NCBI RefSeq assembly: GCF_030519355.1
Contig: NZ_JAUMKC010000001.1
Span: 372,001-436,000, forward strand
DNA: 64,000 nt
Reading direction: 5' to 3'
Source of the DNA: Mucilaginibacter sp. L3T2-6
GTDB lineage: Bacteria > Bacteroidota > Bacteroidia > Sphingobacteriales > Sphingobacteriaceae
This document shows, in pieces, positions 1-64,000 of this stretch. The translations under genes were made by a program, and so were the position numbers. Position 1 is the stretch's first letter; each line of letters begins with the position of its first letter. The notes under the pieces are model-generated. The model saw only the letters and a program-made list of their open reading frames with translations, had not been told where the DNA came from and did no database searches.

Positions 1-437
1 CGCTTGAGGCTGTTAAAAAGCAGATAGAGCCCATGGTTAAGAACATGGTAAAAGGCAAGCAGCTGACAGAAAAGTTACAAGCAGCCTTAAATGGTTCAGG
101 AAATATCGACCAGGTGGCTCAAAAATCAGGCGCTAAGGTTGTGCCGGTTCAGAACATAGTTTTCGCAAACCCTATTATTCCCGGCCGAACAGCAGAATAT
201 AAGGTTATTGGTTCTGTATTCGGTTCGCAGCCAAACAAGCTTTCCAAGGTTATCGACGGTCAGCAAGGGGTATTTGTATTCAGTGTCGACAGCTTTATTA
301 ATCCGGCGCCACTTACCAATACCGTAAAAGAGAAAGAAACATTGGCGCAGGGCCTGCTGCAGCGTTCGCAATCGCAGGTGTTTGACGCACTGAAAGATAA
401 GGCGAATGTAAAAGATTACAGGGCTAAGTTTTTATAA
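1..437 (+). CDS. C-terminal part of a SurA/PpiD-like peptidyl-prolyl isomerase (5' end outside window)
   Basis: The frame is open from the first bases of the window and ends at a TAA at 435-437, so only about the last 145 residues are visible. They contain alternating polar helices (KQIEPMVKNMVKGKQLTEKL; LLQRSQSQVFDALKDKANV) around a short beta-rich stretch. This is typical of the C-terminal region of SurA_N/PpiD-type periplasmic folding factors in Bacteroidota. The parvulin catalytic domain and membrane anchor would lie upstream of the window and cannot be checked. The assignment rests on overall resemblance, so the family is likely but not certain. Confidence 0.6.
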   Translation, partial: LEAVKKQIEPMVKNMVKGKQLTEKLQAALNGSGNIDQVAQKSGAKVVPVQNIVFANPIIPGRTAEYKVIGSVFGSQPNKLSKVIDGQQGVFVFSVDSFINPAPLTNTVKEKETLAQGLLQRSQSQVFDALKDKANVKDYRAKFL

Positions 438-555
438 GAACTTTTTGAAGTAATTTTGTATCCGGGATGAGTTAATACTTGTCCCGGATTTTTTGTTTTA
501 GCGACGCTCAGCAAGATAAAATCCTTTACTACAAACGCTTTGATAAAAAGAGTCC

Positions 556-563
556 TAACTTTG
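556..563 (+). promoter_or_regulatory. Bacteroidota-type -7 box (TAACTTTG) for the toxin-antitoxin pair
   Basis: TAACTTTG matches the TAnnTTTG -7 element known for the primary sigma factor of Bacteroidota. It lies only five bases before the ATG of the antitoxin at 569, so a transcript from it would be leaderless or nearly so. No clear -33 element was identified. Assignment is by consensus only. Confidence 0.45.
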
Positions 564-568
564 TAATT

Positions 569-769
569 ATGGCAACTATAACGGTACACCCAAAATCAGA
601 ACAACAAGCCAGCCTTTTTGAGCAGTTGGCTATTGCGTTAAACGTTCCTTTTGAAAGAAAGGAACAAGATGCATACGACCCTGAATTTGTTGCTAAAATA
701 CTTGAGGGTAGTAAAGAGGTGGCGGACGGGAAGGGCACGAAAATCCGGCTGGAAGACTTATGGAAATAG
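569..769 (+). CDS. DUF2683-like antitoxin of a YoeB-type toxin-antitoxin pair
   Basis: This 66-residue acidic protein starts MATITVHPKSEQQ. The ATG at 569 is preferred over an in-frame TTG at 479 because the upstream stretch is low quality and a promoter-like box lies at 556-563. The pattern AYDPEFVAKILEGSKEVADG is typical of the DUF2683 antitoxins that precede YoeB/Txe toxins in Bacteroidota. The N-terminal part would bind DNA or dimerise and the C-terminal part would wrap the toxin (family knowledge). Its last 10 bases overlap the toxin gene, implying translational coupling. The partner toxin is broken, so the antitoxin may now be an orphan. Confidence 0.7.
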   Translation: MATITVHPKSEQQASLFEQLAIALNVPFERKEQDAYDPEFVAKILEGSKEVADGKGTKIRLEDLWK

Positions 770-1034
770 TTTATTCCAGCCGTGCACTAAGTGATTTAGA
801 TTTTTGGAAAAAATCAGGTAACAAAAAGGTTCAAAAGAAAATCTACGACCTGATAGCCGATATCATTGAACATCCTTTTGAAGGTATCGGCAAGCCGGAG
901 CCTCTAAAACATGCACTTTCCGGAAAGTGGTCAAGACGTATCAATAGCGAGCATAGATTAGTTTAGAAATATTGCCCATTAACGATATCGTTATTTTGAG
1001 TATTCTCTCTTTAAAAGGCCACTACGAAAAATAA
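760..1034 (+). pseudogene. yoeB: Frameshifted YoeB/Txe-family mRNA-cleaving toxin
   Basis: The frame from ATG 760 gives 68 residues containing the YoeB hallmarks PFEGIGKPEPLKH (Glu47), WSRRI and EHRLV (Arg66), then stops at TAG 964-966. Moving one frame from 966 gives EILPINDIVILSILSLKGHY followed by EK and a stop at 1032-1034. This is exactly the expected YoeB C-terminus, including the His-Tyr pair that in E. coli YoeB is catalytic (His83, Tyr84). Loss of one base, most simply the T of a Tyr codon after HRLV, explains the break. The truncated product lacks the catalytic His-Tyr and is probably inactive. A sequencing error cannot be excluded. Confidence 0.85.
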
Positions 1035-1061
1035 TACTGTATAGAGAAACGAAATAAAACA

Positions 1062-1577
1062 ATGGAAATACAGGAAAATATCATAAATAAGGTTGCACAG
1101 AGCGGATTGGTAACGCTGGACCCTGCTGCATTTTATCCGCAAGGCGAAAGAGTTGTGTATGATATAAAGGATAATCTTTTTATGGAGCTTATTCTAAAAG
1201 AAAAGGATTTCAGGGAGTTTGTAAAGGGTCATGACTGGGCCCAATACCAGGATAAATATGTTGCGTTAACCTGCACAGCTGACGCTATTGTGCCTGCCTG
1301 GGCTTACATGCTGCTGGCGAACCGGCTCGCGCCTTATGCCAAAGAAGTCGTATTTGGTGATGCGGAGGTACTGGAAACCGTATTGTTTGTTAAAAGCGTT
1401 GCCGGCCTGGATGTTGAGCAATATCGTGACCAGCGCATAGTGATCAAAGGCTGCGGCGATATCCCGGTACCGGTATCTGCATACGTTGAGTTAACTAAAA
1501 AGCTTACGCCTGTTGTAAAAAGCCTGATGTTCGGAGAGCCGTGCTCAACCGTGCCGATTTATAAGAGAAAAGATTAA
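1062..1577 (+). CDS. DUF2480 family protein
   Basis: The 171-residue soluble protein has no signal peptide or membrane segment. It is recognised as the Bacteroidota DUF2480 family from the N-terminus (INKVAQSGLVTLDPAAFYP), a central block ending in AIVPAWAYMLLANRLAPYA, and a second similar block IPVPVSAYVELTKKLTPVV. The two blocks (around residues 60-100 and 135-160) look like an internal repeat. The function is not established for the family. The gene stands alone between the broken toxin locus and DUF3108. Confidence 0.8.
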   Translation: MEIQENIINKVAQSGLVTLDPAAFYPQGERVVYDIKDNLFMELILKEKDFREFVKGHDWAQYQDKYVALTCTADAIVPAWAYMLLANRLAPYAKEVVFGDAEVLETVLFVKSVAGLDVEQYRDQRIVIKGCGDIPVPVSAYVELTKKLTPVVKSLMFGEPCSTVPIYKRKD

Positions 1578-1756
1578 ACAAAACACGGAAGGCTACCGGG
1601 TTTTAAAACTAAGTAAGCGTTAATGAGCAGATATTTATCTTGAAATTGTAATATTCATCTATAATAATTTACCTAACGCATAGTTTATAGTCAAAGCCTT
1701 AAATAACAATACATACAATTGATTGTAATTAAGAAACAGGCTAATAATCCTACCAG

Positions 1757-2542
1757 ATGAATAAATACATTCTGACTTTACTTTCCCTTATATTTTTTAC
1801 AGGTACATCATTAGGGCAGGAGAAAGAGATCACCTACCTGGGCGAACCGTCGTTTAAACCCGGAGAAGAGTTAAGCTATAAATTGAAATACGGATTTTTT
1901 ACTGCTGCCGAAGCTGTGATAAGAGTGGGCGAAAGCGATAAAAAATTTGAAGGTAAGCCGGCTTACCATATCGTTGCCGATGCCAAAACGGCCGGTACTT
2001 TTGATTTTTTTTATAAGGTACGTAATCGCTACGAAACGTATGTGGATGAGAAGACACTGGAGCCATACTTTTATACCGAAAACCGTAAGGAGGCCAGCTA
2101 CCGGCATACGGATAACGTAACCTTTGACCATAACACGGGAAAGATAACCGCCGCAAAGGGTGTCTATCCGTTTAAGGCCCCGACTTTCGACTTCTTATCA
2201 GCATATTACTTTGCACGAAGCATTGATATATCGAATATTAAAGTCGGGGATAAGTTTAAGCTGTATTATTTCCTGGAAGACGGGATACACTCAATGGAAA
2301 TAACCTATTCAGGCAAAGAAAAAATGGATTGCTCAGTAGGCACGTTTAATTGTTTAAAGTTTAACCCTACAATTATCCCGGGCAGGGTGTTCCGTAAAAG
2401 CAGTAAGCTATATTTGTGGATTACTGATGATAAAAATCGCATACCTGTAAAAGCGCACGTTGAATTGATTGTCGGCAGCATAACGATGGATTTAACGGGA
2501 GCTAAAAATTTGAAGTTTCCGCTGAATCCCTTAAAAAAATAA
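1757..2542 (+). CDS. DUF3108 family secreted protein
   Basis: The 261-residue protein starts with a signal peptide (MNKYILTLLSLIFFTGTSLG, cleavage near residue 20). The mature part is beta-rich with the DUF3108 pattern: GEELSYKLKYGFFTAAEAVI near residues 35-60, YHIVADAKT, and RNRYETYVDEKTLEPYFY. It ends with a VKAHVELIVGSITMDLTG strand and is probably periplasmic or outer-membrane associated. The family function is unknown. The stop is directly followed (2 bp) by the DUF3109 gene, so the two are probably co-transcribed. Confidence 0.8.
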   Translation: MNKYILTLLSLIFFTGTSLGQEKEITYLGEPSFKPGEELSYKLKYGFFTAAEAVIRVGESDKKFEGKPAYHIVADAKTAGTFDFFYKVRNRYETYVDEKTLEPYFYTENRKEASYRHTDNVTFDHNTGKITAAKGVYPFKAPTFDFLSAYYFARSIDISNIKVGDKFKLYYFLEDGIHSMEITYSGKEKMDCSVGTFNCLKFNPTIIPGRVFRKSSKLYLWITDDKNRIPVKAHVELIVGSITMDLTGAKNLKFPLNPLKK

Positions 2543-2544
2543 TA

Positions 2545-3108
2545 ATGATAGAGGTTGGCACTGTATTACTGCACGAGGATGTAGTAAAAGAAAATTTTGT
2601 TTGTAACCTGAATAAGTGCAAGGGAGCCTGCTGCCTGGAAGGCGACTCTGGTGCGCCATTGGATGCAAATGAACTCGACATACTGAACGAAATCTACCCG
2701 AAAGTGAAACCCTTTATGACTGCCAAAGGCATAGCCACTGTTGAAAGGGAGGGTACCTATGTACAGGATTTTGAAGGCGATTACACCACGCCTTGCGTAG
2801 ACAAAAATAAAGAATGCGCATACGTGATATTTGAGAATGGCATCACAAAATGCGCCATCGAGAAAGCATATGAGCATGGTGTTACCGACTGGAAAAAACC
2901 AATCTCATGCCATCTTTACCCCATCCGCATAACGAAATACCCTGAATTTGATGTGCTGAATTACGACCGGTGGAGCATCTGCAGCCCGGCTTGCACTTTT
3001 GGTAATGAATTAAAAGTACGTGTTTACGAATTTTTGAAGGCCCCGCTTATCCGCAAGTATGGCGAAGAGTGGTATGCTGAACTGGAAGATTTTGTGGACG
3101 GGATGTGA
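2545..3108 (+). CDS. DUF3109 family cysteine-rich protein
   Basis: The 187-residue cytosolic protein contains many conserved cysteines: CNLNKCKGACCLEGDSG near residues 20-35, TPCVDKNKECAYVIFENGITKCAIE near 80-105, ISCHLYPIRI near 120 and SICSPAC near 145. This is the DUF3109 pattern, probably a metal or Fe-S binding protein (inference from the Cys distribution). It starts 2 bp after the DUF3108 stop. The exact role is unknown. Confidence 0.82.
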   Translation: MIEVGTVLLHEDVVKENFVCNLNKCKGACCLEGDSGAPLDANELDILNEIYPKVKPFMTAKGIATVEREGTYVQDFEGDYTTPCVDKNKECAYVIFENGITKCAIEKAYEHGVTDWKKPISCHLYPIRITKYPEFDVLNYDRWSICSPACTFGNELKVRVYEFLKAPLIRKYGEEWYAELEDFVDGM

Positions 3109-3138
3109 GCTGCTTTAGAAAAGATGTGCGAATGTGAG

Positions 3139-3182
3139 GGATATGCAAATGTGCTGATGCCTGTTTTTTAATTCGCATATCC
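3139..3182. terminator. Inverted repeat between convergent DUF3109 and upp genes
   Basis: The arms 3139-3150 (GGATATGCAAAT) and 3171-3182 (ATTCGCATATCC) pair with one mismatch. The position between two convergent genes suggests a shared terminator. The loop contains a T-run (3163-3169) but no long T-run follows the arms. Confidence 0.45.
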
Positions 3183-3187
3183 GCATA

Positions 3188-3832
3188 TCAAACCTTCTCA
3201 CCATACGCTAAGTCCCCCGCGTCGCCCAGGCCAGGAACAATATAGGCCTTGCTGGTCATTTCCTCATCAACCGCACCAAGCCACAATTTGGCTTTGGGTA
3301 AATTGGCACGCACGTGGGCAATACCTTCAGTGCTGGCTATTACCGCAGCAATATGCAGCTCTTTGATTTTATATTGGGCTATCAGCTCTTTACAGACCTG
3401 TACGATGCTTTGTCCGGTAGCCAGCATGGTGTCGCACATGATAAATATCTTTCCATCCAGCTCCGGTGCAGAAATGTGGTCGACATTAATTATGAACGCG
3501 CCGGTTTTTTTAACCTTGCGGTATGCAGTGGCAAACAGCGACGCGGCATCTTCGAAATAATTCAGGAAACCCTGGTGAAACGGCAGACCGGCCCTCAGGA
3601 TGGTGCCCAAAACCAACTCGCCAACGGGGAGATTGACATTGGCTGTTCCCAATGGCGTTTGTACCTCAAACTCGTCGTAATGTAATGACTTGCTCATCTC
3701 GTAAGCCAGTATCTCGCCAATCCGCGTAAGATTGGCACGAAAACGGGCTTTTTCCTGCTGGATACTAACATCGCGGAGCTCGGCCAAAAACTTATTGGCG
3801 ATGGTGTTGGTTTGATTGAGGACGAAGACCAT
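3188..3832 (-). CDS. upp: Uracil phosphoribosyltransferase
   Basis: The enzyme converts uracil and PRPP to UMP in pyrimidine salvage. The 214-residue protein has the ILRAGLP segment (residues 78-84), the PRPP loop CDTMLATGQS (133-142; the canonical form is DPMLATGGS) and the C-terminal uracil-binding segment YIVPGLGDAGDLAYG. The loop variation is moderate and the other signatures are intact. The gene is transcribed alone, divergent from uvrB. Confidence 0.93.
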   Translation of the reverse strand: MVFVLNQTNTIANKFLAELRDVSIQQEKARFRANLTRIGEILAYEMSKSLHYDEFEVQTPLGTANVNLPVGELVLGTILRAGLPFHQGFLNYFEDAASLFATAYRKVKKTGAFIINVDHISAPELDGKIFIMCDTMLATGQSIVQVCKELIAQYKIKELHIAAVIASTEGIAHVRANLPKAKLWLGAVDEEMTSKAYIVPGLGDAGDLAYGEKV

Positions 3833-4043
3833 AGGCTAAAGATTAGAGGCTAGTTGATCAGAGATCAGTTATGAAAACAGAACAGCTATTGTATGACGCT
3901 TGTTTTGAGGATAAATCTACAAAATTTAGATTTTAAAATGATGCTGACATACAGTTGTCATTCTTGTTGCTTTGCTTTGAAACATGGACTGGAATTTGAC
4001 ACAAAGGACATTAACTATTCGCTAACCTCTGGCCGCTAATCAT

Positions 4044-4051
4044 TAACTTTG
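4044..4051 (+). promoter_or_regulatory. Bacteroidota-type -7 box (TAACTTTG) of uvrB
   Basis: TAACTTTG ends seven bases before the uvrB ATG at 4059 and matches TAnnTTTG. The same octamer lies at a similar distance before the antitoxin gene at 569. The transcript would have almost no leader. Assignment is by consensus. Confidence 0.5.
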
Positions 4052-4058
4052 TATATAC

Positions 4059-6089
4059 ATGGATTTTAAATTAACCTCTCAATATAAGCCCACCGGCGAC
4101 CAGCCTGAAGCCATAAGACAGCTGGTTGAAGGCGTAAATAATGGCGACCCCTTTCAAACGTTACTTGGCGTAACAGGTTCAGGTAAAACGTTTACGATCG
4201 CCAATGTTATAGAGCAAACGCAAAAGCCCACATTGATACTAAGCCACAACAAAACGCTGGCTGCGCAGCTGTATGGCGAGTTTAAACAGTTTTTTCCGGA
4301 GAACGCAGTTAATTACTTCGTGTCTTACTACGACTACTATCAGCCTGAAGCATTCATCCCAACCACCAATACTTACATCGAAAAGGATTTGCAGATAAAT
4401 GATGAGATCGAAAAGCTCCGCTTGCGCACAACCTCGGCGTTGATGTCGGGCCGGAGGGACGTGATCGTGGTATCGTCTATATCCTGTATTTACGGTATGG
4501 GTAACCCGGACGATTTTAAGGATTCGGTTTTTAAGTTTGCGGTAGGTACACGCATCAGCCGTAATGCATTCCTGCACCGGTTAGTAGAAATATTATATTC
4601 CAGGACCACTGCCGACTTTAAACGCGGGACATTCAGGGTTAAGGGCGATACGGTTGATATTTTTCCGGCTTATATGGATCATGCTTATCGTATTTCTTTC
4701 TTTGGGGATGATATAGAAGAGTTGTCAACTTTCGACGTCGGTACCGGCAAAACGCTGGAAAAGATGACCCATATGGTGCTTTACCCGGCCAACCTGTACG
4801 TGGCGCCGCGCGAGCGTTTTTTGCAATCAATATGGGCGATACAGGCCGAGCTGGAAACCCGCAAAAAGCAGTTTATAGATGATGGACGTTTCCTGGAAGC
4901 TAAACGATTGGAAGAACGCGTTAATTACGACCTGGAAATGATACGTGAACTGGGGTATTGCTCGGGTATCGAGAACTATTCGAGATTTTTTGATGGCCGT
5001 CAGCCCGGCGCAAGGCCATTCTGTTTATTGGATTATTTTCCTGATGATTACCTGATGGTGATTGACGAAAGCCATGTTACCGTGCCGCAGATCAGGGCGA
5101 TGTATGGAGGTGACAGGTCGAGGAAAATATCGCTGGTAGACTATGGCTTCCGCCTGCCTGCAGCGCTGGATAACCGTCCGCTGAATTTCCAGGAGTTTGA
5201 ACGGTTAGCCCCGCAGACTATTTATGTAAGTGCCACTCCCGGCGATTTTGAGCTGGAAAAATCAGGTGGTGTGGTAGTTGAGCAGGTGATACGTCCGACC
5301 GGTTTGCTCGACCCCGTGATTGACGTGCGCCCGGTTATAAACCAGGTAGACGACCTGTTAGAAGAGGTTGACAAGACCGTTAAGATGGGCGACCGCGTAT
5401 TGGTGACCACCCTAACCAAACGCATGGCCGAAGAACTGGCCAAATACATGGACAGGCTGGGCATCAAATGCCGCTACATACACTCCGAGGTGAAAACCCT
5501 GGAAAGGGTGGAAATACTTCGCGGATTGCGGCTTGGCGTATTTGATGTGCTCATCGGTATTAACCTGTTACGGGAGGGATTAGACCTGCCGGAAGTGTCA
5601 CTGGTGGCTATATTGGATGCCGACAAAGAAGGTTTTTTACGCAGCGAACGCTCTTTAATACAAACCATTGGGCGCGCCGCCCGTAACGACCGTGGAAGGG
5701 TGATTATGTACGCTGACACTATTACCGACAGTATGCAGATCACTATTGATGAAACCAACCGCCGCCGCGATATACAGATTGCCTATAATACCAAAAACGG
5801 CATAATACCGCTGACAGTTGGTAAATCGCGGGAGGAAATTATAGAACAGACTTCGGTTATGGACTTTAAGGGCGGAGTGCAGAAAGCTTATGTAGAGGAA
5901 ACGGCCGTTAGTCTTGCTGCCGATCCGATCGTGGCCTATATGACCAAACCTGATTTGAAAAAATCGATAGAAAACACTAAAAAAGAAATGCTTGCCGCAG
6001 CGAAAAACATGGACTTCCTCCTTGCTGCCAAGCTACGAGACGAAATGTTTGCGCTGGAAAAAATGATGGAAGAGAAGTTTGAAAATTGA
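4059..6089 (+). CDS. uvrB: Excinuclease ABC subunit B
   Basis: UvrB is the damage-verifying helicase-like subunit of nucleotide excision repair. The 676-residue protein carries Walker A GVTGSGKT (37-44), the damage-probing beta-hairpin region with [12 protein letters not shown] (about 90-105), the DEAD-like box VIDESH, helicase motif [20 protein letters not shown] and QTIGRAARN, and a C-terminal UVR motif (about 635-670, [21 protein letters not shown]) that contacts UvrC. Length is normal. The gene is monocistronic, and its partners uvrA and uvrC are not in the window. Confidence 0.98.
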
Positions 6090-6171
6090 CGTTTGTGCGA
6101 ATGAATTTTATTTGCGACTAAGTAAAATCTCTGAATTCAATTGTAAATTTGAACTAATAGAAGAGTAAGCC

Positions 6172-6759
6172 ATGCAGTTATCAGACCTTGATTTGACGAA
6201 AACCTACAGTTACGCGGATTACCTTCAATGGACTTTTGAAGATAGGCTGGAGCTGATTAAAGGCAAAATCTTTAAGATGACGCCTGCACCGGCATCTGTA
6301 CATCAGCGCTTGTCGTGGGTAATATCAGGAGAACTTTACAATTATCTTAAAGGGAAAACCTGCAAAGCCTATGCTGCCCCTTTTGATGTAAGGTTACCAC
6401 GAAAAGGTGTCAATGATGATAAGAAGATTTTTACTGTAGTTCAGCCGGATGTTTGTATTATTTGTGACCCTACAAAGATTGACGCACGCGGCTGTACCGG
6501 TGCGCCAGACATAATTATTGAAATACTCTCTCCTGGTAATAATCAAAAAGAAGTCCGGAATAAATATGAGGTTTACGAGGAATCGGGGATAAGGGAATAT
6601 TGGTTAGTGTCGCCACAGGATAAAACATTTTTAATATATACGTTGGTTGATGGTCATTATCAGGCGTCAAGGCCATTAGCCGAAGGTGATATAGTAACTA
6701 CCTCTATACTTCCCGGCTTCGAGCTTAGCCTGCAAACTGTGTTCGAAGAGATAAATTAG
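6172..6759 (+). CDS. Uma2 family (DUF820) endonuclease-like protein
   Basis: The 195-residue protein has the Uma2 fold signature of the PD-(D/E)XK superfamily: VQPDVCIICDP (about 87-97), APDIIIEILSPGN (about 110-122) with the acidic active-site residues, and YEESGIREYWLVSP (about 133-146). N-terminal LTKTYSYADYLQWTFEDRLELIKG is also typical. Members are scattered in genomes and are often viewed as mobile or defence-like nucleases of unknown target. No partner gene is next to it. Confidence 0.85.
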   Translation: MQLSDLDLTKTYSYADYLQWTFEDRLELIKGKIFKMTPAPASVHQRLSWVISGELYNYLKGKTCKAYAAPFDVRLPRKGVNDDKKIFTVVQPDVCIICDPTKIDARGCTGAPDIIIEILSPGNNQKEVRNKYEVYEESGIREYWLVSPQDKTFLIYTLVDGHYQASRPLAEGDIVTTSILPGFELSLQTVFEEIN

Positions 6760-6853
6760 CTAATTATACGTTCTGCTGATGTAACAACCCCTATCACCTA
6801 AACGTCATAAAACCAGGCAAAATCAGATAAAAACAATTTTGCCGTTATAATAT

Positions 6854-6861
6854 TATATTTG
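6854..6861 (+). promoter_or_regulatory. Bacteroidota-type -7 box (TATATTTG) before the DUF4834 gene
   Basis: TATATTTG lies 19 bases before the ATG at 6881 and matches TAnnTTTG. No clear -33 box was identified. Confidence 0.5.
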
Positions 6862-6880
6862 CAGACTTAACTGTGTAAAG

Positions 6881-7162
6881 ATGTTCAGGATACTATTAGA
6901 ATTCCTTTTAACCGTTATATTTATCTTATGGGTAATAAAGGCGCTTGTGCGTTTTTTGCTGCCCATGCTTTTTCAAAGTGTAGTAAATAAGGCGCAGGAC
7001 CAATACCAAAACCAGCAGCAACAAAGCCAGCAGCGCAATTACCAGGGACAGAGCCCGCCTAAGCCGGATGGCAAAGTTAAGGTTGATTATGTCCCCGAAA
7101 ACAATAAGCCCATACTGCCTGATACTGAAGGTGAATTTATTGACTACGAAGAAATAAAATAA
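6881..7162 (+). CDS. DUF4834 family small membrane protein
   Basis: The 93-residue protein has one N-terminal membrane segment (about 3-30, ILLEFLLTVIFILWVIKALV), a Gln/Asn-rich linker (about 40-60) and a short conserved acidic tail ending DTEGEFIDYEEIK. This matches the DUF4834 family of Bacteroidota. Function is unknown. The stop overlaps the ATG of the next gene by one base (TAATG), so the two are translationally coupled. Confidence 0.75.
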   Translation: MFRILLEFLLTVIFILWVIKALVRFLLPMLFQSVVNKAQDQYQNQQQQSQQRNYQGQSPPKPDGKVKVDYVPENNKPILPDTEGEFIDYEEIK

Positions 7163-7452
7163 TGCTGACACAACAGGACGTTTTTAAACGACGGCCGGGA
7201 CACAAAAACACGCCTGAAGCGATAAAATTGATTATCGCTAACTTTATAGTTATCTCCGCGGGCGAGGCTTTGTGTTTTAATCCTCATCATATCAGCTGGT
7301 TTTTCTGGGTAATTGTTGGCGGCCTGGTTGTTTATAATTTCTTTTCACTCCGCAAAAACCTGGAGGTTTACAGTAAAACCGATAAAATTACTTACCTCGT
7401 TAGTACCATTGTTATCGCAGCTTTGGTAGTGCTTGTTTATTTTTTCCAGTAA
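7162..7452 (+). CDS. Small membrane protein of unknown function
   Basis: The 96-residue protein has three likely membrane segments: about residues 20-36 (LIIANFIVISAGEAL), 44-62 (SWFFWVIVGGLVVYNFF) and 77-95 (YLVSTIVIAALVVLVYFF). The short N-terminus is basic (KRRPGHKNTPEA). It is coupled to the DUF4834 gene by a one-base overlap. I do not recognise a family, but the coding frame, hydrophobic pattern and coupling support a real gene. Confidence 0.65.
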   Translation: MLTQQDVFKRRPGHKNTPEAIKLIIANFIVISAGEALCFNPHHISWFFWVIVGGLVVYNFFSLRKNLEVYSKTDKITYLVSTIVIAALVVLVYFFQ

Positions 7453-7551
7453 AGGATAACAGCCTCAACAATTCGCTTAAACAATAATTTACTTTCTCAT
7501 TCTAATTTTTATTTTTGAGGAATTAATATTATCCCTTTTTATAAAACTTAG

Positions 7552-10053
7552 ATGAACAATTGGTTTAAGCGGAACAGCATTCACTTTTTGATAGGTGCGA
7601 TTTTCCTGGTGATATGCTTTATTTATTTTGCCCCGGCGTTCCAGGGTAAAACGTTGGGACAAATGGATGTGACGGGCGCGCAATCAACCCAAAAGGAAAT
7701 TAATGATTACAGGGATAAAGGCATCACTATACTTTGGACCAACCAGATTTTTGGAGGTATGCCCGCCTTCCAGATATGGGCGCCATACTCCGACAATATT
7801 ACTACTCATATCGTTTCGGCTTTAAAAGCCATATTTCCTAATCCGATCGACACCGTGCTCTTGCTGTTATTCGGCGGATATTTCCTGTTCATCGTCTTAA
7901 AATTAAAGCCGTGGCTTGCGGCGGCGGGGGCCATTGCCTTCACTTTTTCTTCGTATAATATAATTTTATTGTTGGCTGGTCACTCTAACCAGGTGTTTGC
8001 CATTGCCTTTTTTGCCCCCTTAATTGCTAGCATTATTCTTACACTTCGGGGTAAATATATTACCGGCGGCGCTTTAACTGCGCTGTTCCTGGCGATGGAG
8101 ATACGTGCTAATCACGTTCAAATGACCTATTACCTGATGCTGGCCTTGCTTATCTTATTAGGCATTGAGCTATACCATGCCATAAAAGCAAAAGCAACCA
8201 AGCCATTTTTTAAGTCGCTGGCCTACCTTGGCGGCGCAGTGATTCTTGCGCTGGCAATCAATGCATCGCTACTGTGGAGCACCGGAGAATACGCTAAATA
8301 CAGCTACAGGGGGCAATCAAACCTTACAAAAAACACAAAAGAACCAACAAGCGGTCTTGATAAAACCTATGCTTATGAGTGGAGCCAGGGCGTAGCCGAG
8401 TGCTTTACTTTTTTAGTGCCGAACGCCTACAGCTTCGGCTCGGGGCCGGAATCATTAGACCAGAATTCAGAAAGCGCTAAGGTTTTTTTAGATAAAGGCG
8501 CAAGCGAGCAGCAAGCGGTAGGAACGGTACAGCAAATTACATCCGGCATTCCCGGTCTGCAGCTTTACTGGGGTAACAAACCAGGCACTGCAGGGCCGTT
8601 TTATTTCGGGGCGATTGTGTGCTTCCTGTTTTTATTCGGTCTGCTTATCGTAAAGAACCGTTTAAAATGGTGGCTTCTGGCTTCCGTGGTGCTAACGATG
8701 CTGCTCTCTTTCGGCGGAAACTTCCCTTACGTTTCCGACTTATTCTTTAAGTATTTTCCGTTATATAACAAGTTTAGAACCGTTGAGTCGATATTGGCGG
8801 TTACGGCGCTGTGCTTCCCTATTCTAGGATTTTTAGCCGTGCAGGAGATTATTGATGCAGCCGATAAAGCAGTGATAATAAAAAAGCTAAAACTTGCCTT
8901 TTATATTACAGGTGGTTTATTATTAATATTAATCGCTGTGCCGGGCGTATTCCTTAGCTTTAAGTCAGAAGGGCATCAGCAGGCGATCACTTACCTTGCG
9001 CAGGCATTAAAAGGCGATAATGCCCTGGCGAATAGCTTCGCCAATGCGCTGGTGAAAGACAGGGAAAGCCTGGAGCGCGCAGATGCCATACGCTCTTTAA
9101 TATTTGTTGTCCTTGCGTTTGGACTGGTATGGGCATTTATAAAACAGAAGGTTAATGTACTTGTGTTTTCAATCGGATTGCTGCTGTTAACAATGATTGA
9201 TGTGTGGCAGGTTGACAAACGCTATCTGAAAGACGCCAACTTTGCTGATAAACTGGATAACCAGGTTAAACCTCGCGAGGTAGATACGTTTATAGCGCGT
9301 GACACTGATCCGGACTTCCGTGTATTTGATCTGACTGCTAATATTAAGTTCGACCAGTTTAACGGATTTTTTCATAAATCGATAAGTGGTTATTCGGCTG
9401 CGCGGTTGAAGCGCTACGATGAATTGATTGACGGGCAACTGTCACAAAATCCGCCAAACCACGATGTGCTGGACATGCTGAACACCAAGTATTTTATTAC
9501 TACGGATAAAGAGCAAAATCTCACCATGATGGCGAATCCAACGGCTTGCGGACACGCCTGGTTTGTGAAGAGCATTAAATATGCAAAAAACGCCGATGAA
9601 GAAATGCAGGCTATCAGCAGCTTCTCGCCAAAAGACGAAGCCATTGTTGATCAGCGATATAAAAAGGTTATCGATGAAAAATTGCCTATATCGAGGGATA
9701 CAAGCGGTACCATCACCTTAACCAGTTATAATCCTGACCACCTGGTATATCAGACAGGCTCAACCTCAAATGAGATTGCTGTATTCTCTGAAATATACTA
9801 TGAAAAAGGCTGGAAGATGCTGATCGATGGCGTTGAAAAACCTTACTTCCGTGCTGACTACGTTTTGCGTGCCGCTCAGATACCGGTAGGTAATCACAAG
9901 GTTGAGTTTATCTTCCACCCCGCATCGTACTATACCGGCGAAAAGATATCGCTTGCAGGCTCGGTGTTGCTGATCCTGGCATTGGGCGGCGCGGCGTACA
10001 CCGGTTGGAAGAAAAGAGAAAGAGAAGAAAAAAAGGCGCCAGCGAAAAAATAG
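7552..10053 (+). CDS. YfhO family multi-spanning membrane protein
   Basis: The 833-residue protein has about 12 membrane segments, from HFLIGAIFLVICFIYFAPAF (about 10-30) to a final SLAGSVLLILALGGAAY near 805-820. A large soluble region lies between about 560 and 800. This is the YfhO architecture: a GT-C-like membrane fold, with Gram-positive relatives implicated in glycosylation of lipoteichoic acid. In Bacteroidota it is likely a glycosyltransferase-like envelope protein, but the substrate is unknown. The tail is strongly basic (KKREREEKKAPAKK). Monocistronic. Confidence 0.85.
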   Translation: MNNWFKRNSIHFLIGAIFLVICFIYFAPAFQGKTLGQMDVTGAQSTQKEINDYRDKGITILWTNQIFGGMPAFQIWAPYSDNITTHIVSALKAIFPNPIDTVLLLLFGGYFLFIVLKLKPWLAAAGAIAFTFSSYNIILLLAGHSNQVFAIAFFAPLIASIILTLRGKYITGGALTALFLAMEIRANHVQMTYYLMLALLILLGIELYHAIKAKATKPFFKSLAYLGGAVILALAINASLLWSTGEYAKYSYRGQSNLTKNTKEPTSGLDKTYAYEWSQGVAECFTFLVPNAYSFGSGPESLDQNSESAKVFLDKGASEQQAVGTVQQITSGIPGLQLYWGNKPGTAGPFYFGAIVCFLFLFGLLIVKNRLKWWLLASVVLTMLLSFGGNFPYVSDLFFKYFPLYNKFRTVESILAVTALCFPILGFLAVQEIIDAADKAVIIKKLKLAFYITGGLLLILIAVPGVFLSFKSEGHQQAITYLAQALKGDNALANSFANALVKDRESLERADAIRSLIFVVLAFGLVWAFIKQKVNVLVFSIGLLLLTMIDVWQVDKRYLKDANFADKLDNQVKPREVDTFIARDTDPDFRVFDLTANIKFDQFNGFFHKSISGYSAARLKRYDELIDGQLSQNPPNHDVLDMLNTKYFITTDKEQNLTMMANPTACGHAWFVKSIKYAKNADEEMQAISSFSPKDEAIVDQRYKKVIDEKLPISRDTSGTITLTSYNPDHLVYQTGSTSNEIAVFSEIYYEKGWKMLIDGVEKPYFRADYVLRAAQIPVGNHKVEFIFHPASYYTGEKISLAGSVLLILALGGAAYTGWKKREREEKKAPAKK

Positions 10054-10064
10054 CCGGAATCCGA

Positions 10065-10241
10065 TTATAAATTAAGCACTTTAAGACTACCACAGTAACT
10101 TAACAGGTAGGCTTTAAAGTGCTTATCTATTAATAGGAGTGTTATATCTTCAGTGATGGCCTGGGAGATAAGCAACCGGTCGAAAGGATAGTTGTGGTGC
10201 TTAGGTAAGCTATAGAACGTCTTAAGATGAGTAAATGACAT
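10065..10241 (-). pseudogene. 5'-truncated PIN-domain (VapC-like) toxin remnant
   Basis: On the minus strand a 58-codon frame starts at ATG 10241. It encodes the C-terminal half of a PIN-domain ribonuclease: SFTHLKTFYSLPKHHNYPFD followed by RLLISQAITEDITLLLIDKH and a KVLNL end. The usual motif is HHxDPFDRLLIAQA; here the first Asp of DPFD is Tyr. The frame is closed by a TGA four codons upstream of the ATG. Immediately upstream, another frame reads LDRDYE, which resembles the preceding part of such proteins, so a one-base deletion in an A-run is likely. The first half of the domain and its catalytic Asp are missing, and no antitoxin was found. Confidence 0.72.
10074..10124. repeat. Long imperfect inverted repeat downstream of the YfhO gene
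   Basis: The arms 10074-10091 (starting AAGCACTTTAAG) and 10106-10124 (ending TTTAAAGTGCTT) pair with one mismatch and one bulge over about 18 bp, with a 14-base loop. The repeat lies 20 bp after the YfhO stop and overlaps the 3' end of the PIN remnant. It could terminate either transcript, but there is no clear T-run. Confidence 0.5.
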
Positions 10242-10370
10242 GTTCAGTTTTCATAGTCCCGGTCTAATATAAATTCTTCAATTTTCCATAATGCTGATTT
10301 ACGAAATAACATTCTTTTGTTTCAAACACTGAAATAAGGCCGAAAGTTTATACCTTACAGTTATATAACA

Positions 10371-10805
10371 ATGTCTGGTACTCAATATCCCAAAATTTAT
10401 CTTTACCGCAGGATAGTTTATGCTAAGCTATTCATCGATGCGCATTTTGCCGAAAGGATAGATTTGAACAATATTGCCGATGAAGCGTTTTTCTCCAAAT
10501 ATCATTTTATCAGGCTGTTTCATTCTGTTTATAACAAAACGCCCCACCAGTATTTATCATTCGTTCGCATAGAACAGGCAAAGGCGTTATTGCGGACTGA
10601 AATCAGCGTAGCTAATGCATGTTATGCTGTCGGCTTTGAAAGTGTAACCTCATTTACCGGCTTGTTTAAACGGTTAGCGGGCCAGACACCGGCGGCTTAC
10701 CAGCTTGCACAAAGACAAAGACAAGCCGAGATTGCAAAAGCACCTTTAAAGTTTATTCCGAATTGTTTTGCCGAAAAGAAGGGGTGGTTACAGTTACCCG
10801 TTTAA
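10371..10805 (+). CDS. AraC-type helix-turn-helix transcriptional regulator (DNA-binding domain only)
   Basis: The 144-residue protein is nearly only an AraC/XylS DNA-binding domain. The first HTH is around DLNNIADEAFFSKYHFIRLF (about 31-50), followed by TPHQYLSFVRIEQAKALL and the second HTH VANACYAVGFESVTSFTGLF with the C-terminal signature FKRLAGQTPAAYQ (about 100-112). No ligand-binding domain precedes it, so the effector input is not visible. It lies upstream of a VOC protein gene in the same orientation, a combination seen elsewhere in Bacteroidota, but a regulatory link is inference. Confidence 0.88.
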   Translation: MSGTQYPKIYLYRRIVYAKLFIDAHFAERIDLNNIADEAFFSKYHFIRLFHSVYNKTPHQYLSFVRIEQAKALLRTEISVANACYAVGFESVTSFTGLFKRLAGQTPAAYQLAQRQRQAEIAKAPLKFIPNCFAEKKGWLQLPV

Positions 10806-10957
10806 AGTAGACAGTTGGCAGGCGGGCTTACATGTTGGGTTAAAGGATAAGATAAATGCGGCAGTGTCGCCAAACATTGCTTAAAATGAGCTCCGCAATT
10901 TTGAAGAAGCCAGCTCACGCCTAAATACTCATCTTTGTTTCATCAAAACCAAAGCAT

Positions 10958-11368
10958 ATGATTACCAAAATGAACCACGTGAGCGTATTTGTGCTGAACC
11001 AGGAAAGCGCTTATGATTTTTATGTGAACAAGCTGGGCTTTAAAGTACATACCGATGCGCCTATGGGGCCCGGGATGCGCTGGCTTACAGTTTGTCCGCC
11101 AGAGCAGCCGGACCTGGAAATCTCGCTGATGTCAATAGATGAAGGCATGATGTTTACCAAAGAATCTGCACAGGCCATGCGCGACCTGGTGAGCAAAGGT
11201 ACCTTCGGTTTCGGTGTATTTGAGTGCGATAACCTGCTGGTAACCTACGAGGAGCTTAAAGCAAAAGGCGTTGAATTCACCAAGGCGCCTACACAGGAAT
11301 TTTATGGGTTCGAAGCCCTTTTTAAAGATGATTCGGGTAACTGGTTTTCGCTGGGACAGAAAGGATGA
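10958..11368 (+). CDS. VOC (glyoxalase/bleomycin resistance-type) family protein
   Basis: The 136-residue protein has two betaalphabetabetabeta modules of the vicinal oxygen chelate fold: NHVSVFVLNQESAYDFYVNK followed by LGFKV (about 6-30), and GVFECDNLLVTYEELKAKGV with DDSGNWFSLGQ at the C-terminus. The substrate cannot be told from the sequence. It may be co-regulated with the upstream AraC-type gene. Confidence 0.85.
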   Translation: MITKMNHVSVFVLNQESAYDFYVNKLGFKVHTDAPMGPGMRWLTVCPPEQPDLEISLMSIDEGMMFTKESAQAMRDLVSKGTFGFGVFECDNLLVTYEELKAKGVEFTKAPTQEFYGFEALFKDDSGNWFSLGQKG

Positions 11369-11400
11369 TTTTTGATGTGCACATCCGCACATCAAAAATC
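11367..11400. terminator. Perfect inverted repeat between the VOC gene and corA
   Basis: A 14-bp perfect stem is formed by 11367-11380 (GATTTTTGATGTGC) and 11387-11400 (GCACATCAAAAATC) with a six-base loop. It sits between two convergent genes and overlaps the VOC stop codon. The stem starts and ends with A/T-rich runs in both directions, fitting a bidirectional terminator. Confidence 0.7.
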
Positions 11401-11410
11401 CGCACACCAG

Positions 11411-12538
11411 TTACAGCTTGCTAAACCAGCCTTTTTTCCAGAACACCACCACCTGAATAATGCCGATAATGAACATCCCGCCGAGGGCATAATAATAACC
11501 GTGCGGACTGTATAGTTCAGGCATGTTGTCGGGCATTACTTTATTGGTTGCCGGGTCGACGCGCGAGAAATTCATGCCGTAAATGCCCGCAACAAATGTT
11601 AATGGAATGAAGATAACCGAAATAATGGTCAGTACCTTCATGATCTCGTTCATACGGTTGCTCACCATGGAGAGGTATATATCCATTATGCTTGAGGTGA
11701 TTTCCTTGTAGCTTTCCACAAGATCCATTATCTGGATACAATGGTCGTAGGCGTCCTTCAGGAACATCTTTACCTCGGCTGTTACCAGCGGACTTTCGCT
11801 GCGCAGCATGTCGTTTATCTTATCACGTTCAGGCCAGCAGGCGCGGCGCAGTACAATAAGAGTACGTTTTAGTTGCTGGGTCTGGAACATGATGGTTTTA
11901 TCGGCGTGGCCATACAGCCGGTCCTCCACCTCATCAAGCTGGTCGCCCAGTTTTGCCAGCAGCGCAAAGTAGCAATCAAGAATAGTGTCGGTTAAGGCAT
12001 AGCACATGTACATTGGTCCGCCGGTGCGGATTGAGCCTTTTGCGGCCTCCAGGCGATGTTTCACCCCTATAAAATTCTCCTCGTGGGTTTCTTCGAAGGT
12101 GATGATAATATTATCCTTTACCAGGGCCGAAAATTGCTGGTTGGTCAGTTCATAAGCTTTTGTGAAATTGATCATGCGGCTCACGGCGAAAACATAATCG
12201 TCGTACTCATCAAATTTGGGCCGCTGGTGTATGTTGGTAATGTCTTCAAGCACCAGGGCGTTAATTTTCAGGATCTCGCCTATTTCTTCTATCAAACGGA
12301 CATCGTCCAACCCCCGGACCTGTATCCAATGGGTATGCTCGTCGCATTTTTTAAACTGGTCAAGTATAACTTTAATTTTAGTGCCTTCGCTGGCTACCAG
12401 CTCTTTTTCATTATAAGAATAAACGGAAATCAGCGGTTTTAACGCTCCTTCAGGGATGATGATCGAACCGGGACTTTCGCCAATGTTTCCAACCTTGCGG
12501 CGTGAATTATAGCGAATTCTTGGTATGTTGATTTTCAT
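11411..12538 (-). CDS. corA: CorA-type magnesium/cobalt transporter
   Basis: The 375-residue protein has a large N-terminal cytoplasmic domain and two C-terminal membrane segments. The first is ITIISVIFIPLTFVAGIYGM, which ends in the family signature GMN (YGMNF, about 320-325); the second is YYALGGMFIIGIIQVVVFW. The long helix region LYGHADKTIMFQTQQLKRTL and following is the usual stalk. It takes up Mg2+ (possibly Co2+/Ni2+) across the inner membrane as a pentamer (family knowledge). Monocistronic. Confidence 0.93.
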   Translation of the reverse strand: MKINIPRIRYNSRRKVGNIGESPGSIIIPEGALKPLISVYSYNEKELVASEGTKIKVILDQFKKCDEHTHWIQVRGLDDVRLIEEIGEILKINALVLEDITNIHQRPKFDEYDDYVFAVSRMINFTKAYELTNQQFSALVKDNIIITFEETHEENFIGVKHRLEAAKGSIRTGGPMYMCYALTDTILDCYFALLAKLGDQLDEVEDRLYGHADKTIMFQTQQLKRTLIVLRRACWPERDKINDMLRSESPLVTAEVKMFLKDAYDHCIQIMDLVESYKEITSSIMDIYLSMVSNRMNEIMKVLTIISVIFIPLTFVAGIYGMNFSRVDPATNKVMPDNMPELYSPHGYYYALGGMFIIGIIQVVVFWKKGWFSKL

Positions 12539-12627
12539 AAGGGGTATTTACAGTTTCAAGAACTGAAAATAGGTTATTTTGTTGGGAAAAATACAAAATG
12601 GTTTTGTACGGAAGAAGCGTTTTATAT

Positions 12628-12650
12628 AGCGATGGGCGATGCCCATCGCT
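12628..12650. repeat. Dispersed-type palindrome (AGCGATGGGC arms)
   Basis: AGCGATGGGC at 12628-12637 and GCCCATCGCT at 12641-12650 form a perfect 10-bp stem around GAT. It lies between corA and a secreted protein gene. Such intergenic GC-rich palindromes are often dispersed in Bacteroidota genomes. No T-run follows, so a REP-like repeat is more likely than a terminator. Confidence 0.5.
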
Positions 12651-12724
12651 GCCGGGTGGGACCCTTTGAGGGCTTAGGGGGATTTTGATTTCAAAAATTT
12701 CAAATTCTGACGGATGGACATTTG

Positions 12725-13528
12725 TTATTTCTCCGCCGGCATTGCATTCAACAGGATATATTCCCGCTGATTGCCGGAGAAGTGCAGGCTGTCGGACGCC
12801 AGGCTGATGGGGCGTGTTACCAGCAACTCATCTGCCATTACTACGCCATCTTTAAATGTAGTGTATCCCGACCAATGCGAAGTACCGGGTGTAAGGTCCA
12901 TCTTTACCTTTTTATTGTCTTTGGTAATTACCTCTACCTGTTTCCGGTCGCCATCGTAAAAGCTTTCGCTGATCCCTTCGCGAAGCAGTGTAATAGTGTT
13001 GTGTTTTGCATCGATAGCAATAACCTTTACTGTTTGTTTACCCGCGCCGCCGAGTTCCCATGGCTGAGCAATATCGGCTTGCCATGTATCGCCCTCCTTC
13101 AAATTGGCCGGCGGATTACCCCATATCAGGCTGCTGAATAACAATCCGCTGGCACTGGTGTTGGTGAATGACTGCTTGCCATAACTGCCTTTACCGTCCA
13201 AGCCGATAATGGAGACCCCTGTGCTGGCCGGCCTGCCGTCATACAGGTCAGTTTCTTTAAAGCTGGGTTTAGCGGGGTTATTATCGATAACCTCATAGGT
13301 GCTTGAGCCGCTTACCCTGAACACCACGGTTGTAAAATCATCACCACTGTAGGCAATAGCCCGGGAATAAATATTAGCCAGTTTTTGGCCTTTGGTAAGA
13401 TTGGGTGTAAAGAACATTTGTTTACCGGTGTTTTTTTTGAGCGGTTTTGTTTTTGGGGTTTGACAGTCTGCCTGGTTGACTGCAACTGATGTCAAGAATG
13501 CTGCGCATATAAATAGCCTGATTTTCAT
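12725..13528 (-). CDS. Secreted protein of unknown function
   Basis: The 267-residue protein starts with a signal peptide (MKIRLFICAAFLTSVAVNQA, cleavage near the CQT). The mature part is beta-rich, with FSSLIWGNPPANLKEGDTWQ (about 130-150) and repeated short strands (VKVIAIDAKHNTITLLREG; KKVKMDLTPGTSHWSGYTTF). It ends in a conserved-looking REYILLNAMPAEK. I do not recognise a named family. It is probably periplasmic or outer-membrane associated. It is the only gene in its transcription unit. Confidence 0.7.
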   Translation of the reverse strand: MKIRLFICAAFLTSVAVNQADCQTPKTKPLKKNTGKQMFFTPNLTKGQKLANIYSRAIAYSGDDFTTVVFRVSGSSTYEVIDNNPAKPSFKETDLYDGRPASTGVSIIGLDGKGSYGKQSFTNTSASGLLFSSLIWGNPPANLKEGDTWQADIAQPWELGGAGKQTVKVIAIDAKHNTITLLREGISESFYDGDRKQVEVITKDNKKVKMDLTPGTSHWSGYTTFKDGVVMADELLVTRPISLASDSLHFSGNQREYILLNAMPAEK

Positions 13529-14287
13529 GTTTGTAATTTTTTATGCTGCGATATTGGCAATCACAAAAACAAAACTGAAATCTATTCAATCAAACAGGCT
13601 TTGTTTTTAATAATCCGGCGGGTTGCTGAAATGATGTCGATGGTATGCTGATACCTTCATGGATTTGTCTTACTCACCCTGTAAACCTTTTGCATCTTTT
13701 TTGAGCCATTGTTCCCTTGTTTAACGGTATAGCCACCGGCAAGCACAGGTAGAAGACTTTTAAATATCTTTAATTCTGTTGCTAAAAATATTAGCGATGT
13801 TTCGTATATTTGTATATAGTTTCAGCCCGTCTTTTTGGCCGTGTTCTGCGATAAGTGATCAGGCGGGTTATCATCACAAATTTTTACTAAGTCTCAATTT
13901 TGTGTTTTTTGACATGCTAAGGTTAATGGTTTGCGTATCTGCAATTTTAAAAATTGCTTTTACAGTAAGTAAAGGCTGTTTTTGAACTGATAAAGCTCAA
14001 AAAATGACGCAACGGGCAAAACGCGTTTTGCCCGTTTTTTGGATATTTTTGTAGACAGGCAAAACGGCTTTTGCCCGTTTTTAGCAACTTTTATGTTACG
14101 GGCAAAACGCATTATGCCCGTTTTTAGGGATGTTTTTGTTACGGGCTAAAAGGATTTTGTCCATCTGCAAATTGAGGAATCAGCTAAAATAGTGAAATCG
14201 GAAAGCTGAAACGGCATGTCAAATCCGGCTGATTTTCGTCCGGTGTTTACCAGGTTGAAAGATCAGCCATGCCACTGCGGCGCTGGT
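13529..14287. other. Gene-poor 759-bp stretch with a 43-bp tandem palindrome array
   Basis: No convincing gene is present. A 68-codon frame at 13779-13985 lacks a plausible start context and shows no domain. The right part (14014-14168) is the 43-bp repeat array described separately. The left part is AT-rich and shows no recognisable regulatory element apart from the presumed promoter of the minus-strand gene ending at 13528. Confidence 0.7.
14014..14168 (+). repeat. Four-unit 43-bp tandem array of terminator-like palindromes
   Basis: Units begin at 14014, 14057, 14100 and 14143, an exact 43-bp period. Unit 1 opens with the perfect palindrome GGGCAAAACGCGTTTTGCCC and runs into GTTTTTT. Unit 2 has GGCAAAACGGCTTTTGCC then GTTTTT. 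Unit 3 has GGGCAAAACGCATTATGCCC then GTTTTT. Unit 4 is decayed (GGGCTAAAAGGATTTTGTCC). Spacers are also related, for example TTTTTGTTAC or TTTTATGTTAC before units 3 and 4. Stem plus T-run makes each unit look like an intrinsic terminator for plus-strand transcription. The array lies just downstream of the minus-strand gene that ends at 14288. Confidence 0.85.
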
Positions 14288-14836
14288 TTACTTCTTTAGA
14301 TAGTAATCCGGTATTTTAAGCGACGGTTTTTCTACATCCCATATAATACTGGTTACCCGCCAGCCTTTAGGTGTTTTTATCAGCTGGAAACTGTTAACGC
14401 CGCGCTCGGCGGGTTTATCCCGGGTATTTAAATAGGTTACATAGGTACTGATGCGGTGCGCAATTTTACCGAATTGTTCCGTGCGGCCGAATAATTCTTC
14501 CTCATAAAACATGTGCGTTTTTGAGGTTTCGATAAAGTTCTTAAATACCCCTGCAAACTGGTTCAGGCTGATGATCTGCGCCGTATCTGTACGAAAGTTT
14601 ATAAACTGTGTTTCGGGAATGAAATAATTTTTTATCCCGTCATATCTCGGCTTTTCACCTTCCTTAAAGCTGATGGCCGCATAAGCATCCGCAACTGCTT
14701 TTGTAATGGCGCTGTCGTCGGGTACGGTATAAGTTTTTGTGGATGACGAGCCGGCATCGCCGATTGTTTTCTTAACAGATACATGGCAGGACGATAAAAT
14801 TACCGCTGCTGCAGAAAGGATAAGTAAAGCTTTCAT
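14288..14836 (-). CDS. Lipoprotein of unknown function (possible NTF2/SnoaL-like fold)
   Basis: The 182-residue protein has a lipoprotein signal peptide with lipobox LSSC (Cys17). The mature region begins with a helix (AITKAVADAYAAISFKEGE), followed by KNYFIPETQFINF, a helical LNQFAGVFKNFIETSKT, and a C-terminal sheet (FQLIKTPKGWRVTSIIWDVE). This resembles NTF2-like proteins but no catalytic signature is clear. It is probably anchored in the periplasm or outer membrane. Monocistronic; the tandem array is downstream. Confidence 0.65.
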   Translation of the reverse strand: MKALLILSAAAVILSSCHVSVKKTIGDAGSSSTKTYTVPDDSAITKAVADAYAAISFKEGEKPRYDGIKNYFIPETQFINFRTDTAQIISLNQFAGVFKNFIETSKTHMFYEEELFGRTEQFGKIAHRISTYVTYLNTRDKPAERGVNSFQLIKTPKGWRVTSIIWDVEKPSLKIPDYYLKK

Positions 14837-15260
14837 ATCCGGGTTTTAAATTGTGATTAAATTTTATGGGTTGACAATTAGTTAAAGATATAAATCCGTG
14901 CGGAAACGCAGAAATACCTCACCGATAATTTCCATATTGTTCGGCGACGGGGGCAATCTATTCACCGACATTTTGATGCCATTCGCCTAATATCCGTAGG
15001 CAAAAGTTCAATCCGTAACCAAATTTGCGTCCATCAAATCAATCCTTTTTATGAAAACGCTTCTCGCAATTCAACTTTTACATCTGGCCGTAAAAGCCGC
15101 CGAACACATCGGTACGGTACTTCATTCTATCGGGCACCTGGTAAGTTAGCCGGTAGTCCTGCAACCTAAGTCAGGGACACCATCAAACGGTTATTATTAT
15201 CTCTGAAAATCAATAAGTGTTTTGTGTTGTTGTTGTTATAGCACATCAGCACAAAACATT
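14837..15260. other. 424-bp intergenic stretch
   Basis: It contains the upstream region of the minus-strand lipoprotein gene, a 32-codon frame at 15051-15149 and the upstream region of the HVA1-like gene. No clear palindrome, RNA element or TAnnTTTG box was found. Confidence 0.5.
15051..15149 (+). CDS. Possible 32-residue small protein
   Basis: ATG 15051 opens a 32-codon frame beginning MKTLLAIQLLHLAVKAAEHI and ending HLVS. It is amphipathic or mildly hydrophobic. There is no clear ribosome-binding site and no recognised family. It is listed only because it fills an otherwise empty 424-bp stretch and has a clean start and stop. Confidence 0.2.
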   Translation: MKTLLAIQLLHLAVKAAEHIGTVLHSIGHLVS

Positions 15261-15473
15261 ATGAAAAAGGGAGATACGGTAAACTGGAAATGGGGCGCAT
15301 CAAAGGCGGAAGGAAAAATCGTTAAGAAGCACGATGAGCCGGTTGCCAAAAACATAAAGCGCGCTAAAGTTAAGCGCAATGCCAGCAAAGAAGAACCAGC
15401 CTTTGAAATTGAACAGAAGGACGGCAATAAGGTGCTGAAATCGGAAAGTGAGCTGAAGAAGGGCGGTAAGTAA
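15261..15473 (+). CDS. HVA1/DUF2945-like small basic protein
   Basis: The 70-residue protein begins MKKGDTVNWKWGASKAEGKI and continues VKKHDEP, the pattern of the DUF2945 (hypervirulence-associated protein, TUDOR-like) family. The tail is rich in Lys and Glu. The ATG at 15261 is chosen over an in-frame TTG at 15222 because the extension (several Cys in a row) does not fit the family. The family role is unknown; it is often associated with DNA or stress proteins. Confidence 0.75.
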   Translation: MKKGDTVNWKWGASKAEGKIVKKHDEPVAKNIKRAKVKRNASKEEPAFEIEQKDGNKVLKSESELKKGGK

Positions 15474-15613
15474 ATTAAAACAGCAACCTCGTCATTACTG
15501 TTCGGGTTGGAAATTCAATGATGAAATTGATTATTTATGTTGCTTGCTGTAATATTTAAGCCACAAACTTAAAAACTCATTGATATTTCATTAATCCGTT
15601 GCATTTTTGAACC

Positions 15614-16378
15614 ATGTCAGAAAAACCCATCATTACCGTAAATAACCTGGTGAAGAACTATGGTGATTTTAAAGCGGTAAAAGGCATAAGCTTTGAAGTT
15701 TACGAGGGCGAAATATTCGGACTGCTTGGTCCGAACGGCGCCGGTAAAACTACAACTCTCGAAATAATAGAAACCCTGCGCGACAAAACAAGCGGCGAAA
15801 TAACGGTAGACGGCTTTAACATCGATACCGATGCCGACAGTATTAAACAGATCATCGGTGTTCAGCTGCAGGCTGCAGGTTATTACCCCAATTTGAATTT
15901 ATCTGAACTGATAAACCTGTTTTCAGGGCTTTACGGGATAGAGAAGTCGCCGGCTGAAATGCTGGAAAAAGTAGCCCTTACTGAAAAGGCCAAAGCCAAA
16001 TACAAGGACCTTTCCGGCGGCCAAAAACAACGCTTTTCGATAGCTACCACCCTGATCAATAACCCGCGCATTATATTTCTCGACGAACCGACAACCGGCC
16101 TCGACCCGCAGGCCCGGCGCAATTTATGGGATTTAATCCGCGAGATACGCGACAGCGGCACTACCGTAGTGATTACCACACATTACATGGACGAAGCCGA
16201 AGAATTGTGCGACCGCGTAGCCTTTGTGGACGGCGGCCGTATCATTGGCATAGATACACCCAATAACTTTATTGATAACCTGGTAGCGTCCGGCTTCGAA
16301 CGAAAAAAACAAGTAAAGCTGGCTAACCTGGAAGACGTATTTATAGACATGACCGGTAAGGAGTGGCGGGAAGGTTAA
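15614..16378 (+). CDS. ABC transporter ATP-binding subunit (ABC-2 type exporter)
   Basis: The 254-residue ATPase has Walker A GPNGAGKT (39-46), the signature LSGGQKQR (133-140), Walker B IIFLDEP (153-159) and the switch His in TTHYMDEAEELCDR (about 187-200). It belongs to the CcmA/NodI-like group that powers ABC-2 exporters. The permease gene follows after 77 bp. The substrate is not evident; candidates are drugs or lipid-linked molecules. Confidence 0.93.
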   Translation: MSEKPIITVNNLVKNYGDFKAVKGISFEVYEGEIFGLLGPNGAGKTTTLEIIETLRDKTSGEITVDGFNIDTDADSIKQIIGVQLQAAGYYPNLNLSELINLFSGLYGIEKSPAEMLEKVALTEKAKAKYKDLSGGQKQRFSIATTLINNPRIIFLDEPTTGLDPQARRNLWDLIREIRDSGTTVVITTHYMDEAEELCDRVAFVDGGRIIGIDTPNNFIDNLVASGFERKKQVKLANLEDVFIDMTGKEWREG

Positions 16379-16455
16379 GACAAAGTTGGCAATGCCGGTT
16401 AGGCAGTTGACAGTAATGCCCTTACGGAAAATGCACCAAATGAACTATTGAACTA

Positions 16456-17577
16456 ATGAACCCCAAAAAGAAATACAGCAATTTTAATGCAACCCTGGCG
16501 ATCGCTAAAGCCAGCTTTCGCTCGATATTACGCAGCCCTTCGGCCGTAGTATTTACATTGGCCTTTCCGCTGATATTTATTATTGTGTTTGCCAACCTTG
16601 GCGGAAGCCCGGTAACGGTAGACGTGGCAGTTGCAAAGGGCTGCGATACCATCAATCCTGTCTATAAAGCGTTGCAATCGATAAAGATGGTTAACCTGAT
16701 TAAGGATAAATCGGCAGCGGATATGGAAAAAGACCTGTCAAAAGGCGCTGTTGATGCGATTATCGATATAAAGGCCAACGGTACGTTTAACCCGGCGGCC
16801 GCTTCGCAGGGACCGCTGGCTACCGTTAATGTGAAATACACCAAAGCCTCCAATAAAGGCGGAATTTTACGCTCGGTACTTGATAACATCACCAATAAAA
16901 TTAATGTGATGAAGAATGGCAACGAGCCGTCCCTGGTTACGGTAAGCGAAACCACCATTACCGGCCGCGAATACAAATACATCGATTTTATATTGCCCGG
17001 CATGCTTGGCTTTTCGCTGATGGGCAGCGGGGTGTTTGGTACCGCCTTCGTTTTTTTAAGCTTAAGGCTCACATTGGTTATTAAACGCTTTTTTGCTACA
17101 CCTGTTAGAAAATACAGCATTGTGCTGGGCGAGGCGCTTGCCCGCTTAACTTTTGCATTGCTGGGCGCACTGATCCTGATACTGATAGGTCATTATGTGT
17201 TTGGTTTTACCCTGATTCACGGGGTGACTACGGTAGTTAATATGCTGGTGCTGTCGGCATTGGGGCTTATCATTTTTATGGGGTTTGGTTTTACCATCTC
17301 GGGTATAGCCAAAAACGAGAGCACCGTACCGCCGTTGTCTAATATTGTTACGTTGCCCCAGTTCCTGTTATCGGGCACATTTTTTTCAACCACGGCATTC
17401 CCGGCCTGGCTGCAGATCATCAGTAAAATATTGCCGCTTACCTACCTGAATGACGCTATGCGTAAAGTAGCTTTTGAAGGCGCGGGCATCGCTGATGTAA
17501 GTCATCAATTGTTAATATTGGGGATTTGGTTTATAGTGATTTATGCTATTGCGGTGAAGACGTTTAAATGGGAGTAG
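16456..17577 (+). CDS. ABC-2 type transporter permease
   Basis: The 373-residue protein has one N-terminal membrane segment (about 27-47, SAVVFTLAFPLIFIIVFANL). A soluble extracytoplasmic region of about 130 residues follows, then five membrane segments in the C-terminal half starting at YIDFILPGMLGFSLMGSGVF. The ABC-2 signature region LSNIVTLPQFLLSGTFFS and LPLTYLNDAMRKV (about 295-340) is present. It partners with the upstream ATPase; the pair should form a homodimeric exporter. Confidence 0.9.
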   Translation: MNPKKKYSNFNATLAIAKASFRSILRSPSAVVFTLAFPLIFIIVFANLGGSPVTVDVAVAKGCDTINPVYKALQSIKMVNLIKDKSAADMEKDLSKGAVDAIIDIKANGTFNPAAASQGPLATVNVKYTKASNKGGILRSVLDNITNKINVMKNGNEPSLVTVSETTITGREYKYIDFILPGMLGFSLMGSGVFGTAFVFLSLRLTLVIKRFFATPVRKYSIVLGEALARLTFALLGALILILIGHYVFGFTLIHGVTTVVNMLVLSALGLIIFMGFGFTISGIAKNESTVPPLSNIVTLPQFLLSGTFFSTTAFPAWLQIISKILPLTYLNDAMRKVAFEGAGIADVSHQLLILGIWFIVIYAIAVKTFKWE

Positions 17578-17739
17578 GGCGGATGTGCAGCGGTTATTAG
17601 TAAAGGCGGCCGTTAATTATTAGCGTCACCTGCACCATCAGCGCTACACTTTTATTTCCAATCCATGTTAAATTATTATTAGCAATCGGTGAAATCATTA
17701 AATAATCGGCGAAATCCTTAATAAATTTATTGGAAAGTG

Positions 17740-17747
17740 TATATTTG
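17740..17747 (+). promoter_or_regulatory. Bacteroidota-type -7 box (TATATTTG) of eno
   Basis: TATATTTG lies 62 bases before the eno ATG and matches TAnnTTTG. A palindrome at 17765-17779 lies just downstream and so would fall within the early transcribed region. Confidence 0.5.
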
Positions 17748-17764
17748 AAGGCTGATGCATAATT

Positions 17765-17779
17765 GTGTACAATGTACAC
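17765..17779. promoter_or_regulatory. Palindromic possible operator upstream of eno
   Basis: GTGTACAATGTACAC has perfect 7-bp arms around one central base. Its position between the likely -7 box and the eno start would suit a repressor site or a short RNA hairpin. No regulator is known to me for it. Confidence 0.35.
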
Positions 17780-17794
17780 TATGTGGTTTGTTAA

Positions 17795-19108
<1,314 letters not shown>

Positions 19109-19137
19109 TTGACCGAATTTCAACTCTTCAAATACCA

Positions 19138-19172
19138 GGGCCGCCTTTTTAATAAGGGCGGCTTTTTATTTT
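19138..19172 (+). terminator. Intrinsic terminator of eno
   Basis: A GC-rich stem (GCCGCC at 19140-19145 with GGCGGC at 19157-19162) is followed by TTTTTATTTT. It starts about 30 bp after the eno stop. Confidence 0.85.
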
Positions 19173-19359
19173 GTCATGCTGCATTTGCGGGAGTATGACT
19201 TTTGAACGCAGCGGTTTGTGTCCGTCATACTGAATTTGAACTCTAAAAAAAGCAGGCTATTTTTATAGACCGCTTTGTCATTTTTATACCTTCTGTTTAC
19301 TAAATTTAACAATAGTATCTTCATTGCGGCGTTAGTATGTCGTATTAACCATTGTAAAC

Positions 19360-19890
19360 ATGAAAGCCAGGGGCTTCGTTCGAATTATAATCATTCTTGC
19401 ATTGTTAGCTGTTGTAATCGGTCTGGACCAGGTTTCGAAGATCATGGTACGGCATAATGTGATGTACTACCAATACACGCATTACTTTAATGATCGTTTT
19501 ACGCTTACGCGGGTAGAAAATACCGGCGCTTTTTTAAGTGTAGGCAACACCCTGGCGGGGCCGGTCCGCTTTATCGTATTGAACCTGCTGCCCTTGCTGG
19601 CCGTAATAGCCGGACTGATATTCATGCTTACGCGCCAGCTGAACCGCACAACGCTGGCGAGTATTATCCTGATCGTAGGTGGCGGTTTCGGCAATATTTA
19701 TGACAGGATTCGATACGGTTCGGTAACCGACTTTATGCATATCAACTTTGGCTTTTTCCAGACGGGGATCTTTAATGTGGCTGACGTGACGATATTGGCG
19801 GGTATGCTCATGCTGCTGTTTTATGCATTTTTTAAGAGGACAGACGAAGAAGAGATCGAAGAATCGCCGGCAGAAGAACCACTGGTTTGA
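19360..19890 (+). CDS. lspA: Lipoprotein signal peptidase (signal peptidase II)
   Basis: LspA cleaves the signal peptide of prolipoproteins in the inner membrane. The 176-residue protein has four membrane segments and the conserved boxes: LDQVSK (22-27), ENTGAFLS (53-60), GGGFGNIYDRIRYGSVTDF (107-125, with catalytic Asp124) and FNVADVTI (138-145, catalytic Asp142). The tail is acidic (DEEEIEESPAEE). The many lipoproteins in the window (GldJ, the PstS-like protein, the 14.3-kb gene) are likely substrates. Confidence 0.95.
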   Translation: MKARGFVRIIIILALLAVVIGLDQVSKIMVRHNVMYYQYTHYFNDRFTLTRVENTGAFLSVGNTLAGPVRFIVLNLLPLLAVIAGLIFMLTRQLNRTTLASIILIVGGGFGNIYDRIRYGSVTDFMHINFGFFQTGIFNVADVTILAGMLMLLFYAFFKRTDEEEIEESPAEEPLV

Positions 19891-19957
19891 ATATCACTGT
19901 TCCGTCACCCCAAAATCCTTATAATCTCCCGGTTCAACTAATCTTGTTTAAATAACG

Positions 19958-19965
19958 TATCTTTG
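19958..19965 (+). promoter_or_regulatory. Bacteroidota-type -7 box (TATCTTTG) before the DEAD-box helicase gene
   Basis: TATCTTTG matches TAnnTTTG and lies 92 bases before the helicase ATG, giving an untranslated leader of about 85 bases. A long leader is common for RNA helicase genes that control their own expression, but this is inference. Confidence 0.45.
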
Positions 19966-20057
19966 CGGCATTACCCGTTAGCTTACGGTTTTGATTTCTC
20001 AGACGACTCTTCAGACCCGCTTATGCAATCGCGTTAGCAACATATTAAGATATTTAC

Positions 20058-21386
20058 ATGTTATTTCAAGATTTAAAATTAATTGAGCCCATCCTCAGGG
20101 CCTTAAAAACCGAAGGATATACTACACCCACACCTATACAACAACAGGCTATACCAATTGTACTGCAACAACGCGACCTGCTTGGTTGTGCCCAAACCGG
20201 CACCGGAAAGACGGCCGCATTTGCAATACCCATTTTGCAGCTGCTTTACCAGGACAGACTTCAGCATAAAGAGCAAAAGACCATAAAAGCCCTGATATTG
20301 ACACCCACCCGTGAGCTGGCGATACAGATTGACGAAAGCTTTGCCGCCTATGGTAAACATACAGGGTTAAAACATACAGTAATTTTTGGCGGTGTGTCGC
20401 AAAATCCGCAGGTAGATGCGCTGAAACGCGGGGTAGATATTTTGGTGGCCACACCCGGCCGTTTGCTGGACTTAATGAACCAGGGCTATGTGCACCTTAA
20501 CCACATCAGGATGCTGGTGCTTGACGAAGCCGACCGCATGCTGGATATGGGTTTCGTTCACGATGTGAAAAAGGTTATTGCTAAAGTGCCCGCCAAAAGG
20601 CAGACGCTATTTTTCTCTGCCACTATGCCCAAAGAAATTCAGCAACTGGCCGATAGCATACTGTATAAACCCGAGAAAGTTGAAGTTACTCCGGTGTCGT
20701 CGACCGCCGATACCATACAGCAGGCGGTTTATTATGTAGAGAAAAGTGATAAAAAGGCGTTGCTTGCGCATATTTTAAAGGATAAGGAAATAAAAACTGT
20801 GCTGGTATTTACCCGTACCAAGCATGGCGCCGATAAGGTAGTAAAAGACTTAACCCGCGCCGGTATAACTGCTGAAGCCATCCATGGCAATAAGTCGCAG
20901 AATGCACGGCAGCGTGCGCTTAATAACTTTAAAAGCCGTACCACCCGTGTGCTGATCGCAACAGACATCGCTGCCCGGGGTATAGATATAGATGACCTTA
21001 CCCATGTTATCAATTATGAATTACCGAATGTACCTGAGACTTACGTACACCGTATCGGCCGTACGGGTCGTGCAGGAGCAGACGGGATTGCCCTGTCGTT
21101 TTGCGACCACGAGGAGCTGGAATATTTAAAAGATATCCATAAGCTCATTGCCAAACAAATACCCGTTGAGGAAGCGCACCCTTATCCGATGAATGTGGAG
21201 CGTGCGGCCGCCAAAAAAGCTGCCGAGGCACCGGAGAAAAAGCCCGGCCAGGGTGGTGGCAAAAAGCGCGGCCGGGGCTATGGCCGTTCTGACCGGGGCC
21301 GCGGCTCAAGCGGCAAAAGCAGTACCGGCAGCGCCATGAGCGGCAATGCAAAACATGGCGGCAACCGCGGTAAGCGGAGAGACTAA
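20058..21386 (+). CDS. DEAD-box RNA helicase (RhlE-like)
   Basis: The 442-residue protein has the full DEAD-box motif set: [10 protein letters not shown] (Q motif, 24-33), AQTGTGKT (45-52), [41 protein letters not shown] and [10 protein letters not shown]. The last 70 residues form a basic, Gly/Arg-rich tail ([18 protein letters not shown]) that probably binds RNA nonspecifically. It likely acts in ribosome assembly or RNA turnover. The RhlE-type call comes from the motif set and tail. Confidence 0.93.
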
Positions 21387-21518
21387 TTGAGAATGGTGAG
21401 CTGTTGTTTAAGTGAGTTGTTAGTTTCGTTCGTGTATTTTTAACTAACCACCCGATCAACTCCGCTCATTATCTTATGTTGAAAAGTTAACAACCGGGAT
21501 TTGCAAAACAATTCCCGA

Positions 21519-21857
21519 ATGAATAGTTTTATCTCAAATTTTAGCGGTATGGGTTTCGTTCGTTTGATAAATCTGTTCAGGAATAAATATTTTCTCGTTT
21601 CAGCGGCGTTCGTAGTGTGGATGATCTTCTTCGACAAGAATGACTTATTCTCGCAATACCAGTACCACCAGGAAGTGAACAAGCTGAAACAGGAGCGCGA
21701 TTTTTACCTGAAAGAAACCGCCAAAGTAGCTAAAGACCTGGACGAGTTAACCTCCAATCCTCAGCAGCTCGAAAAATTCGCCCGAGAAAAATATTTGATG
21801 AAGAAAGATAACGAGGATGTATTTGTGATTGTGAAAGACAAGAAGGAGGGAGAGTAA
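21519..21857 (+). CDS. Septum formation initiator family protein (DivIC/FtsB-like)
   Basis: The 112-residue protein has one membrane segment (about 24-40, YFLVSAAFVVWMIFF), then a coiled coil (QYQYHQEVNKLKQERDFYLK, about 46-75) and the conserved C-terminal block NPQQLEKFAREKYLMKKDNE with DVFVIV. This is the FtsB/DivIC pattern; the protein would form the divisome FtsL-FtsB-FtsQ-like complex. The ATG at 21519 is preferred to the TTG at 21501. Confidence 0.87.
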   Translation: MNSFISNFSGMGFVRLINLFRNKYFLVSAAFVVWMIFFDKNDLFSQYQYHQEVNKLKQERDFYLKETAKVAKDLDELTSNPQQLEKFAREKYLMKKDNEDVFVIVKDKKEGE

Positions 21858-21871
21858 ACACTTTTCGCCTC

Positions 21872-21954
21872 CGCAGGTTCCTCTTTGAGATTCGTCTCCG
21901 CAAGATTCGTCTCCGAGATTCGTCTCCGCAGGTTCTCTCAAAGAGGAACCTGCG
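21872..21954. repeat. Left palindromic repeat cluster flanking the RAYT gene
   Basis: A 19-bp perfect inverted repeat (21872-21890 and 21936-21954, arm starting CGCAGGTTCCTCTTTGAGA) encloses three copies of GATTCGTCTCCG. Positions 21927-21954 form a 28-nt imperfect palindrome that is the exact reverse complement of 22626-22653. Its last base lies 14 bp from the end of the transposase gene. It looks like a REP-type target of the adjacent transposase. Confidence 0.8.
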
Positions 21955-21967
21955 CTGCACAAGTCAG

Positions 21968-22507
21968 TTATACCCAAAAATCCTGATAATTCGTAATTGA
22001 AACGAATTGATGTTGCGTTCCTAAATGATAAAACCCGGCGCTGCTATGAGTATAATCGGTGTATTCATCACATAAATTCCATTTACCGCTTACAGGATTA
22101 TGATGAATGTAATCCAACTTTTGATTAAGGAAGGCAAGCGTATAAATAGGCTTGGCATCAAATGACGGCTCGAATAACTTGTGCTTTTGTCCTCTGGCCC
22201 TTTCTTTATCAGTGCACGCCTTAGACAATTGGGTTAATAGATCTGGTCGCTCTAAGTTTGTCAATGCATTTACTAAATTGTAAGCCATAAATCGCTTTCC
22301 ATTAGCTACTATCGTGTTGAGGCTTTTAACGGAATCCGGCAGCTGCAGTATAAAATGTACATGATTAGGCATTATTACGAATGCTAAAGTTTTGATCTGA
22401 TATTTCTCGTCGAGCAGCTTTAGCCAGTTATAAATGAGTTGATAAGAATTGGTTATTTCGAACAGTGGAATCCAGTTTATGCAAGTAAAGGTAATAAACC
22501 ATGTTTT
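21968..22507 (-). mobile_element. REP-associated tyrosine transposase (RAYT, Y1_Tnp/IS200-like), start codon uncertain
   Basis: The minus-strand frame is open from 22507. It carries the HUH motif in AFVIMPNHVHFILQ and the C-terminal block KLDYIHHNPVSGKWNL typical of RAYT proteins. The first ATG is the Met of MPNHVHF at 22372, which cannot be the true start because the conserved upstream segment (WFITFTCINWIPLF, then SYQLIYNWLKLLDEKY) is also intact. Upstream of Lys at 22507 is a TGA and no ATG, so the native start is lost or an unusual codon is used. Flanking palindromes at 21872-21954 and 22626-22653 would be its substrates. Confidence 0.82.
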
Positions 22508-22625
22508 TCAGTCAGGTTGTGACGGGTTCTGATCATAGATAAAGATATGAATTACGATACGTTATGGAAGTAGGTCCTACTTGCTAAAAACTGAGGTCAT
22601 TTTGATTTCGCATAATAGCTTGCAA

Positions 22626-22653
22626 CGCAGGTTCCTCTTTGAGAGAACCTGCG
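22626..22653. repeat. Right palindromic repeat flanking the RAYT gene
   Basis: This 28-nt palindrome (CGCAGGTTC ... GAACCTGCG) is the exact reverse complement of 21927-21954, so the two copies stand as inverted repeats about 670 bp apart with the transposase gene between them. Confidence 0.85.
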
Positions 22654-22859
22654 AGGACGAAAAGGACGAAATAAGTAGGCAATAATAGACCGGTTACCGA
22701 CCCTTTACAGTTTTAAGCACATGCAACCGTATAGGTGTTTGAATGTCAACTAATTACACCTGTTTTTTAGTAAAAATCTGTAAAGTACCTGTAAACCTTT
22801 GCTTATGCCCGGATATCAGGCAACGGTCCGGGAGCGTTTTCGATATATCTAAAAACAAA

Positions 22860-22899
22860 ATATGCTGATCCAAAGACTCAAATCTTCAAATCAGCATAT
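22860..22899 (-). terminator. Inverted repeat downstream of metK
   Basis: ATATGCTGAT at 22860-22869 and ATCAGCATAT at 22890-22899 form a perfect 10-bp stem with a 20-base loop. In the metK direction it is followed by TTTGTTTTT. It lies about 24 bp after the metK stop. Confidence 0.55.
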
Positions 22900-22922
22900 C
22901 TTAAAATTGGTCAATCCGGAAT

Positions 22923-24173
22923 CTACAAGCCAAACGCAGCTTTCACTTTATCCACGTAATCCAGCTTTTCCCAGGTAAACAGCTCGACTTCGCGTTTTAG
23001 CTCATTACCATCATGGCCGGTGAATATTTTGGTAACCGTCTCATTTGTGCGGCCAAAGTGACCGTAAGCAGCGGTTTCGCTATATATCGGGTTACGCAGC
23101 TTCAAACGGGTCTCGATAGCATAAGGGGTCATGTTGAAAATAGACTCTACCTTTTTGGCAATCTCGCCATCGTGTAGTCCAACTTTGCCGGTGCCATAAG
23201 TGTTTATATAGATACCCATTGGCTGGGCAACACCGATAGCGTATGACACCTGCACCAGTACTTCGTCGGCAACGCCCGCAGCTACCAGGTTTTTAGCGAT
23301 GTGGCGGGTTGCATAAGCGGCTGAGCGGTCTACCTTCGAAGGATCTTTACCAGAGAAGGCGCCGCCACCGTGAGCACCTTTACCACCATAGGTATCCACA
23401 ATGATCTTACGTCCGGTTAAGCCGGTATCGCCATGCGGGCCGCCGATAACAAATTTGCCGGTTGGGTTAATGTGATATTTGATACCATCGCCAAAGAAAT
23501 GAGCGTATTTTTCATATTTCGCTTTAACGCGCGGAATAAGGATGCTCTTGATGTCTTCACTGATCTTAACCAACATGGATGCTTCGTCGTCAAAGTCGTC
23601 ATGCTGGGTTGAGATTACTATAGCATCTATACGCACAGGCTGGTTATTGTCATCATATTCAAGCGTAACCTGCGATTTTGCATCAGGGCGCAAGTATTTG
23701 ATGTCAGTATTTTCGCGGCGGATAGCTGCCAGCTCTATTAATAATGCGTGGGCAATATCCAAAGCCAGTGGCATATAGTTGTCAGTCTCTTTGGTTGCGT
23801 AGCCAAACATCATGCCCTGGTCGCCTGCGCCTTGTTCTTCCTTGGCTTTGCGGTCAACACCCTGGTTAATGTCGGGCGATTGCTCATGTATAGCCGAAAG
23901 AACGCCGCATGAGCTGCCGTCGAACATGTATTCGCCTTTGGTGTAGCCAATTTTGTTGATCACTTCGCGGGCGATTTTCTGAACATCCAGATAGGCCTTT
24001 GACTTTACTTCGCCGGCTAAAATCACCTGGCCTGTAGTAACCAGTGTTTCGCAGGCAACTTTTGATTCCGGGTCGAAAGCCAGGAAATGGTCAATCAATG
24101 CATCCGATATCTGGTCTGCAACTTTGTCCGGATGTCCTTCTGATACAGACTCGGAAGTAAATAAATACGACAT
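22923..24173 (-). CDS. metK: S-adenosylmethionine synthetase
   Basis: MetK makes SAM from methionine and ATP. The 416-residue protein has GHPDK (13-17), the ATP-binding [11 protein letters not shown] (about 117-127), the P-loop-like [16 protein letters not shown] (about 268-283) and the C-terminal block YGHFGR. Length is slightly above the usual 380-400. A possible structured leader lies upstream on the same strand (24280-24356). Divergent from the lipid kinase gene. Confidence 0.97.
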
Positions 24174-24279
24174 AGATTTTTTTATTAATCGATTAATATT
24201 AAGCTGATACGCGATGTTTTGCGCACCCTGTTTCCAAGAAATAGATTAGAAGATTTAAAGGATTGAGGTAAAAATGAGC

Positions 24280-24356
24280 ACGGTATTAGCACTTTTTTAC
24301 GTGGTTGCAATCCGATGGTCCCGGTCGGTATCCGACGCCGGAACAACCGGCGGAAT
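24280..24356 (-). promoter_or_regulatory. Candidate structured leader (SAM riboswitch-like core) upstream of metK
   Basis: Read on the minus strand, the region has two short hairpins (CGCCGG/CCGGCG at 24336-24352; TCGG/CCGA just after). GCAACC (24308-24303) follows, then a small hairpin CAC/GTG and GTGCTAATACC (24292-24282). The order GCAACC, hairpin, GTGCTAAnnCC is the core signature of S-box (SAM-I) riboswitches, and the gene makes SAM. However, the usual 5' part of the S-box and a closing P1 stem were not recognised, so this is only a candidate. Confidence 0.35.
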
Positions 24357-24434
24357 ATGAGGGGGACAAGCAATTAAATCAGTCCACTTTCCAGGGCGAA
24401 ATTAAAACAATTTTTACAAAGCAGAAAATAGATT

Positions 24435-24442
24435 TACTTTTG
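24435..24442 (+). promoter_or_regulatory. Bacteroidota-type -7 box (TACTTTTG) before the lipid kinase gene
   Basis: TACTTTTG matches TAnnTTTG and ends 20 bases before the TTG start at 24463. Confidence 0.4.
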
Positions 24443-24462
24443 CCGATTAATCATTTATATAG

Positions 24463-25347
24463 TTGGAACGGAAAGCGTTATTTATAATAAACCCAATATC
24501 AGGCGGGAAGAAAAAGGACGGCGTTCCGGAGCTCATCGAAAAACACCTGGACGCCAAATTGCTGAAGCCTGTGATAGTTTTCAGCGATGGCGTTGCCCAT
24601 GCCACGCAAATAGCTAAGGAAGCGGCTGGCAAGTTCGGCACGGTGGTAGCTGTAGGCGGCGATGGCACGGTAAACGAAATTGCGTCGGCAATTGTGGGGA
24701 GCGATACGGCACTGGGCATAGTACCCTTCGGCTCTGGTAATGGGTTGTCGCGTTTTCTGCATATCCCGATGGATACCGTTAAGGCAATCGAGAACCTTAC
24801 AAAGGGCAAAACGATCTCTATCGATTCGGCTACATTAAACGGAAAAGCTTTTTTTAATATGGCCGGTATGGGGTTTGATGCGCACATTGCCGAGGTATTT
24901 TCGCATAATAAAAAACGCGGATTCATCTCTTATATCAAAATGTCGCTAAAAGAGGTGATCAATTACAAACCTCAGGTTTACCAGCTGGAAATTGATGGCA
25001 AGCATTATGAACGGGAGGCGTTTATGCTAAGTTTTGCGAACTCGTCGCAATACGGTAACGATGCCCACGTATCTCCGCATGCCTCGGTACAGGATGGTTT
25101 GCTGGATGTTTGCATTATAAAACCGTTCCCGCTTTGGCGCTTTTTAGAATTGGCCATGAGAATGATGGCAAAAACAGCTGATAAGTCGCGATACGTTGAG
25201 ATAATAAGAGGCAGGCAGGTACACGTAAAACGCGCTTTACCTGGCCCGTATCACCTGGATGGCGAACCCCATATGGGCGGCACAGAAGCAAAGATTGAAC
25301 TGCTGCCAGGCTCGCTGAAGATTATTGCGGGTAACGATTTCGTTTAG
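24463..25347 (+). CDS. Diacylglycerol kinase-type lipid kinase (YegS/DagK family)
   Basis: The 294-residue protein starts with TTG at 24463 (ERKALFIINPISGG follows, the usual N-terminus). It contains the nucleotide-binding GGDGTVNEIAS (about 66-76), GIVPFGSGNGLSRFL (about 85-99) and the C-terminal LDGE block (YHLDGEPHMGG). It phosphorylates diacylglycerol or a related lipid. Divergent from metK with a 289-bp shared control region; followed by a SUI1 gene 100 bp downstream. Confidence 0.9.
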   Translation: MERKALFIINPISGGKKKDGVPELIEKHLDAKLLKPVIVFSDGVAHATQIAKEAAGKFGTVVAVGGDGTVNEIASAIVGSDTALGIVPFGSGNGLSRFLHIPMDTVKAIENLTKGKTISIDSATLNGKAFFNMAGMGFDAHIAEVFSHNKKRGFISYIKMSLKEVINYKPQVYQLEIDGKHYEREAFMLSFANSSQYGNDAHVSPHASVQDGLLDVCIIKPFPLWRFLELAMRMMAKTADKSRYVEIIRGRQVHVKRALPGPYHLDGEPHMGGTEAKIELLPGSLKIIAGNDFV

Positions 25348-25448
25348 CGCTAAGGCTGAAGCCGGTGGTCTTTAGCCGGTTTCGGCGAAACTTTGAATTT
25401 GCGCGCCTGACTTACGATTTCAGACGCACTACTCAAGACTGATAAACA

Positions 25449-25784
25449 ATGGCAAAACATAAATTTACCGGTATAATGTACTCCACCGACCCTGATTTTC
25501 AATTTCAGCGGGACGATCAGGGAGAGACACAAGCTTTACCACCCCAGCAACAAAATCTTAAAATTTACCTCGACCGTAAAGGAGGAGGAAAGATGGTTAC
25601 CCGGGTATCCGGCTTTGTTGGTCCGGATGCCGATCTGGAAGCTATAGGCAAAAAGCTCAAATCTAAATGTGGGGTAGGTGGCTCTGTAAAAGATGGCGAG
25701 ATACTCATCCAGGGCGATTTTAGAGATAAGGTATTGGGAATGCTGGTATCTGATGGCTTTAAAGCAAAGAAAGCGGAAGGGTAA
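25449..25784 (+). CDS. SUI1/YciH-type translation initiation factor
   Basis: The 111-residue protein has the SUI1 core: [20 protein letters not shown] (about 37-56), [20 protein letters not shown] and [17 protein letters not shown]. Bacterial members bind the ribosome and may improve start-site fidelity; the role in Bacteroidota is not settled. A short GGGCGT/ACGCCC hairpin follows at 25794-25812. Confidence 0.92.
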
Positions 25785-26384
25785 TTTGATGCAGGGCGTA
25801 TCGAACACGCCCGAAGCCTGTGGTTATTTGAACCTTTGGAGGTTTATGTTCTTTAGCATCATTGCGGGGGCGTATGCGATACAATGTCTGTTAACCTAAG
25901 GAAAAAAAGGACACACTAAGCTGGAGTCTCGCCTCACCCTAAACCTTTCTCCAAGGGAAGAGGGGGCTTGAAAAGCCTGTGTGGTTATTATCGCAGCTCA
26001 AGATATCATGAGGGGTTCGCCGTTTAATTGAGGCGCCCTCAAAGTATATGGTTCCTGGCTCTTACTCACCTTTATTTGTTCCGGCCCGGGAATGCTACAT
26101 TCTTTATATTATATGTTAATTTGTCATTAATCTCAATAGGTTATCGGATATGTTATAACTACGCCCTGCGATGATTGTAAATTTAACCTGAAAATATCCC
26201 TTCGTACCATTGTAAGTCTTACACTTAGTGTATCAGATCAAAAAATTTATTCATAAATAATTATTTAATAATCAACGCGTTATATAATGTGTACTATTTA
26301 CGTTATGTAAAATAGGGCAGTTGGTGGCTTCGCCTGCATTGGTTAAACCGGTAATTTTGCAGCAAACCATTTTTTCTATTTTTC
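25785..26384. other. 600-bp intergenic stretch before pckA
   Basis: It contains a small hairpin at 25794-25812. A REP-like sequence lies at 25931-25966 (CCTCACCCTAAACC then TTCTCCAAGGGAAGAGGG), a type widespread in this phylum. The rest is AT-rich and ends at the pckA promoter box TAATTTTG (26352-26359). The frame at 25693-25899 is a run-on of the SUI1 region and not a gene. Confidence 0.6.
26352..26359 (+). promoter_or_regulatory. Bacteroidota-type -7 box (TAATTTTG) of pckA
   Basis: TAATTTTG matches TAnnTTTG and lies 25 bases before the pckA ATG at 26385. Confidence 0.5.
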
Positions 26385-27989
26385 ATGATAAAAAGTACTG
26401 CCACATTGCCTGATCTGAGCTATCTGCAGCTTGATGGCGCCGCGAACGTTTTTTACCAGCTTACACCAGCCGAATTGATTGAGGCGGCCTTGTTGAGAAA
26501 TGAGGGTGTTTTAGCCCATACGGGCGCGCTTGCCGTGGATACCGGCGAATTTACCGGCCGCTCGCCTAAAGACCGCTTTATTGTTGAAGACGATATTACA
26601 CGCGATAACGTTTGGTGGGGAAAGGTAAACCTGAAATTTGATGCTGAAAAGTTTGACGCTTTATTATATAAGGTAACTTGCTACCTGGCGAATAAGGATA
26701 TTTTCGTACGCGACGGCAGCGCATGCGCCAGCGAAAAATACAGCATAGCTATTCGTGTAATTAGCGAAACAGCTTACCAGAACCTGTTTGCTTATCACCT
26801 GTTTTTACGGCCGGATGTTGCAAATGCGGCGATAAAACCTGAATGGACTATAATTGCCGCTCCTGGTTTTAGGGCCGACCCGGCAACGGACGGCACCCGG
26901 CAGCATAATTTTTCCATTATCAATTTCACCAGGAAAATGATACTGATAGGGGGGACGGGCTATACCGGCGAGATAAAAAAAGGAATATTTTCGGTGCTGA
27001 ACTTTATTTTGCCGCATTACAATAAGGTGCTATCCATGCATTGTTCAGCTAATATTGGCAATAAAGGCGATACTGCAATATTCTTCGGACTGTCAGGCAC
27101 AGGTAAAACAACCCTTTCCGCCGACCCGGAGCGCCGTCTGATCGGGGATGACGAGCACGGCTGGGCCGATGACTCCGTATTTAACTTTGAAGGCGGTTGT
27201 TATGCCAAATGTATTGATCTTACCGCCGAAAATGAGCCGCAGATATTTAACGCGATTAAGTTTGGCGCACTGCTGGAAAACATCAATTTTATTGACGGGA
27301 CACGAACTGTAGATTTTGCAGACATCAGGAAAACAGAAAACACACGCGTTGCTTATCCCGTTTGCAATATCAATAACGCAGTTATTCCCTCAGTCGGCGA
27401 CGCGCCTAAAAACATATTCTTTTTAACTGCCGACGCCTTCGGTATTTTGCCGCCGGTATCTAAATTAACTCCCGAACAGGCAATGTATCACTTTATATCT
27501 GGTTATACCGCTAAGGTGGCTGGTACCGAGGCCGGGGTGACTGAGCCGAAGGCCACTTTTTCGGCTTGTTTTGGCGAAGCGTTCCTCCCGCTGAACCCTG
27601 TAAAATATGCTGAGCTCCTCGGCAATAAAATTAAGGAGCATAACGTTAAAGTATGGCTGATAAATACAGGCTGGACGGGCGGAGCTTTTGGCACCGGGAC
27701 AAGGATGAAGCTCAGATATACCCGGGCTATGATATCAGCCGCTTTAAATGGCGACCTGGACAAGGTTGAATACAGGGAACACCCGGTATTTAACCTCCGG
27801 ATGCCAACAAGTTGCCCCAATGTGCCGGAGAAACTGCTGAACCCGAGAGATACCTGGGACAACGCTGATGCTTACGATGAAAAGGCAAACGACCTGGCGT
27901 TATTGTTTAACAGGAATTTTGAACAATACGCGCCATATTGCGGGCAGCTTGTCATCAATGCTGCGCCAGGCATCGTAGTAACTACTTAA
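26385..27989 (+). CDS. pckA: Phosphoenolpyruvate carboxykinase (ATP)
   Basis: PckA converts oxaloacetate and ATP to PEP and CO2, the entry step of gluconeogenesis. The 534-residue protein has HTGALAVDTGEFTGRSPKDR (about 45-65), the kinase-1a P-loop GLSGTGKT (235-242), the metal-binding DDEHGW (about 252-257) and NTGWTGGAFGTGTRM near 425-439. These are features of the ATP-dependent class. It stands alone with long flanking regions. Confidence 0.97.
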   Translation: MIKSTATLPDLSYLQLDGAANVFYQLTPAELIEAALLRNEGVLAHTGALAVDTGEFTGRSPKDRFIVEDDITRDNVWWGKVNLKFDAEKFDALLYKVTCYLANKDIFVRDGSACASEKYSIAIRVISETAYQNLFAYHLFLRPDVANAAIKPEWTIIAAPGFRADPATDGTRQHNFSIINFTRKMILIGGTGYTGEIKKGIFSVLNFILPHYNKVLSMHCSANIGNKGDTAIFFGLSGTGKTTLSADPERRLIGDDEHGWADDSVFNFEGGCYAKCIDLTAENEPQIFNAIKFGALLENINFIDGTRTVDFADIRKTENTRVAYPVCNINNAVIPSVGDAPKNIFFLTADAFGILPPVSKLTPEQAMYHFISGYTAKVAGTEAGVTEPKATFSACFGEAFLPLNPVKYAELLGNKIKEHNVKVWLINTGWTGGAFGTGTRMKLRYTRAMISAALNGDLDKVEYREHPVFNLRMPTSCPNVPEKLLNPRDTWDNADAYDEKANDLALLFNRNFEQYAPYCGQLVINAAPGIVVTT

Positions 27990-28459
27990 TGGGCCTGTGA
28001 TGGACGGCTTAACGATCTGGCCGATAGGTGAAACCGCCGGCTGTGATTTATTTTGCTGACGAGACACTAAAGGTTTGAAGCGCGCGTTATTATAACGTAA
28101 ATTTTAGTTCAAAGCATCCAGAGTATCATGAAATGCTTTAAATTTTGCCTTGTATATTTACCGGAATATTTAAGGTATAACAGTCGGTAACATAATTTTT
28201 ATACATTATCGCTTGCTATTATTAAAAAAAATAGGTTTTATTGCAGAATATTATTTGTTCAAAATACAATTTATTAAGATTATCCTTGCTCGCGAACCAA
28301 GTATTGCAACCAGATAAAGCATAAATTAAATTTTGTTAAAGAATAACACAAAATATTTTTTTATTTCGTAGAAATTCTATTTTTGTTATTCGCTTTCAGA
28401 TTTTGCATTTAACAAACTTATATTCATAAACTAAAAACTAAAACTAAAAACTAAAAGTA
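27990..28459. other. 470-bp AT-rich control region upstream of exbB
   Basis: It contains a palindrome CGTTATTATAACG at 28085-28097, a very AT-rich tract from about 28200, and a TATTTTTG box at 28378-28385 matching TAnnTTTG (74 bases before the exbB ATG). No coding frame was found. The leader has repeated ACTAAAA units (28432-28455). Confidence 0.55.
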
Positions 28460-29296
28460 ATGGCAAACGCACCAACAAAACCAGCTAGCCCAGTAAAAAA
28501 AGAAAGTTCTACATCGTCGGGCTTGTTTGCAACGTTAACCATCCCAATCTGTATTGTGGTGGCAATTTTAATTTACATCTTTATCCTGGGCGATCCAAGC
28601 CACTTTGCTGATGGCGACATTGAAAAAGGAACAACAAATGACATATTCGGTCAGTTTCACAGAGGCGGTAAACTGGTACCTGTAATTATGTCGTACCTGT
28701 TAATGGTAATTGTGTTCTCTATCGAGCGGTTTGTGGTTATCGGAAAAGCTTCAGGAACTGGTAACGTTGACGCATTTGTTACCAGGGTTCAAAAAGCGCT
28801 TAACGCCAATAACATCGATGCTGCTAATGTTGAATGCGACAAACAAAAAGGTTCTGTTGCAAACGTGGTAAAATCAGGTTTAAAAAAATACCGCGAAATG
28901 GAGGTTGATGATAACCTGACTATCGACCAAAAATCACTGGCTATCCAGAAAGATATTGAAGAAGCTACTGCGTTGGAAATGCCGATGCTCGAGCAAAACC
29001 TGACCATCATCGCTACACTGGTATCTATCGGTACATTAACCGGTCTGTTAGGTACAGTATTCGGTATGATCAAGGCGTTCGGCGAGCTTGCTGCCGCAGG
29101 TGCAACTAACCAGACTGCACTGTCTGCATCAATCTCTGAGGCACTTGTAAACACTGCATTGGGTATCAGTACTTCAGCTTTATCGATCATCATGTACAAC
29201 GTATTCACTTCGAAAATTGATAAATTAACTTATGCAATTGACGAAACCGGTTTCAGCATTGTACAATCGTTTGCAGCATCACACAAAGATAAATAG
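28460..29296 (+). CDS. exbB: ExbB/TolQ-family proton channel protein
   Basis: The 278-residue protein has an N-terminal membrane segment (about 25-45), a second near 73-90 (IMSYLLMVIVFSIERF), and two adjacent C-terminal ones (about 175-215) carrying TLVSIGTLTGLLGTVFGMIK, typical of MotA/TolQ/ExbB. It forms the proton-conducting core that energises TonB. The N-terminal extension and extra segment are usual in Bacteroidota ExbB. First gene of an exbB-exbD-exbD-tonB set. Confidence 0.92.
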   Translation: MANAPTKPASPVKKESSTSSGLFATLTIPICIVVAILIYIFILGDPSHFADGDIEKGTTNDIFGQFHRGGKLVPVIMSYLLMVIVFSIERFVVIGKASGTGNVDAFVTRVQKALNANNIDAANVECDKQKGSVANVVKSGLKKYREMEVDDNLTIDQKSLAIQKDIEEATALEMPMLEQNLTIIATLVSIGTLTGLLGTVFGMIKAFGELAAAGATNQTALSASISEALVNTALGISTSALSIIMYNVFTSKIDKLTYAIDETGFSIVQSFAASHKDK

Positions 29297-29321
29297 TCAA
29301 TACGCTGTTGCTTAGTTTTTG

Positions 29322-29360
29322 CCCTGGTTATGTAAATTGACATAGTTTACATAACCAGGG
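29322..29360. repeat. Perfect 15-bp stem-loop between exbB and exbD
   Basis: CCCTGGTTATGTAAA (29322-29336) and TTTACATAACCAGGG (29346-29360) are perfect inverse copies with a nine-base loop. No T-run follows (ATAGTATA). It lies in the 107-bp gap between exbB and the first exbD. It could set the ratio of ExbB to downstream proteins by partial termination or mRNA processing. Confidence 0.75.
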
Positions 29361-29403
29361 ATAGTATAATCCATTTATACACTTACATTAAAAATAAAAA
29401 ATT

Positions 29404-30039
29404 ATGCCCAGAGTAAAAGTTGCCAGGAAAAGTACGGCGATAGATATGACAGCCATGTGTGATGTGGCTTTCCTGTTGCTTACCTTTTTCATATTAACGG
29501 CAAAACCAAAGGTGGATGACCCTTCTAAGGCTGAGGTTCCGGCTTCATCCAAAGAAATTCAGGTGCCTGACGATAACATTTTGACTATAGCAATCGGTAA
29601 GCAAACCGTTAACAAAACAAACCCTATATTTCTGTCATTCAGCGGTAATGACGTTCGCGTTGAGACGCTGAAAACAATGGGCGAGATTTATCACGTAGAT
29701 TTTACCCCTGCAGAACAGAACAGGTTTGCAAATACAGAATTATTTGGCGTTCCGATGAACCAAATGAAGTCATTTCTGAACACGCCTACCAATGACGTAG
29801 CGAAGTTTCAGCAAACAGGTATACCTGCCGACACTACGAATAATAATGAGTTGTCTAACTGGATACTTAATGCCCGTAAGGCTGACCGGGCGTTGCATGG
29901 TAAGGATTACAGCATTGCAATAAAAGGCGACAGGCTGCAGGAATACCCGGTAGTGAATACGGTGATAACTGTATTGGGCCACCAGAAATTATTTAAGTTT
30001 GATTTAATCACAACGCTTAGAAAACAAGCAAAAAAATAA
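29404..30039 (+). CDS. ExbD/TolR-family protein (first copy)
   Basis: The 211-residue protein has the ExbD signature at the N-terminus: a basic start, then STAIDMTAMCDVAFLLLTFF, where the conserved Asp of the membrane helix is in MCDVAF (about residue 20). A periplasmic domain of about 170 residues follows, longer than in the second copy. It pairs with ExbB to form the proton channel. Two ExbD paralogs in tandem are usual in this phylum. Confidence 0.9.
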   Translation: MPRVKVARKSTAIDMTAMCDVAFLLLTFFILTAKPKVDDPSKAEVPASSKEIQVPDDNILTIAIGKQTVNKTNPIFLSFSGNDVRVETLKTMGEIYHVDFTPAEQNRFANTELFGVPMNQMKSFLNTPTNDVAKFQQTGIPADTTNNNELSNWILNARKADRALHGKDYSIAIKGDRLQEYPVVNTVITVLGHQKLFKFDLITTLRKQAKK

Positions 30040-30043
30040 AGAG

Positions 30044-30583
30044 ATGGCAGAATTAGATACCTCCGGCGGGGGTAAGCATAAAGGCGGGAAGATAAGAAGT
30101 AAAAAAGCATCAACACGCGTTGACTTGACAGCGATGGTGGATCTGGCTTTCTTGTTGATCACCTTCTTCATGTTTACCACTACGCTAAACAAGCCAAAGG
30201 CGATGAATTTGGCCATGCCGGACAACTCCGTAAAAACCAGCCAGCTACCTGTTGCAGCAACAAGAACCATGACGATCTTGCTTGGCGCGCATAATAAGCT
30301 GGAATGGTATATGGGCGAGCCCGGTAAATCGGCGCCCACCGTAGATGGCTACGGCCCGAATGGTTTACGCAAAGCTTTAATTGAAAATGGAAATCAGGTT
30401 GCGTCTACCCATGCGGGACCGGATAACTTTATGATCGTTTTGATAAAGCCGAGCGACAAATCGACCTATGAGAATTTGGTTTCGGCTCTTGACGAAATGA
30501 GCATCACCAATATCAAATCATACGCGATTGTGAAGATTTTGCCTATTGAAGAAAAGGCATTAAAAGACCAGGGACTGTTGTAG
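30044..30583 (+). CDS. ExbD/TolR-family protein (second copy)
   Basis: The 179-residue protein has STRVDLTAMVDLAFLLITFF with the conserved Asp in MVDLAF (about 32). A periplasmic domain of about 130 residues follows. It begins 4 bp after the first exbD. The start MAELDTSGGGKHKGGKIRSK is basic and Gly-rich. Confidence 0.9.
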   Translation: MAELDTSGGGKHKGGKIRSKKASTRVDLTAMVDLAFLLITFFMFTTTLNKPKAMNLAMPDNSVKTSQLPVAATRTMTILLGAHNKLEWYMGEPGKSAPTVDGYGPNGLRKALIENGNQVASTHAGPDNFMIVLIKPSDKSTYENLVSALDEMSITNIKSYAIVKILPIEEKALKDQGLL

Positions 30584-30630
30584 TAATATTTGAATTACTT
30601 GAACGTTAATTAATATTAAAGCCAAAAAAA

Positions 30631-31446
30631 ATGTTTGGATCAAAGTTAGACATATTAAACCAGCATTGGATTGATGTTGTTTTTACAGATCGCAACAAAG
30701 CATATGGCGCTTACGAACTAAGAAAGAGCAACGACAAGAACACACGTAAAGCTCTTATAATAGGTGTAATCGTATTTGTTTTAGCAATTTCTGCAAATAC
30801 AATCATGGATATGATTTCTGGTTTCATTCCGAAAGGAAAGGAAAAAATTAAAATAACCAATGTGGTTCTTTCGCCACCGCCTGTGGACCTGAAAAAACCA
30901 CCTCCGCCACCTCCGCCTGAGCCGCCAAAACCGAAGGTTGACCAGGTAAAATTCCCGCCGCCGGTTGTAAAGCCCGACGTTGAGGTGAAGGAAAAACCAC
31001 CTACAGTAGAAGAGCTGAAAGTAGCTGACCCGGGCCAGAAAAACCTGAAAGGCGACAAAAATGCCGACGTGGTTATTGATGAGCCGGTAGGTACTTCGGA
31101 TGTAAAGGCTACTGAAGAAGACCCTAATAAGATCTTTACCTCGGTTGAGCAGGTTCCTTCTTTTCCAGGTGGTATCGAGAAATTTTACGCTTACCTGAGC
31201 AAGAACATACGTTACCCCGCTGTAGCCCGTGAAAACGGCACACAAGGTAAGGTTATTGTAAGTTTCGTTTGCGAACGCGATGGATCATTAACCGATATTA
31301 AAGTGTCGCGTGGTATTGGTGATGGTTGCGACGAAGAAGCAGTACGTGTTTTGAAGTCGTCTCCGAAGTGGAAGCCAGGTATTCAAAACGGCCGCCCGGT
31401 TCGTGTTGCATACAGCGTGCCGATCAACTTTGCACTTGCTGAATAA
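30631..31446 (+). CDS. tonB: TonB family energy transducer
   Basis: The 271-residue protein has a cytoplasmic N-terminus with the FTDRNKAYGAYELRK motif (about 18-32) and a membrane helix (about 42-62). A proline-rich periplasmic spacer (KKPPPPPPPEPPKPK, about 88-102) precedes the C-terminal TonB domain (FPGGIEKFYAYLSKNIRYP to VPINFALAE, about 180-271). It couples ExbBD to outer-membrane receptors such as SusC-like transporters. 47 bp after exbD. Confidence 0.93.
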   Translation: MFGSKLDILNQHWIDVVFTDRNKAYGAYELRKSNDKNTRKALIIGVIVFVLAISANTIMDMISGFIPKGKEKIKITNVVLSPPPVDLKKPPPPPPPEPPKPKVDQVKFPPPVVKPDVEVKEKPPTVEELKVADPGQKNLKGDKNADVVIDEPVGTSDVKATEEDPNKIFTSVEQVPSFPGGIEKFYAYLSKNIRYPAVARENGTQGKVIVSFVCERDGSLTDIKVSRGIGDGCDEEAVRVLKSSPKWKPGIQNGRPVRVAYSVPINFALAE

Positions 31447-31456
31447 TTAATATTCG

Positions 31457-31684
31457 ATGTCATTTTATAATCGAGAGCAAAAATCGCCCGCAAGGCGGTT
31501 TTTGCTTATTTTAGGCGTATTGGGATTTGTTTGCGTAATGACGCTGGCCGGGATGGTTATTTTTTGGGACGCTATGCTGCCAAACTTTTCCAAAATGCAG
31601 CGTATCGGTTTTGGTGCAATATTGGTGATCTACGGAATATTGCGTTTTTCACGTTTGTTAAAAAAGAGACCGGATGAAATTTAG
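31457..31684 (+). CDS. Small two-span membrane protein
   Basis: The 75-residue protein has two membrane segments (about 14-36 and 47-64) and basic ends. It begins 10 bp after tonB and its last 11 bases overlap the PstS-like gene, so it belongs to the exb-tonB operon. I do not recognise a named family. Confidence 0.7.
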   Translation: MSFYNREQKSPARRFLLILGVLGFVCVMTLAGMVIFWDAMLPNFSKMQRIGFGAILVIYGILRFSRLLKKRPDEI

Positions 31685-32582
31685 TTTTAAGCTTTTTTGT
31701 ACAGGTACACTGATACTTGGTGCGTTGGGCAGCTGTAAACAAAAGGCTGAAAAGGCACCAAACGCCGACCGCGCTTCAATATTTGTGGTGGATGAATCTT
31801 TTAAGCCTATCATTGAACAGGAACTCTACGTCTACAAGGATACTTACAAAAAAAGCCACCCGAGAGTTATTTATGCGCCCGAAAATAATGCGGTAAATAT
31901 GCTCTTTTCTGATAGTGTAAGGGTGCTCATTCTTGCACGTGAAATGAATGCAGAAGAGAACAAAGTTCTGCAATCGAAAAATATAAAGCCAATAGTTAAT
32001 TGTTTTGCAATTGACGCAGTAACATTGATTGTTAACCAGGCTTCAAAGGACACTGCAATTACTGTTAGTGAAATAAAAAAAATGCTTAACGGGAATACTA
32101 AAACCGATAAAGATATCGTTTTTGATAACCCTAACTCCGGTTTGGTACGTTACCTTAAAGAATTTTCAGGAAGTAATCTGAAACAAAAAAATATTTATTC
32201 GCTTAAGTCTAATAAAGAGGTCATCAAATACGTGAGCGGGCACCCCAATGCCATTGGCATTACCGGGTTCAGCTGGCTGAACGACCCGGAAAAGGATTAT
32301 GAAGATGCGGTTAACAGGGTAAAGATAATGTCGGTAAAAGATGATGTAAAAAATCCGTCCGGCGCTTATTATTCACCATCGCAGGAAACCCTGGCGCTGA
32401 AACAATACCCTCTTACCCGAAGCCTGTATATTTTAAACTTTACCGGCAAGATGGGCATAGGGATGGAGTTTGCGGCGTTTGTTGCAGGTGACAGGGGGCA
32501 ACGCATCATATTGAAATCGGGTTTGCTGCCTTTTGCTATCCCGGGCAGGGAAGTTAATATTATCAGAAAAGTGATACAGTAA
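31674..32582 (+). CDS. PstS-like phosphate-binding lipoprotein
   Basis: The 302-residue protein has a lipoprotein signal (lipobox LGSC, Cys21) and a type-2 periplasmic binding fold. Strands follow FVVDESFKPIIEQELYVYKD, AREMNAEE, and SGLVRYLKEFSGSN in the phosphate-binding position. It resembles PstS-type proteins of Bacteroidota that lie beside tonB rather than with pstCAB. The ligand is unproven. It overlaps the preceding gene by 11 bp. Confidence 0.82.
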   Translation: MKFSFKLFCTGTLILGALGSCKQKAEKAPNADRASIFVVDESFKPIIEQELYVYKDTYKKSHPRVIYAPENNAVNMLFSDSVRVLILAREMNAEENKVLQSKNIKPIVNCFAIDAVTLIVNQASKDTAITVSEIKKMLNGNTKTDKDIVFDNPNSGLVRYLKEFSGSNLKQKNIYSLKSNKEVIKYVSGHPNAIGITGFSWLNDPEKDYEDAVNRVKIMSVKDDVKNPSGAYYSPSQETLALKQYPLTRSLYILNFTGKMGIGMEFAAFVAGDRGQRIILKSGLLPFAIPGREVNIIRKVIQ

Positions 32583-32927
32583 ATGGTCATTAGTCTTAAG
32601 TCAGTAGTTTTAAGTCTTTATCTTTTTGACTTAATTCTTCCGGCTTCTGGCTTATCCGCTCTATCATCAATATGTCACGATTATTTGCTTTGTAACAAAC
32701 TTGTTTAAACTTGTACCTGTTATTTTAGTCGAAAAATTAATATCATTGCAATAATATTGCAATTGCAACATTATCTTTTAAACTAAACATGTATTACTTA
32801 GAACAGTAATGCAGAAACTATAAACTATATAACTAAAATAAATTGTGAACCCGGGGAGGCTTAGCGTACAGATATTTATATCTTAGTTGTTCGTTAAATC
32901 TCACCGTTAAAAAACAAGGAACTCAAA
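32583..32927. other. 345-bp stretch before the TPR gene
   Basis: The first part has degenerate AGTCTTAAGTC-like repeats of low complexity. A near-perfect palindrome TTGCAATAATATTGCAA lies at 32746-32762. No gene was found. It serves as the probable promoter region of the TPR gene. Confidence 0.55.
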
Positions 32928-34688
32928 ATGAAAATGATTAGTAGGATAGCCGGAGCAGGGCTGGGTTTGATGGTTTTAGGATCGCAGGCCTTTGCACAAA
33001 GCCTCGCAGACGCTAAAAAAGCCATTGATGCCGAGCAGTACCAGAAAGCGAAGTCGATGCTTAAAAACCTTACCACCACACAGGCCGATAAGGATGAAAA
33101 TTACTTTTACCTTGGCTGGGTGTATTTGAAGCAGGATGACGCCGATTCAGCGAAGACCTTTTTCAACAAAGGCCTGGCAGTGAACCCTAAGTCGGCATTA
33201 AATATGGTAGGTTTAGGAGCAGTTGCCCATATTGAAAAAGACAATGCGACCGCTACCAACGAATTTAACCAGGCCATTGCTGCAACACCGAAGAAAGACA
33301 GCAAGCCTTACCTGTATATTGGATTAAGCTACCTTTTACCAGTTGAAGGCAGCAGTGTCGGCGTTAACGGCTCGAAAATTTCCGCAGCCGACGCAGATGC
33401 CGCATTAGCTGTTTTGCAAAAAGGTGCAGCTGTTGATAAGAAAGATGCTGAGATATTGGTAGCGATGGGTGATGCATACCGCTCACAGTTAAAAAGCACT
33501 GACGCTTATACACAGTACAGCAATGCCTTGGCTATCGACCCTAAGCTTGCTGCAGCTGATGTTGCTATCGGCGTATTATGGCGTTATGCAGAAAATTTCG
33601 ACGCATCCGAAGATGAATTTAAAAAGGCCTTGGCTATTGACCCTAACTATGGCCCTGCTTACCGCGAATGGGCTGAAACTAACTTGCGCCAGGCTCCCAA
33701 GGATCCCACCACCTACCAGGCGAAAGTAAAACAGGCGGCTGACAATTATAAGAAATATATCAGCCTCACTGATTATTCTCCTGAGTCGCAAATGCGTTAT
33801 GCTGACTTTGTATTCAGGGCAAAAGACTTCACGACACTGCAAAAGGTTGCAACAGACCTTTCTTCCTCACAAAAAAGCAACTTAAGGGTATATCGTTATT
33901 TAGGATATGCTGCCTATGAGAATAAAGACTATCCTGCTGCTGAAACTGCTTTGACTAAATGGATAAATGAGGCGGACAAAAAGCGTTTGATCCCAGCCGA
34001 TTACCTATATCTTGGGAAGACGCAATTAGCAGAGAAGAAAGATTCTTTAGGTATCCAGAACCTGCGCACTGCATTGACGCTTGACACTACGCAAGTAGAC
34101 CTGTATGGTGAAATTGCGGGTGCCTTGTATCAGCAAAGAAAGTACGCAGATGCTGCAAAAGCCTATAATTTTTATGGACAAAGATCTCGTTCGGCTCAGT
34201 TGCAAGACCATTATAAAGAAGGCTACAGCTGGTTCGAAGCTTACAAGCAACAATACGTTGCTGCCCAAAAGGATAAGAATGCCCCAAAACCAGACTCGAC
34301 TTACTTGATAAAAGCCGATTCTGCGTTTGCCTATGTTGAACGTAAGGTGTCGAAGCCAATCGCAGCTGTTGTTTCTATGCATGCCCAGGTGAAAGACTTT
34401 GAAGACGGTGATCGCAATGATCCCAAGGCTTTTAAAGGTTTGGCAAAACCGCTTTATGAACAATACATTCAGATCACTACGGCAAGCGGCACTGTAGCTG
34501 ACAAGGATAAGGAAGGTGTAGCTGCGGCTTACGCTTATCTTGGTAACTACGCCGAGTATAAAGACAATGACCACGCTAAAGCGCTGGATTATTTCAATAA
34601 GGCCAAAGATCTTGACCCTAATAACCCGCAAGTAGTTTATTACTTCCAAACTAAGGGTAAGGCTGCCGCCGGAGCTAAGAGTAAATAA
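32928..34688 (+). CDS. Secreted tetratricopeptide repeat protein
   Basis: The 586-residue protein has a signal peptide (MKMISRIAGAGLGLMVLGSQ then AFAQ, cleavage near 24). It is built of TPR units, for example AKSMLKNLTTTQADKDENYF, YLGWVYLKQDDADSAKTFF, and the final KALDYFNKAKDLDPNNPQVV. It is probably a periplasmic scaffold. Its place after the exb-tonB-PstS cluster suggests a link to that machinery, but it has its own upstream region. A strong terminator follows. Confidence 0.85.
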   Translation: MKMISRIAGAGLGLMVLGSQAFAQSLADAKKAIDAEQYQKAKSMLKNLTTTQADKDENYFYLGWVYLKQDDADSAKTFFNKGLAVNPKSALNMVGLGAVAHIEKDNATATNEFNQAIAATPKKDSKPYLYIGLSYLLPVEGSSVGVNGSKISAADADAALAVLQKGAAVDKKDAEILVAMGDAYRSQLKSTDAYTQYSNALAIDPKLAAADVAIGVLWRYAENFDASEDEFKKALAIDPNYGPAYREWAETNLRQAPKDPTTYQAKVKQAADNYKKYISLTDYSPESQMRYADFVFRAKDFTTLQKVATDLSSSQKSNLRVYRYLGYAAYENKDYPAAETALTKWINEADKKRLIPADYLYLGKTQLAEKKDSLGIQNLRTALTLDTTQVDLYGEIAGALYQQRKYADAAKAYNFYGQRSRSAQLQDHYKEGYSWFEAYKQQYVAAQKDKNAPKPDSTYLIKADSAFAYVERKVSKPIAAVVSMHAQVKDFEDGDRNDPKAFKGLAKPLYEQYIQITTASGTVADKDKEGVAAAYAYLGNYAEYKDNDHAKALDYFNKAKDLDPNNPQVVYYFQTKGKAAAGAKSK

Positions 34689-34707
34689 TAAATTTAAATA
34701 AAGGAAG

Positions 34708-34736
34708 GCCTCCCGATTTTTCGGGAGGCTTTTTTA
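34708..34736 (+). terminator. Intrinsic terminator of the TPR gene
   Basis: GCCTCCCGA (34708-34716), loop TTTT, TCGGGAGGC (34721-34729), then TTTTTTATT. A perfect 9-bp stem with T-run, 19 bp after the TPR stop. Confidence 0.92.
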
Positions 34737-34751
34737 TTATCATCCCGTTTG

Positions 34752-34759
34752 TATATTTG
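34752..34759 (+). promoter_or_regulatory. Bacteroidota-type -7 box (TATATTTG) of nuoA
   Basis: TATATTTG ends four bases before the nuoA ATG at 34764. A TTG at 34749 overlaps this box and is a less likely start. A transcript from here would be leaderless. Confidence 0.5.
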
Positions 34760-34763
34760 CACC

Positions 34764-35144
34764 ATGGAAGTACAAAGTTTACCCGTTAATTATTTGCCTA
34801 TCATTTTTCAAATGGTCGTGGCCTTAGGTTTTGTGGTTACTACTATGTTTGTTACCCACAAAATCGGTCCAAAAAGGGTTACCAAAGACAAGCTGACCCC
34901 GTTTGAGTCGGGTATCGAGGTTATCGGTAATGCACGTACCCCTATCTCCATCAAATATTTCCTGGTGGCTATCCTTTTCGTATTGTTCGACGTTGAGGTA
35001 ATATTCATGTATCCCTGGGCGGTAAACTATAAAGAATTTACAGCAGCCGGCAGCAGCGGCATGATAGAGATGTTTATCTTTATGGGCACACTGTTACTGG
35101 GCTTTATCTATGTAATTAAGAAAAAGGCGCTGGATTGGGATTAG
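34764..35144 (+). CDS. nuoA: NADH-quinone oxidoreductase subunit A
   Basis: The 126-residue protein has three membrane helices and the NuoA signatures KLTPFESGIEVIG (about 42-54) and FDVEVIFMYPWAV (about 78-90). The ATG at 34764 is preferred. It belongs to the membrane arm of complex I. It is separated from nuoB by 342 bp with no other gene, unlike the compact rest of the cluster. Confidence 0.93.
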   Translation: MEVQSLPVNYLPIIFQMVVALGFVVTTMFVTHKIGPKRVTKDKLTPFESGIEVIGNARTPISIKYFLVAILFVLFDVEVIFMYPWAVNYKEFTAAGSSGMIEMFIFMGTLLLGFIYVIKKKALDWD

Positions 35145-35486
35145 TTTTTCGTCCAGAGTCTGGCAGTTAGTAAGTCCGGATGACGGGAAAGGGCTGGGGT
35201 CTTAAAGATCACAACTAAGCTCTCGAAACAGTTCAATGAATATGCAGAATATCACTTCCGGACTTTCAATTTCCAGAACCCTGTGACTTATTAAGAATAA
35301 TTCTAAATATATCCGCCTTGTTGCACAGTGTACTTTATACATTATAAAATATTGTAAATTTGTATTGTTTTATAGGCTAACTATAAACGCCTTTATTCTT
35401 GGCCGGAAATTTGTAAAAGTTACATTTCCGGTTGGCTTTCTAAAGGCTTCCGACTCATTAGGAGTGAGTTTTGTATCATATACATT
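35145..35486. other. 342-bp gap between nuoA and nuoB
   Basis: No gene, strong hairpin or TAnnTTTG box was found. It probably holds the promoter of the main nuoB-to-N transcript, since the following genes are tightly packed. Confidence 0.5.
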
Positions 35487-36029
35487 ATGAGTGATATTCA
35501 ATTAGTTGATGCCCCCGCAGGCGTAGAAGGTGCAGGTTTCTTTGCTACTTCGCTCGACAAAGCAATAGGTATAGCACGCGCAAATTCAATGTGGCCTTTG
35601 CCGTTCGCAACATCATGCTGCGGTATAGAGTTTATGGCTACCATGGCTTCGCATTATGACCTTTCCCGTTTTGGCGCCGAGCGCTTGAGCTTTTCGCCGC
35701 GCCAGGCCGACCTGCTGATGGTAATGGGCACAATATCAAAAAAGATGGGTCCGGTTTTAAGGCAGGTTTACCTGCAAATGGCCGAACCAAGATGGGTAAT
35801 GGCCGTTGGCGCATGCGCGTCGAGCGGTGGAATTTTCGATACTTATTCTGTTTTGCAGGGGATTGACGAGGTAATACCGGTTGACGTTTACGTTCCCGGC
35901 TGCCCTCCGCGCCCCGAGGCAATTATCGATGGTTTTATGCAGATACAGCAATTGGTAAAAACTGAGTCGCTGCGCCGCAGGAGCGAACCAAAATACCAGA
36001 AACTTTTAGCTTCATACGGAATACAATAA
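35487..36029 (+). CDS. nuoB: NADH-quinone oxidoreductase subunit B
   Basis: NuoB carries the terminal Fe-S cluster N2 next to the quinone site. The 180-residue protein has the four ligand cysteines: the tandem pair Cys44-Cys45 (TSCCGIEF), Cys110 (VGACAS) and Cys139 (VPGCPPRPEA). Stop and nuoC start overlap by one base (TAATG). Confidence 0.97.
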   Translation: MSDIQLVDAPAGVEGAGFFATSLDKAIGIARANSMWPLPFATSCCGIEFMATMASHYDLSRFGAERLSFSPRQADLLMVMGTISKKMGPVLRQVYLQMAEPRWVMAVGACASSGGIFDTYSVLQGIDEVIPVDVYVPGCPPRPEAIIDGFMQIQQLVKTESLRRRSEPKYQKLLASYGIQ

Positions 36030-36532
36030 TGGGCAAAATATCAAACGAAGAACTTTTAAGTAAGATTGACGCCCAGTTTCCAGGTCAGCTTACTTCGACC
36101 GGAGAGCCTTTTGGGCTGCTTACGCTCGAAACGGGACGTGAGCATATTATAGACATATTAACCTGGTTAAAGAACGACCCGGTTTTGCAGTTTATCTATC
36201 TGACTGATATTACCGCCATCCATTACCCGGAGACAGAAAAGCCGATAGGCGTTATTTATCACCTGCACAGTTTGGTGAATAACGTGCGCGTGCGTATCAA
36301 AGTATTTTTGGCGGACGGTGATACACACATCCCAACTGCTACTACACTTTGGAATGGCGCCAACTGGATGGAACGCGAGACCTACGATTTATTCGGGGTG
36401 ATATTTGACGGCCATCCTGATTTACGCAGGATATTGAATGTTGACGATATGACCGCTTTCCCAATGCGCAGGGAGTATCCGCTGGAAGATCCTAACCGCG
36501 TTGATAAGAAAGATTACTTTTTTGGAAGATAA
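36029..36532 (+). CDS. nuoC: NADH-quinone oxidoreductase subunit C
   Basis: The 167-residue 30-kDa-type subunit of the peripheral arm has the conserved block TLWNGANWMERETYDLFGVI (about 110-129) and DLRRILNVDDMTAFPMRREY. It is separate from nuoD, unlike the fused nuoCD of enterobacteria. Confidence 0.95.
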   Translation: MGKISNEELLSKIDAQFPGQLTSTGEPFGLLTLETGREHIIDILTWLKNDPVLQFIYLTDITAIHYPETEKPIGVIYHLHSLVNNVRVRIKVFLADGDTHIPTATTLWNGANWMERETYDLFGVIFDGHPDLRRILNVDDMTAFPMRREYPLEDPNRVDKKDYFFGR

Positions 36533-36537
36533 CAGCT

Positions 36538-37749
36538 ATGCAGAATCATCCTGTATTTATAGATAACGACCCGCAAAGCGAATATTCAACCCTTAACCTG
36601 GGGCCAACGCACCCGGCAACACATGGCGTGTTCCAGAATGTGCTCCAGCTGGACGGCGAGAGGATCGTGAGCGGTGTATCAACCATTGGTTATATACACC
36701 GTGCCTTCGAAAAAATTGCTGAGCACAGGCCATTTTACCAGATCACCCCGCTTACCGACAGGCTGAACTACTGCTCGTCGCCCATTAACAACATGGGCTG
36801 GCACATGACGGTAGAGAAACTGTTGGGCATACAAACACCAAAGCGCGTTGACTACCTGCGTATCATCATTATGGAACTGGCCCGCATCAGCGACCACATC
36901 ATCTGCAATGGTGTATTGGGTGTTGATACCGGCGCTTTCACGGGATTCCTTTACATGATGGAACACCGTGAATCTATTTATGAAATATACGAAGAGATTT
37001 GCGGTTCGCGTTTAACAACGAACATTGGCCGTATCGGCGGTTTTGAGCGTAACTTCAATACTATCGCTTTCGCTAAGCTGCGCAAATTCTTAAAAGACTT
37101 TCCGGTAGCATTAAAAGAGTTTGAAGCACTATTTAATCGCAACCGTATATTCATTGATCGTACCAAAGATGTTGCCGCTGTAACAGCTGAGGACGCTTTA
37201 AGCTATAGCTGGAGCGGCCCGCTGCTGCGCGCTGCGGGTGTAGATTACGATGTACGGGCGATGAACCCATACTCGTCATACGAAGATTTTGATTTCGACG
37301 TACCTGTTGGTACCAACGGCGACGTTTACAACCGTTTCCTGGTGCGTAACGAGGAAATGTGGCAGAGCATTCGCCTGATTGAGCAGGCTTTGGTTAAGCT
37401 GGAGAAAGAACCTTCCCACATTTTCCATGCTGATGTTCCTGAATTCTACCTGCCTCCAAAAGAGGAGGTTTACAATAACATGGAAGCGCTTATTTATCAC
37501 TTTAAAATTGTGATGGGCGAGATCGATACACCGGTTACCGAAGTTTATCATTCTGTAGAAGGCGCTAACGGCGAGCTGGGTTTCTACCTGGTGAACGATG
37601 GCGGACGGGCGCCATACCGCCTGCACTTCCGCCGGCCGAGCTTCATCAATTACCAGATGTATGCGCCAATGAGCCGCGGGATGTTATTGTCTGACGCGAT
37701 TATTAACATGAGTAGTTTAAATATTATAGCCGGAGAATTAGATGCTTAG
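36538..37749 (+). CDS. nuoD: NADH-quinone oxidoreductase subunit D
   Basis: The 403-residue 49-kDa-type subunit lines the quinone-binding cavity with NuoB. It has [13 protein letters not shown] (about 21-33), the GYIHRAFEK segment and the C-terminal [20 protein letters not shown] (about 362-381). The 3' end overlaps nuoE by eight bases. Confidence 0.96.
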
Positions 37750-38269
37750 AGTTGATGAACAACAGCAAACTCCGGTTAATTTTTCGCCGGAACTGGTAGC
37801 TAAATTTGACGAGATAGTTAGCCGTTATCCCGAAGGTAAGCAAAAGTCGGCCCTGTTACCTATCCTGCACCTGGTGCAGGCTGAATACGGTTGGTTGAGC
37901 GTACCTGCCATGGATAAAGTTGCTGACTACCTGAAGATACAAGATATTGAGGTGTATGAGGTTGCTACTTTTTATACCATGTATTTTATGCGCCCCCAGG
38001 GCAAATATGTGCTGGAAGTATGCCGAACCGGGCCTTGTGGTATAGTAGGCGCCGAAAAAATAATGGATCACATTGAGCAGAAACTTGGCGTGAAGGAAGG
38101 CGAAGTTACGCCGGATGGCCTGTTTAGCTGGCGCGGTGTTGAATGCCTGGCAGCCTGCGGGTATGGCCCGGTATTGCAGATAGGACCTGAATATACTTTT
38201 TACGAGAATTTAACCAACGAATCCGTTGATAAGCTAATTGCTGATTTAAAAGCAAAGGGTAATAACTAA
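37742..38269 (+). CDS. nuoE: NADH-quinone oxidoreductase subunit E
   Basis: The 175-residue 24-kDa-type subunit binds the [2Fe-2S] cluster N1a with Cys94, Cys99 (CRTGPC), Cys135 and Cys139 (CLAAC). N-terminal helices include ALLPILHLVQAEYGWLS. Stop and nuoF start overlap (TAATG). Confidence 0.96.
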   Translation: MLRVDEQQQTPVNFSPELVAKFDEIVSRYPEGKQKSALLPILHLVQAEYGWLSVPAMDKVADYLKIQDIEVYEVATFYTMYFMRPQGKYVLEVCRTGPCGIVGAEKIMDHIEQKLGVKEGEVTPDGLFSWRGVECLAACGYGPVLQIGPEYTFYENLTNESVDKLIADLKAKGNN

Positions 38270-39633
38270 TGGGACGCAAATTATTGTTGGAGCATATTAA
38301 CGTACCAGGTATTAATACCTTTGACGTTTACCGCCAGAAAGGCGGCTATCGCTCGGTTGAAAAGGCTTTAAAAACTATGACCCCTGAGGAAATAGTTGAA
38401 GAAGTCAAAAAATCGGGTTTGCGGGGCCGCGGCGGGGCCGGTTTCCCAACCGGTATGAAATGGAGTTTTTTGGCCAAGCCCGAAGGTGTTGCCCGTTACC
38501 TGGTTTGCAACGCTGACGAGTCGGAGCCGGGTACTTTTAAAGACCGCTACCTGATGACTTACATTCCTCATGCCCTGATTGAGGGCATGATCGTGTCAAG
38601 TTTCGCTTTGGGTGCAAAGGTTTCTTATATCTACGTTCGCGGCGAGATGATGCCGCAGATACGCATCCTTGAAAAAGCCATCGCCGAAGCAAAAAATGCA
38701 GGCTTTCTCGGTAAAAATATTTTAGGCACCGGTTACGACCTTGAACTGTATGTGCAGCCGGGCGGCGGCGCTTATATCTGTGGCGAAGAAACTGCTTTGC
38801 TGGAGTCGCTGGAAGGCAAACGTGGTAACCCGCGTATCAAACCGCCATTCCCGGCTATTGCTGGTTTATATGGCTGCCCTACGGTGGTGAACAACGTTGA
38901 ATCGATAGCTGCTGTAGTTCCTATTATAAACGACGGCGGAGAAGAATATGCTAAAATCGGCATCGGCCGCAGTACAGGTACCAAGCTGATATCAGCAGGT
39001 GGTAACCTGAAGAAACCGGGCGTTTACGAAATTGACCTGGGTTTGCCGGTTGAAGAATTTTTATACAGCGACGAATACTGTGGCGGTATAGCCAATGGAA
39101 AACGCCTGAAAGCGGTTGTTGCAGGCGGTTCGTCGGTACCGATCTTACCGGCTAACCTGTTTATGAAAACCGTTAACGGCGACGCCCGCCTGATGAGCTA
39201 TGAATCATTAGCCGACGGTGGCTTTGTAAGCGGTACGATGATGGGTTCAGGCGGATTTATAGCTTATGACGAAGATCAGTGCATTGTGCGCAACACCTGG
39301 AACTTTACCCGTTTCTATCATCACGAAAGTTGCGGTCAGTGCTCGCCATGCCGCGAAGGTACAGGATGGATGGAAAAGGTATTGCACCGTTTAGAGCATG
39401 GTCATGGCAAAATGAGCGACATGGATTTGCTGGTTGACGTATCGAAGAAAATAGAAGGAAATACGATCTGTCCGTTGGGTGACGCAGCAGCATGGCCGGT
39501 GGCCAGTGCGATTCGCCACTTCAGGGATGAATTTGAATGGCATGTTACGCACGGTGCAGAAGCCCAAACCCGTAATTACGGGTTAGCGCATTATGCTGAT
39601 CCGTTACCCAAGAAGGAAGAGACGGTAGCGTAA
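38269..39633 (+). CDS. nuoF: NADH-quinone oxidoreductase subunit F
   Basis: NuoF holds FMN and the NADH site. The 454-residue protein has [16 protein letters not shown] (50-65), the FMN/NADH loop [14 protein letters not shown], and the [4Fe-4S] N3 ligands in [15 protein letters not shown] and [10 protein letters not shown] in the C-terminal part. The next real nuo gene starts about 545 bp later because of an inserted remnant. Confidence 0.97.
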
Positions 39634-40178
39634 TGGATAATAAAAATTAAAAAGTAAAAATTCAAAAATAGAAAGCTGATAGTAATTGGGTGACAAGCCT
39701 TTCGGTGTTAAACCTAGATGTTATCAATTTTCGAAAGAAACAGTTCAATTCGTAAAAGAAGCTACATATGAAAGGATCTGCTTTTCAATTTTTGACCAGG
39801 TACTAAGAAGCGGAACGTTGATAGGGGCGAATATAGCAGAGGCAAAGGCGGGAAGCTGGTTAAAGACTTTAAGAACTTTTACAATACAGCCTTAAAGTCG
39901 GCTAATGAAACAAAATACTGGCTGTGACTGATTAGAGATACTCTAAATACAGGTGTCAGCACAGATGAAATAAATAAATTTATAAGCGAAGCTGATGAAT
40001 TGTCAAAGATCATTGCTTCGATAATTATTAATCTTCAAAAGTAAAGGGCTTTAAAATTTAAAAGTAAAAACTAAAAATTAAGAAGAACGCGATGCTGCTC
40101 AGCTCCATCGGGTTTTGATTTTTTAATTCTGGCTTTTTGCTTTTGATTTTCCCAATGGCTTTTGACTTTTTAATTAAA
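39634..40178. other. 545-bp break in the nuo operon between nuoF and nuoG
   Basis: The stretch contains the decayed four-helix-bundle gene (39686-40044). Similar A-rich tracts sit on either side of it: about 39640-39670 (AATTAAAAAGTAAAAATTCA) and about 40053-40082 (TTTAAAAGTAAAAACTAAAA). These look like imperfect direct repeats. Confidence 0.6.
39686..40044 (+). pseudogene. Broken four-helix-bundle protein (23S rRNA intervening-sequence family) inside the nuo operon
   Basis: From 39686 (TTG; GDKPFGVKPRCYQFSKETVQ) the frame reads FDQVLRSGTLIGANIAEAKA, the hallmark of the S23/four-helix-bundle family, then leaves frame near 39850. The continuation in another frame is KDFKNFYNTALKSANETKYW, interrupted by TGA at 39925-39927, and then LIRDTLNTGVSTDEINKFIS to a stop at 40042-40044. 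One frameshift and one nonsense change, plus no ATG, mark it as decayed. Full-length members are about 120 residues, matching the span. Confidence 0.85.
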
Positions 40179-41174
40179 ATGAAAGTAACAATAGATGGCA
40201 TTGCCATTGACGTAGAACCAGGAACAACCATACTGAATGCCGCAAGGCAGATAGGTGGTGACATTGTTCCGCCTGCTATGTGCTATTACTCGAAGCTGGA
40301 AGGTAGCGGCGGTAAATGCCGTACCTGTTTGGTAAAGGTGAGTAAGGGCTCTGAAAAAGATCCCCGCCCTATGCCGAAGTTAGTAGCATCGTGCCGTACC
40401 ACAGTGATGGATGGAATGGAAGTGCAGAATATTACCTCACCTGAGGTAATAGAGGCGCGTAAAGGGATAGTGGAGATACTACTGCTGAACCACCCGCTGG
40501 ATTGCCCGATTTGCGACCAGGCCGGCGAGTGCGACCTGCAGAATCTTGGCTTCGAACATGGCGCCGCCAAAACCCGCTACGAGTTTGACCGCCGTACATT
40601 TGAGAAGATTGATATCGGTGATAAAATACAGTTGCACATGACGCGCTGCATACTTTGTTACCGCTGCGTGTTTACTGCCGACCAGATAACAGACCACCGC
40701 ATACATGGTATCCTTAATCGCGGCGACCATTCTGAAATATCAACGTATATTCATGCAGCTGTTGATAACGACTTCTCCGGAAACGTAATTGACGTTTGCC
40801 CGGTAGGCGCTTTGACTGACAAAACTTTCCGCTTTAAGAACCGTGTATGGTTCACCAAACCTGTAGACGCTCACCGCGATTGCGACCATGAAAAGTGCAA
40901 TGGTAAGGTTACTCTCTGGTATAAAGGCGAAGACGTATTGCGTGTAACAGCGCGAAAAGATCAATATGGCGAAGTTGAGGAGTTCATTTGCAACACCTGC
41001 CGCTTTGATAAAAAGAAAACTTCGGACTGGGTGATAGATGGCCCGCGCCATATTGCTAACAACTCTGTTATTAGTGCAAATCACTACGATTTTGTGCCGC
41101 TGCCGGTTGTTAAAACCAACCCGGTACTGATTGAAGCCAATAAAGAACAATTTGAAAGGGACACACGGTTATAA
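40179..41174 (+). CDS. nuoG: NADH-quinone oxidoreductase subunit G, short form
   Basis: The ATG at 40179 (MKVTIDGIAIDVEPGTTIL) is preferred over 40137. The 331-residue protein carries the [2Fe-2S] N1b ligands (Cys35, Cys47, Cys50, Cys72), the His-Cys3 N5 cluster (His105, Cys109, Cys112, Cys118) and the N4 cluster (Cys157, Cys160, Cys163, Cys207). It ends soon after, with only the start of the molybdopterin-type domain (CDHEKCNGK, CNTCRF). Typical NuoG is 700-900 residues; short forms are known in Bacteroidota. Overlaps nuoH by one base. Confidence 0.94.
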   Translation: MKVTIDGIAIDVEPGTTILNAARQIGGDIVPPAMCYYSKLEGSGGKCRTCLVKVSKGSEKDPRPMPKLVASCRTTVMDGMEVQNITSPEVIEARKGIVEILLLNHPLDCPICDQAGECDLQNLGFEHGAAKTRYEFDRRTFEKIDIGDKIQLHMTRCILCYRCVFTADQITDHRIHGILNRGDHSEISTYIHAAVDNDFSGNVIDVCPVGALTDKTFRFKNRVWFTKPVDAHRDCDHEKCNGKVTLWYKGEDVLRVTARKDQYGEVEEFICNTCRFDKKKTSDWVIDGPRHIANNSVISANHYDFVPLPVVKTNPVLIEANKEQFERDTRL

Positions 41175-42214
41175 TGGGAACTGCAGAAATTATAATTAAG
41201 ATCGTATTGGTAGTGATTGTGTTCGCTATCAGCCTGGTTATTGCCATGTATTCAACCTATGCTGAGCGTAAGATCGCAGCATTTTTGCAGGACAGGGTAG
41301 GCCCTAACCGCGCGGGGCCATGGGGCATTTTACAGCCTTTGGCAGATGGCGGCAAGATGTTCCTGAAAGAAGAGATCATCCCGACAAATGCTAATACATT
41401 TTTGTTTATAGCAGGCCCTTCGCTCGCTATCATGACGGCTTGTATCGGCTCCGCAGTAATTCCCTGGGGGCAGAAGTTAACAATTGGCAGCTATACCTTT
41501 GACTTACAGATAGCCGACATCAATGTAGGCATCCTGTATATCTTCGGGGTAGTATCGCTGGGCGTTTATGGAATTATGATAGGCGGCTGGGCGTCAAATA
41601 ACAAATATTCGTTGTTAGGCGCAATCCGTGCGGCATCACAGAATATCAGCTACGAAATTGCGATGGGCTTATCTATTATCGCCCTGTTGATGACTACCGG
41701 TACATTAAGCCTCGGCCACATTGCTGCACAACAGCATGGCTTCTGGAACGGTCATTATTTCAGCTGGAATGTTTTTAGTCAGCCGCTGGGTTTCCTGATA
41801 TTTTTGGTATGTGCGTTTGCCGAAACCAACCGCTCGCCATTTGACTTGCCTGAATGCGAAACTGAGCTGGTAGGCGGCTATCACACGGAATACTCATCAA
41901 TGAAACTTGGCTTTTACCTGTTCGCCGAATACATCAACATGTTTGTGTCGTCGGCAGTAATGGCTACGCTATACTTTGGCGGTTACAACTTCCCCTTCAT
42001 GGACTTGATCCACTCACAAAACCTGGTTACCATCTTAGGTACAGTGTTTTTGTTTGGTAAGGTGTTTTTGTTCATCTTCTTTTTCATGTGGGTGCGCTGG
42101 ACTATTCCGCGTTTCCGCTACGACCAGCTGATGGACCTGGGCTGGAAAGTGCTGATACCGCTGGCGATCGCCAATATAATTATTACAGGCGTGGTTATGC
42201 AGTTTATTAAATAA
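41174..42214 (+). CDS. nuoH: NADH-quinone oxidoreductase subunit H
   Basis: The 346-residue membrane protein of eight helices joins the quinone site to the antiporter arm. Signatures: YAERKIAAFLQDRVGPNRAG (about 28-47) and CAFAETNRSPFDLPECETEL (about 213-232). Confidence 0.97.
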   Translation: MGTAEIIIKIVLVVIVFAISLVIAMYSTYAERKIAAFLQDRVGPNRAGPWGILQPLADGGKMFLKEEIIPTNANTFLFIAGPSLAIMTACIGSAVIPWGQKLTIGSYTFDLQIADINVGILYIFGVVSLGVYGIMIGGWASNNKYSLLGAIRAASQNISYEIAMGLSIIALLMTTGTLSLGHIAAQQHGFWNGHYFSWNVFSQPLGFLIFLVCAFAETNRSPFDLPECETELVGGYHTEYSSMKLGFYLFAEYINMFVSSAVMATLYFGGYNFPFMDLIHSQNLVTILGTVFLFGKVFLFIFFFMWVRWTIPRFRYDQLMDLGWKVLIPLAIANIIITGVVMQFIK

Positions 42215-42225
42215 GGATCGATAGA

Positions 42226-42723
42226 ATGGAATCATTAAGTAATAAAAAGAAATTAGTTGAATCGAAGCCGCTTAACTTTTTAGAGCGGGCTTACCTGCCG
42301 GCTATTGCCAAGGGCTTAGGTATTACGATTAAGCACTTTTTCAAAAAGCCGGTTACCATCAGCTATCCTGAAGAAAAACGCGAGTATTCGGAAAACTTCC
42401 GCGGCATGCACTCGCTTAAACGCGATGAGAATGGTAAAGAACGCTGCACCGCCTGCGGGTTGTGTGCACTTTCGTGCCCGGCGGAAGCCATCACTATGAT
42501 AGCTGCAGAGCGTCAGAAAGGTGAGGAACATTTGTATCGCGAGGAAAAATATGCAGCCGTTTACGAGATCAATATGTTACGCTGCATTTTCTGCGGATTG
42601 TGTGAAGAAGCATGCCCTAAAGAGGCTATATACCTAGACGGCCCGCACGTACCATCAGACTATTTAAGGAAGGATTTTATTTACGGTAAAGACAAATTAG
42701 TAGAAGCTCCCTTAAATCAATAA
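42226..42723 (+). CDS. nuoI: NADH-quinone oxidoreductase subunit I
   Basis: The 165-residue ferredoxin-like subunit carries two [4Fe-4S] clusters (N6a, N6b): Cys74, Cys77, Cys80, Cys84 in CTACGLCALSC, and Cys120, Cys123, Cys126, Cys130 in CIFCGLCEEAC. Confidence 0.97.
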   Translation: MESLSNKKKLVESKPLNFLERAYLPAIAKGLGITIKHFFKKPVTISYPEEKREYSENFRGMHSLKRDENGKERCTACGLCALSCPAEAITMIAAERQKGEEHLYREEKYAAVYEINMLRCIFCGLCEEACPKEAIYLDGPHVPSDYLRKDFIYGKDKLVEAPLNQ

Positions 42724-42732
42724 AGAAGTTTT

Positions 42733-42768
42733 ATACCTTTGCCCTGCTCTTTTACGGGGTAAAGGTAT
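42733..42768. promoter_or_regulatory. Hairpin with a promoter-like box between nuoI and nuoJ
   Basis: ATACCTTTGCCC (42733-42744) pairs imperfectly with GGGGTAAAGGTAT (42756-42768). TACCTTTG within the left arm matches TAnnTTTG, 42 bases before the nuoJ ATG. It may be an internal promoter, an RNA hairpin, or both. Confidence 0.35.
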
Positions 42769-42783
42769 TTTGAAATATAAACC

Positions 42784-43281
42784 ATGAGTACATTTTACTT
42801 CATCGCATTTCTGTCTATATTTTTCTCCATCCTGGTTATCACTGCCAGGAATCCCGTACATAGCATCCTGTACCTGATTCTAACTTTTTTTACGTTCACC
42901 ATCCACTATATTTTAATGAACGCCCAGTTTTTGGCGATAGTTAACTTTATAGTATATATGGGAGCGATCCTCGTCCTTTTCCTGTATACGCTGATGCTGA
43001 TCAACCTGAATAAGGAGTCGGAGCCGCGCAAATCAAACCTGGTTAAAATTGCAGGATTTATAGGCGGTGCATGCTTTTTAATAACCATAGTAGCTGCACT
43101 TAAAGCCTTTAAAATGTCAGATTCGGTGGTTACGCAGAACAACGATCTCGGTTTGGTAAAAAATCTTGGTAAAATATTGTTCAACGAATTTTTATTGCCA
43201 TTTGAAATTTCGTCGGTATTGCTGCTTTCGGCAATGGTAGGCGCTGTTTTACTGGCGACTAAAGACCCAAAAGCAGCATAA
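42784..43281 (+). CDS. nuoJ: NADH-quinone oxidoreductase subunit J
   Basis: The 165-residue protein has five membrane helices, starting STFYFIAFLSIFFSILVI, and the conserved FIVYMGAILVLFLYTLMLIN (about 54-75). The 3' end overlaps nuoK by one base. Confidence 0.94.
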   Translation: MSTFYFIAFLSIFFSILVITARNPVHSILYLILTFFTFTIHYILMNAQFLAIVNFIVYMGAILVLFLYTLMLINLNKESEPRKSNLVKIAGFIGGACFLITIVAALKAFKMSDSVVTQNNDLGLVKNLGKILFNEFLLPFEISSVLLLSAMVGAVLLATKDPKAA

Positions 43282-43610
43282 TGGAAACACTAACAAAAAC
43301 AATACACGGCATCCCGTTGAACCATTACATCATGCTGTGTGCAATAATCTTTTCGATAGGTGTAATCGGGGTTTTGATACGCCGCAATGCCATCGTAATA
43401 TTTATGTCGGTTGAGCTGATGCTAAATTCGGTTAACCTGCTGCTTACCGCTTTCTCTGTTTACCGCGGGGACGCTACCGGGCAGGTTTTCGTTTTTTTTA
43501 TCATGGCCCTGGCGGCCGCCGAAGTAGCTGTTGGTTTGGCCATTATCGTGATGATTTATCGCAACACAAACTCGATAGACATTAACGTGCTGAACAGGTT
43601 GAAATGGTAA
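43281..43610 (+). CDS. nuoK: NADH-quinone oxidoreductase subunit K
   Basis: The 109-residue protein has three membrane helices. The conserved acidic residues sit in FMSVELMLNSVNLLL (about 43-57) and AAAEVAVGLAIIVMI (about 80-95), key for proton transfer in MrpC-like subunits. Confidence 0.95.
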   Translation: METLTKTIHGIPLNHYIMLCAIIFSIGVIGVLIRRNAIVIFMSVELMLNSVNLLLTAFSVYRGDATGQVFVFFIMALAAAEVAVGLAIIVMIYRNTNSIDINVLNRLKW

Positions 43611-43615
43611 AAGTG

Positions 43616-43745
43616 AAGCCCCGGCTTCCTAAATGGAAGCAGGAAAGGGGCTGACGATTAATAGTAAATTATAATAATAACAAAATTCTATCCCAGATTC
43701 AGGAAATAGAAAATAAAAAATTCCCCCTTTAGGGGGCTAGGGGGC
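43616..43745. repeat. Two palindromes between nuoK and nuoL
   Basis: An imperfect hairpin at about 43616-43654 has AGCCCC and GGGGCT outer arms and CTTCC/GGAAG inner arms. A dispersed-type element CCCCCTTTAGGGGGCTAGGG starts at 43723, with a perfect CCCCC-TTTA-GGGGG core. The second type is common between genes in Bacteroidota and ends five bases before the nuoL ATG. Confidence 0.6.
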
Positions 43746-43749
43746 ATAA

Positions 43750-45654
43750 ATGGACAAATATATCTGGCTTATTCCTGTTTTACCGTTGGCCGGTTTTATC
43801 ATTAACGGTATTGGCCGCAATACCTTATCAAAAGGGGTTATCGGCTTTATCGGTAGCTTGATGGTAATGGTTTCATTTGCGATAAGCGTAGGCTTATTTT
43901 TCGAGGTGAAGTCGGCGGGCCATGGTTTTGATGTGAAGCTGTTCGACTGGTTTGCTGCCGGCAGTGTTCATGTATCCTTCGCGTTCCTGGTCGATCAGCT
44001 TAGTTCAATAATGCTGCTGATCATAACAGGTGTGGGGTTTTTAATCCATGTTTATTCAGCAGGTTACATGCATGATGACGCGGGCTTCGGTAAATTCTTC
44101 GCTTACCTCAACCTGTTTATCTTCTTTATGTTGCTGTTGGTGATGGGCTCAAACTACCTGGTAATGTTTATTGGCTGGGAAGGTGTGGGGCTTTGCTCAT
44201 ACCTGCTTATCGGTTTCTGGTACACCAATCCGGATTATGCAGATGCGGCTAAAAAGGCATTTGTGATGAACCGCATTGGCGACCTTGGTTTTATCCTTGG
44301 TATATTTCTGCTGATCATCTTTTTTGGCAGCACCGCATTTGCTGACATCTTCCCAAAAGCAGCAAACAAAGAATTTGCAGGCGTTCCTTTTACGTTAATC
44401 ACTATCCTTCTTTTTGTGGGAGCGGTTGGTAAATCGGCGCAGTTGCCATTATTTACATGGTTACCTGATGCGATGGCGGGTCCAACACCGGTTTCTGCGC
44501 TGATACACGCGGCAACCATGGTTACTGCAGGCGTCTACATGATTGCCCGCTCCAACATCCTCTTCACATTAGCGCCGGTTACAATGCATATAGTGGCTGT
44601 TATCGGTTTAACTACAGCCGTGATCGCGGCTTTAATAGCTTTAACACAAACTGATATTAAAAAGGTCCTTGCCTACTCAACCGTATCTCAGTTGGGGTAT
44701 ATGTTTTTAGGTTTGGGTGTAGGTGCCTATACGGGGGCTTTCTTCCACGTTTTAACCCACGCTTTCTTTAAGGCATTATTATTCCTTGGTGCAGGTTCTG
44801 TAATCCACGCAGTAAGCGGCGAGCAGGACATGCGCAACATGGGGGGCTTAAAAGGTAAGCTTAAAATTACTTTTATAACCATGCTTATTGGTACGCTGGC
44901 AATATCCGGCATACCGCCATTTGCCGGTTTCTTCTCTAAAGACGAAATCTTGGCACACACCTTTATGCACAGCACGCCTATGTATATAATTGGTGTGGTA
45001 ACCGCCATGTTCACGGCCTTTTACATGTTCCGTATGCTTTACCTTACTTTTTACGGTAAATTTCGCGGTACACATGAGCAGGAGCACCACCTGCATGAGT
45101 CGCCAGCATCAATGACTATTCCTTTAGCGGTATTGGCAGTGCTATCAATTGCCGCTGGCTTCATTGGTGTTCCGGAAGTATTGGGCGGACATCATGCACT
45201 TGGCCAGTTCCTCGCCCCGGTTTTCGCAAAATCCGCACCGTTGCTGGTAGCACCTGAATTATCAAAAGCCACAGAAATAACTTTAATGTGTGTATCTGTC
45301 GGTGCGGCGCTTATTGCTATTCTTTACGCTTATGTTAAATACGTTAAAAATTCGCATGTGCCGGTTCGGGATGGCGAGGAGCGCCCGGCATTGATTGACA
45401 TATCTTATCATAAGTTTTATATCGATGAACTGTATGATGCTATTATACGCAAGCCGCTCGACGCATTGTCTGACTTTTTCTATAAGGTAGTCGACCGCAT
45501 GGGTATTGATGGTATTGTTAACGGCTTAGGTAAGGGCACCATGGAAACCAGCAAGGGTCTGCGTCTGCTGCAAACAGGTAACGTAGGATTTTATATATTC
45601 ATGATGGTAATAGGTATCATATCGATATTGATGTACATTTTAACTAAAGCATAA
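43750..45654 (+). CDS. nuoL: NADH-quinone oxidoreductase subunit L
   Basis: The 634-residue antiporter-like subunit has about 16 membrane helices. Signatures: MFIGWEGVGLCSYLLIGFWY (about 138-157), DAMAGPTPVSALIHAATMVT (about 240-260) and TQTDIKKVLAYSTVSQLGYM. The long C-terminal lateral helix is present (about 540-600). Confidence 0.96.
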   Translation: MDKYIWLIPVLPLAGFIINGIGRNTLSKGVIGFIGSLMVMVSFAISVGLFFEVKSAGHGFDVKLFDWFAAGSVHVSFAFLVDQLSSIMLLIITGVGFLIHVYSAGYMHDDAGFGKFFAYLNLFIFFMLLLVMGSNYLVMFIGWEGVGLCSYLLIGFWYTNPDYADAAKKAFVMNRIGDLGFILGIFLLIIFFGSTAFADIFPKAANKEFAGVPFTLITILLFVGAVGKSAQLPLFTWLPDAMAGPTPVSALIHAATMVTAGVYMIARSNILFTLAPVTMHIVAVIGLTTAVIAALIALTQTDIKKVLAYSTVSQLGYMFLGLGVGAYTGAFFHVLTHAFFKALLFLGAGSVIHAVSGEQDMRNMGGLKGKLKITFITMLIGTLAISGIPPFAGFFSKDEILAHTFMHSTPMYIIGVVTAMFTAFYMFRMLYLTFYGKFRGTHEQEHHLHESPASMTIPLAVLAVLSIAAGFIGVPEVLGGHHALGQFLAPVFAKSAPLLVAPELSKATEITLMCVSVGAALIAILYAYVKYVKNSHVPVRDGEERPALIDISYHKFYIDELYDAIIRKPLDALSDFFYKVVDRMGIDGIVNGLGKGTMETSKGLRLLQTGNVGFYIFMMVIGIISILMYILTKA

Positions 45655-45680
45655 AGAACGATTAGCGTTTACAACATAAA

Positions 45681-47144
45681 ATGACGGTTAGTATTTTAAT
45701 TTTTTTGCCGGTAATTGCTGCTCTGGTAGTCCTGCTGTTTAAAAACGGAACGGCTAAGCACGCGGCGTTAACTTTTTCCGTTGCCGAGCTGGCAATAGCC
45801 TTATACTTCTTATCTAAATTTGTACCTGACGCAACTACCCAGTTTAGAGTTGACATGCCATGGATACCTAAAATGGGAGTGTATTTCACCGCCGGTATAG
45901 ATGGCATCAGCATGATATTGGTATTGCTTACAACGATACTTGTTCCGTTGATCATATTAACAACCTACAAACATCAGTATAAAAATGAAGGCGCATTTTA
46001 TGCCCTGATATTATTTATGCAGGCAGGTATGTTAGTGGTATTTACTGCGCTGGATGGTTTTTTATTTTATGTGGGATGGGAAGCTGCATTGATACCAATA
46101 TACTTCATTTGCTCCTTGTGGGGCGGAGAAAACCGCATCCGGGTAACACTGAAATTCTTCATTTATACATTTTCAGGATCGTTGTTTATGCTGCTGGCTA
46201 TAATTTACCTGTACCTGCAGTCGCCATCAAACACATATAACCTGTTCGATTTTTATAAACTCAGCCTCGATGCGCATCATCAGGCGTTTGTATTCTGGGC
46301 GTTTTTCCTGGCCTTTGCCATAAAGATGCCGGTATTCCCGCTTCATACCTGGCAGCCGGATACGTACACCGAAGCGCCTTCTGCCGGTACTATGATGTTA
46401 TCGGGTATTATGCTGAAGATGGGTGTTTATGGTGTTATCCGCTGGATGATACCGAATGCGCCGCTCGGCTTTTTCGACTGGCAGAGCATGACCATCATGC
46501 TTTCGGTTATCGGTATAGGGTACGCATCTATCATCGCGTTTAAACAAAATGATGGTAAGCGTTTAGTGGCTTATTCGTCTATTGCTCACGTTGGCTTAAT
46601 TGCCGCCGGTATATTTGTATTTACTATAGAAGGTTTGCAAGGCGCCATGATACAGATGCTAAGCCATGGGATCAACGTAGTCGGAATGTTCTTTATCTGG
46701 GATATAATCAGCAGGCGTTTAAATACCCGCCAGCTCAGTGATTTGGGTGGTATAGCTAAAGTAGCCCCCAAATTTGCGGTTGCGTTTTTAATTATCGTGC
46801 TTGGCACTGTGGCCCTGCCCCTTACCAACGGTTTCGTAGGAGAGTTCTTATTGCTAAGCAGCGTATTTCAGTGGAATATCTGGATGGTTACCGCTGCGGG
46901 CCTGACGATGATATTTGGTGCGGTTTATATGCTGCGTATGTACAAAAAAGTAATGCATGGCCCTACCAATGATCTTACGATAACCTTTATTGACATCAGC
47001 GGCTCAGAAACCATTGCACTTTCTGTTATTTGCGCCCTGATTATAATTATCGGTATTTACCCGCAGCCCATCCTTCATATATCTGAGGCTTCGGTTACTC
47101 ACCTGTTTAATGTAGTGTACCCTAAATTCCCGCAACTCAAATAA
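45681..47144 (+). CDS. nuoM: NADH-quinone oxidoreductase subunit M
   Basis: The 487-residue antiporter-like subunit has about 14 helices. YVGWEAALIPIYFICSLWGG (about 132-151) holds the conserved Glu; HTWQPDTYTEAPSAGTMMLS (about 227-246) and AYSSIAHVGLI are typical. nuoN starts at the next base. Confidence 0.96.
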   Translation: MTVSILIFLPVIAALVVLLFKNGTAKHAALTFSVAELAIALYFLSKFVPDATTQFRVDMPWIPKMGVYFTAGIDGISMILVLLTTILVPLIILTTYKHQYKNEGAFYALILFMQAGMLVVFTALDGFLFYVGWEAALIPIYFICSLWGGENRIRVTLKFFIYTFSGSLFMLLAIIYLYLQSPSNTYNLFDFYKLSLDAHHQAFVFWAFFLAFAIKMPVFPLHTWQPDTYTEAPSAGTMMLSGIMLKMGVYGVIRWMIPNAPLGFFDWQSMTIMLSVIGIGYASIIAFKQNDGKRLVAYSSIAHVGLIAAGIFVFTIEGLQGAMIQMLSHGINVVGMFFIWDIISRRLNTRQLSDLGGIAKVAPKFAVAFLIIVLGTVALPLTNGFVGEFLLLSSVFQWNIWMVTAAGLTMIFGAVYMLRMYKKVMHGPTNDLTITFIDISGSETIALSVICALIIIIGIYPQPILHISEASVTHLFNVVYPKFPQLK

Positions 47145-48530
47145 ATGAATACTTTAATTATCATATCGGTTTTACCTATCCTGCTTTTGTACTTAGGTTT
47201 ATACAAGGCCCATAAAGCTTTGTTGCCGGTTACGGTTATCGGGCTGTTAGCAGCATTAGGGTGTGCTATTGGTCAGTGGAACAGTAATGCCGTGCCGATT
47301 TATCATGGCATGATGCTGTTTGATAATTTTTCAGTGGCTTTTTCAACCATTACCATCATAACAACTGTTCTGATCATATTCCTGTCAAGGGGTTATTTCG
47401 AAAGAATAAGCACGCACGTTGCCGAGTATTATGCTATTATGTTGTTTTCGCTGGCAGGAATAATTGCTATGGTTTCGTTCTATAACCTTACCATGCTGTT
47501 TATTGGTATCGAAATCATGTCTGTAAGCCTTTATATTTTGGCGGGTATTAAAAAAAGCGATTTTTCTTCAAACGAAGCTGCGTTAAAATACTTCCTGATG
47601 GGGGCATTTTCCACCGGTTTCCTGCTGTTGGGTATCACCTTAATCTACGGCTCTACGGGCTCATTTAGTCTTGAGGCTATCAGCAACTGGGTATTGGATC
47701 ATCCGCACGCAAACGATATTACTCCTATGTTTTATACAGGCGTGCTGCTGATCATCGTTGGCCTTTGCTTTAAAGTTGGCGCAGCGCCATTCCATTTCTG
47801 GACTCCCGACGTGTACGAAGGTTCACCAACACTGATAACGGCTTTTATGTCCACGGTGGTTAAAACTGCTGGCTTTGCCGCGTTCCTGCGTTTATTCTCT
47901 GCCTGCTTTGCACCGCTTTCCGACTTCTGGGCGCCGGTGTTACTGGCAATTACTGTCGCTACATTATTTATTGGAAACATAACCGCATTATACCAACATA
48001 GCTTTAAGCGCATGCTGGCATTTTCGAGTATATCACATGCTGGTTACTTGTTATTTGCTATCGTGGCTTTGGGGGCAAGTTCAGGAAGCTCGGTGCTTAC
48101 TTACGCGGCCGCTTATTCTATTGCCTCGATAATTGCATTTGGCGCTTTAATTTTAGTACAGCAGCAGTCAGGCAGCGACAGTTTTGAAAGCTTCAATGGC
48201 CTGGGCAAAAAGAACCCATTCCTGGCATTGGTTGTCACCATCGCAATGCTTTCATTGGCCGGTATCCCGTTAACCGCAGGTTTTATTGGTAAGTTTTACA
48301 TGTTCACTACAGCGTTAAAGCATTACCAGGTATGGTTGGTTATTTTGGCAGTGGTAAATGCAATCATCAGCATCTTCTATTATTTCAGGGTAATCGTAGC
48401 GATGTACTTCCGCGATGCAGAACGTACCGAGTTGGTAGTACCTGTTTATTACAAGCTAGTGCTGGGCTTTTCTGCGCTGGCTACAATTCTGATAGGAGTT
48501 TATCCGGAAGTTATTTCGAAGTTTTTTTAA
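47145..48530 (+). CDS. nuoN: NADH-quinone oxidoreductase subunit N
   Basis: The 461-residue antiporter-like subunit has about 14 helices. Signatures: IGIEIMSVSLYILAGIKKSD (about 122-141), FWTPDVYEGSPTLITAFMST (about 218-238) and LAFSSISHAGYLLFAI. It is the last nuo gene; no further nuo genes follow. Confidence 0.95.
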   Translation: MNTLIIISVLPILLLYLGLYKAHKALLPVTVIGLLAALGCAIGQWNSNAVPIYHGMMLFDNFSVAFSTITIITTVLIIFLSRGYFERISTHVAEYYAIMLFSLAGIIAMVSFYNLTMLFIGIEIMSVSLYILAGIKKSDFSSNEAALKYFLMGAFSTGFLLLGITLIYGSTGSFSLEAISNWVLDHPHANDITPMFYTGVLLIIVGLCFKVGAAPFHFWTPDVYEGSPTLITAFMSTVVKTAGFAAFLRLFSACFAPLSDFWAPVLLAITVATLFIGNITALYQHSFKRMLAFSSISHAGYLLFAIVALGASSGSSVLTYAAAYSIASIIAFGALILVQQQSGSDSFESFNGLGKKNPFLALVVTIAMLSLAGIPLTAGFIGKFYMFTTALKHYQVWLVILAVVNAIISIFYYFRVIVAMYFRDAERTELVVPVYYKLVLGFSALATILIGVYPEVISKFF

Positions 48531-48543
48531 GAACAATATTTGC

Positions 48544-48567
48544 AGAGACGGAGTAATGTCCGTCTCT
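48544..48567. repeat. Dispersed-type palindrome after nuoN
   Basis: AGAGACGG (48544-48551) and CCGTCTCT (48560-48567) form a perfect 8-bp stem with an eight-base loop. The AGAGACG-type palindrome is a dispersed intergenic repeat in many Bacteroidota genomes. No T-run follows. Confidence 0.55.
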
Positions 48568-48669
48568 ACACTTGGAAATGTCTTTTTGTAATCTGTCAAC
48601 CAAAGACACAACCAATAATACCATATCACGGCTACAATCTACTCTTCTCTAATATCCGATCGTCAATCT

Positions 48670-50184
48670 CTAATCTCCAACCTTATACCGATACACTTGC
48701 CTGCCTAAATTGCCATCTGCATCAATACCCTCAATTACTATTCGGTAAGTTCCTTTGCTATCTGCATTAAAATAGTCAAATAAAGCTGTTCCATTTTTAT
48801 CAATCCTGATGTCCGGGTTCCAGAAAATTGTACTGCGCAAGTCGATCATTTGTTTATTTAGGTTCGGGCTATCATACCGGGGAGAGTAAAATTCGCGTGC
48901 TTTATAAAATCCTTTTGGCATAAAGCTTATTACGCCAGGCGCGTACCGGTAGTAATTCTTTTCTTTTCGACCTGGCTTGGTTGTTACTATCAGCATTCCC
49001 GAAGCACCACGACTGCCGTAGATGGCGCTGGAGTGTGGGCCCATTAATACCTCTACGGCATCAACATCGGTTGGATCTAAATCATTAGCAACGTCATAAT
49101 CTACAAAATTTCCATCCACCACAATTTGCATTGGATCCGGGAGAATGGAAGATTTTGTCATGTCCATGCCACCAAGTCGTCTAACGTACATCATGGTTTG
49201 GTTGAGTTTTTTTATAAAAACAATACCGGTCAGTTTGGCTTGCAAACAATCTAAGAGTTTCCCGCATGCCAGCGTTTCCAAATCCTTGGCAGTTACGACC
49301 TGGTCGGCATTACCTTTCCCGTTTAAATTTTGTGATTGTTGCAGCTCCTTGGTTAATTTCTTGTCCTTTACCACGACTTCTTTTAGCATCAATGTTTTTT
49401 TATTAATCCCGTATTTCTTTTGTTCCTGGTAAAACAATCTCTCATTCGTCAAAAAAATCGATGTATCAGTCAAAAAGTTGAGAGCGCTGGTTGAGCTTTT
49501 TTCGCATGTTATCGGCGGACTTATTATGTTGTCAAGGTCAAGTACCACATTATCCTGGCCTTTGGTTACTTTAGCTTGCACTACAAATTTTACACTATCT
49601 CCAAAAATTAAATTCGGAAAAACAAACTTTCCATTCGCATTGGTCAATGTATCCATTAAGAATGGTCCGCCCGACTTGCTGAATAACGTTACTTTAGCAC
49701 CGGAAATAGGCCTACCACCGGCAGTTTTAACGTTGCCCGATACTTCCAGGGCTTTTTCGGGTTTAAAAGCCGTGGTTGGCAGGCTTTCGGTCAATACTTT
49801 TTTCCAGCTGAATTGCCGGTAGCCTTGTGTCAACATTAAAACATCAAGGTCGGCATTGGTTTTTTTAGTAACATTTGTAAAGTAATAATTTGGTTGCTCT
49901 ATAGCACCTTTCAGTTCGGAGGTTAATAATAAATTGGATAGGATTGTGTTTTCACCGGGTTCATTTACCGGCACTTTGGTTTCATCAGTGACCGCAACCG
50001 AAAAGCTACCTGCTGTTATTTTTTTATAATTTTTGTTTTTCACGGTAAGCTTTATGTTCACCTTTTGCCTTGCGGCGTAGCTTTCCTTTGCGTCAATATC
50101 TAATTTAAGCTGGTCATTATTATTAATAAACGCCAAACGCTCGTTTAGCGGCTCACCGAAAGGGCTAAACAGCGTGAACTGCAC
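48670..50184 (-). pseudogene. 5'-truncated TonB-plug/MG2-type outer-membrane protein
   Basis: The 504-codon frame has no signal peptide; its start is a GTG inside a conserved stretch (FPTGIVQFTLFSPFGEPLNE). Upstream in frame a TAA closes it nine codons earlier. Content in order: end of an alpha-2-macroglobulin-like region, a carboxypeptidase-regulatory-like domain (GNVKTAGGRPISGAKVTLF, about 150-168), a TonB plug-like region (DVDAVEVLMGPHSSAIYGSR, about 385-405), and an intact C-terminus. Relatives have an N-terminal signal and several hundred more residues (recalled, not computed), so this is probably a remnant. Confidence 0.75.
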
Positions 50185-50431
50185 TATACCGGTTGGAAAT
50201 TTATTAACTCTTTTTTAATTTCTTTCGTTTCATTTATACCGCACTAGATTTGAAGGAACAAACAGGTAGCTCAGAACGAATATTTGAGAGTTGGGCCGTT
50301 TTATTAGTTATTGTTGCTGTGATTAATTTAAGTTAGATCAAAGTTCACAAAAGATAAGTACTTCTTATAATAAGAATGGTAACAGATGTATTACATATTC
50401 ACAAATATATTAGTAGTTTTACAGGTACAGC

Positions 50432-51082
50432 ATGGATAACTTTTGGGACCACCTATATAATTTAACTGAGGCCAAATACATCATCAGCGTAGGTTTTTAC
50501 TTTTTGCTGGTAGTAGTATTTGCTGAAACCGGTTTGTTTTTTGGGTTTTTCCTTCCCGGCGATTACCTCTTATTTCTTTCAGGCCTGTTGTGTTCGAGCG
50601 GGAAGCTTGATGTGTCTATTTTTACATTAGTTGTATCACTCGTCGCATCGGGAGTTCTGGGTAATTATACAGGTTATTGGTTTGGCTACCGAACGGGGCC
50701 TAAACTCTTTAACAAAAATAATTCGCTGTTCTTTAAGCAGCGTTACGTAAAGCTTGCTGAAGCTTTTTATACAAAATATGGGGGCATGGCGCTGGTATTA
50801 GGCAGATTTTTTCCAATAATTAGAACTTTTGCACCTATCTTTGCAGGAGTTGTTAAAGTCGACCTTAGAAAATTTACGATTTATAACCTTATCGGCTGCG
50901 TTGCCTGGGTTTGTACATTTACCTTAAGTGGTTACTTCCTTGGCCGCAGATACCCTCAGCTAAAGGATTACATGGAATATATCGTTGTCGGGTTGATAAT
51001 AATTACAACAATTCCGCTGGTTATTGCTTTAATAAAGCAAATGGTTTCCAAGCGAAGCGTTAAAGAGTTAAATGAGAATTAA
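50432..51082 (+). CDS. DedA family membrane protein
   Basis: The 216-residue protein has about five membrane segments and the DedA/SNARE-associated motifs FFLPGDYLLFLSGLL (about 39-53) and LGRFFPIIRTFAPIFAGV (about 121-138), with re-entrant loop Arg residues. Family members are linked to lipid flipping and proton-dependent envelope homeostasis. Its stop is directly followed by ppa, so they share an operon. Confidence 0.92.
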   Translation: MDNFWDHLYNLTEAKYIISVGFYFLLVVVFAETGLFFGFFLPGDYLLFLSGLLCSSGKLDVSIFTLVVSLVASGVLGNYTGYWFGYRTGPKLFNKNNSLFFKQRYVKLAEAFYTKYGGMALVLGRFFPIIRTFAPIFAGVVKVDLRKFTIYNLIGCVAWVCTFTLSGYFLGRRYPQLKDYMEYIVVGLIIITTIPLVIALIKQMVSKRSVKELNEN

Positions 51083-51628
51083 ATGAGCACACAACATCCC
51101 TGGCACCAGGTTTCACCCGGAGACGATACCCCTGAAATTGTAAACGCAATAATAGAAATCCCTAAAGGCTCAAAAGCCAAATACGAAATCGATAAAGAGT
51201 CAGGCCTGCTAAAACTCGACCGTGTGTTGTTTTCTTCGGTAATGTATCCTGCAAATTATGGATTTATTCCGCAAACCTATTGCGACGATCATGATCCGCT
51301 TGATATATTGGTTTTATGTTCGATCGATGTATTCCCTATGTCCATTATTGAGGCAAAGGTGGTAGGCGTAATGCACATGGTTGACAATGGCGAGCAGGAT
51401 GACAAGATTATTGCAGTTGCAAAAAACGATATGTCGGTTAATTACATTAACGACCTGGCCGAATTGCCGCCGCATGCTATGACAGAGATTGTTCGTTTCT
51501 TTAAAGACTATAAGAAGCTGGAGGGTAAAAACGTGACTATTGAGCATTTACTTGGCAAGCGTTATGCCTATAAAGTGATAAAAGAAAGTCTGGAACTGTA
51601 TAAAAGTACCTTTCCGGTTTATCAATAA
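51083..51628 (+). CDS. ppa: Inorganic pyrophosphatase (family I)
   Basis: It hydrolyses pyrophosphate to drive biosynthesis. The 181-residue cytosolic enzyme has [17 protein letters not shown] (about 30-46), the metal-binding [12 protein letters not shown] (about 68-79; usual form DGDPLDVLV) and [20 protein letters not shown] with active-site Asp residues. It starts one base after the DedA stop. Confidence 0.95.
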
Positions 51629-51635
51629 TTAATAT

Positions 51636-52976
51636 ATGGACCCCGGGCGAGAAATAAACGGTTTATATATATTCCTAACCTTTTTCCTGGTGCTGCTTAA
51701 CGGCTTTTTTGTAGCCGCGGAATTTGCTATGGTTCGGGTGCGAGGGTCGCAGATCGAGCTAAAGGTAAAATCAGGCAGCCGTATGGCTAAGCTTACGCGA
51801 AGCATTATGGGTAACCTTGATGGTTATCTGGCGGCAACACAATTGGGTATAACCATTGCATCATTGGCACTGGGTGTTATTGGCGAGGGCGTATTCACAA
51901 ACGTCGTTCTTAAAATATTTACCTGGTTCGGCTATGATAATCCATCGAACATACTGGTTAATATAAGCCACGTGCTTGCATTTGTGTTTATTACTTTTAT
52001 TAGTATAATTTTCGGTGAACTTGCACCCAAAAATATCGCAATACAGCGATCAATGCGAACCGCTCTTGCCGTTTCAGCACCATTGCAGGTGTTTTTTGTG
52101 GTTTTTAGGCCACTCATAACCATCTTAAATTATTTTGCTACAGCAATCTTACGCCTGATGGGGATCAAACAGGTGGAAGGGGGTGAATCGCACCACAGTT
52201 CCGAGGAGCTTCAATACCTGCTTGAACAGGGCAAGGAAACCGGAGCGCTCGACTCTAATGAACATGAGTTGATTCAAAATGTGTTTGATTTTAATGAGCG
52301 CGTGGTAAAAAACATTATGGTGCCGCGTACTAAAATATCAGGTGTTGATGTAAGTACGCCTAAGGACGAATTAGTACAGACAATCATATCCGAAGGCTAC
52401 TCGCGAATGCCGGTTTATGATGATGTTATAGACAAGATAATTGGCATCGTTCACGCAAAGGATATCCTGCCTTTACTGGCCAGCAATCAGGATTTTCAGC
52501 TGCGCGATATTATCCGGAAACCCTACTTCGTTCCGGAAACAAAAAAAATTAACGACCTGATGGCTGAGCTGCAGCAAAAACGCATACAGATAGCGATTGT
52601 GTCTGATGAATTTGGCGGTACCGCAGGTATGGTGACCCTTGAAGATATAGTTGAAGAGTTGGTAGGCGAGATTCAGGACGAATACGACGAAGAGAAGCCA
52701 ATAGTTGAACGGGTAAACGATCGCGAGTTCATTGTGAATGCACTGGCGCCGATTTATGACGTGAATGAACATCTTCCGCATGATTTGCCGGAAGATGGTG
52801 ACTTTGATACCGTATCCGGCTGGTTAGGTGATATCTTTGGCAAGATACCGGACGTCGGCGAGCAAAAGGAATCCAATGGTTACAATATCACGGTCCTTAA
52901 AAAATCAGACCAAAACATCGAGTCGGTTAAGCTGGAGTTGCTTATCAGCGAAGATGATACAGTGGATTTGCATTGA
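51636..52976 (+). CDS. CNNM/CorC-type (hemolysin family) membrane protein
   Basis: The 446-residue protein has a DUF21/CNNM membrane domain (residues about 1-200), a CBS pair (about 215-340; VPRTKISGVDV and DEFGGTAGMVTLEDIVEELV) and a C-terminal CorC_HlyC domain (about 355-440). Relatives transport or regulate Mg2+; older annotations call them hemolysins. It starts eight bases after ppa. Confidence 0.93.
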   Translation: MDPGREINGLYIFLTFFLVLLNGFFVAAEFAMVRVRGSQIELKVKSGSRMAKLTRSIMGNLDGYLAATQLGITIASLALGVIGEGVFTNVVLKIFTWFGYDNPSNILVNISHVLAFVFITFISIIFGELAPKNIAIQRSMRTALAVSAPLQVFFVVFRPLITILNYFATAILRLMGIKQVEGGESHHSSEELQYLLEQGKETGALDSNEHELIQNVFDFNERVVKNIMVPRTKISGVDVSTPKDELVQTIISEGYSRMPVYDDVIDKIIGIVHAKDILPLLASNQDFQLRDIIRKPYFVPETKKINDLMAELQQKRIQIAIVSDEFGGTAGMVTLEDIVEELVGEIQDEYDEEKPIVERVNDREFIVNALAPIYDVNEHLPHDLPEDGDFDTVSGWLGDIFGKIPDVGEQKESNGYNITVLKKSDQNIESVKLELLISEDDTVDLH

Positions 52977-53121
52977 TTGGTTTACAGGATCATAACGAAC
53001 TGTCGCTTATCTTCATAGTCGCCTTTTGGGGCTTTTAGCATTCGCCTTTCAGCTTTAATCTCTGCAATTAGGATAATTCCACAATACCTTTTAGCTTTAC
53101 GCTTTCAGCTTTCACCTCAAA

Positions 53122-53835
53122 ATGCATCTATTTTATACTCCCGGCATTAATCCTTTACATAAACAATTTTTTTTGGATGAAGAGGAGAGTAAGCATGCCA
53201 TACGTGTGATGCGCCTGCAAAAGGACGACGAAGTGCAGCTCATAGATGGTAAGGGCGGCCTTTATGTGGCGGCTATTATAGATCCGCATCCTAAACGCAC
53301 TATCCTCGAAATAAAGTCTGTTATTAACGGGTATCGCAAGCGAAATCACTATTTGCACGTCGCCATCGCTCCGACAAAAAACATTGAACGGATCGAATGG
53401 TTTTTGGAAAAAGCTACCGAAATAGGGATTGATGAAATATCATTCTTAATTTGCCAGCGTTCCGAACGCAAGGAGGTAAAGACCGGGAGATTGAATAAGA
53501 TAATCACCTCTGCCATGAAACAATCATTAAAGGCCTATCATCCTGTGCTAAATGAGGCTGTTGCCTTTAACCGCTTTATTGCAAACGCTTTTAACGGGCA
53601 AAAATTTATTGCGCATTGCGAGGAGGGCAACAAAGTAAGTCTGCGTAATGAACTGCAATTGCAAAGCCGCAGTTTAATACTGATAGGTCCCGAAGGTGAC
53701 TTTACACTTGATGAAGTAGATATCGCATTAAAAAATCAGTATAAAGCCATAACTTTAGGGGAAAGTCGTTTAAGAACAGAGACGGCCGCCCTGGAGGCAT
53801 GTTTCGAGGTGAATTTTTTGAATAGGGTTGATTAG
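53122..53835 (+). CDS. rsmE: 16S rRNA (uracil1498-N3)-methyltransferase
   Basis: The 237-residue SPOUT methyltransferase has an N-terminal PUA-like part (HAIRVMRLQKDDEVQLIDGK) and the knot signatures LILIGPEGDFTLDEVD (about 190-205) and LGESRLRTETAALEA (about 216-230). It uses SAM, made by MetK. Confidence 0.95.
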   Translation: MHLFYTPGINPLHKQFFLDEEESKHAIRVMRLQKDDEVQLIDGKGGLYVAAIIDPHPKRTILEIKSVINGYRKRNHYLHVAIAPTKNIERIEWFLEKATEIGIDEISFLICQRSERKEVKTGRLNKIITSAMKQSLKAYHPVLNEAVAFNRFIANAFNGQKFIAHCEEGNKVSLRNELQLQSRSLILIGPEGDFTLDEVDIALKNQYKAITLGESRLRTETAALEACFEVNFLNRVD

Positions 53836-53848
53836 CTAAAGCTTTATA

Positions 53849-54610
53849 ATGTCTGAAGGTATAACAAAAATTATTGGTGGAGTGGCTATGGAAAAACAAC
53901 CACCAATATGCGGGAAGAGGGAAAAGCTTATCCGCAGGGTAATGAGTTTTAAACCTGTTGCTATATTTGTCTTTGCCTTAATTCTTATTATAATTAACAC
54001 CAGTTTTACTGCCCCGACCTATAAAATGGCCAAACTTAAATATAGTGGCGGGGGAGATTGGTATGGCGACCGTACAGCCCTGCCTAACCTGATAAAGTTT
54101 TGCAACGACAACCTTAGGACCAATTTTCAGCAGGAAGATGAGGTGGTTGAAGTTGGCAGCGCCGAGATATTTAATTATCCGTTTATTTTCATGACGGGAC
54201 ACGGCAATGTTATATTCTCTGATCAGGATGTACGCAACCTCCGAAAGTATCTTACCGGCGGAGGTTTTCTGCATATCGACGATAATTACGGCCTTGACCA
54301 GTTTATCCGTCGCGAGATGAAAAAAGTGTTTCCGGAACTTGATTTTGTAGAATTACCTTTAAATCATCCTATTTATCATCAAAAATTTCAATTTCCAAAC
54401 GGCCTGCCCAAAATTCATGAGCATGATGGTAAGCGCCCGCAGGGCTTTGGCCTGATTTATAAAGGCCGCCTGGTATGTTTTTACACTTATGAATGCGATC
54501 TGGGCAACGGATGGGAGGACTACGGTACTTATGCTAATGACACCCAGGAAAACCGTATAAAAGCGCTTAAAATGGGCGCCAATATAATTCAGTATGTTTT
54601 AACACAATAG
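53849..54610 (+). CDS. DUF4159 family protein
   Basis: The 253-residue protein has one membrane anchor (about 35-53, VAIFVFALILIIINTSF). The extracytoplasmic domain follows with FIFMTGHGNVIFSDQDVRNL (about 112-131), KYLTGGGFLHIDDNYG and the conserved Cys-Tyr-rich end. DUF4159 resembles a glutamine amidotransferase-like (ThuA-type) fold of unknown role, often near MoxR/BatA loci. An in-frame ATG at 53888 is an alternative start. Confidence 0.82.
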   Translation: MSEGITKIIGGVAMEKQPPICGKREKLIRRVMSFKPVAIFVFALILIIINTSFTAPTYKMAKLKYSGGGDWYGDRTALPNLIKFCNDNLRTNFQQEDEVVEVGSAEIFNYPFIFMTGHGNVIFSDQDVRNLRKYLTGGGFLHIDDNYGLDQFIRREMKKVFPELDFVELPLNHPIYHQKFQFPNGLPKIHEHDGKRPQGFGLIYKGRLVCFYTYECDLGNGWEDYGTYANDTQENRIKALKMGANIIQYVLTQ

Positions 54611-54650
54611 ACTCTACCGGTCTGTATTTGCACCTCATATCTTAACTAAA

Positions 54651-55148
54651 ATGTATAAATTAACGATAAATAACCAATTCAATTACGAAACAGAAAGAAA
54701 CGGGGACCAGCTTTTAATAAATGGCGAGGCAGCCGCTGCCGACATATCGCTATTAAATGCGACCATGTATCACGTAATTAATGATCTTCAATCATACAAT
54801 GTTGAGGTAGTTAGTTTTAACCCGTCAGATAAAACAGCTGAAATTAAGGTTAATAATAACATCTATAACATCACTGCAAAGGACCAGTTTGATATTTTGC
54901 TGGATAAACTTGGCCTGAGTAACTTAAATTCCACTAAAATCAGCGAGATCAAGGCCCCCATGCCCGGTTTGGTGTTAAAGGTTTTTGTTACCGAAGGTAC
55001 GGAGGTTAAAAAGGGTGATAACCTGTTTGTTTTAGAAGCAATGAAGATGGAAAATATTATTAAGGCTCCTACCGATGTTACTGTTAAAACAATCAAAATA
55101 AAACCTGGAGACAAGGTTGAAAAGAACCAGGTTCTCATGATGTTCTGA
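54651..55148 (+). CDS. Biotin carboxyl carrier-type protein
   Basis: The 165-residue protein has a C-terminal biotinyl domain: PMPGLVLKVFVTEGTEVKKG (about 103-122) and EAMKMEN with the biotinylated Lys132. The N-terminal half (1-95) is beta-rich, as in carrier subunits of acyl-CoA carboxylases or decarboxylases. No carboxylase gene is adjacent, so the partner enzyme is elsewhere. It is followed by a bidirectional terminator. Confidence 0.88.
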   Translation: MYKLTINNQFNYETERNGDQLLINGEAAAADISLLNATMYHVINDLQSYNVEVVSFNPSDKTAEIKVNNNIYNITAKDQFDILLDKLGLSNLNSTKISEIKAPMPGLVLKVFVTEGTEVKKGDNLFVLEAMKMENIIKAPTDVTVKTIKIKPGDKVEKNQVLMMF

Positions 55149-55254
55149 AAATTTTTGAACCTGGATCTTCGAAATCAGCGAGTTTTTGACTGTAGATCCT
55201 AAGTTACGGCATTCCCCAAACCCTGTAAGTTTCTGCTCAAATGATCCCATAAAT

Positions 55255-55284
55255 AAAAATGCGCCTCATCCGGGCGCATTTTTA
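55255..55284. terminator. Bidirectional terminator between the biotin carrier gene and gldJ
   Basis: AAAAATGCGCC (55255-55265) and GGCGCATTTTT (55273-55283) are inverse copies with a GC core and flanking A/T runs on both sides, serving both convergent genes. Confidence 0.85.
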
Positions 55285-55311
55285 TTGTCATATATATCTT
55301 CGGAACATCTG

Positions 55312-57006
55312 TTAGCGGGTTGCCTTATATGGCTTAGCCTTTTTAATGCTGTAGTGGGGTTTGCCTTCAGGGTGAATTTCCGGAGCGCCAACCAGCGTCA
55401 TTGCACAACGGAAACCAACCTCTGCGCTTGCATCGTCCTGGTCCATAAACCTGCGTGTTGCAGGGTTGAGCCAAAAAGCCATGTCGTTCCATGAACCGCC
55501 CTTGTAAACTTTCGAATGGTCGTTAACAAGGGTAGTTTTGCCGTATAACGCTGTGTTAACGGTATCATTATAACCCCTGTAGTCGGCATTGTATGGTTTG
55601 CCTGCTAAATCAGCTCTTAGGCCACCCGGAGGGGTTGCAGATGTATTTCCATTTGCAGGAGTTGCGCCGTTTGCAGGCGCGGCTTGCGCAGCATTAGCAT
55701 CAGTACCACTGGCCTGTGCCTGCTGCAGGGCTATTAGCTCACTGTACTTCATCTTTCTGTTCGACTTTGACGGATCTTTTATCGGCCTGCCATATTTATC
55801 TTTTGCATACAGACCTTTGGTAGGGTCAGCCAATCTTTTGTTAGTAAACTCATTACCACGGAAGGGATTGAAATCATCAAATTCTTCAAACGAGGTTTGG
55901 CGGTAGGTATCCTGAACCCACTCATTTACGTTACCTGCCATGTTATATAAGCCAAAGTCGTTTGGCGGATACGCCCTTACCGGCGCGGTAATGTCGGCCT
56001 TATCGTTCAAATAGCCGCCTACACCGGCATTGTCGCCCATGCCACGCTTAAAGTTAGCCAGTATAAGGCCGCGTGTTGCTTTTTTAGAGGAGCGAACACC
56101 AAGACCATTCCACGGATAAACTTTGCCGTCGTCAATATTTTCAAATTGTGTATTGCCTATCAGCCCAAGCGCTGCATATTCCCATTCGGCCTCTGAAGGC
56201 AGGCGATATCCTTGCTTCAGGATGCCATCTTCCATACGTACTGGTCTAACCAATTTACCGGCTTTGCCGGTTGCACCGGCTGCCGGCTTTGCATTCGGGC
56301 TTAAATCTGGGAGCATCTTTTTCCCGTCAATACCAGGGCCACGCATCTGGTTATTCAGATAAATATCAGTATTGAATGGTTCTTTGCTTGCTGCCGCAGC
56401 GGTGGCATTCTTGCCTTTTCCATTACCATTCAGATCTTTCCAGGCAACTAAATTACCGCGTTCACGAAGGATATTTTCGTTTGTACGGTCGGTTCTCCAT
56501 TGACAGTAATCCTGAACTTGTGTCCAGCTTACACCTACTACAGGATAATCCTGAAATGCCGGGTGCCTTAAGTAGTTATCAACATAAGGCTCGTTATATG
56601 AAAGCGGCCTGCGCCATACAAGCGTATCGGGTATAGCATTATAGTACAGTTCACGGTCTTGAGGGAACGTGATATTTATCCAATGCAGATAGTCAAGCCA
56701 ATCCTGGTTGGATACCTCTGTTTCGTCCATATAAAAGGATGGGATGGTTACCCGGCGCTTGGTGTTGTTATATTCATAAGTTACATCCTGGTCGGCGCTG
56801 CCACCTACCACGAAAGTACCGCCTTCAATGGGGATAAGACCGGGGCCGGGAGAGGGGTGCGTCTGCCTGAAACGTTCATACCCGCCGTTGTTTTTGTCGT
56901 TATAAGTCAACCCGGTTTTACTGGATTGCTGACGTTTACTGCAGCTGCTTAACACAAATCCTGCTCCCAACAATACTATGGCAGTCTTAGTAAAAAATAC
57001 TCTCAT
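55312..57006 (-). CDS. gldJ: Gliding motility lipoprotein GldJ (SUMF1-like)
   Basis: The 564-residue lipoprotein (lipobox LSSC, Cys22) has the GldJ N-terminus with SPGPGLIPIEGGTFVVGG (about 51-68) and FYMDETEVSNQDWLDYLHWI. A formylglycine-generating-enzyme-like (SUMF1) fold follows, with YRLPSEAEWEYAA, MAGNVNEWVQDTYR and GGSWNDMAFWL near the end. The middle has a low-complexity insert (about 430-460, AQAAPANGATPANGNTS). In Flavobacterium GldJ is needed for gliding and stabilises the T9SS protein GldK (established). Divergent from porV. Confidence 0.9.
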   Translation of the reverse strand: MRVFFTKTAIVLLGAGFVLSSCSKRQQSSKTGLTYNDKNNGGYERFRQTHPSPGPGLIPIEGGTFVVGGSADQDVTYEYNNTKRRVTIPSFYMDETEVSNQDWLDYLHWINITFPQDRELYYNAIPDTLVWRRPLSYNEPYVDNYLRHPAFQDYPVVGVSWTQVQDYCQWRTDRTNENILRERGNLVAWKDLNGNGKGKNATAAAASKEPFNTDIYLNNQMRGPGIDGKKMLPDLSPNAKPAAGATGKAGKLVRPVRMEDGILKQGYRLPSEAEWEYAALGLIGNTQFENIDDGKVYPWNGLGVRSSKKATRGLILANFKRGMGDNAGVGGYLNDKADITAPVRAYPPNDFGLYNMAGNVNEWVQDTYRQTSFEEFDDFNPFRGNEFTNKRLADPTKGLYAKDKYGRPIKDPSKSNRKMKYSELIALQQAQASGTDANAAQAAPANGATPANGNTSATPPGGLRADLAGKPYNADYRGYNDTVNTALYGKTTLVNDHSKVYKGGSWNDMAFWLNPATRRFMDQDDASAEVGFRCAMTLVGAPEIHPEGKPHYSIKKAKPYKATR

Positions 57007-57236
57007 GTTCTTACAGTTAATTTAAGAGGTAAATTTAATACATTTTGCCTAAAATGCTAATTTTTTAACTTTTACCCCGAAAAGAATTTAAACTTTACCT
57101 GGCTTTTTACGGGCAAACTACGCTATAAGTTGCATCCTTTTAACTTTTTCGGTGGAAAACTTATTGATACAATTGTACGTAATAGGCCCTAATTAGCATA
57201 TATTTATTACTTTAAAAGCAAGAGTAAATTTCACAG

Positions 57237-58418
57237 ATGAAGTTTTTATATAGCAAAGCCATTGTCTTGTCGATTTTCATTTTATTGCCCTCGCTGGTAA
57301 TGTCGCAAACAAGCTCTAATGGCTCAAATTACTCGACAGCTATACCTACAGCAGTACCTTTTTTGAATATCACACCCGATTCCCGCTCCGGGGCCATGGG
57401 TGATGCTGGTGTTGCTATAACTCCTGATGTGAATGCCACTTATTGGAACCCGTCAAAACTGGCCTACCTGGAGAGTAATGACAATGTATCGTTATCTTAT
57501 AGCCCGTGGCTGCGTCAACTGGTTCCTGATATCAGTTTATCGTACTTAAGTTATGCACATAAGCTTGATGAGCGTAACACGATCGGAGCTTCACTGCGAT
57601 ATTTCAACTACGGAAGCATCCAGCTTACAGACGAAGGACAGAATAACCAGGGTACTTATACACCCAACGAATTTTCTTTAAATACATCATTTGCGCGCAA
57701 GTTTGGCGAAAGTTTTTCGCTTGGGTTAACAGTCGGTTTTATACATTCCAGCCTGTCAAATGCAGCTTTCGCAACAGGTTCCGGCCAGCAGGCTAAAGCG
57801 GGCAACGCATTGGCCGCCGGCGTATCAATGTATTACAATAAGCCCACCCAGGAGTTTGGCAGCGACGCCATTTTTGCTTTTGGCGCGAACATCTCTAACA
57901 TCGGCTCAAAGATCAGTTACAGCGATGGCGGGCCTAAATATTTCCTCCCTGCAAATCTTAAGATCGGAGTAGCTAATACCATTAACCTCGATGATTATAA
58001 TCAAATTACCTTAACCGTCGATTTAAACAAACTTTTGGTGCCCACGCCACCAATCAGGGATCAGAATGGTAATATCATCAAGGGCAAAGACGATAACGTT
58101 TCCGTACCGGCGGGCATTTTTGGCTCATTTTCGGATGCACCAGGCGGTTTTCACGAAGAATTGCAGGAAATATCTATATCTCCAGGTGCAGAATATTGGT
58201 ATAACCAGCTGTTTGCAATCAGGGCGGGCTACTTTTACCAGAATGCTAATAAAGGCGGGGCGCATTACCTCACAGCCGGCATCGGGTTGAAATATGACGC
58301 ATTCCGTTTCGATTTTTCATACCTCGCAGCCAGCCAGCAGAATAGTCCGCTCGCCAATACTTTAAGGTTTACTTTATCTGCCAGCTTTGGTGGCGATACA
58401 AATTCTAAAAAAAGATAA
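57237..58418 (+). CDS. porV: Type IX secretion system outer-membrane protein PorV
   Basis: The 393-residue protein has a signal peptide (MKFLYSKAIVLSIFILLPSL to VMSQ) and is an OmpP1/FadL-like beta-barrel. The PorV signature is TAVPFLNITPDSRSGAMGDA then GVAITPDVNATYWNPSKLAY (about 38-80). PorV ferries T9SS cargo to the outside surface. It overlaps ispF by one base and is divergent from gldJ. Confidence 0.93.
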   Translation: MKFLYSKAIVLSIFILLPSLVMSQTSSNGSNYSTAIPTAVPFLNITPDSRSGAMGDAGVAITPDVNATYWNPSKLAYLESNDNVSLSYSPWLRQLVPDISLSYLSYAHKLDERNTIGASLRYFNYGSIQLTDEGQNNQGTYTPNEFSLNTSFARKFGESFSLGLTVGFIHSSLSNAAFATGSGQQAKAGNALAAGVSMYYNKPTQEFGSDAIFAFGANISNIGSKISYSDGGPKYFLPANLKIGVANTINLDDYNQITLTVDLNKLLVPTPPIRDQNGNIIKGKDDNVSVPAGIFGSFSDAPGGFHEELQEISISPGAEYWYNQLFAIRAGYFYQNANKGGAHYLTAGIGLKYDAFRFDFSYLAASQQNSPLANTLRFTLSASFGGDTNSKKR

Positions 58419-58912
58419 TGGCTAAAATTAAGGTCGGGTTTGGGTTTGATGTCCATCAGCTAAAGAACGGACACCCTTTTGTTTTGGGCGGAGTAAATTT
58501 GGAGCATCACTCGGGTGCTTATGGTCATTCAGACGCCGATGTGTTATTGCATGCTATTTGTGATGCGCTGCTTGGTGCAGCTAACCTGCGCGATATTGGC
58601 TATCATTTTTCAAATAAGGATGAGCGGTGGAAGGGTATCAGTAGTCTGGTACTGTTACAGCATGTAATGGAATTGCTGCGCGAAAAAAACTGGGACATAA
58701 ATAATATCGATGCAATGGTATGCCTCGAAGCGCCGAAAATCAACCCGCATATTCCTGCAATGCAGGCTAATATTGCGCAGGCTGCAGGGATCGACGCAGA
58801 GGATATCTCGATTAAAGCTACTACCAATGAGCAACTTGGCTTTATCGGTCGCGAGGAAGGAATAGTAGCTTATGCCGTCTGTTTGATAGAAAAGAAGTCC
58901 GGACATAAATAG
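58418..58912 (+). CDS. ispF: 2-C-methyl-D-erythritol 2,4-cyclodiphosphate synthase
   Basis: IspF makes the cyclodiphosphate of the MEP isoprenoid pathway. The 164-residue protein has the metal ligands Asp11, His13 (FDVHQL) and His45 in ADVLLHAICDALLGA, plus the C-terminal KATTNEQLGFIGREEG. It is unusually coupled to porV by a TAATG overlap. Confidence 0.96.
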   Translation: MAKIKVGFGFDVHQLKNGHPFVLGGVNLEHHSGAYGHSDADVLLHAICDALLGAANLRDIGYHFSNKDERWKGISSLVLLQHVMELLREKNWDINNIDAMVCLEAPKINPHIPAMQANIAQAAGIDAEDISIKATTNEQLGFIGREEGIVAYAVCLIEKKSGHK

Positions 58913-58967
58913 ACCCGGGACTTACATAACCTACCGGGCAAACGCATCGTTAAGAATAAAGCGGCAC

Positions 58968-61900
58968 CTATTCATTCGTAACAGGCACGTCTTTCCGGAT
59001 GGTCACGTTTCCTGTTCTTTTTAACGCGCCCCAGCCGCTTAATTCGCCTTTTAACGCCTTGCGGATGGATTTAAAAAGTACATAGTACATCAGCTGGCGC
59101 CATATAAAGCGTTGCGGGATAATGTAAACCAGTTTTTTATAATCCTCTTTTTGCATCCAGAAGGCAATGATTGATACAATAAAGTCAATCACCACAAAGG
59201 CAACATAGAACAATAATATTTTTCCGGGCTTATCACTAAATAAACCAAATATCATTATCAAATCGGCGAGTGGCGAAAATAAGGGAAGAATGATTTGAAA
59301 CAACAGTATATTAGGCATTCCCAGCATACCGAAGAACTTATACTTTTTATTAAAAAGCGCATCTTTGTTTTTCCAGAAACTTTGGATCACGCCAAAGCTC
59401 CAGCGAAAGCGCTGTTTCAGCAAGCCATTAAGGGTTTCAGGCGCCTCGGTAAAAGCAATCGCTTCTGCGCAATTTTTTACGATATAGCCCTGTTTCAATA
59501 TGCGCATTGTCAGGTCGCAATCTTCGGCAAGCGTGTCATAAGTAAAGCCGCCGGCCTTATAGATAGCTGCCTTGCGAAATGCGCCGATCGCGCCGGGAAC
59601 TACAGTTATGCTATTTACTAAATCAAATGCCCTGCGATCCATATTCTGAGCAGTTATGTATTCGATAGACTGCCAGCGTGTGATAATATTAATCTCGTTA
59701 CCTACTTTAACCGTCCCTGCAACAGCGCCGATTTCTGCATCAGAAAAATAGGTCATCAAATGGTAAATAGCGTCATCCTTCAACTGGGTGTCGGCATCTA
59801 TACAAACTACAAAATCGTACTGTGCGTGGCTTATGCCAAAATTTAAGGCTGAGGCTTTACCGCCGTTTGGCTTGGTTAACACCTTTACCAGCGGGTGATT
59901 ACCGTAAGCAGTGTTAACCAGTTCATATGTTTTATCCCTGGAACCATCATCAACAAAAATTATCTCGAAAACGTTATATTCGGTTTTAAGCAGGCTTTGA
60001 ATAGTTTTTATTGCTGTAACTTCCTCATTATAGCCAGGTACAATAATGCTTACCGCGGGTAACGTCGCCGGGTCAATGGTGGTGCGGTTAACCTTTTTGT
60101 CTTCCCTGTATTGTCTTATTGCTAAAATACCAATCAACACCACACGCCCTACCGCCAGGAAAATAGCCGAAAGAAAAAGATATAACAAGAACCAGTTTCC
60201 GTAGAAATAGAACTGTATCCAGATGTTGTAAAGCGTACCTAAAACACCTGAGTTGGCATCATCTTTTATTGGCGGCATTAGGTCATCTTTGGTTTTGCCC
60301 AATACATCAGCTATGGTGGTAAACTTGTAGCCGTGGCTTTTAAAGAAATGAATAATTTCCGGCAGCGCTTTTACAGTTTCTTCACGGGTATCGCCGCCGG
60401 CGTCGTGTAATAACAGCATTGAGCCGGCGTCTTTTTGTCTTATGGTACGGGCGATGATACTGTCCGCTGTTACGCCCGGTTGCCAATCCCACGGGTCTAT
60501 TGACTCACCGATATTGATATAACTTTGTTTGCGGCTTTCCGCTACGGGGATTACCTCGGCAAGAGTTTGTGGCTCTGCGTCGGCGTTAAATGGCGGCCTG
60601 AACAAAATGGTGCTACGTCCGGTTACCGACTCAATCAGTTTGCGGGTTGCGTTCAACTCAAGGTTTACACGCTGAATGCTGACTGTTGATATATCCGGGT
60701 GAAAGTAGGTATGGTTACCAATTTCATAACCTTCTTCAAATTCACGTCTGAGGATCGATACATTTTTTTCGGCCATGGAGCCTACCACAAAAAATGCGGC
60801 CGGCACTTTTTCCTTTTTTAAAATATCAAGGATGCGCGGCGTATAGTCAGGATCGGGTCCGTCGTCAAAGGTCAGTACGATTTTGCCTGGCGCATAACCA
60901 TACTTCCTGATTACATATTTGGTAGGCAGCTTTTTATATGCCTGGTTGGTAATAATAAAATTATTGGTGTCGAGATGAACGTCTATATGCCCTGTATCAG
61001 GTGTGGTAATTAAGTCAAGCACCTCGCCGTCGCCATCATAGTTAATTTTATTATTCAAGCCTACCGAGGTAAGTCTTTTAACATCTATGCCGGTTTTTCG
61101 CAGCGAATCGATAGAAAGGTTTTTTGGAAAAAACGTCCACAGCCGCGGGTCTTCCGCACCCATACGCCATAATGCAACACCGCCGGTAGCCCAATCGTCA
61201 GCCATCCGGATGACATTAAAATTGGTGGCTGCATCGGTAAAGTATACTGTATGCTGAAGGCTGTCATCATCAAAATAACTGTAATGAAGATTAGCCGACA
61301 ATGGGTCGAACGTTATTTTGCTCTTTTTTTCCTGTGCAATACCTATAGCCTGCTGATAGCCTATCGAATGGCCGACACTGCTTTCAGGCCAGTCTATCGC
61401 GCCGCCTGCAACCGTTAGTATTACTTTTTCACTTGGTATCCGCGTACAAACGTCGTCCAGTATGCGTTCAACCCAGTGTTGGTTCGAAAGGTCGCCGGCA
61501 TTACTGCTTTCGTTATGCTGGTCAATCGCCATCACGAACAAAAAGTCGTTGATCTTTGCCAAACGCTCGAGGTTAAATTGCTCATCCTCGGCTATTACGT
61601 TTTGAGTGACCAGGAAACCGGCTGCATGAAGCACCCTGTACAGCTCATTTTCAAATTCAATATAGTTTTTACTGTTACGGTCTTTTATTTCATCAAAATC
61701 AAGGTTTATGCCCTGGAATTTATATCTGGCGAGCTGGCTTGCCAGGTTATTAATAAACTCAGCCCTAAGCTTTTTATCCTTGATAATCCGTTCAATGTCC
61801 CTGCTATCGTAGCCGCCACTGGTATTGGTTTCATTAACATAATTCGACAAAGTGAGCAAAACTGACGTTTTCCGGTGCTTTTTACTAAGGTTAATCAAGC

Positions 61901-62348
61901 CGGTATCAACATTCGCAACCATCGTATCATGCTTCGGCGTTATAAAGAGGCCTTCGCTGACAACCATGTCTAACTTGGTATAATTTTCTGCTAATGAGGC
62001 ATAGGCTTGTGCTTCCCAGGGGCGGTAAAAGGCAGCGTTTATGCGGTCCTTATTGTTAGGGCGCTTCAACTGGTGTAAATGGCGGGCCTTCGCAAGTTTT
62101 TCGATTTCTTTTATATCTATTTTGAAATCCTTAAACTTCTTCGACCTTTTTAGCTGCTCCAGTTCTTCTTTACTCAGCTTTTTAGGCGTCGGGTTTAAAT
62201 TCGGGAGTGTGGGATAATGCTTGGAGGTTACAGTAATAGCCGCAGCCACTACGCTTGCCAGCAGCAGGATAATAATCGCGCGGCTAAGCCACTTAAAACG
62301 GATCCATCTACTCGGGGTATCAGTTTGAAAAACCTGTTTATCGGCCAT
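58968..62348 (-). CDS. Three-module polysaccharide enzyme: GH18-like + NodB deacetylase + GT2 glycosyltransferase
   Basis: The 1126-residue membrane protein starts with an N-terminal anchor (about 22-42). A GH18-like domain follows (about 100-450; YKFQGINLDFDEIKDR carries a DxDxE-like catalytic motif), then a NodB polysaccharide deacetylase (about 485-690; LTFDDGPDPDYTP and GNHTYFHPD metal sites). After a membrane helix (about 710-740) comes a family-2 glycosyltransferase (about 765-1000; VPGYNEE, DADTQL, QRFRWSFGV) and C-terminal helices. It would polymerise, export and trim or deacetylate a GlcNAc-type polysaccharide, similar in content to PgaB plus PgaC in one chain. Confidence 0.88.
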   Translation of the reverse strand: MADKQVFQTDTPSRWIRFKWLSRAIIILLLASVVAAAITVTSKHYPTLPNLNPTPKKLSKEELEQLKRSKKFKDFKIDIKEIEKLAKARHLHQLKRPNNKDRINAAFYRPWEAQAYASLAENYTKLDMVVSEGLFITPKHDTMVANVDTGLINLSKKHRKTSVLLTLSNYVNETNTSGGYDSRDIERIIKDKKLRAEFINNLASQLARYKFQGINLDFDEIKDRNSKNYIEFENELYRVLHAAGFLVTQNVIAEDEQFNLERLAKINDFLFVMAIDQHNESSNAGDLSNQHWVERILDDVCTRIPSEKVILTVAGGAIDWPESSVGHSIGYQQAIGIAQEKKSKITFDPLSANLHYSYFDDDSLQHTVYFTDAATNFNVIRMADDWATGGVALWRMGAEDPRLWTFFPKNLSIDSLRKTGIDVKRLTSVGLNNKINYDGDGEVLDLITTPDTGHIDVHLDTNNFIITNQAYKKLPTKYVIRKYGYAPGKIVLTFDDGPDPDYTPRILDILKKEKVPAAFFVVGSMAEKNVSILRREFEEGYEIGNHTYFHPDISTVSIQRVNLELNATRKLIESVTGRSTILFRPPFNADAEPQTLAEVIPVAESRKQSYINIGESIDPWDWQPGVTADSIIARTIRQKDAGSMLLLHDAGGDTREETVKALPEIIHFFKSHGYKFTTIADVLGKTKDDLMPPIKDDANSGVLGTLYNIWIQFYFYGNWFLLYLFLSAIFLAVGRVVLIGILAIRQYREDKKVNRTTIDPATLPAVSIIVPGYNEEVTAIKTIQSLLKTEYNVFEIIFVDDGSRDKTYELVNTAYGNHPLVKVLTKPNGGKASALNFGISHAQYDFVVCIDADTQLKDDAIYHLMTYFSDAEIGAVAGTVKVGNEINIITRWQSIEYITAQNMDRRAFDLVNSITVVPGAIGAFRKAAIYKAGGFTYDTLAEDCDLTMRILKQGYIVKNCAEAIAFTEAPETLNGLLKQRFRWSFGVIQSFWKNKDALFNKKYKFFGMLGMPNILLFQIILPLFSPLADLIMIFGLFSDKPGKILLFYVAFVVIDFIVSIIAFWMQKEDYKKLVYIIPQRFIWRQLMYYVLFKSIRKALKGELSGWGALKRTGNVTIRKDVPVTNE

Positions 62349-62407
62349 TAAAATCTATCAAATAAATAATTTATACCTGCTAAAGGTATATAAATTGATT
62401 TCCGCCG

Positions 62408-62570
62408 TTATTTGGATAGTTTGTCCGGATTGATGGCAGAAAAATCGACACCGCATTTACAGTTAGTACCACAGCTTTTTTTTACAAACAGATTTTTATA
62501 CATCAGCCTGCCTACATAAAAAACCGCTGCTACAAAAAGTATTGCTATTATAATCAACTGGATATTCACG
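62408..62570 (-). pseudogene. FeoB-associated Cys-rich membrane peptide with a frameshift
   Basis: From GTG 62570 the minus strand encodes NIQLIIIAILFVAAVF, a membrane helix, and after a one-base shift YVGRLMYKNLFVKKSCGTNC then KCGVDFSAINPDKLSK to a stop at 62408. Together they form the 53-residue FeoB-associated Cys-rich protein pattern (helix, basic linker, CGxxCxC). The two halves are out of frame across a run of seven T (A7 on the plus strand, 62518-62524). With six, they join. Either the gene is broken, the run is slippery, or the base call is wrong. Confidence 0.75.
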
Positions 62571-62676
62571 TCACAAATTTAATACAATTTATATATAACG
62601 TAGACAAGCGAAATATGATTTGGTTTAAGATAGCTTCATAAATGAGATTTGTATGATGAGGCAGATGTTGTCGCCC

Positions 62677-63909
62677 TCATATTTGTCTCATACCGGATAT
62701 ACTGGTTTCAAATTCCCCCTCACTCATAAACGCAATCGTACCGCCTACCCAGTCGAAATCTTTATTGTAGCGTACGCCTATCATTTTTCCGCGGCTTAAG
62801 CGCGCGAGGTTGATGGCCAAGGTAGGTTTTTCATCGCCATCCGGCCAAAGGTATAGCAGTCGTATTTCAGCCTTTACACCGCCATCGGGCGCCTCTACTA
62901 CTGGCTCGTAATTTACTTTTTCCTGCAGGATCCAGTTTTCCGGGTCTTTAATGTTTTTAATATCATCTTCTGTAACGTCGATGATTACACCCTGACCGGC
63001 AAAAGAAAATAATGGCTTAAGTACGTAATTGTCTAAATCGGCAGGTATTTCTTTAAGTTGATGAACGAACTGTGTTATAGGTACATACTCGCCTTGCAGG
63101 TACGGCATTGTAAATTTACTGATGCGGTAAAACCAGTTAGGATGGGTTATCCATTCCACATTTAGCGGCTGCCTTACATCAACCACCTTATCGAATATGC
63201 GGGCATCGGTTTCGATCTCATCAAATATCAGGCGGTTGTAAATGCGTTTGATACGCTGTTTTTTGCCATTATGTTGATAATAGAGATCGTCGCCATCTTG
63301 CTGCAGGTCGCTTAACTCAATAACGGGTGTGCCTATCAGTTTAAGTGTTTGAAAAAAATCGACATAGGTTTTTTGATGAAAGGCGTCGACATCCATTACC
63401 ACGACTTCTTCGGGGTTGCAATCGCCAACTATAGTTTTTCGCAGCAGTTCGATATAGTCATTCCTGTCAAGGCCATTGAAGTAAACGGTTTGGTTGCCAG
63501 GTATATCAAAGTTTGCACTAAATTCATCACTCATCTTTACCTGGAAGCCAAAAAGGGAAGGAAAGCCCTGCAACTCTATTAGTTTTGGCACTATATTGCC
63601 GGCTTCATCTTTACAAACGCCAAAATCAAGAGCGATAAAATGCGGATGGGCGTTTTCATTTGCTACACGCCATTTTTCAGGAATGGCACGTTCGGTTAGG
63701 TCTTTAAAGCCGGGTTGTAAAATGGTGGTGATAATATCTTCGCCGGCGGTAATCAATCTATCACGAAAATCGTCCGTTAAGAACACCGGTGTTTCCGCAA
63801 CGCGAAAGGGGATAGGACTGCTTAAACCTTCGCTCAATGCATTTAAAAAGCTTTGATACTTTTCGCCGGTGAAGCTTGCATTATATGTTTTACGGATGGA
63901 TGGGTTCAT
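62677..63909 (-). CDS. ATP-grasp-like protein of unknown function
   Basis: The 410-residue soluble protein has motifs reminiscent of ATP-grasp ligases: DNYVLKPLFSFAGQGVIIDV (about 290-310) with Lys and Gly-rich loop, ENWILQEKVNYEPVV (about 325-340), and GGVKAEIRLLYLW followed by ARLSRGKMIGVRYNKDFDWV near the end. N-terminal residues 1-120 include HPHFIALDFGVCKDEAGNI. I do not recognise a specific family. It could ligate an amino acid or peptide. It starts a minus-strand set with the Cys-rich peptide and the polysaccharide enzyme. Confidence 0.65.
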   Translation of the reverse strand: MNPSIRKTYNASFTGEKYQSFLNALSEGLSSPIPFRVAETPVFLTDDFRDRLITAGEDIITTILQPGFKDLTERAIPEKWRVANENAHPHFIALDFGVCKDEAGNIVPKLIELQGFPSLFGFQVKMSDEFSANFDIPGNQTVYFNGLDRNDYIELLRKTIVGDCNPEEVVVMDVDAFHQKTYVDFFQTLKLIGTPVIELSDLQQDGDDLYYQHNGKKQRIKRIYNRLIFDEIETDARIFDKVVDVRQPLNVEWITHPNWFYRISKFTMPYLQGEYVPITQFVHQLKEIPADLDNYVLKPLFSFAGQGVIIDVTEDDIKNIKDPENWILQEKVNYEPVVEAPDGGVKAEIRLLYLWPDGDEKPTLAINLARLSRGKMIGVRYNKDFDWVGGTIAFMSEGEFETSISGMRQI

Positions 63910-63986
63910 TTCATGTTATAATTTACGTACGGGCCGAATTTGATTGCGGCCTCCGCAGAGATGCTTGGCGTTTCAATGCAGATCAC
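63906..63986 (-). CDS. Possible 26-codon small ORF or end of an upstream gene
   Basis: On the minus strand a frame ending ETPSISAEAAIKFGPYVNYN then MK and TGA (63908-63906) overlaps the next ATG (63909) by two bases, an arrangement typical of operon genes. The frame is closed by TAG at 63992-63990, leaving a GTG at 63986 as the only start. It could be a tiny ORF or the tail of a frameshifted upstream gene beyond the window. Confidence 0.2.
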   Translation of the reverse strand: MICIETPSISAEAAIKFGPYVNYNMK

Positions 63987-64000
63987 AAACTATTCAGCCA

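Follow-up and report, generated by a model that had tools for sequence, protein, structure and literature searches.

A 43-bp tandem array of four palindromic units, located in the 64,000-nucleotide stretch of Mucilaginibacter sp. L3T2-6 DNA analyzed here (hereafter the window), belongs to a family of dispersed elements of constant spacing that is linked to genes encoding ABATE/zf-CGNR proteins, occurs in paralogue-specific sequence types, occupies conserved genomic sites and is preceded by promoter boxes. Based on sequence comparison, we propose, with a probability of roughly 60%, that the array is a promoter and multi-site operator cassette for its cognate ABATE/CGNR regulator; from the above features we infer binding of the ABATE protein to the array, its action on the promoter reading into the array (P1) and the direction of this effect. 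The array is composed of the following features:

14004 to 14169, plus strand: conserved four-unit element (positions 7-171 of model R1 correspond to 14004-14168; base 14169 is taken from the alignment)
14014 to 14033, plus strand: unit 1 palindrome, perfect over 20 bp, T-run directly after it
14057 to 14076, plus strand: unit 2 palindrome, preceded by GTAG, 3 of 10 pairs mismatched, T-run after it
14100 to 14119, plus strand: unit 3 palindrome, left box GTTAC, 2 of 10 pairs mismatched, T-run after it
14143 to 14162, plus strand: unit 4 palindrome, 4 of 10 pairs mismatched, with the right end CATCTGCA typical of the family, extending to 14169

The units, each of about 20 bp, start at an exact period (43/43/43 bp), and the array obtained the highest Tandem Repeats Finder score (151; period 43, 3.4 copies) of the seven rows reported for the window, bearing out the 43-bp array described in an initial annotation of this DNA. 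The same annotation had described the units as perfect palindromes followed by a T-run on the plus strand, the last one being degenerate. Perfection holds for unit 1 alone and the T-run for units 1 to 3, unit 4 continuing into CATCTGCA. This ending does not reflect decay, as it is exact in eight of 12 aligned copies and present as a near variant in the other four, and the T-T mismatch of unit 4 is kept in eight of the 12 copies of the window's own family.

A plain BLAST search of the own assembly with 14000-14180 as query returned 13 rows (the window, 11 further locations and a self match on the reverse strand), that is, 12 copies including the window (E 3.8e-90 to 1.1e-15). A sequence-only model built from these 12, whose own model matches hold by construction, brought in one more, so that the genome has at least 13 full-length copies (E 1.5e-40 to 9.7e-32) and the repeat is no chance finding. 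Searching with an exact pattern for perfect units retrieved the window copy alone. When placed in one orientation, the 12 copies have in common a four-unit block of about 172 bp in which indels are nearly absent, and unit intervals of 43 bp in 34 of 36 cases (the remaining two being 42 and 44). Furthermore, each position in the block has its own unit sequence, with a tendency to CGCATTATGCCC in unit 3 and to GTTACGGGCTAAA...CATCTGCA in unit 4; GTAG precedes unit 2 in only 7/12 copies, the other units having other boxes. Since the units are position-specific and the block is nearly free of indels, it was copied or inherited whole. The genome search for the repeat, also proposed initially, thus revealed a dispersed four-unit block, and the suggestion of an expanding, satellite-like repeat is rejected, as position-specific units recur as an entire block at 13 places.

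With genes called throughout as plain open reading frames, a codirectional gene lies 14-180 bp to the right of the array in 12 of these 13 copies, and the upstream neighbour, 233-884 bp away, is also codirectional in seven. The exception is the window copy, which is followed by a 182-aa gene on the opposite strand; that this copy is well conserved despite having no codirectional gene downstream counts against an operator. So does the mixed nature of the genes downstream of the own copies, which have no obvious common function and include, as named by eye, kynureninase-, histidine ammonia-lyase-, peroxiredoxin- and ROK-type proteins.

A model scan of 149 Mucilaginibacter genomes (E<=0.001) returned matches in 19 genomes, and genomic contexts were worked out for a subset of the matched loci. 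Relatives have the same array design with different half-site sequences, usually four units (3 to 6 occur, by eye) at a 42-43-bp period; conservation in relatives, on which the initial annotation had placed weight, thus extends to the period and not to the sequence. The types encountered include GACC...GCCCGTTTTT (genomes G146, G162 and G055), TATCACGCCC...TTTAGCCTTCA (G093, G138 and G098), ACTACCGGC...ATACCCGATAAA (G092, G119, G127, G130 and G050) and GGTACCC...GCCTTCGG (G063). A second array type of G093 occupies at least 31 places in that genome, a lower bound, as 40 of 55 candidates were scored; 30 of these arrays were examined. In the G093 family, 76 of 79 unit intervals measure exactly 42 bp and the other three 84 bp. 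Using the G063 array as query, we found five arrays in G063 and six weak matches in G093, and no match at E<=0.001 in G000 (the own genome), G138, G146 or G079.

Three array types are found, each in a different species, at one and the same intergenic site, which lies between a ROK gene and a glycosidase-like gene (named by eye): the window's type in G000, the TATCAC type in G138, where the flanking proteins are 86% and 81% identical to those of G000, and the GGTACCC type after the same glycosidase-like gene in G063 (91% and 86%). By eye, decayed array ends are apparently kept at this site in G132 and G146, and no array is seen in the other regions inspected among the 15 with the glycosidase-like upstream gene. 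The ROK gene also seems, by eye, to retain a promoter of its own whether or not an array is present, which counts against an operator. Similarly, the 3' end of an sdhB-like gene (by eye) is followed by the ACTACC type in G130 and G050 and by the second G093 type in G093. The orientation of arrays relative to genes is strongly biased in G000 (12/13 codirectional), G146 (5/5) and G162 (3/3), and unbiased in G093 (second family, 17 codirectional vs 12 not, n=29; first type, 4 vs 4), where many copies have no gene to control, a further point against the operator.

The gene lying 14 bp after one of the arrays (L002) encodes a protein with ABATE and zf-CGNR domains (PF07336, E 8.9e-13; PF11706, E 5.6e-10; both above the cut-off). 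Searched with an alignment that was itself built from array neighbours, an origin that counts against the operator, 27 of the 149 genomes have the ABATE protein (E<=1e-15), at 30 loci, a count from which one further row, the second fragment of the G055 ABATE gene, is excluded. Tandem Repeats Finder detected 42-43-bp arrays on the 5' side of 11 of these genes and on the 3' side of four, and a lag scan added two 3'-side arrays (G127 and G119), so that 17/30 ABATE loci are flanked by an array (11 on the 5' side, six on the 3' side). As the repeat finder missed real arrays (L180, L080 and L088) which the lag scan recovers, absence of an array according to the repeat finder alone is weak evidence. 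A tree of 33 proteins places every one of the 17 array-flanked ABATE proteins within a single clade of 18 (support 100/99), and no array was seen by lag scan at the eighteenth member (G087, L091). None of the 12 Mucilaginibacter ABATE proteins outside this clade is accompanied by an array of three or more units.

Five of these 12 (G161, G043, G095, G004 and G006), which form one subclade, are preceded close to the start codon by a two-site form, TTACYATC-N12-GNYRGTAA, with the two sites 41-42 bp apart. The two palindromes are found at about 1390-1475 of loci L090, L094, L089, L092 and L093. The left half-site of this form occurred three times in 30,586 background positions, and single dyads at these genes are barely above shuffles; the evidence therefore lies in two palindromes recurring at a set distance before five related genes, and not in the single dyads. 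The remaining 7/12 outside-clade proteins have neither array nor two-site form. Overall, phased palindromes flank 22/30 ABATE genes (17 arrays and five two-site forms).

The ABATE protein and the arrays also co-occur. Among the 149 genomes, the protein is present in 13/19 with a model match vs 14/130 without (p 1.8e-7, relatedness ignored), a count in which the matches of G046, G083, G099 and G103, chance-like by eye, are scored as array-positive; at E<=1e-5 the numbers are 11/12 vs 16/137 (p 1e-8, relatedness ignored). Two array-bearing genomes have no PF07336 match, namely G098, which is 70% complete, and G140, which is complete and has one array. The latter, a three-unit array (L062), is possibly a relic like the window copy. 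Where two ABATE paralogues coexist, those of G093 belong to separate subclades and each has an array type of its own in front of it, and G146 has two closely related paralogues with one common array type, the latter counting against an operator.

Outside the genus, a 36-bp tandem repeat of 3.8 copies lies just 3' of an ABATE gene in Chitinophaga ginsengisoli (L109:3160-3296). Its unit is a GTAG-tagged GGGGTT..AACCCC palindrome and it looks like a REP array; related sequence follows the ABATE gene in other Chitinophaga, and TTACCAGCAAAATATTTTTTGATGGTAA-like dyads precede these genes.

The genes surrounding the window array that bear on its origin are the following:

11411 to 12538, minus strand: CorA-like Mg2+ transporter gene, present in the ABATE neighbourhood of G063, G146 and G079
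12725 to 13528, minus strand: gene for a 267-aa protein, divergent from the array; no Pfam match
14288 to 14836, minus strand: gene for a 182-aa putative lipoprotein (named by eye), convergent with the array; no Pfam match
22923 to 24173, minus strand: metK-like gene, presumably S-adenosylmethionine-synthetase-like (named from a motif); its relative adjoins the ABATE gene in five relatives and is one gene off in a sixth

In G055 and G146, relatives of the 267-aa protein (65% identical) are on the opposite side of the array to the ABATE gene, and in relatives the ABATE gene follows the array at the position held in the window by the 182-aa gene. The order in G146 is metK-like gene, ABATE gene, array, 263-aa gene, relative of the 267-aa gene and CorA; that in G055 is metK-like gene, ABATE gene, array and relative of the 267-aa gene; G079 has one extra gene between metK and ABATE, and CorA after the array and another gene. 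In the window, CorA, the 267-aa gene and the array are in place, ABATE is absent and metK lies 8.7 kb further on; the single ABATE gene found in the own genome is on contig C23, with its own array. Because the flanking gene order matches that of relatives and the ABATE gene is missing, the window array is probably an old ABATE cassette whose gene was lost or has moved. The ABATE gene of G055 itself (L119, 5122-5715) appears disrupted, its zinc-finger part matching as a separate piece. Elsewhere in the window (21864-21939), a 13/28-bp tandem repeat, TTCGTCTCCGCAGA, lies near a sub-threshold Y1-transposase match.

Upstream of the window array we located one promoter feature, P1:

13805 to 13812, plus strand: sigma-ABfr-type -7 promoter box TATATTTG, reading into the array

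The primary sigma factor of Bacteroides uses TAnnTTTG as its -7 box (PMC7366714). We analyzed 63 arrays (13 own, five of the G146 type, 15 of other types and 30 of the G093 second family, leaving aside L057, L058, L071, L072, the weak L059-L061 and L063 and the stretches L140-L159) and found such a box 20-260 nt upstream on the array-sense strand of 54/63 and on the other strand of 14/63; downstream of the arrays, the counts on the two strands are 12/63 and 6/63. Four G063 arrays outside this set (L213, L215, L217 and L219) each have a -7 box as well. In G093 (L131-L139 and L160-L179), a promoter-like upstream module made up of the boxes TTCTTTGA, TATATTTG and TTGATATACA keeps a near-fixed distance to the array, with free sequence in between; boxes similar to this module also precede arrays of other types in other species.

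A stem formed in RNA and a site read in DNA differ in whether the two arms vary together. Among 109 G093-family units, arm pairing was no better than in shuffles at the most variable positions (at position 5, for instance, 52 Watson-Crick pairs vs 54.7 expected and 21 unpaired vs 19.5); two of seven positions paired slightly better (p 0.008 and 0.019), with few rows behind them. Pairing between neighbouring units or array ends of this family was not clearly better than expected, and in the own family (12 of 13 copies tested) no position showed arm pairing below p 0.1. Consensus RNA folding gave a covariation term of only -0.23, with double changes at 5/30 predicted pairs. These data suggest independent variation of the two arms, which is permissible for half-sites but not expected of stems. 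In addition, four turns of B-DNA amount to 42 bp, and the combination of this spacing with unpaired arm variation suggests the pattern expected of phased protein sites. Among the three readings offered by the initial annotation, a repeated protein-binding site fits best.

We favour the operator cassette, which would work as follows. P1 would be followed by palindromic operators about four helical turns (42-43 bp) apart. Each operator would accommodate one dimer of its cognate ABATE/CGNR zinc-finger protein, every dimer sitting on the same side of the helix. Where an array adjoins the gene of the regulator itself, its sites are near that gene and mostly just before the start codon, so that their occupancy would block or tune expression, amounting to autoregulation. 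Solo copies, whether they precede other genes or stand free, would be P1-array cassettes in their own right that may control the neighbouring gene or titrate the ABATE protein. The window copy would be the cassette that stayed behind at a former ABATE locus when its gene was lost or relocated. A search of solved structures with phmmer found no relative of the L002-linked protein at E 0.001, and in literature available without subscription we found no published target site for an ABATE/CGNR protein. More tentatively, and with somewhat less than even confidence, we extend this to a genus-wide ABATE system in which the protein and its dispersed cassettes would change their recognition code together: a given chromosomal position would retain its cassette for long periods while a genome's cassettes change type to suit the resident ABATE paralogue, and two such systems could be present in one genome.

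The alternatives can be weighed against the same data. A non-coding RNA, in which the P1 transcript of about 300 nt with its repeated motifs would act in trans or sequester the ABATE protein, would account for the sense -7 box upstream of 54/63 arrays, the further boxes at near-fixed array distance in the G093 family and the copies that lie between convergent genes with nothing to drive. We nevertheless regard it as unlikely, given the lack of clear covariation within units, between neighbours or between array ends, and half-site sequences that vary by array type. Ten array loci gave no Rfam match at gathering score, which counts against this RNA and rejects a known structured one, and the vicinity of the window array gave sub-threshold Rfam matches only. 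A small ORF common to the sequences after G093 arrays was likewise not found (43 ORFs compared, no match).

Quite improbable, in our view, is a mobile, MITE-like repeat dispersed by some transposase, with the ABATE protein serving as its partner on the model of REPIN/RAYT. Dispersal at 13 to 31 or more copies per genome with a type tied to one gene would suit it, as would the extended inverted repeat ending the last unit of the G093 family (seen in one type) and the Y1-like genes found 355 bp from a G092 array (by eye) and, in G134, next to the ABATE gene. The copies are, however, conserved at the boxes and free between them, and the same sites are occupied in different species. Moreover, the own genome has six Y1 matches (one below the family cut-off), none of them within 1.5 kb of an array or near a model match, and a RAYT/REP system is accordingly rejected for this genome. 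A GTAG/CGTC foot as in REPs was not found, GTAG standing only before unit 2, in 7/12 own copies.

Very unlikely is a role in chromosome architecture or segregation as parS- or matS-like sites bound by the ABATE protein: the arrays are distributed, palindromic and not tied to gene function, without orientation bias in G093, but the promoter box has a fixed orientation, the own genome shows a codirectional bias and the ABATE protein is found in only 27/149 genomes of the genus.

Tandem intrinsic terminators, the role put first in the initial annotation, are the least probable and are rejected as the main reading: units 1 and 2 are terminator-like on the plus strand, a T-run follows units 1-3 and ending an upstream transcript is possible because the upstream neighbour is codirectional in 7/13 own copies, but the arms do not clearly covary, the mismatches are conserved, and no T-run stands directly 3' of the palindrome in the G093, G138, G063 and ACTACC-group types (by eye). 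A terminator scan of 13500-14900, which speaks for terminators, found four terminator-like sites vs a shuffle mean of 1.8 (sd 1.3), three of the four being array units (unit 1 on both strands, and unit 2).

If the genus-wide ABATE system is real, it would provide the first target sites for the ABATE family. ABATE/CGNR proteins are little studied and owe their name to a structure; both the arrays and the two-site forms offer concrete, testable candidate targets. Paralogue-matched arrays at conserved sites would constitute a natural experiment in which a regulator and dozens of multi-site operators shift specificity together, and a possible source of orthogonal regulator-operator pairs for Bacteroidetes.

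Compared with known systems, the array resembles intrinsic terminators in the palindrome and T-run of the window's type and differs in that the T-run is not kept across array types and the arms lack covariation. GTAG-tagged REPs, as far as the sections of PMC3733652 used here describe them, differ in that GTAG is found here at unit 2 only and in 7/12 copies. The likeness to REPIN/RAYT lies in short, dispersed intergenic palindromes with a sequence type tied to one gene; the fixed 42-43-bp multi-unit array, the promoter box and a zinc-finger partner in place of a Y1 transposase are unlike it. Copy numbers of REPs are high, whereas those of the array are in the tens.

Multi-site operators of autoregulated regulators have helically phased palindromes by the regulator's own gene together with scattered sites. 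The array is akin to these in having phased palindromes beside a regulator gene and at scattered sites, and is unlike them in its near-identical architecture everywhere and in the genome-wide change of recognition sequence with the paralogue. Regarding the protein, the crystal structure of the ABATE/CGNR protein Jann_2411 (PMC2954205), in the sections of the report used here, shows a dimer, and its zinc finger is predicted to be DNA-binding. The L002-linked gene encodes both of its domains (PF07336 and PF11706), and a predicted dimeric regulator would suit palindromic sites. No target site is given in those sections of the Jann_2411 work (PMC2954205), whereas phased candidate sites are found here beside ABATE genes.
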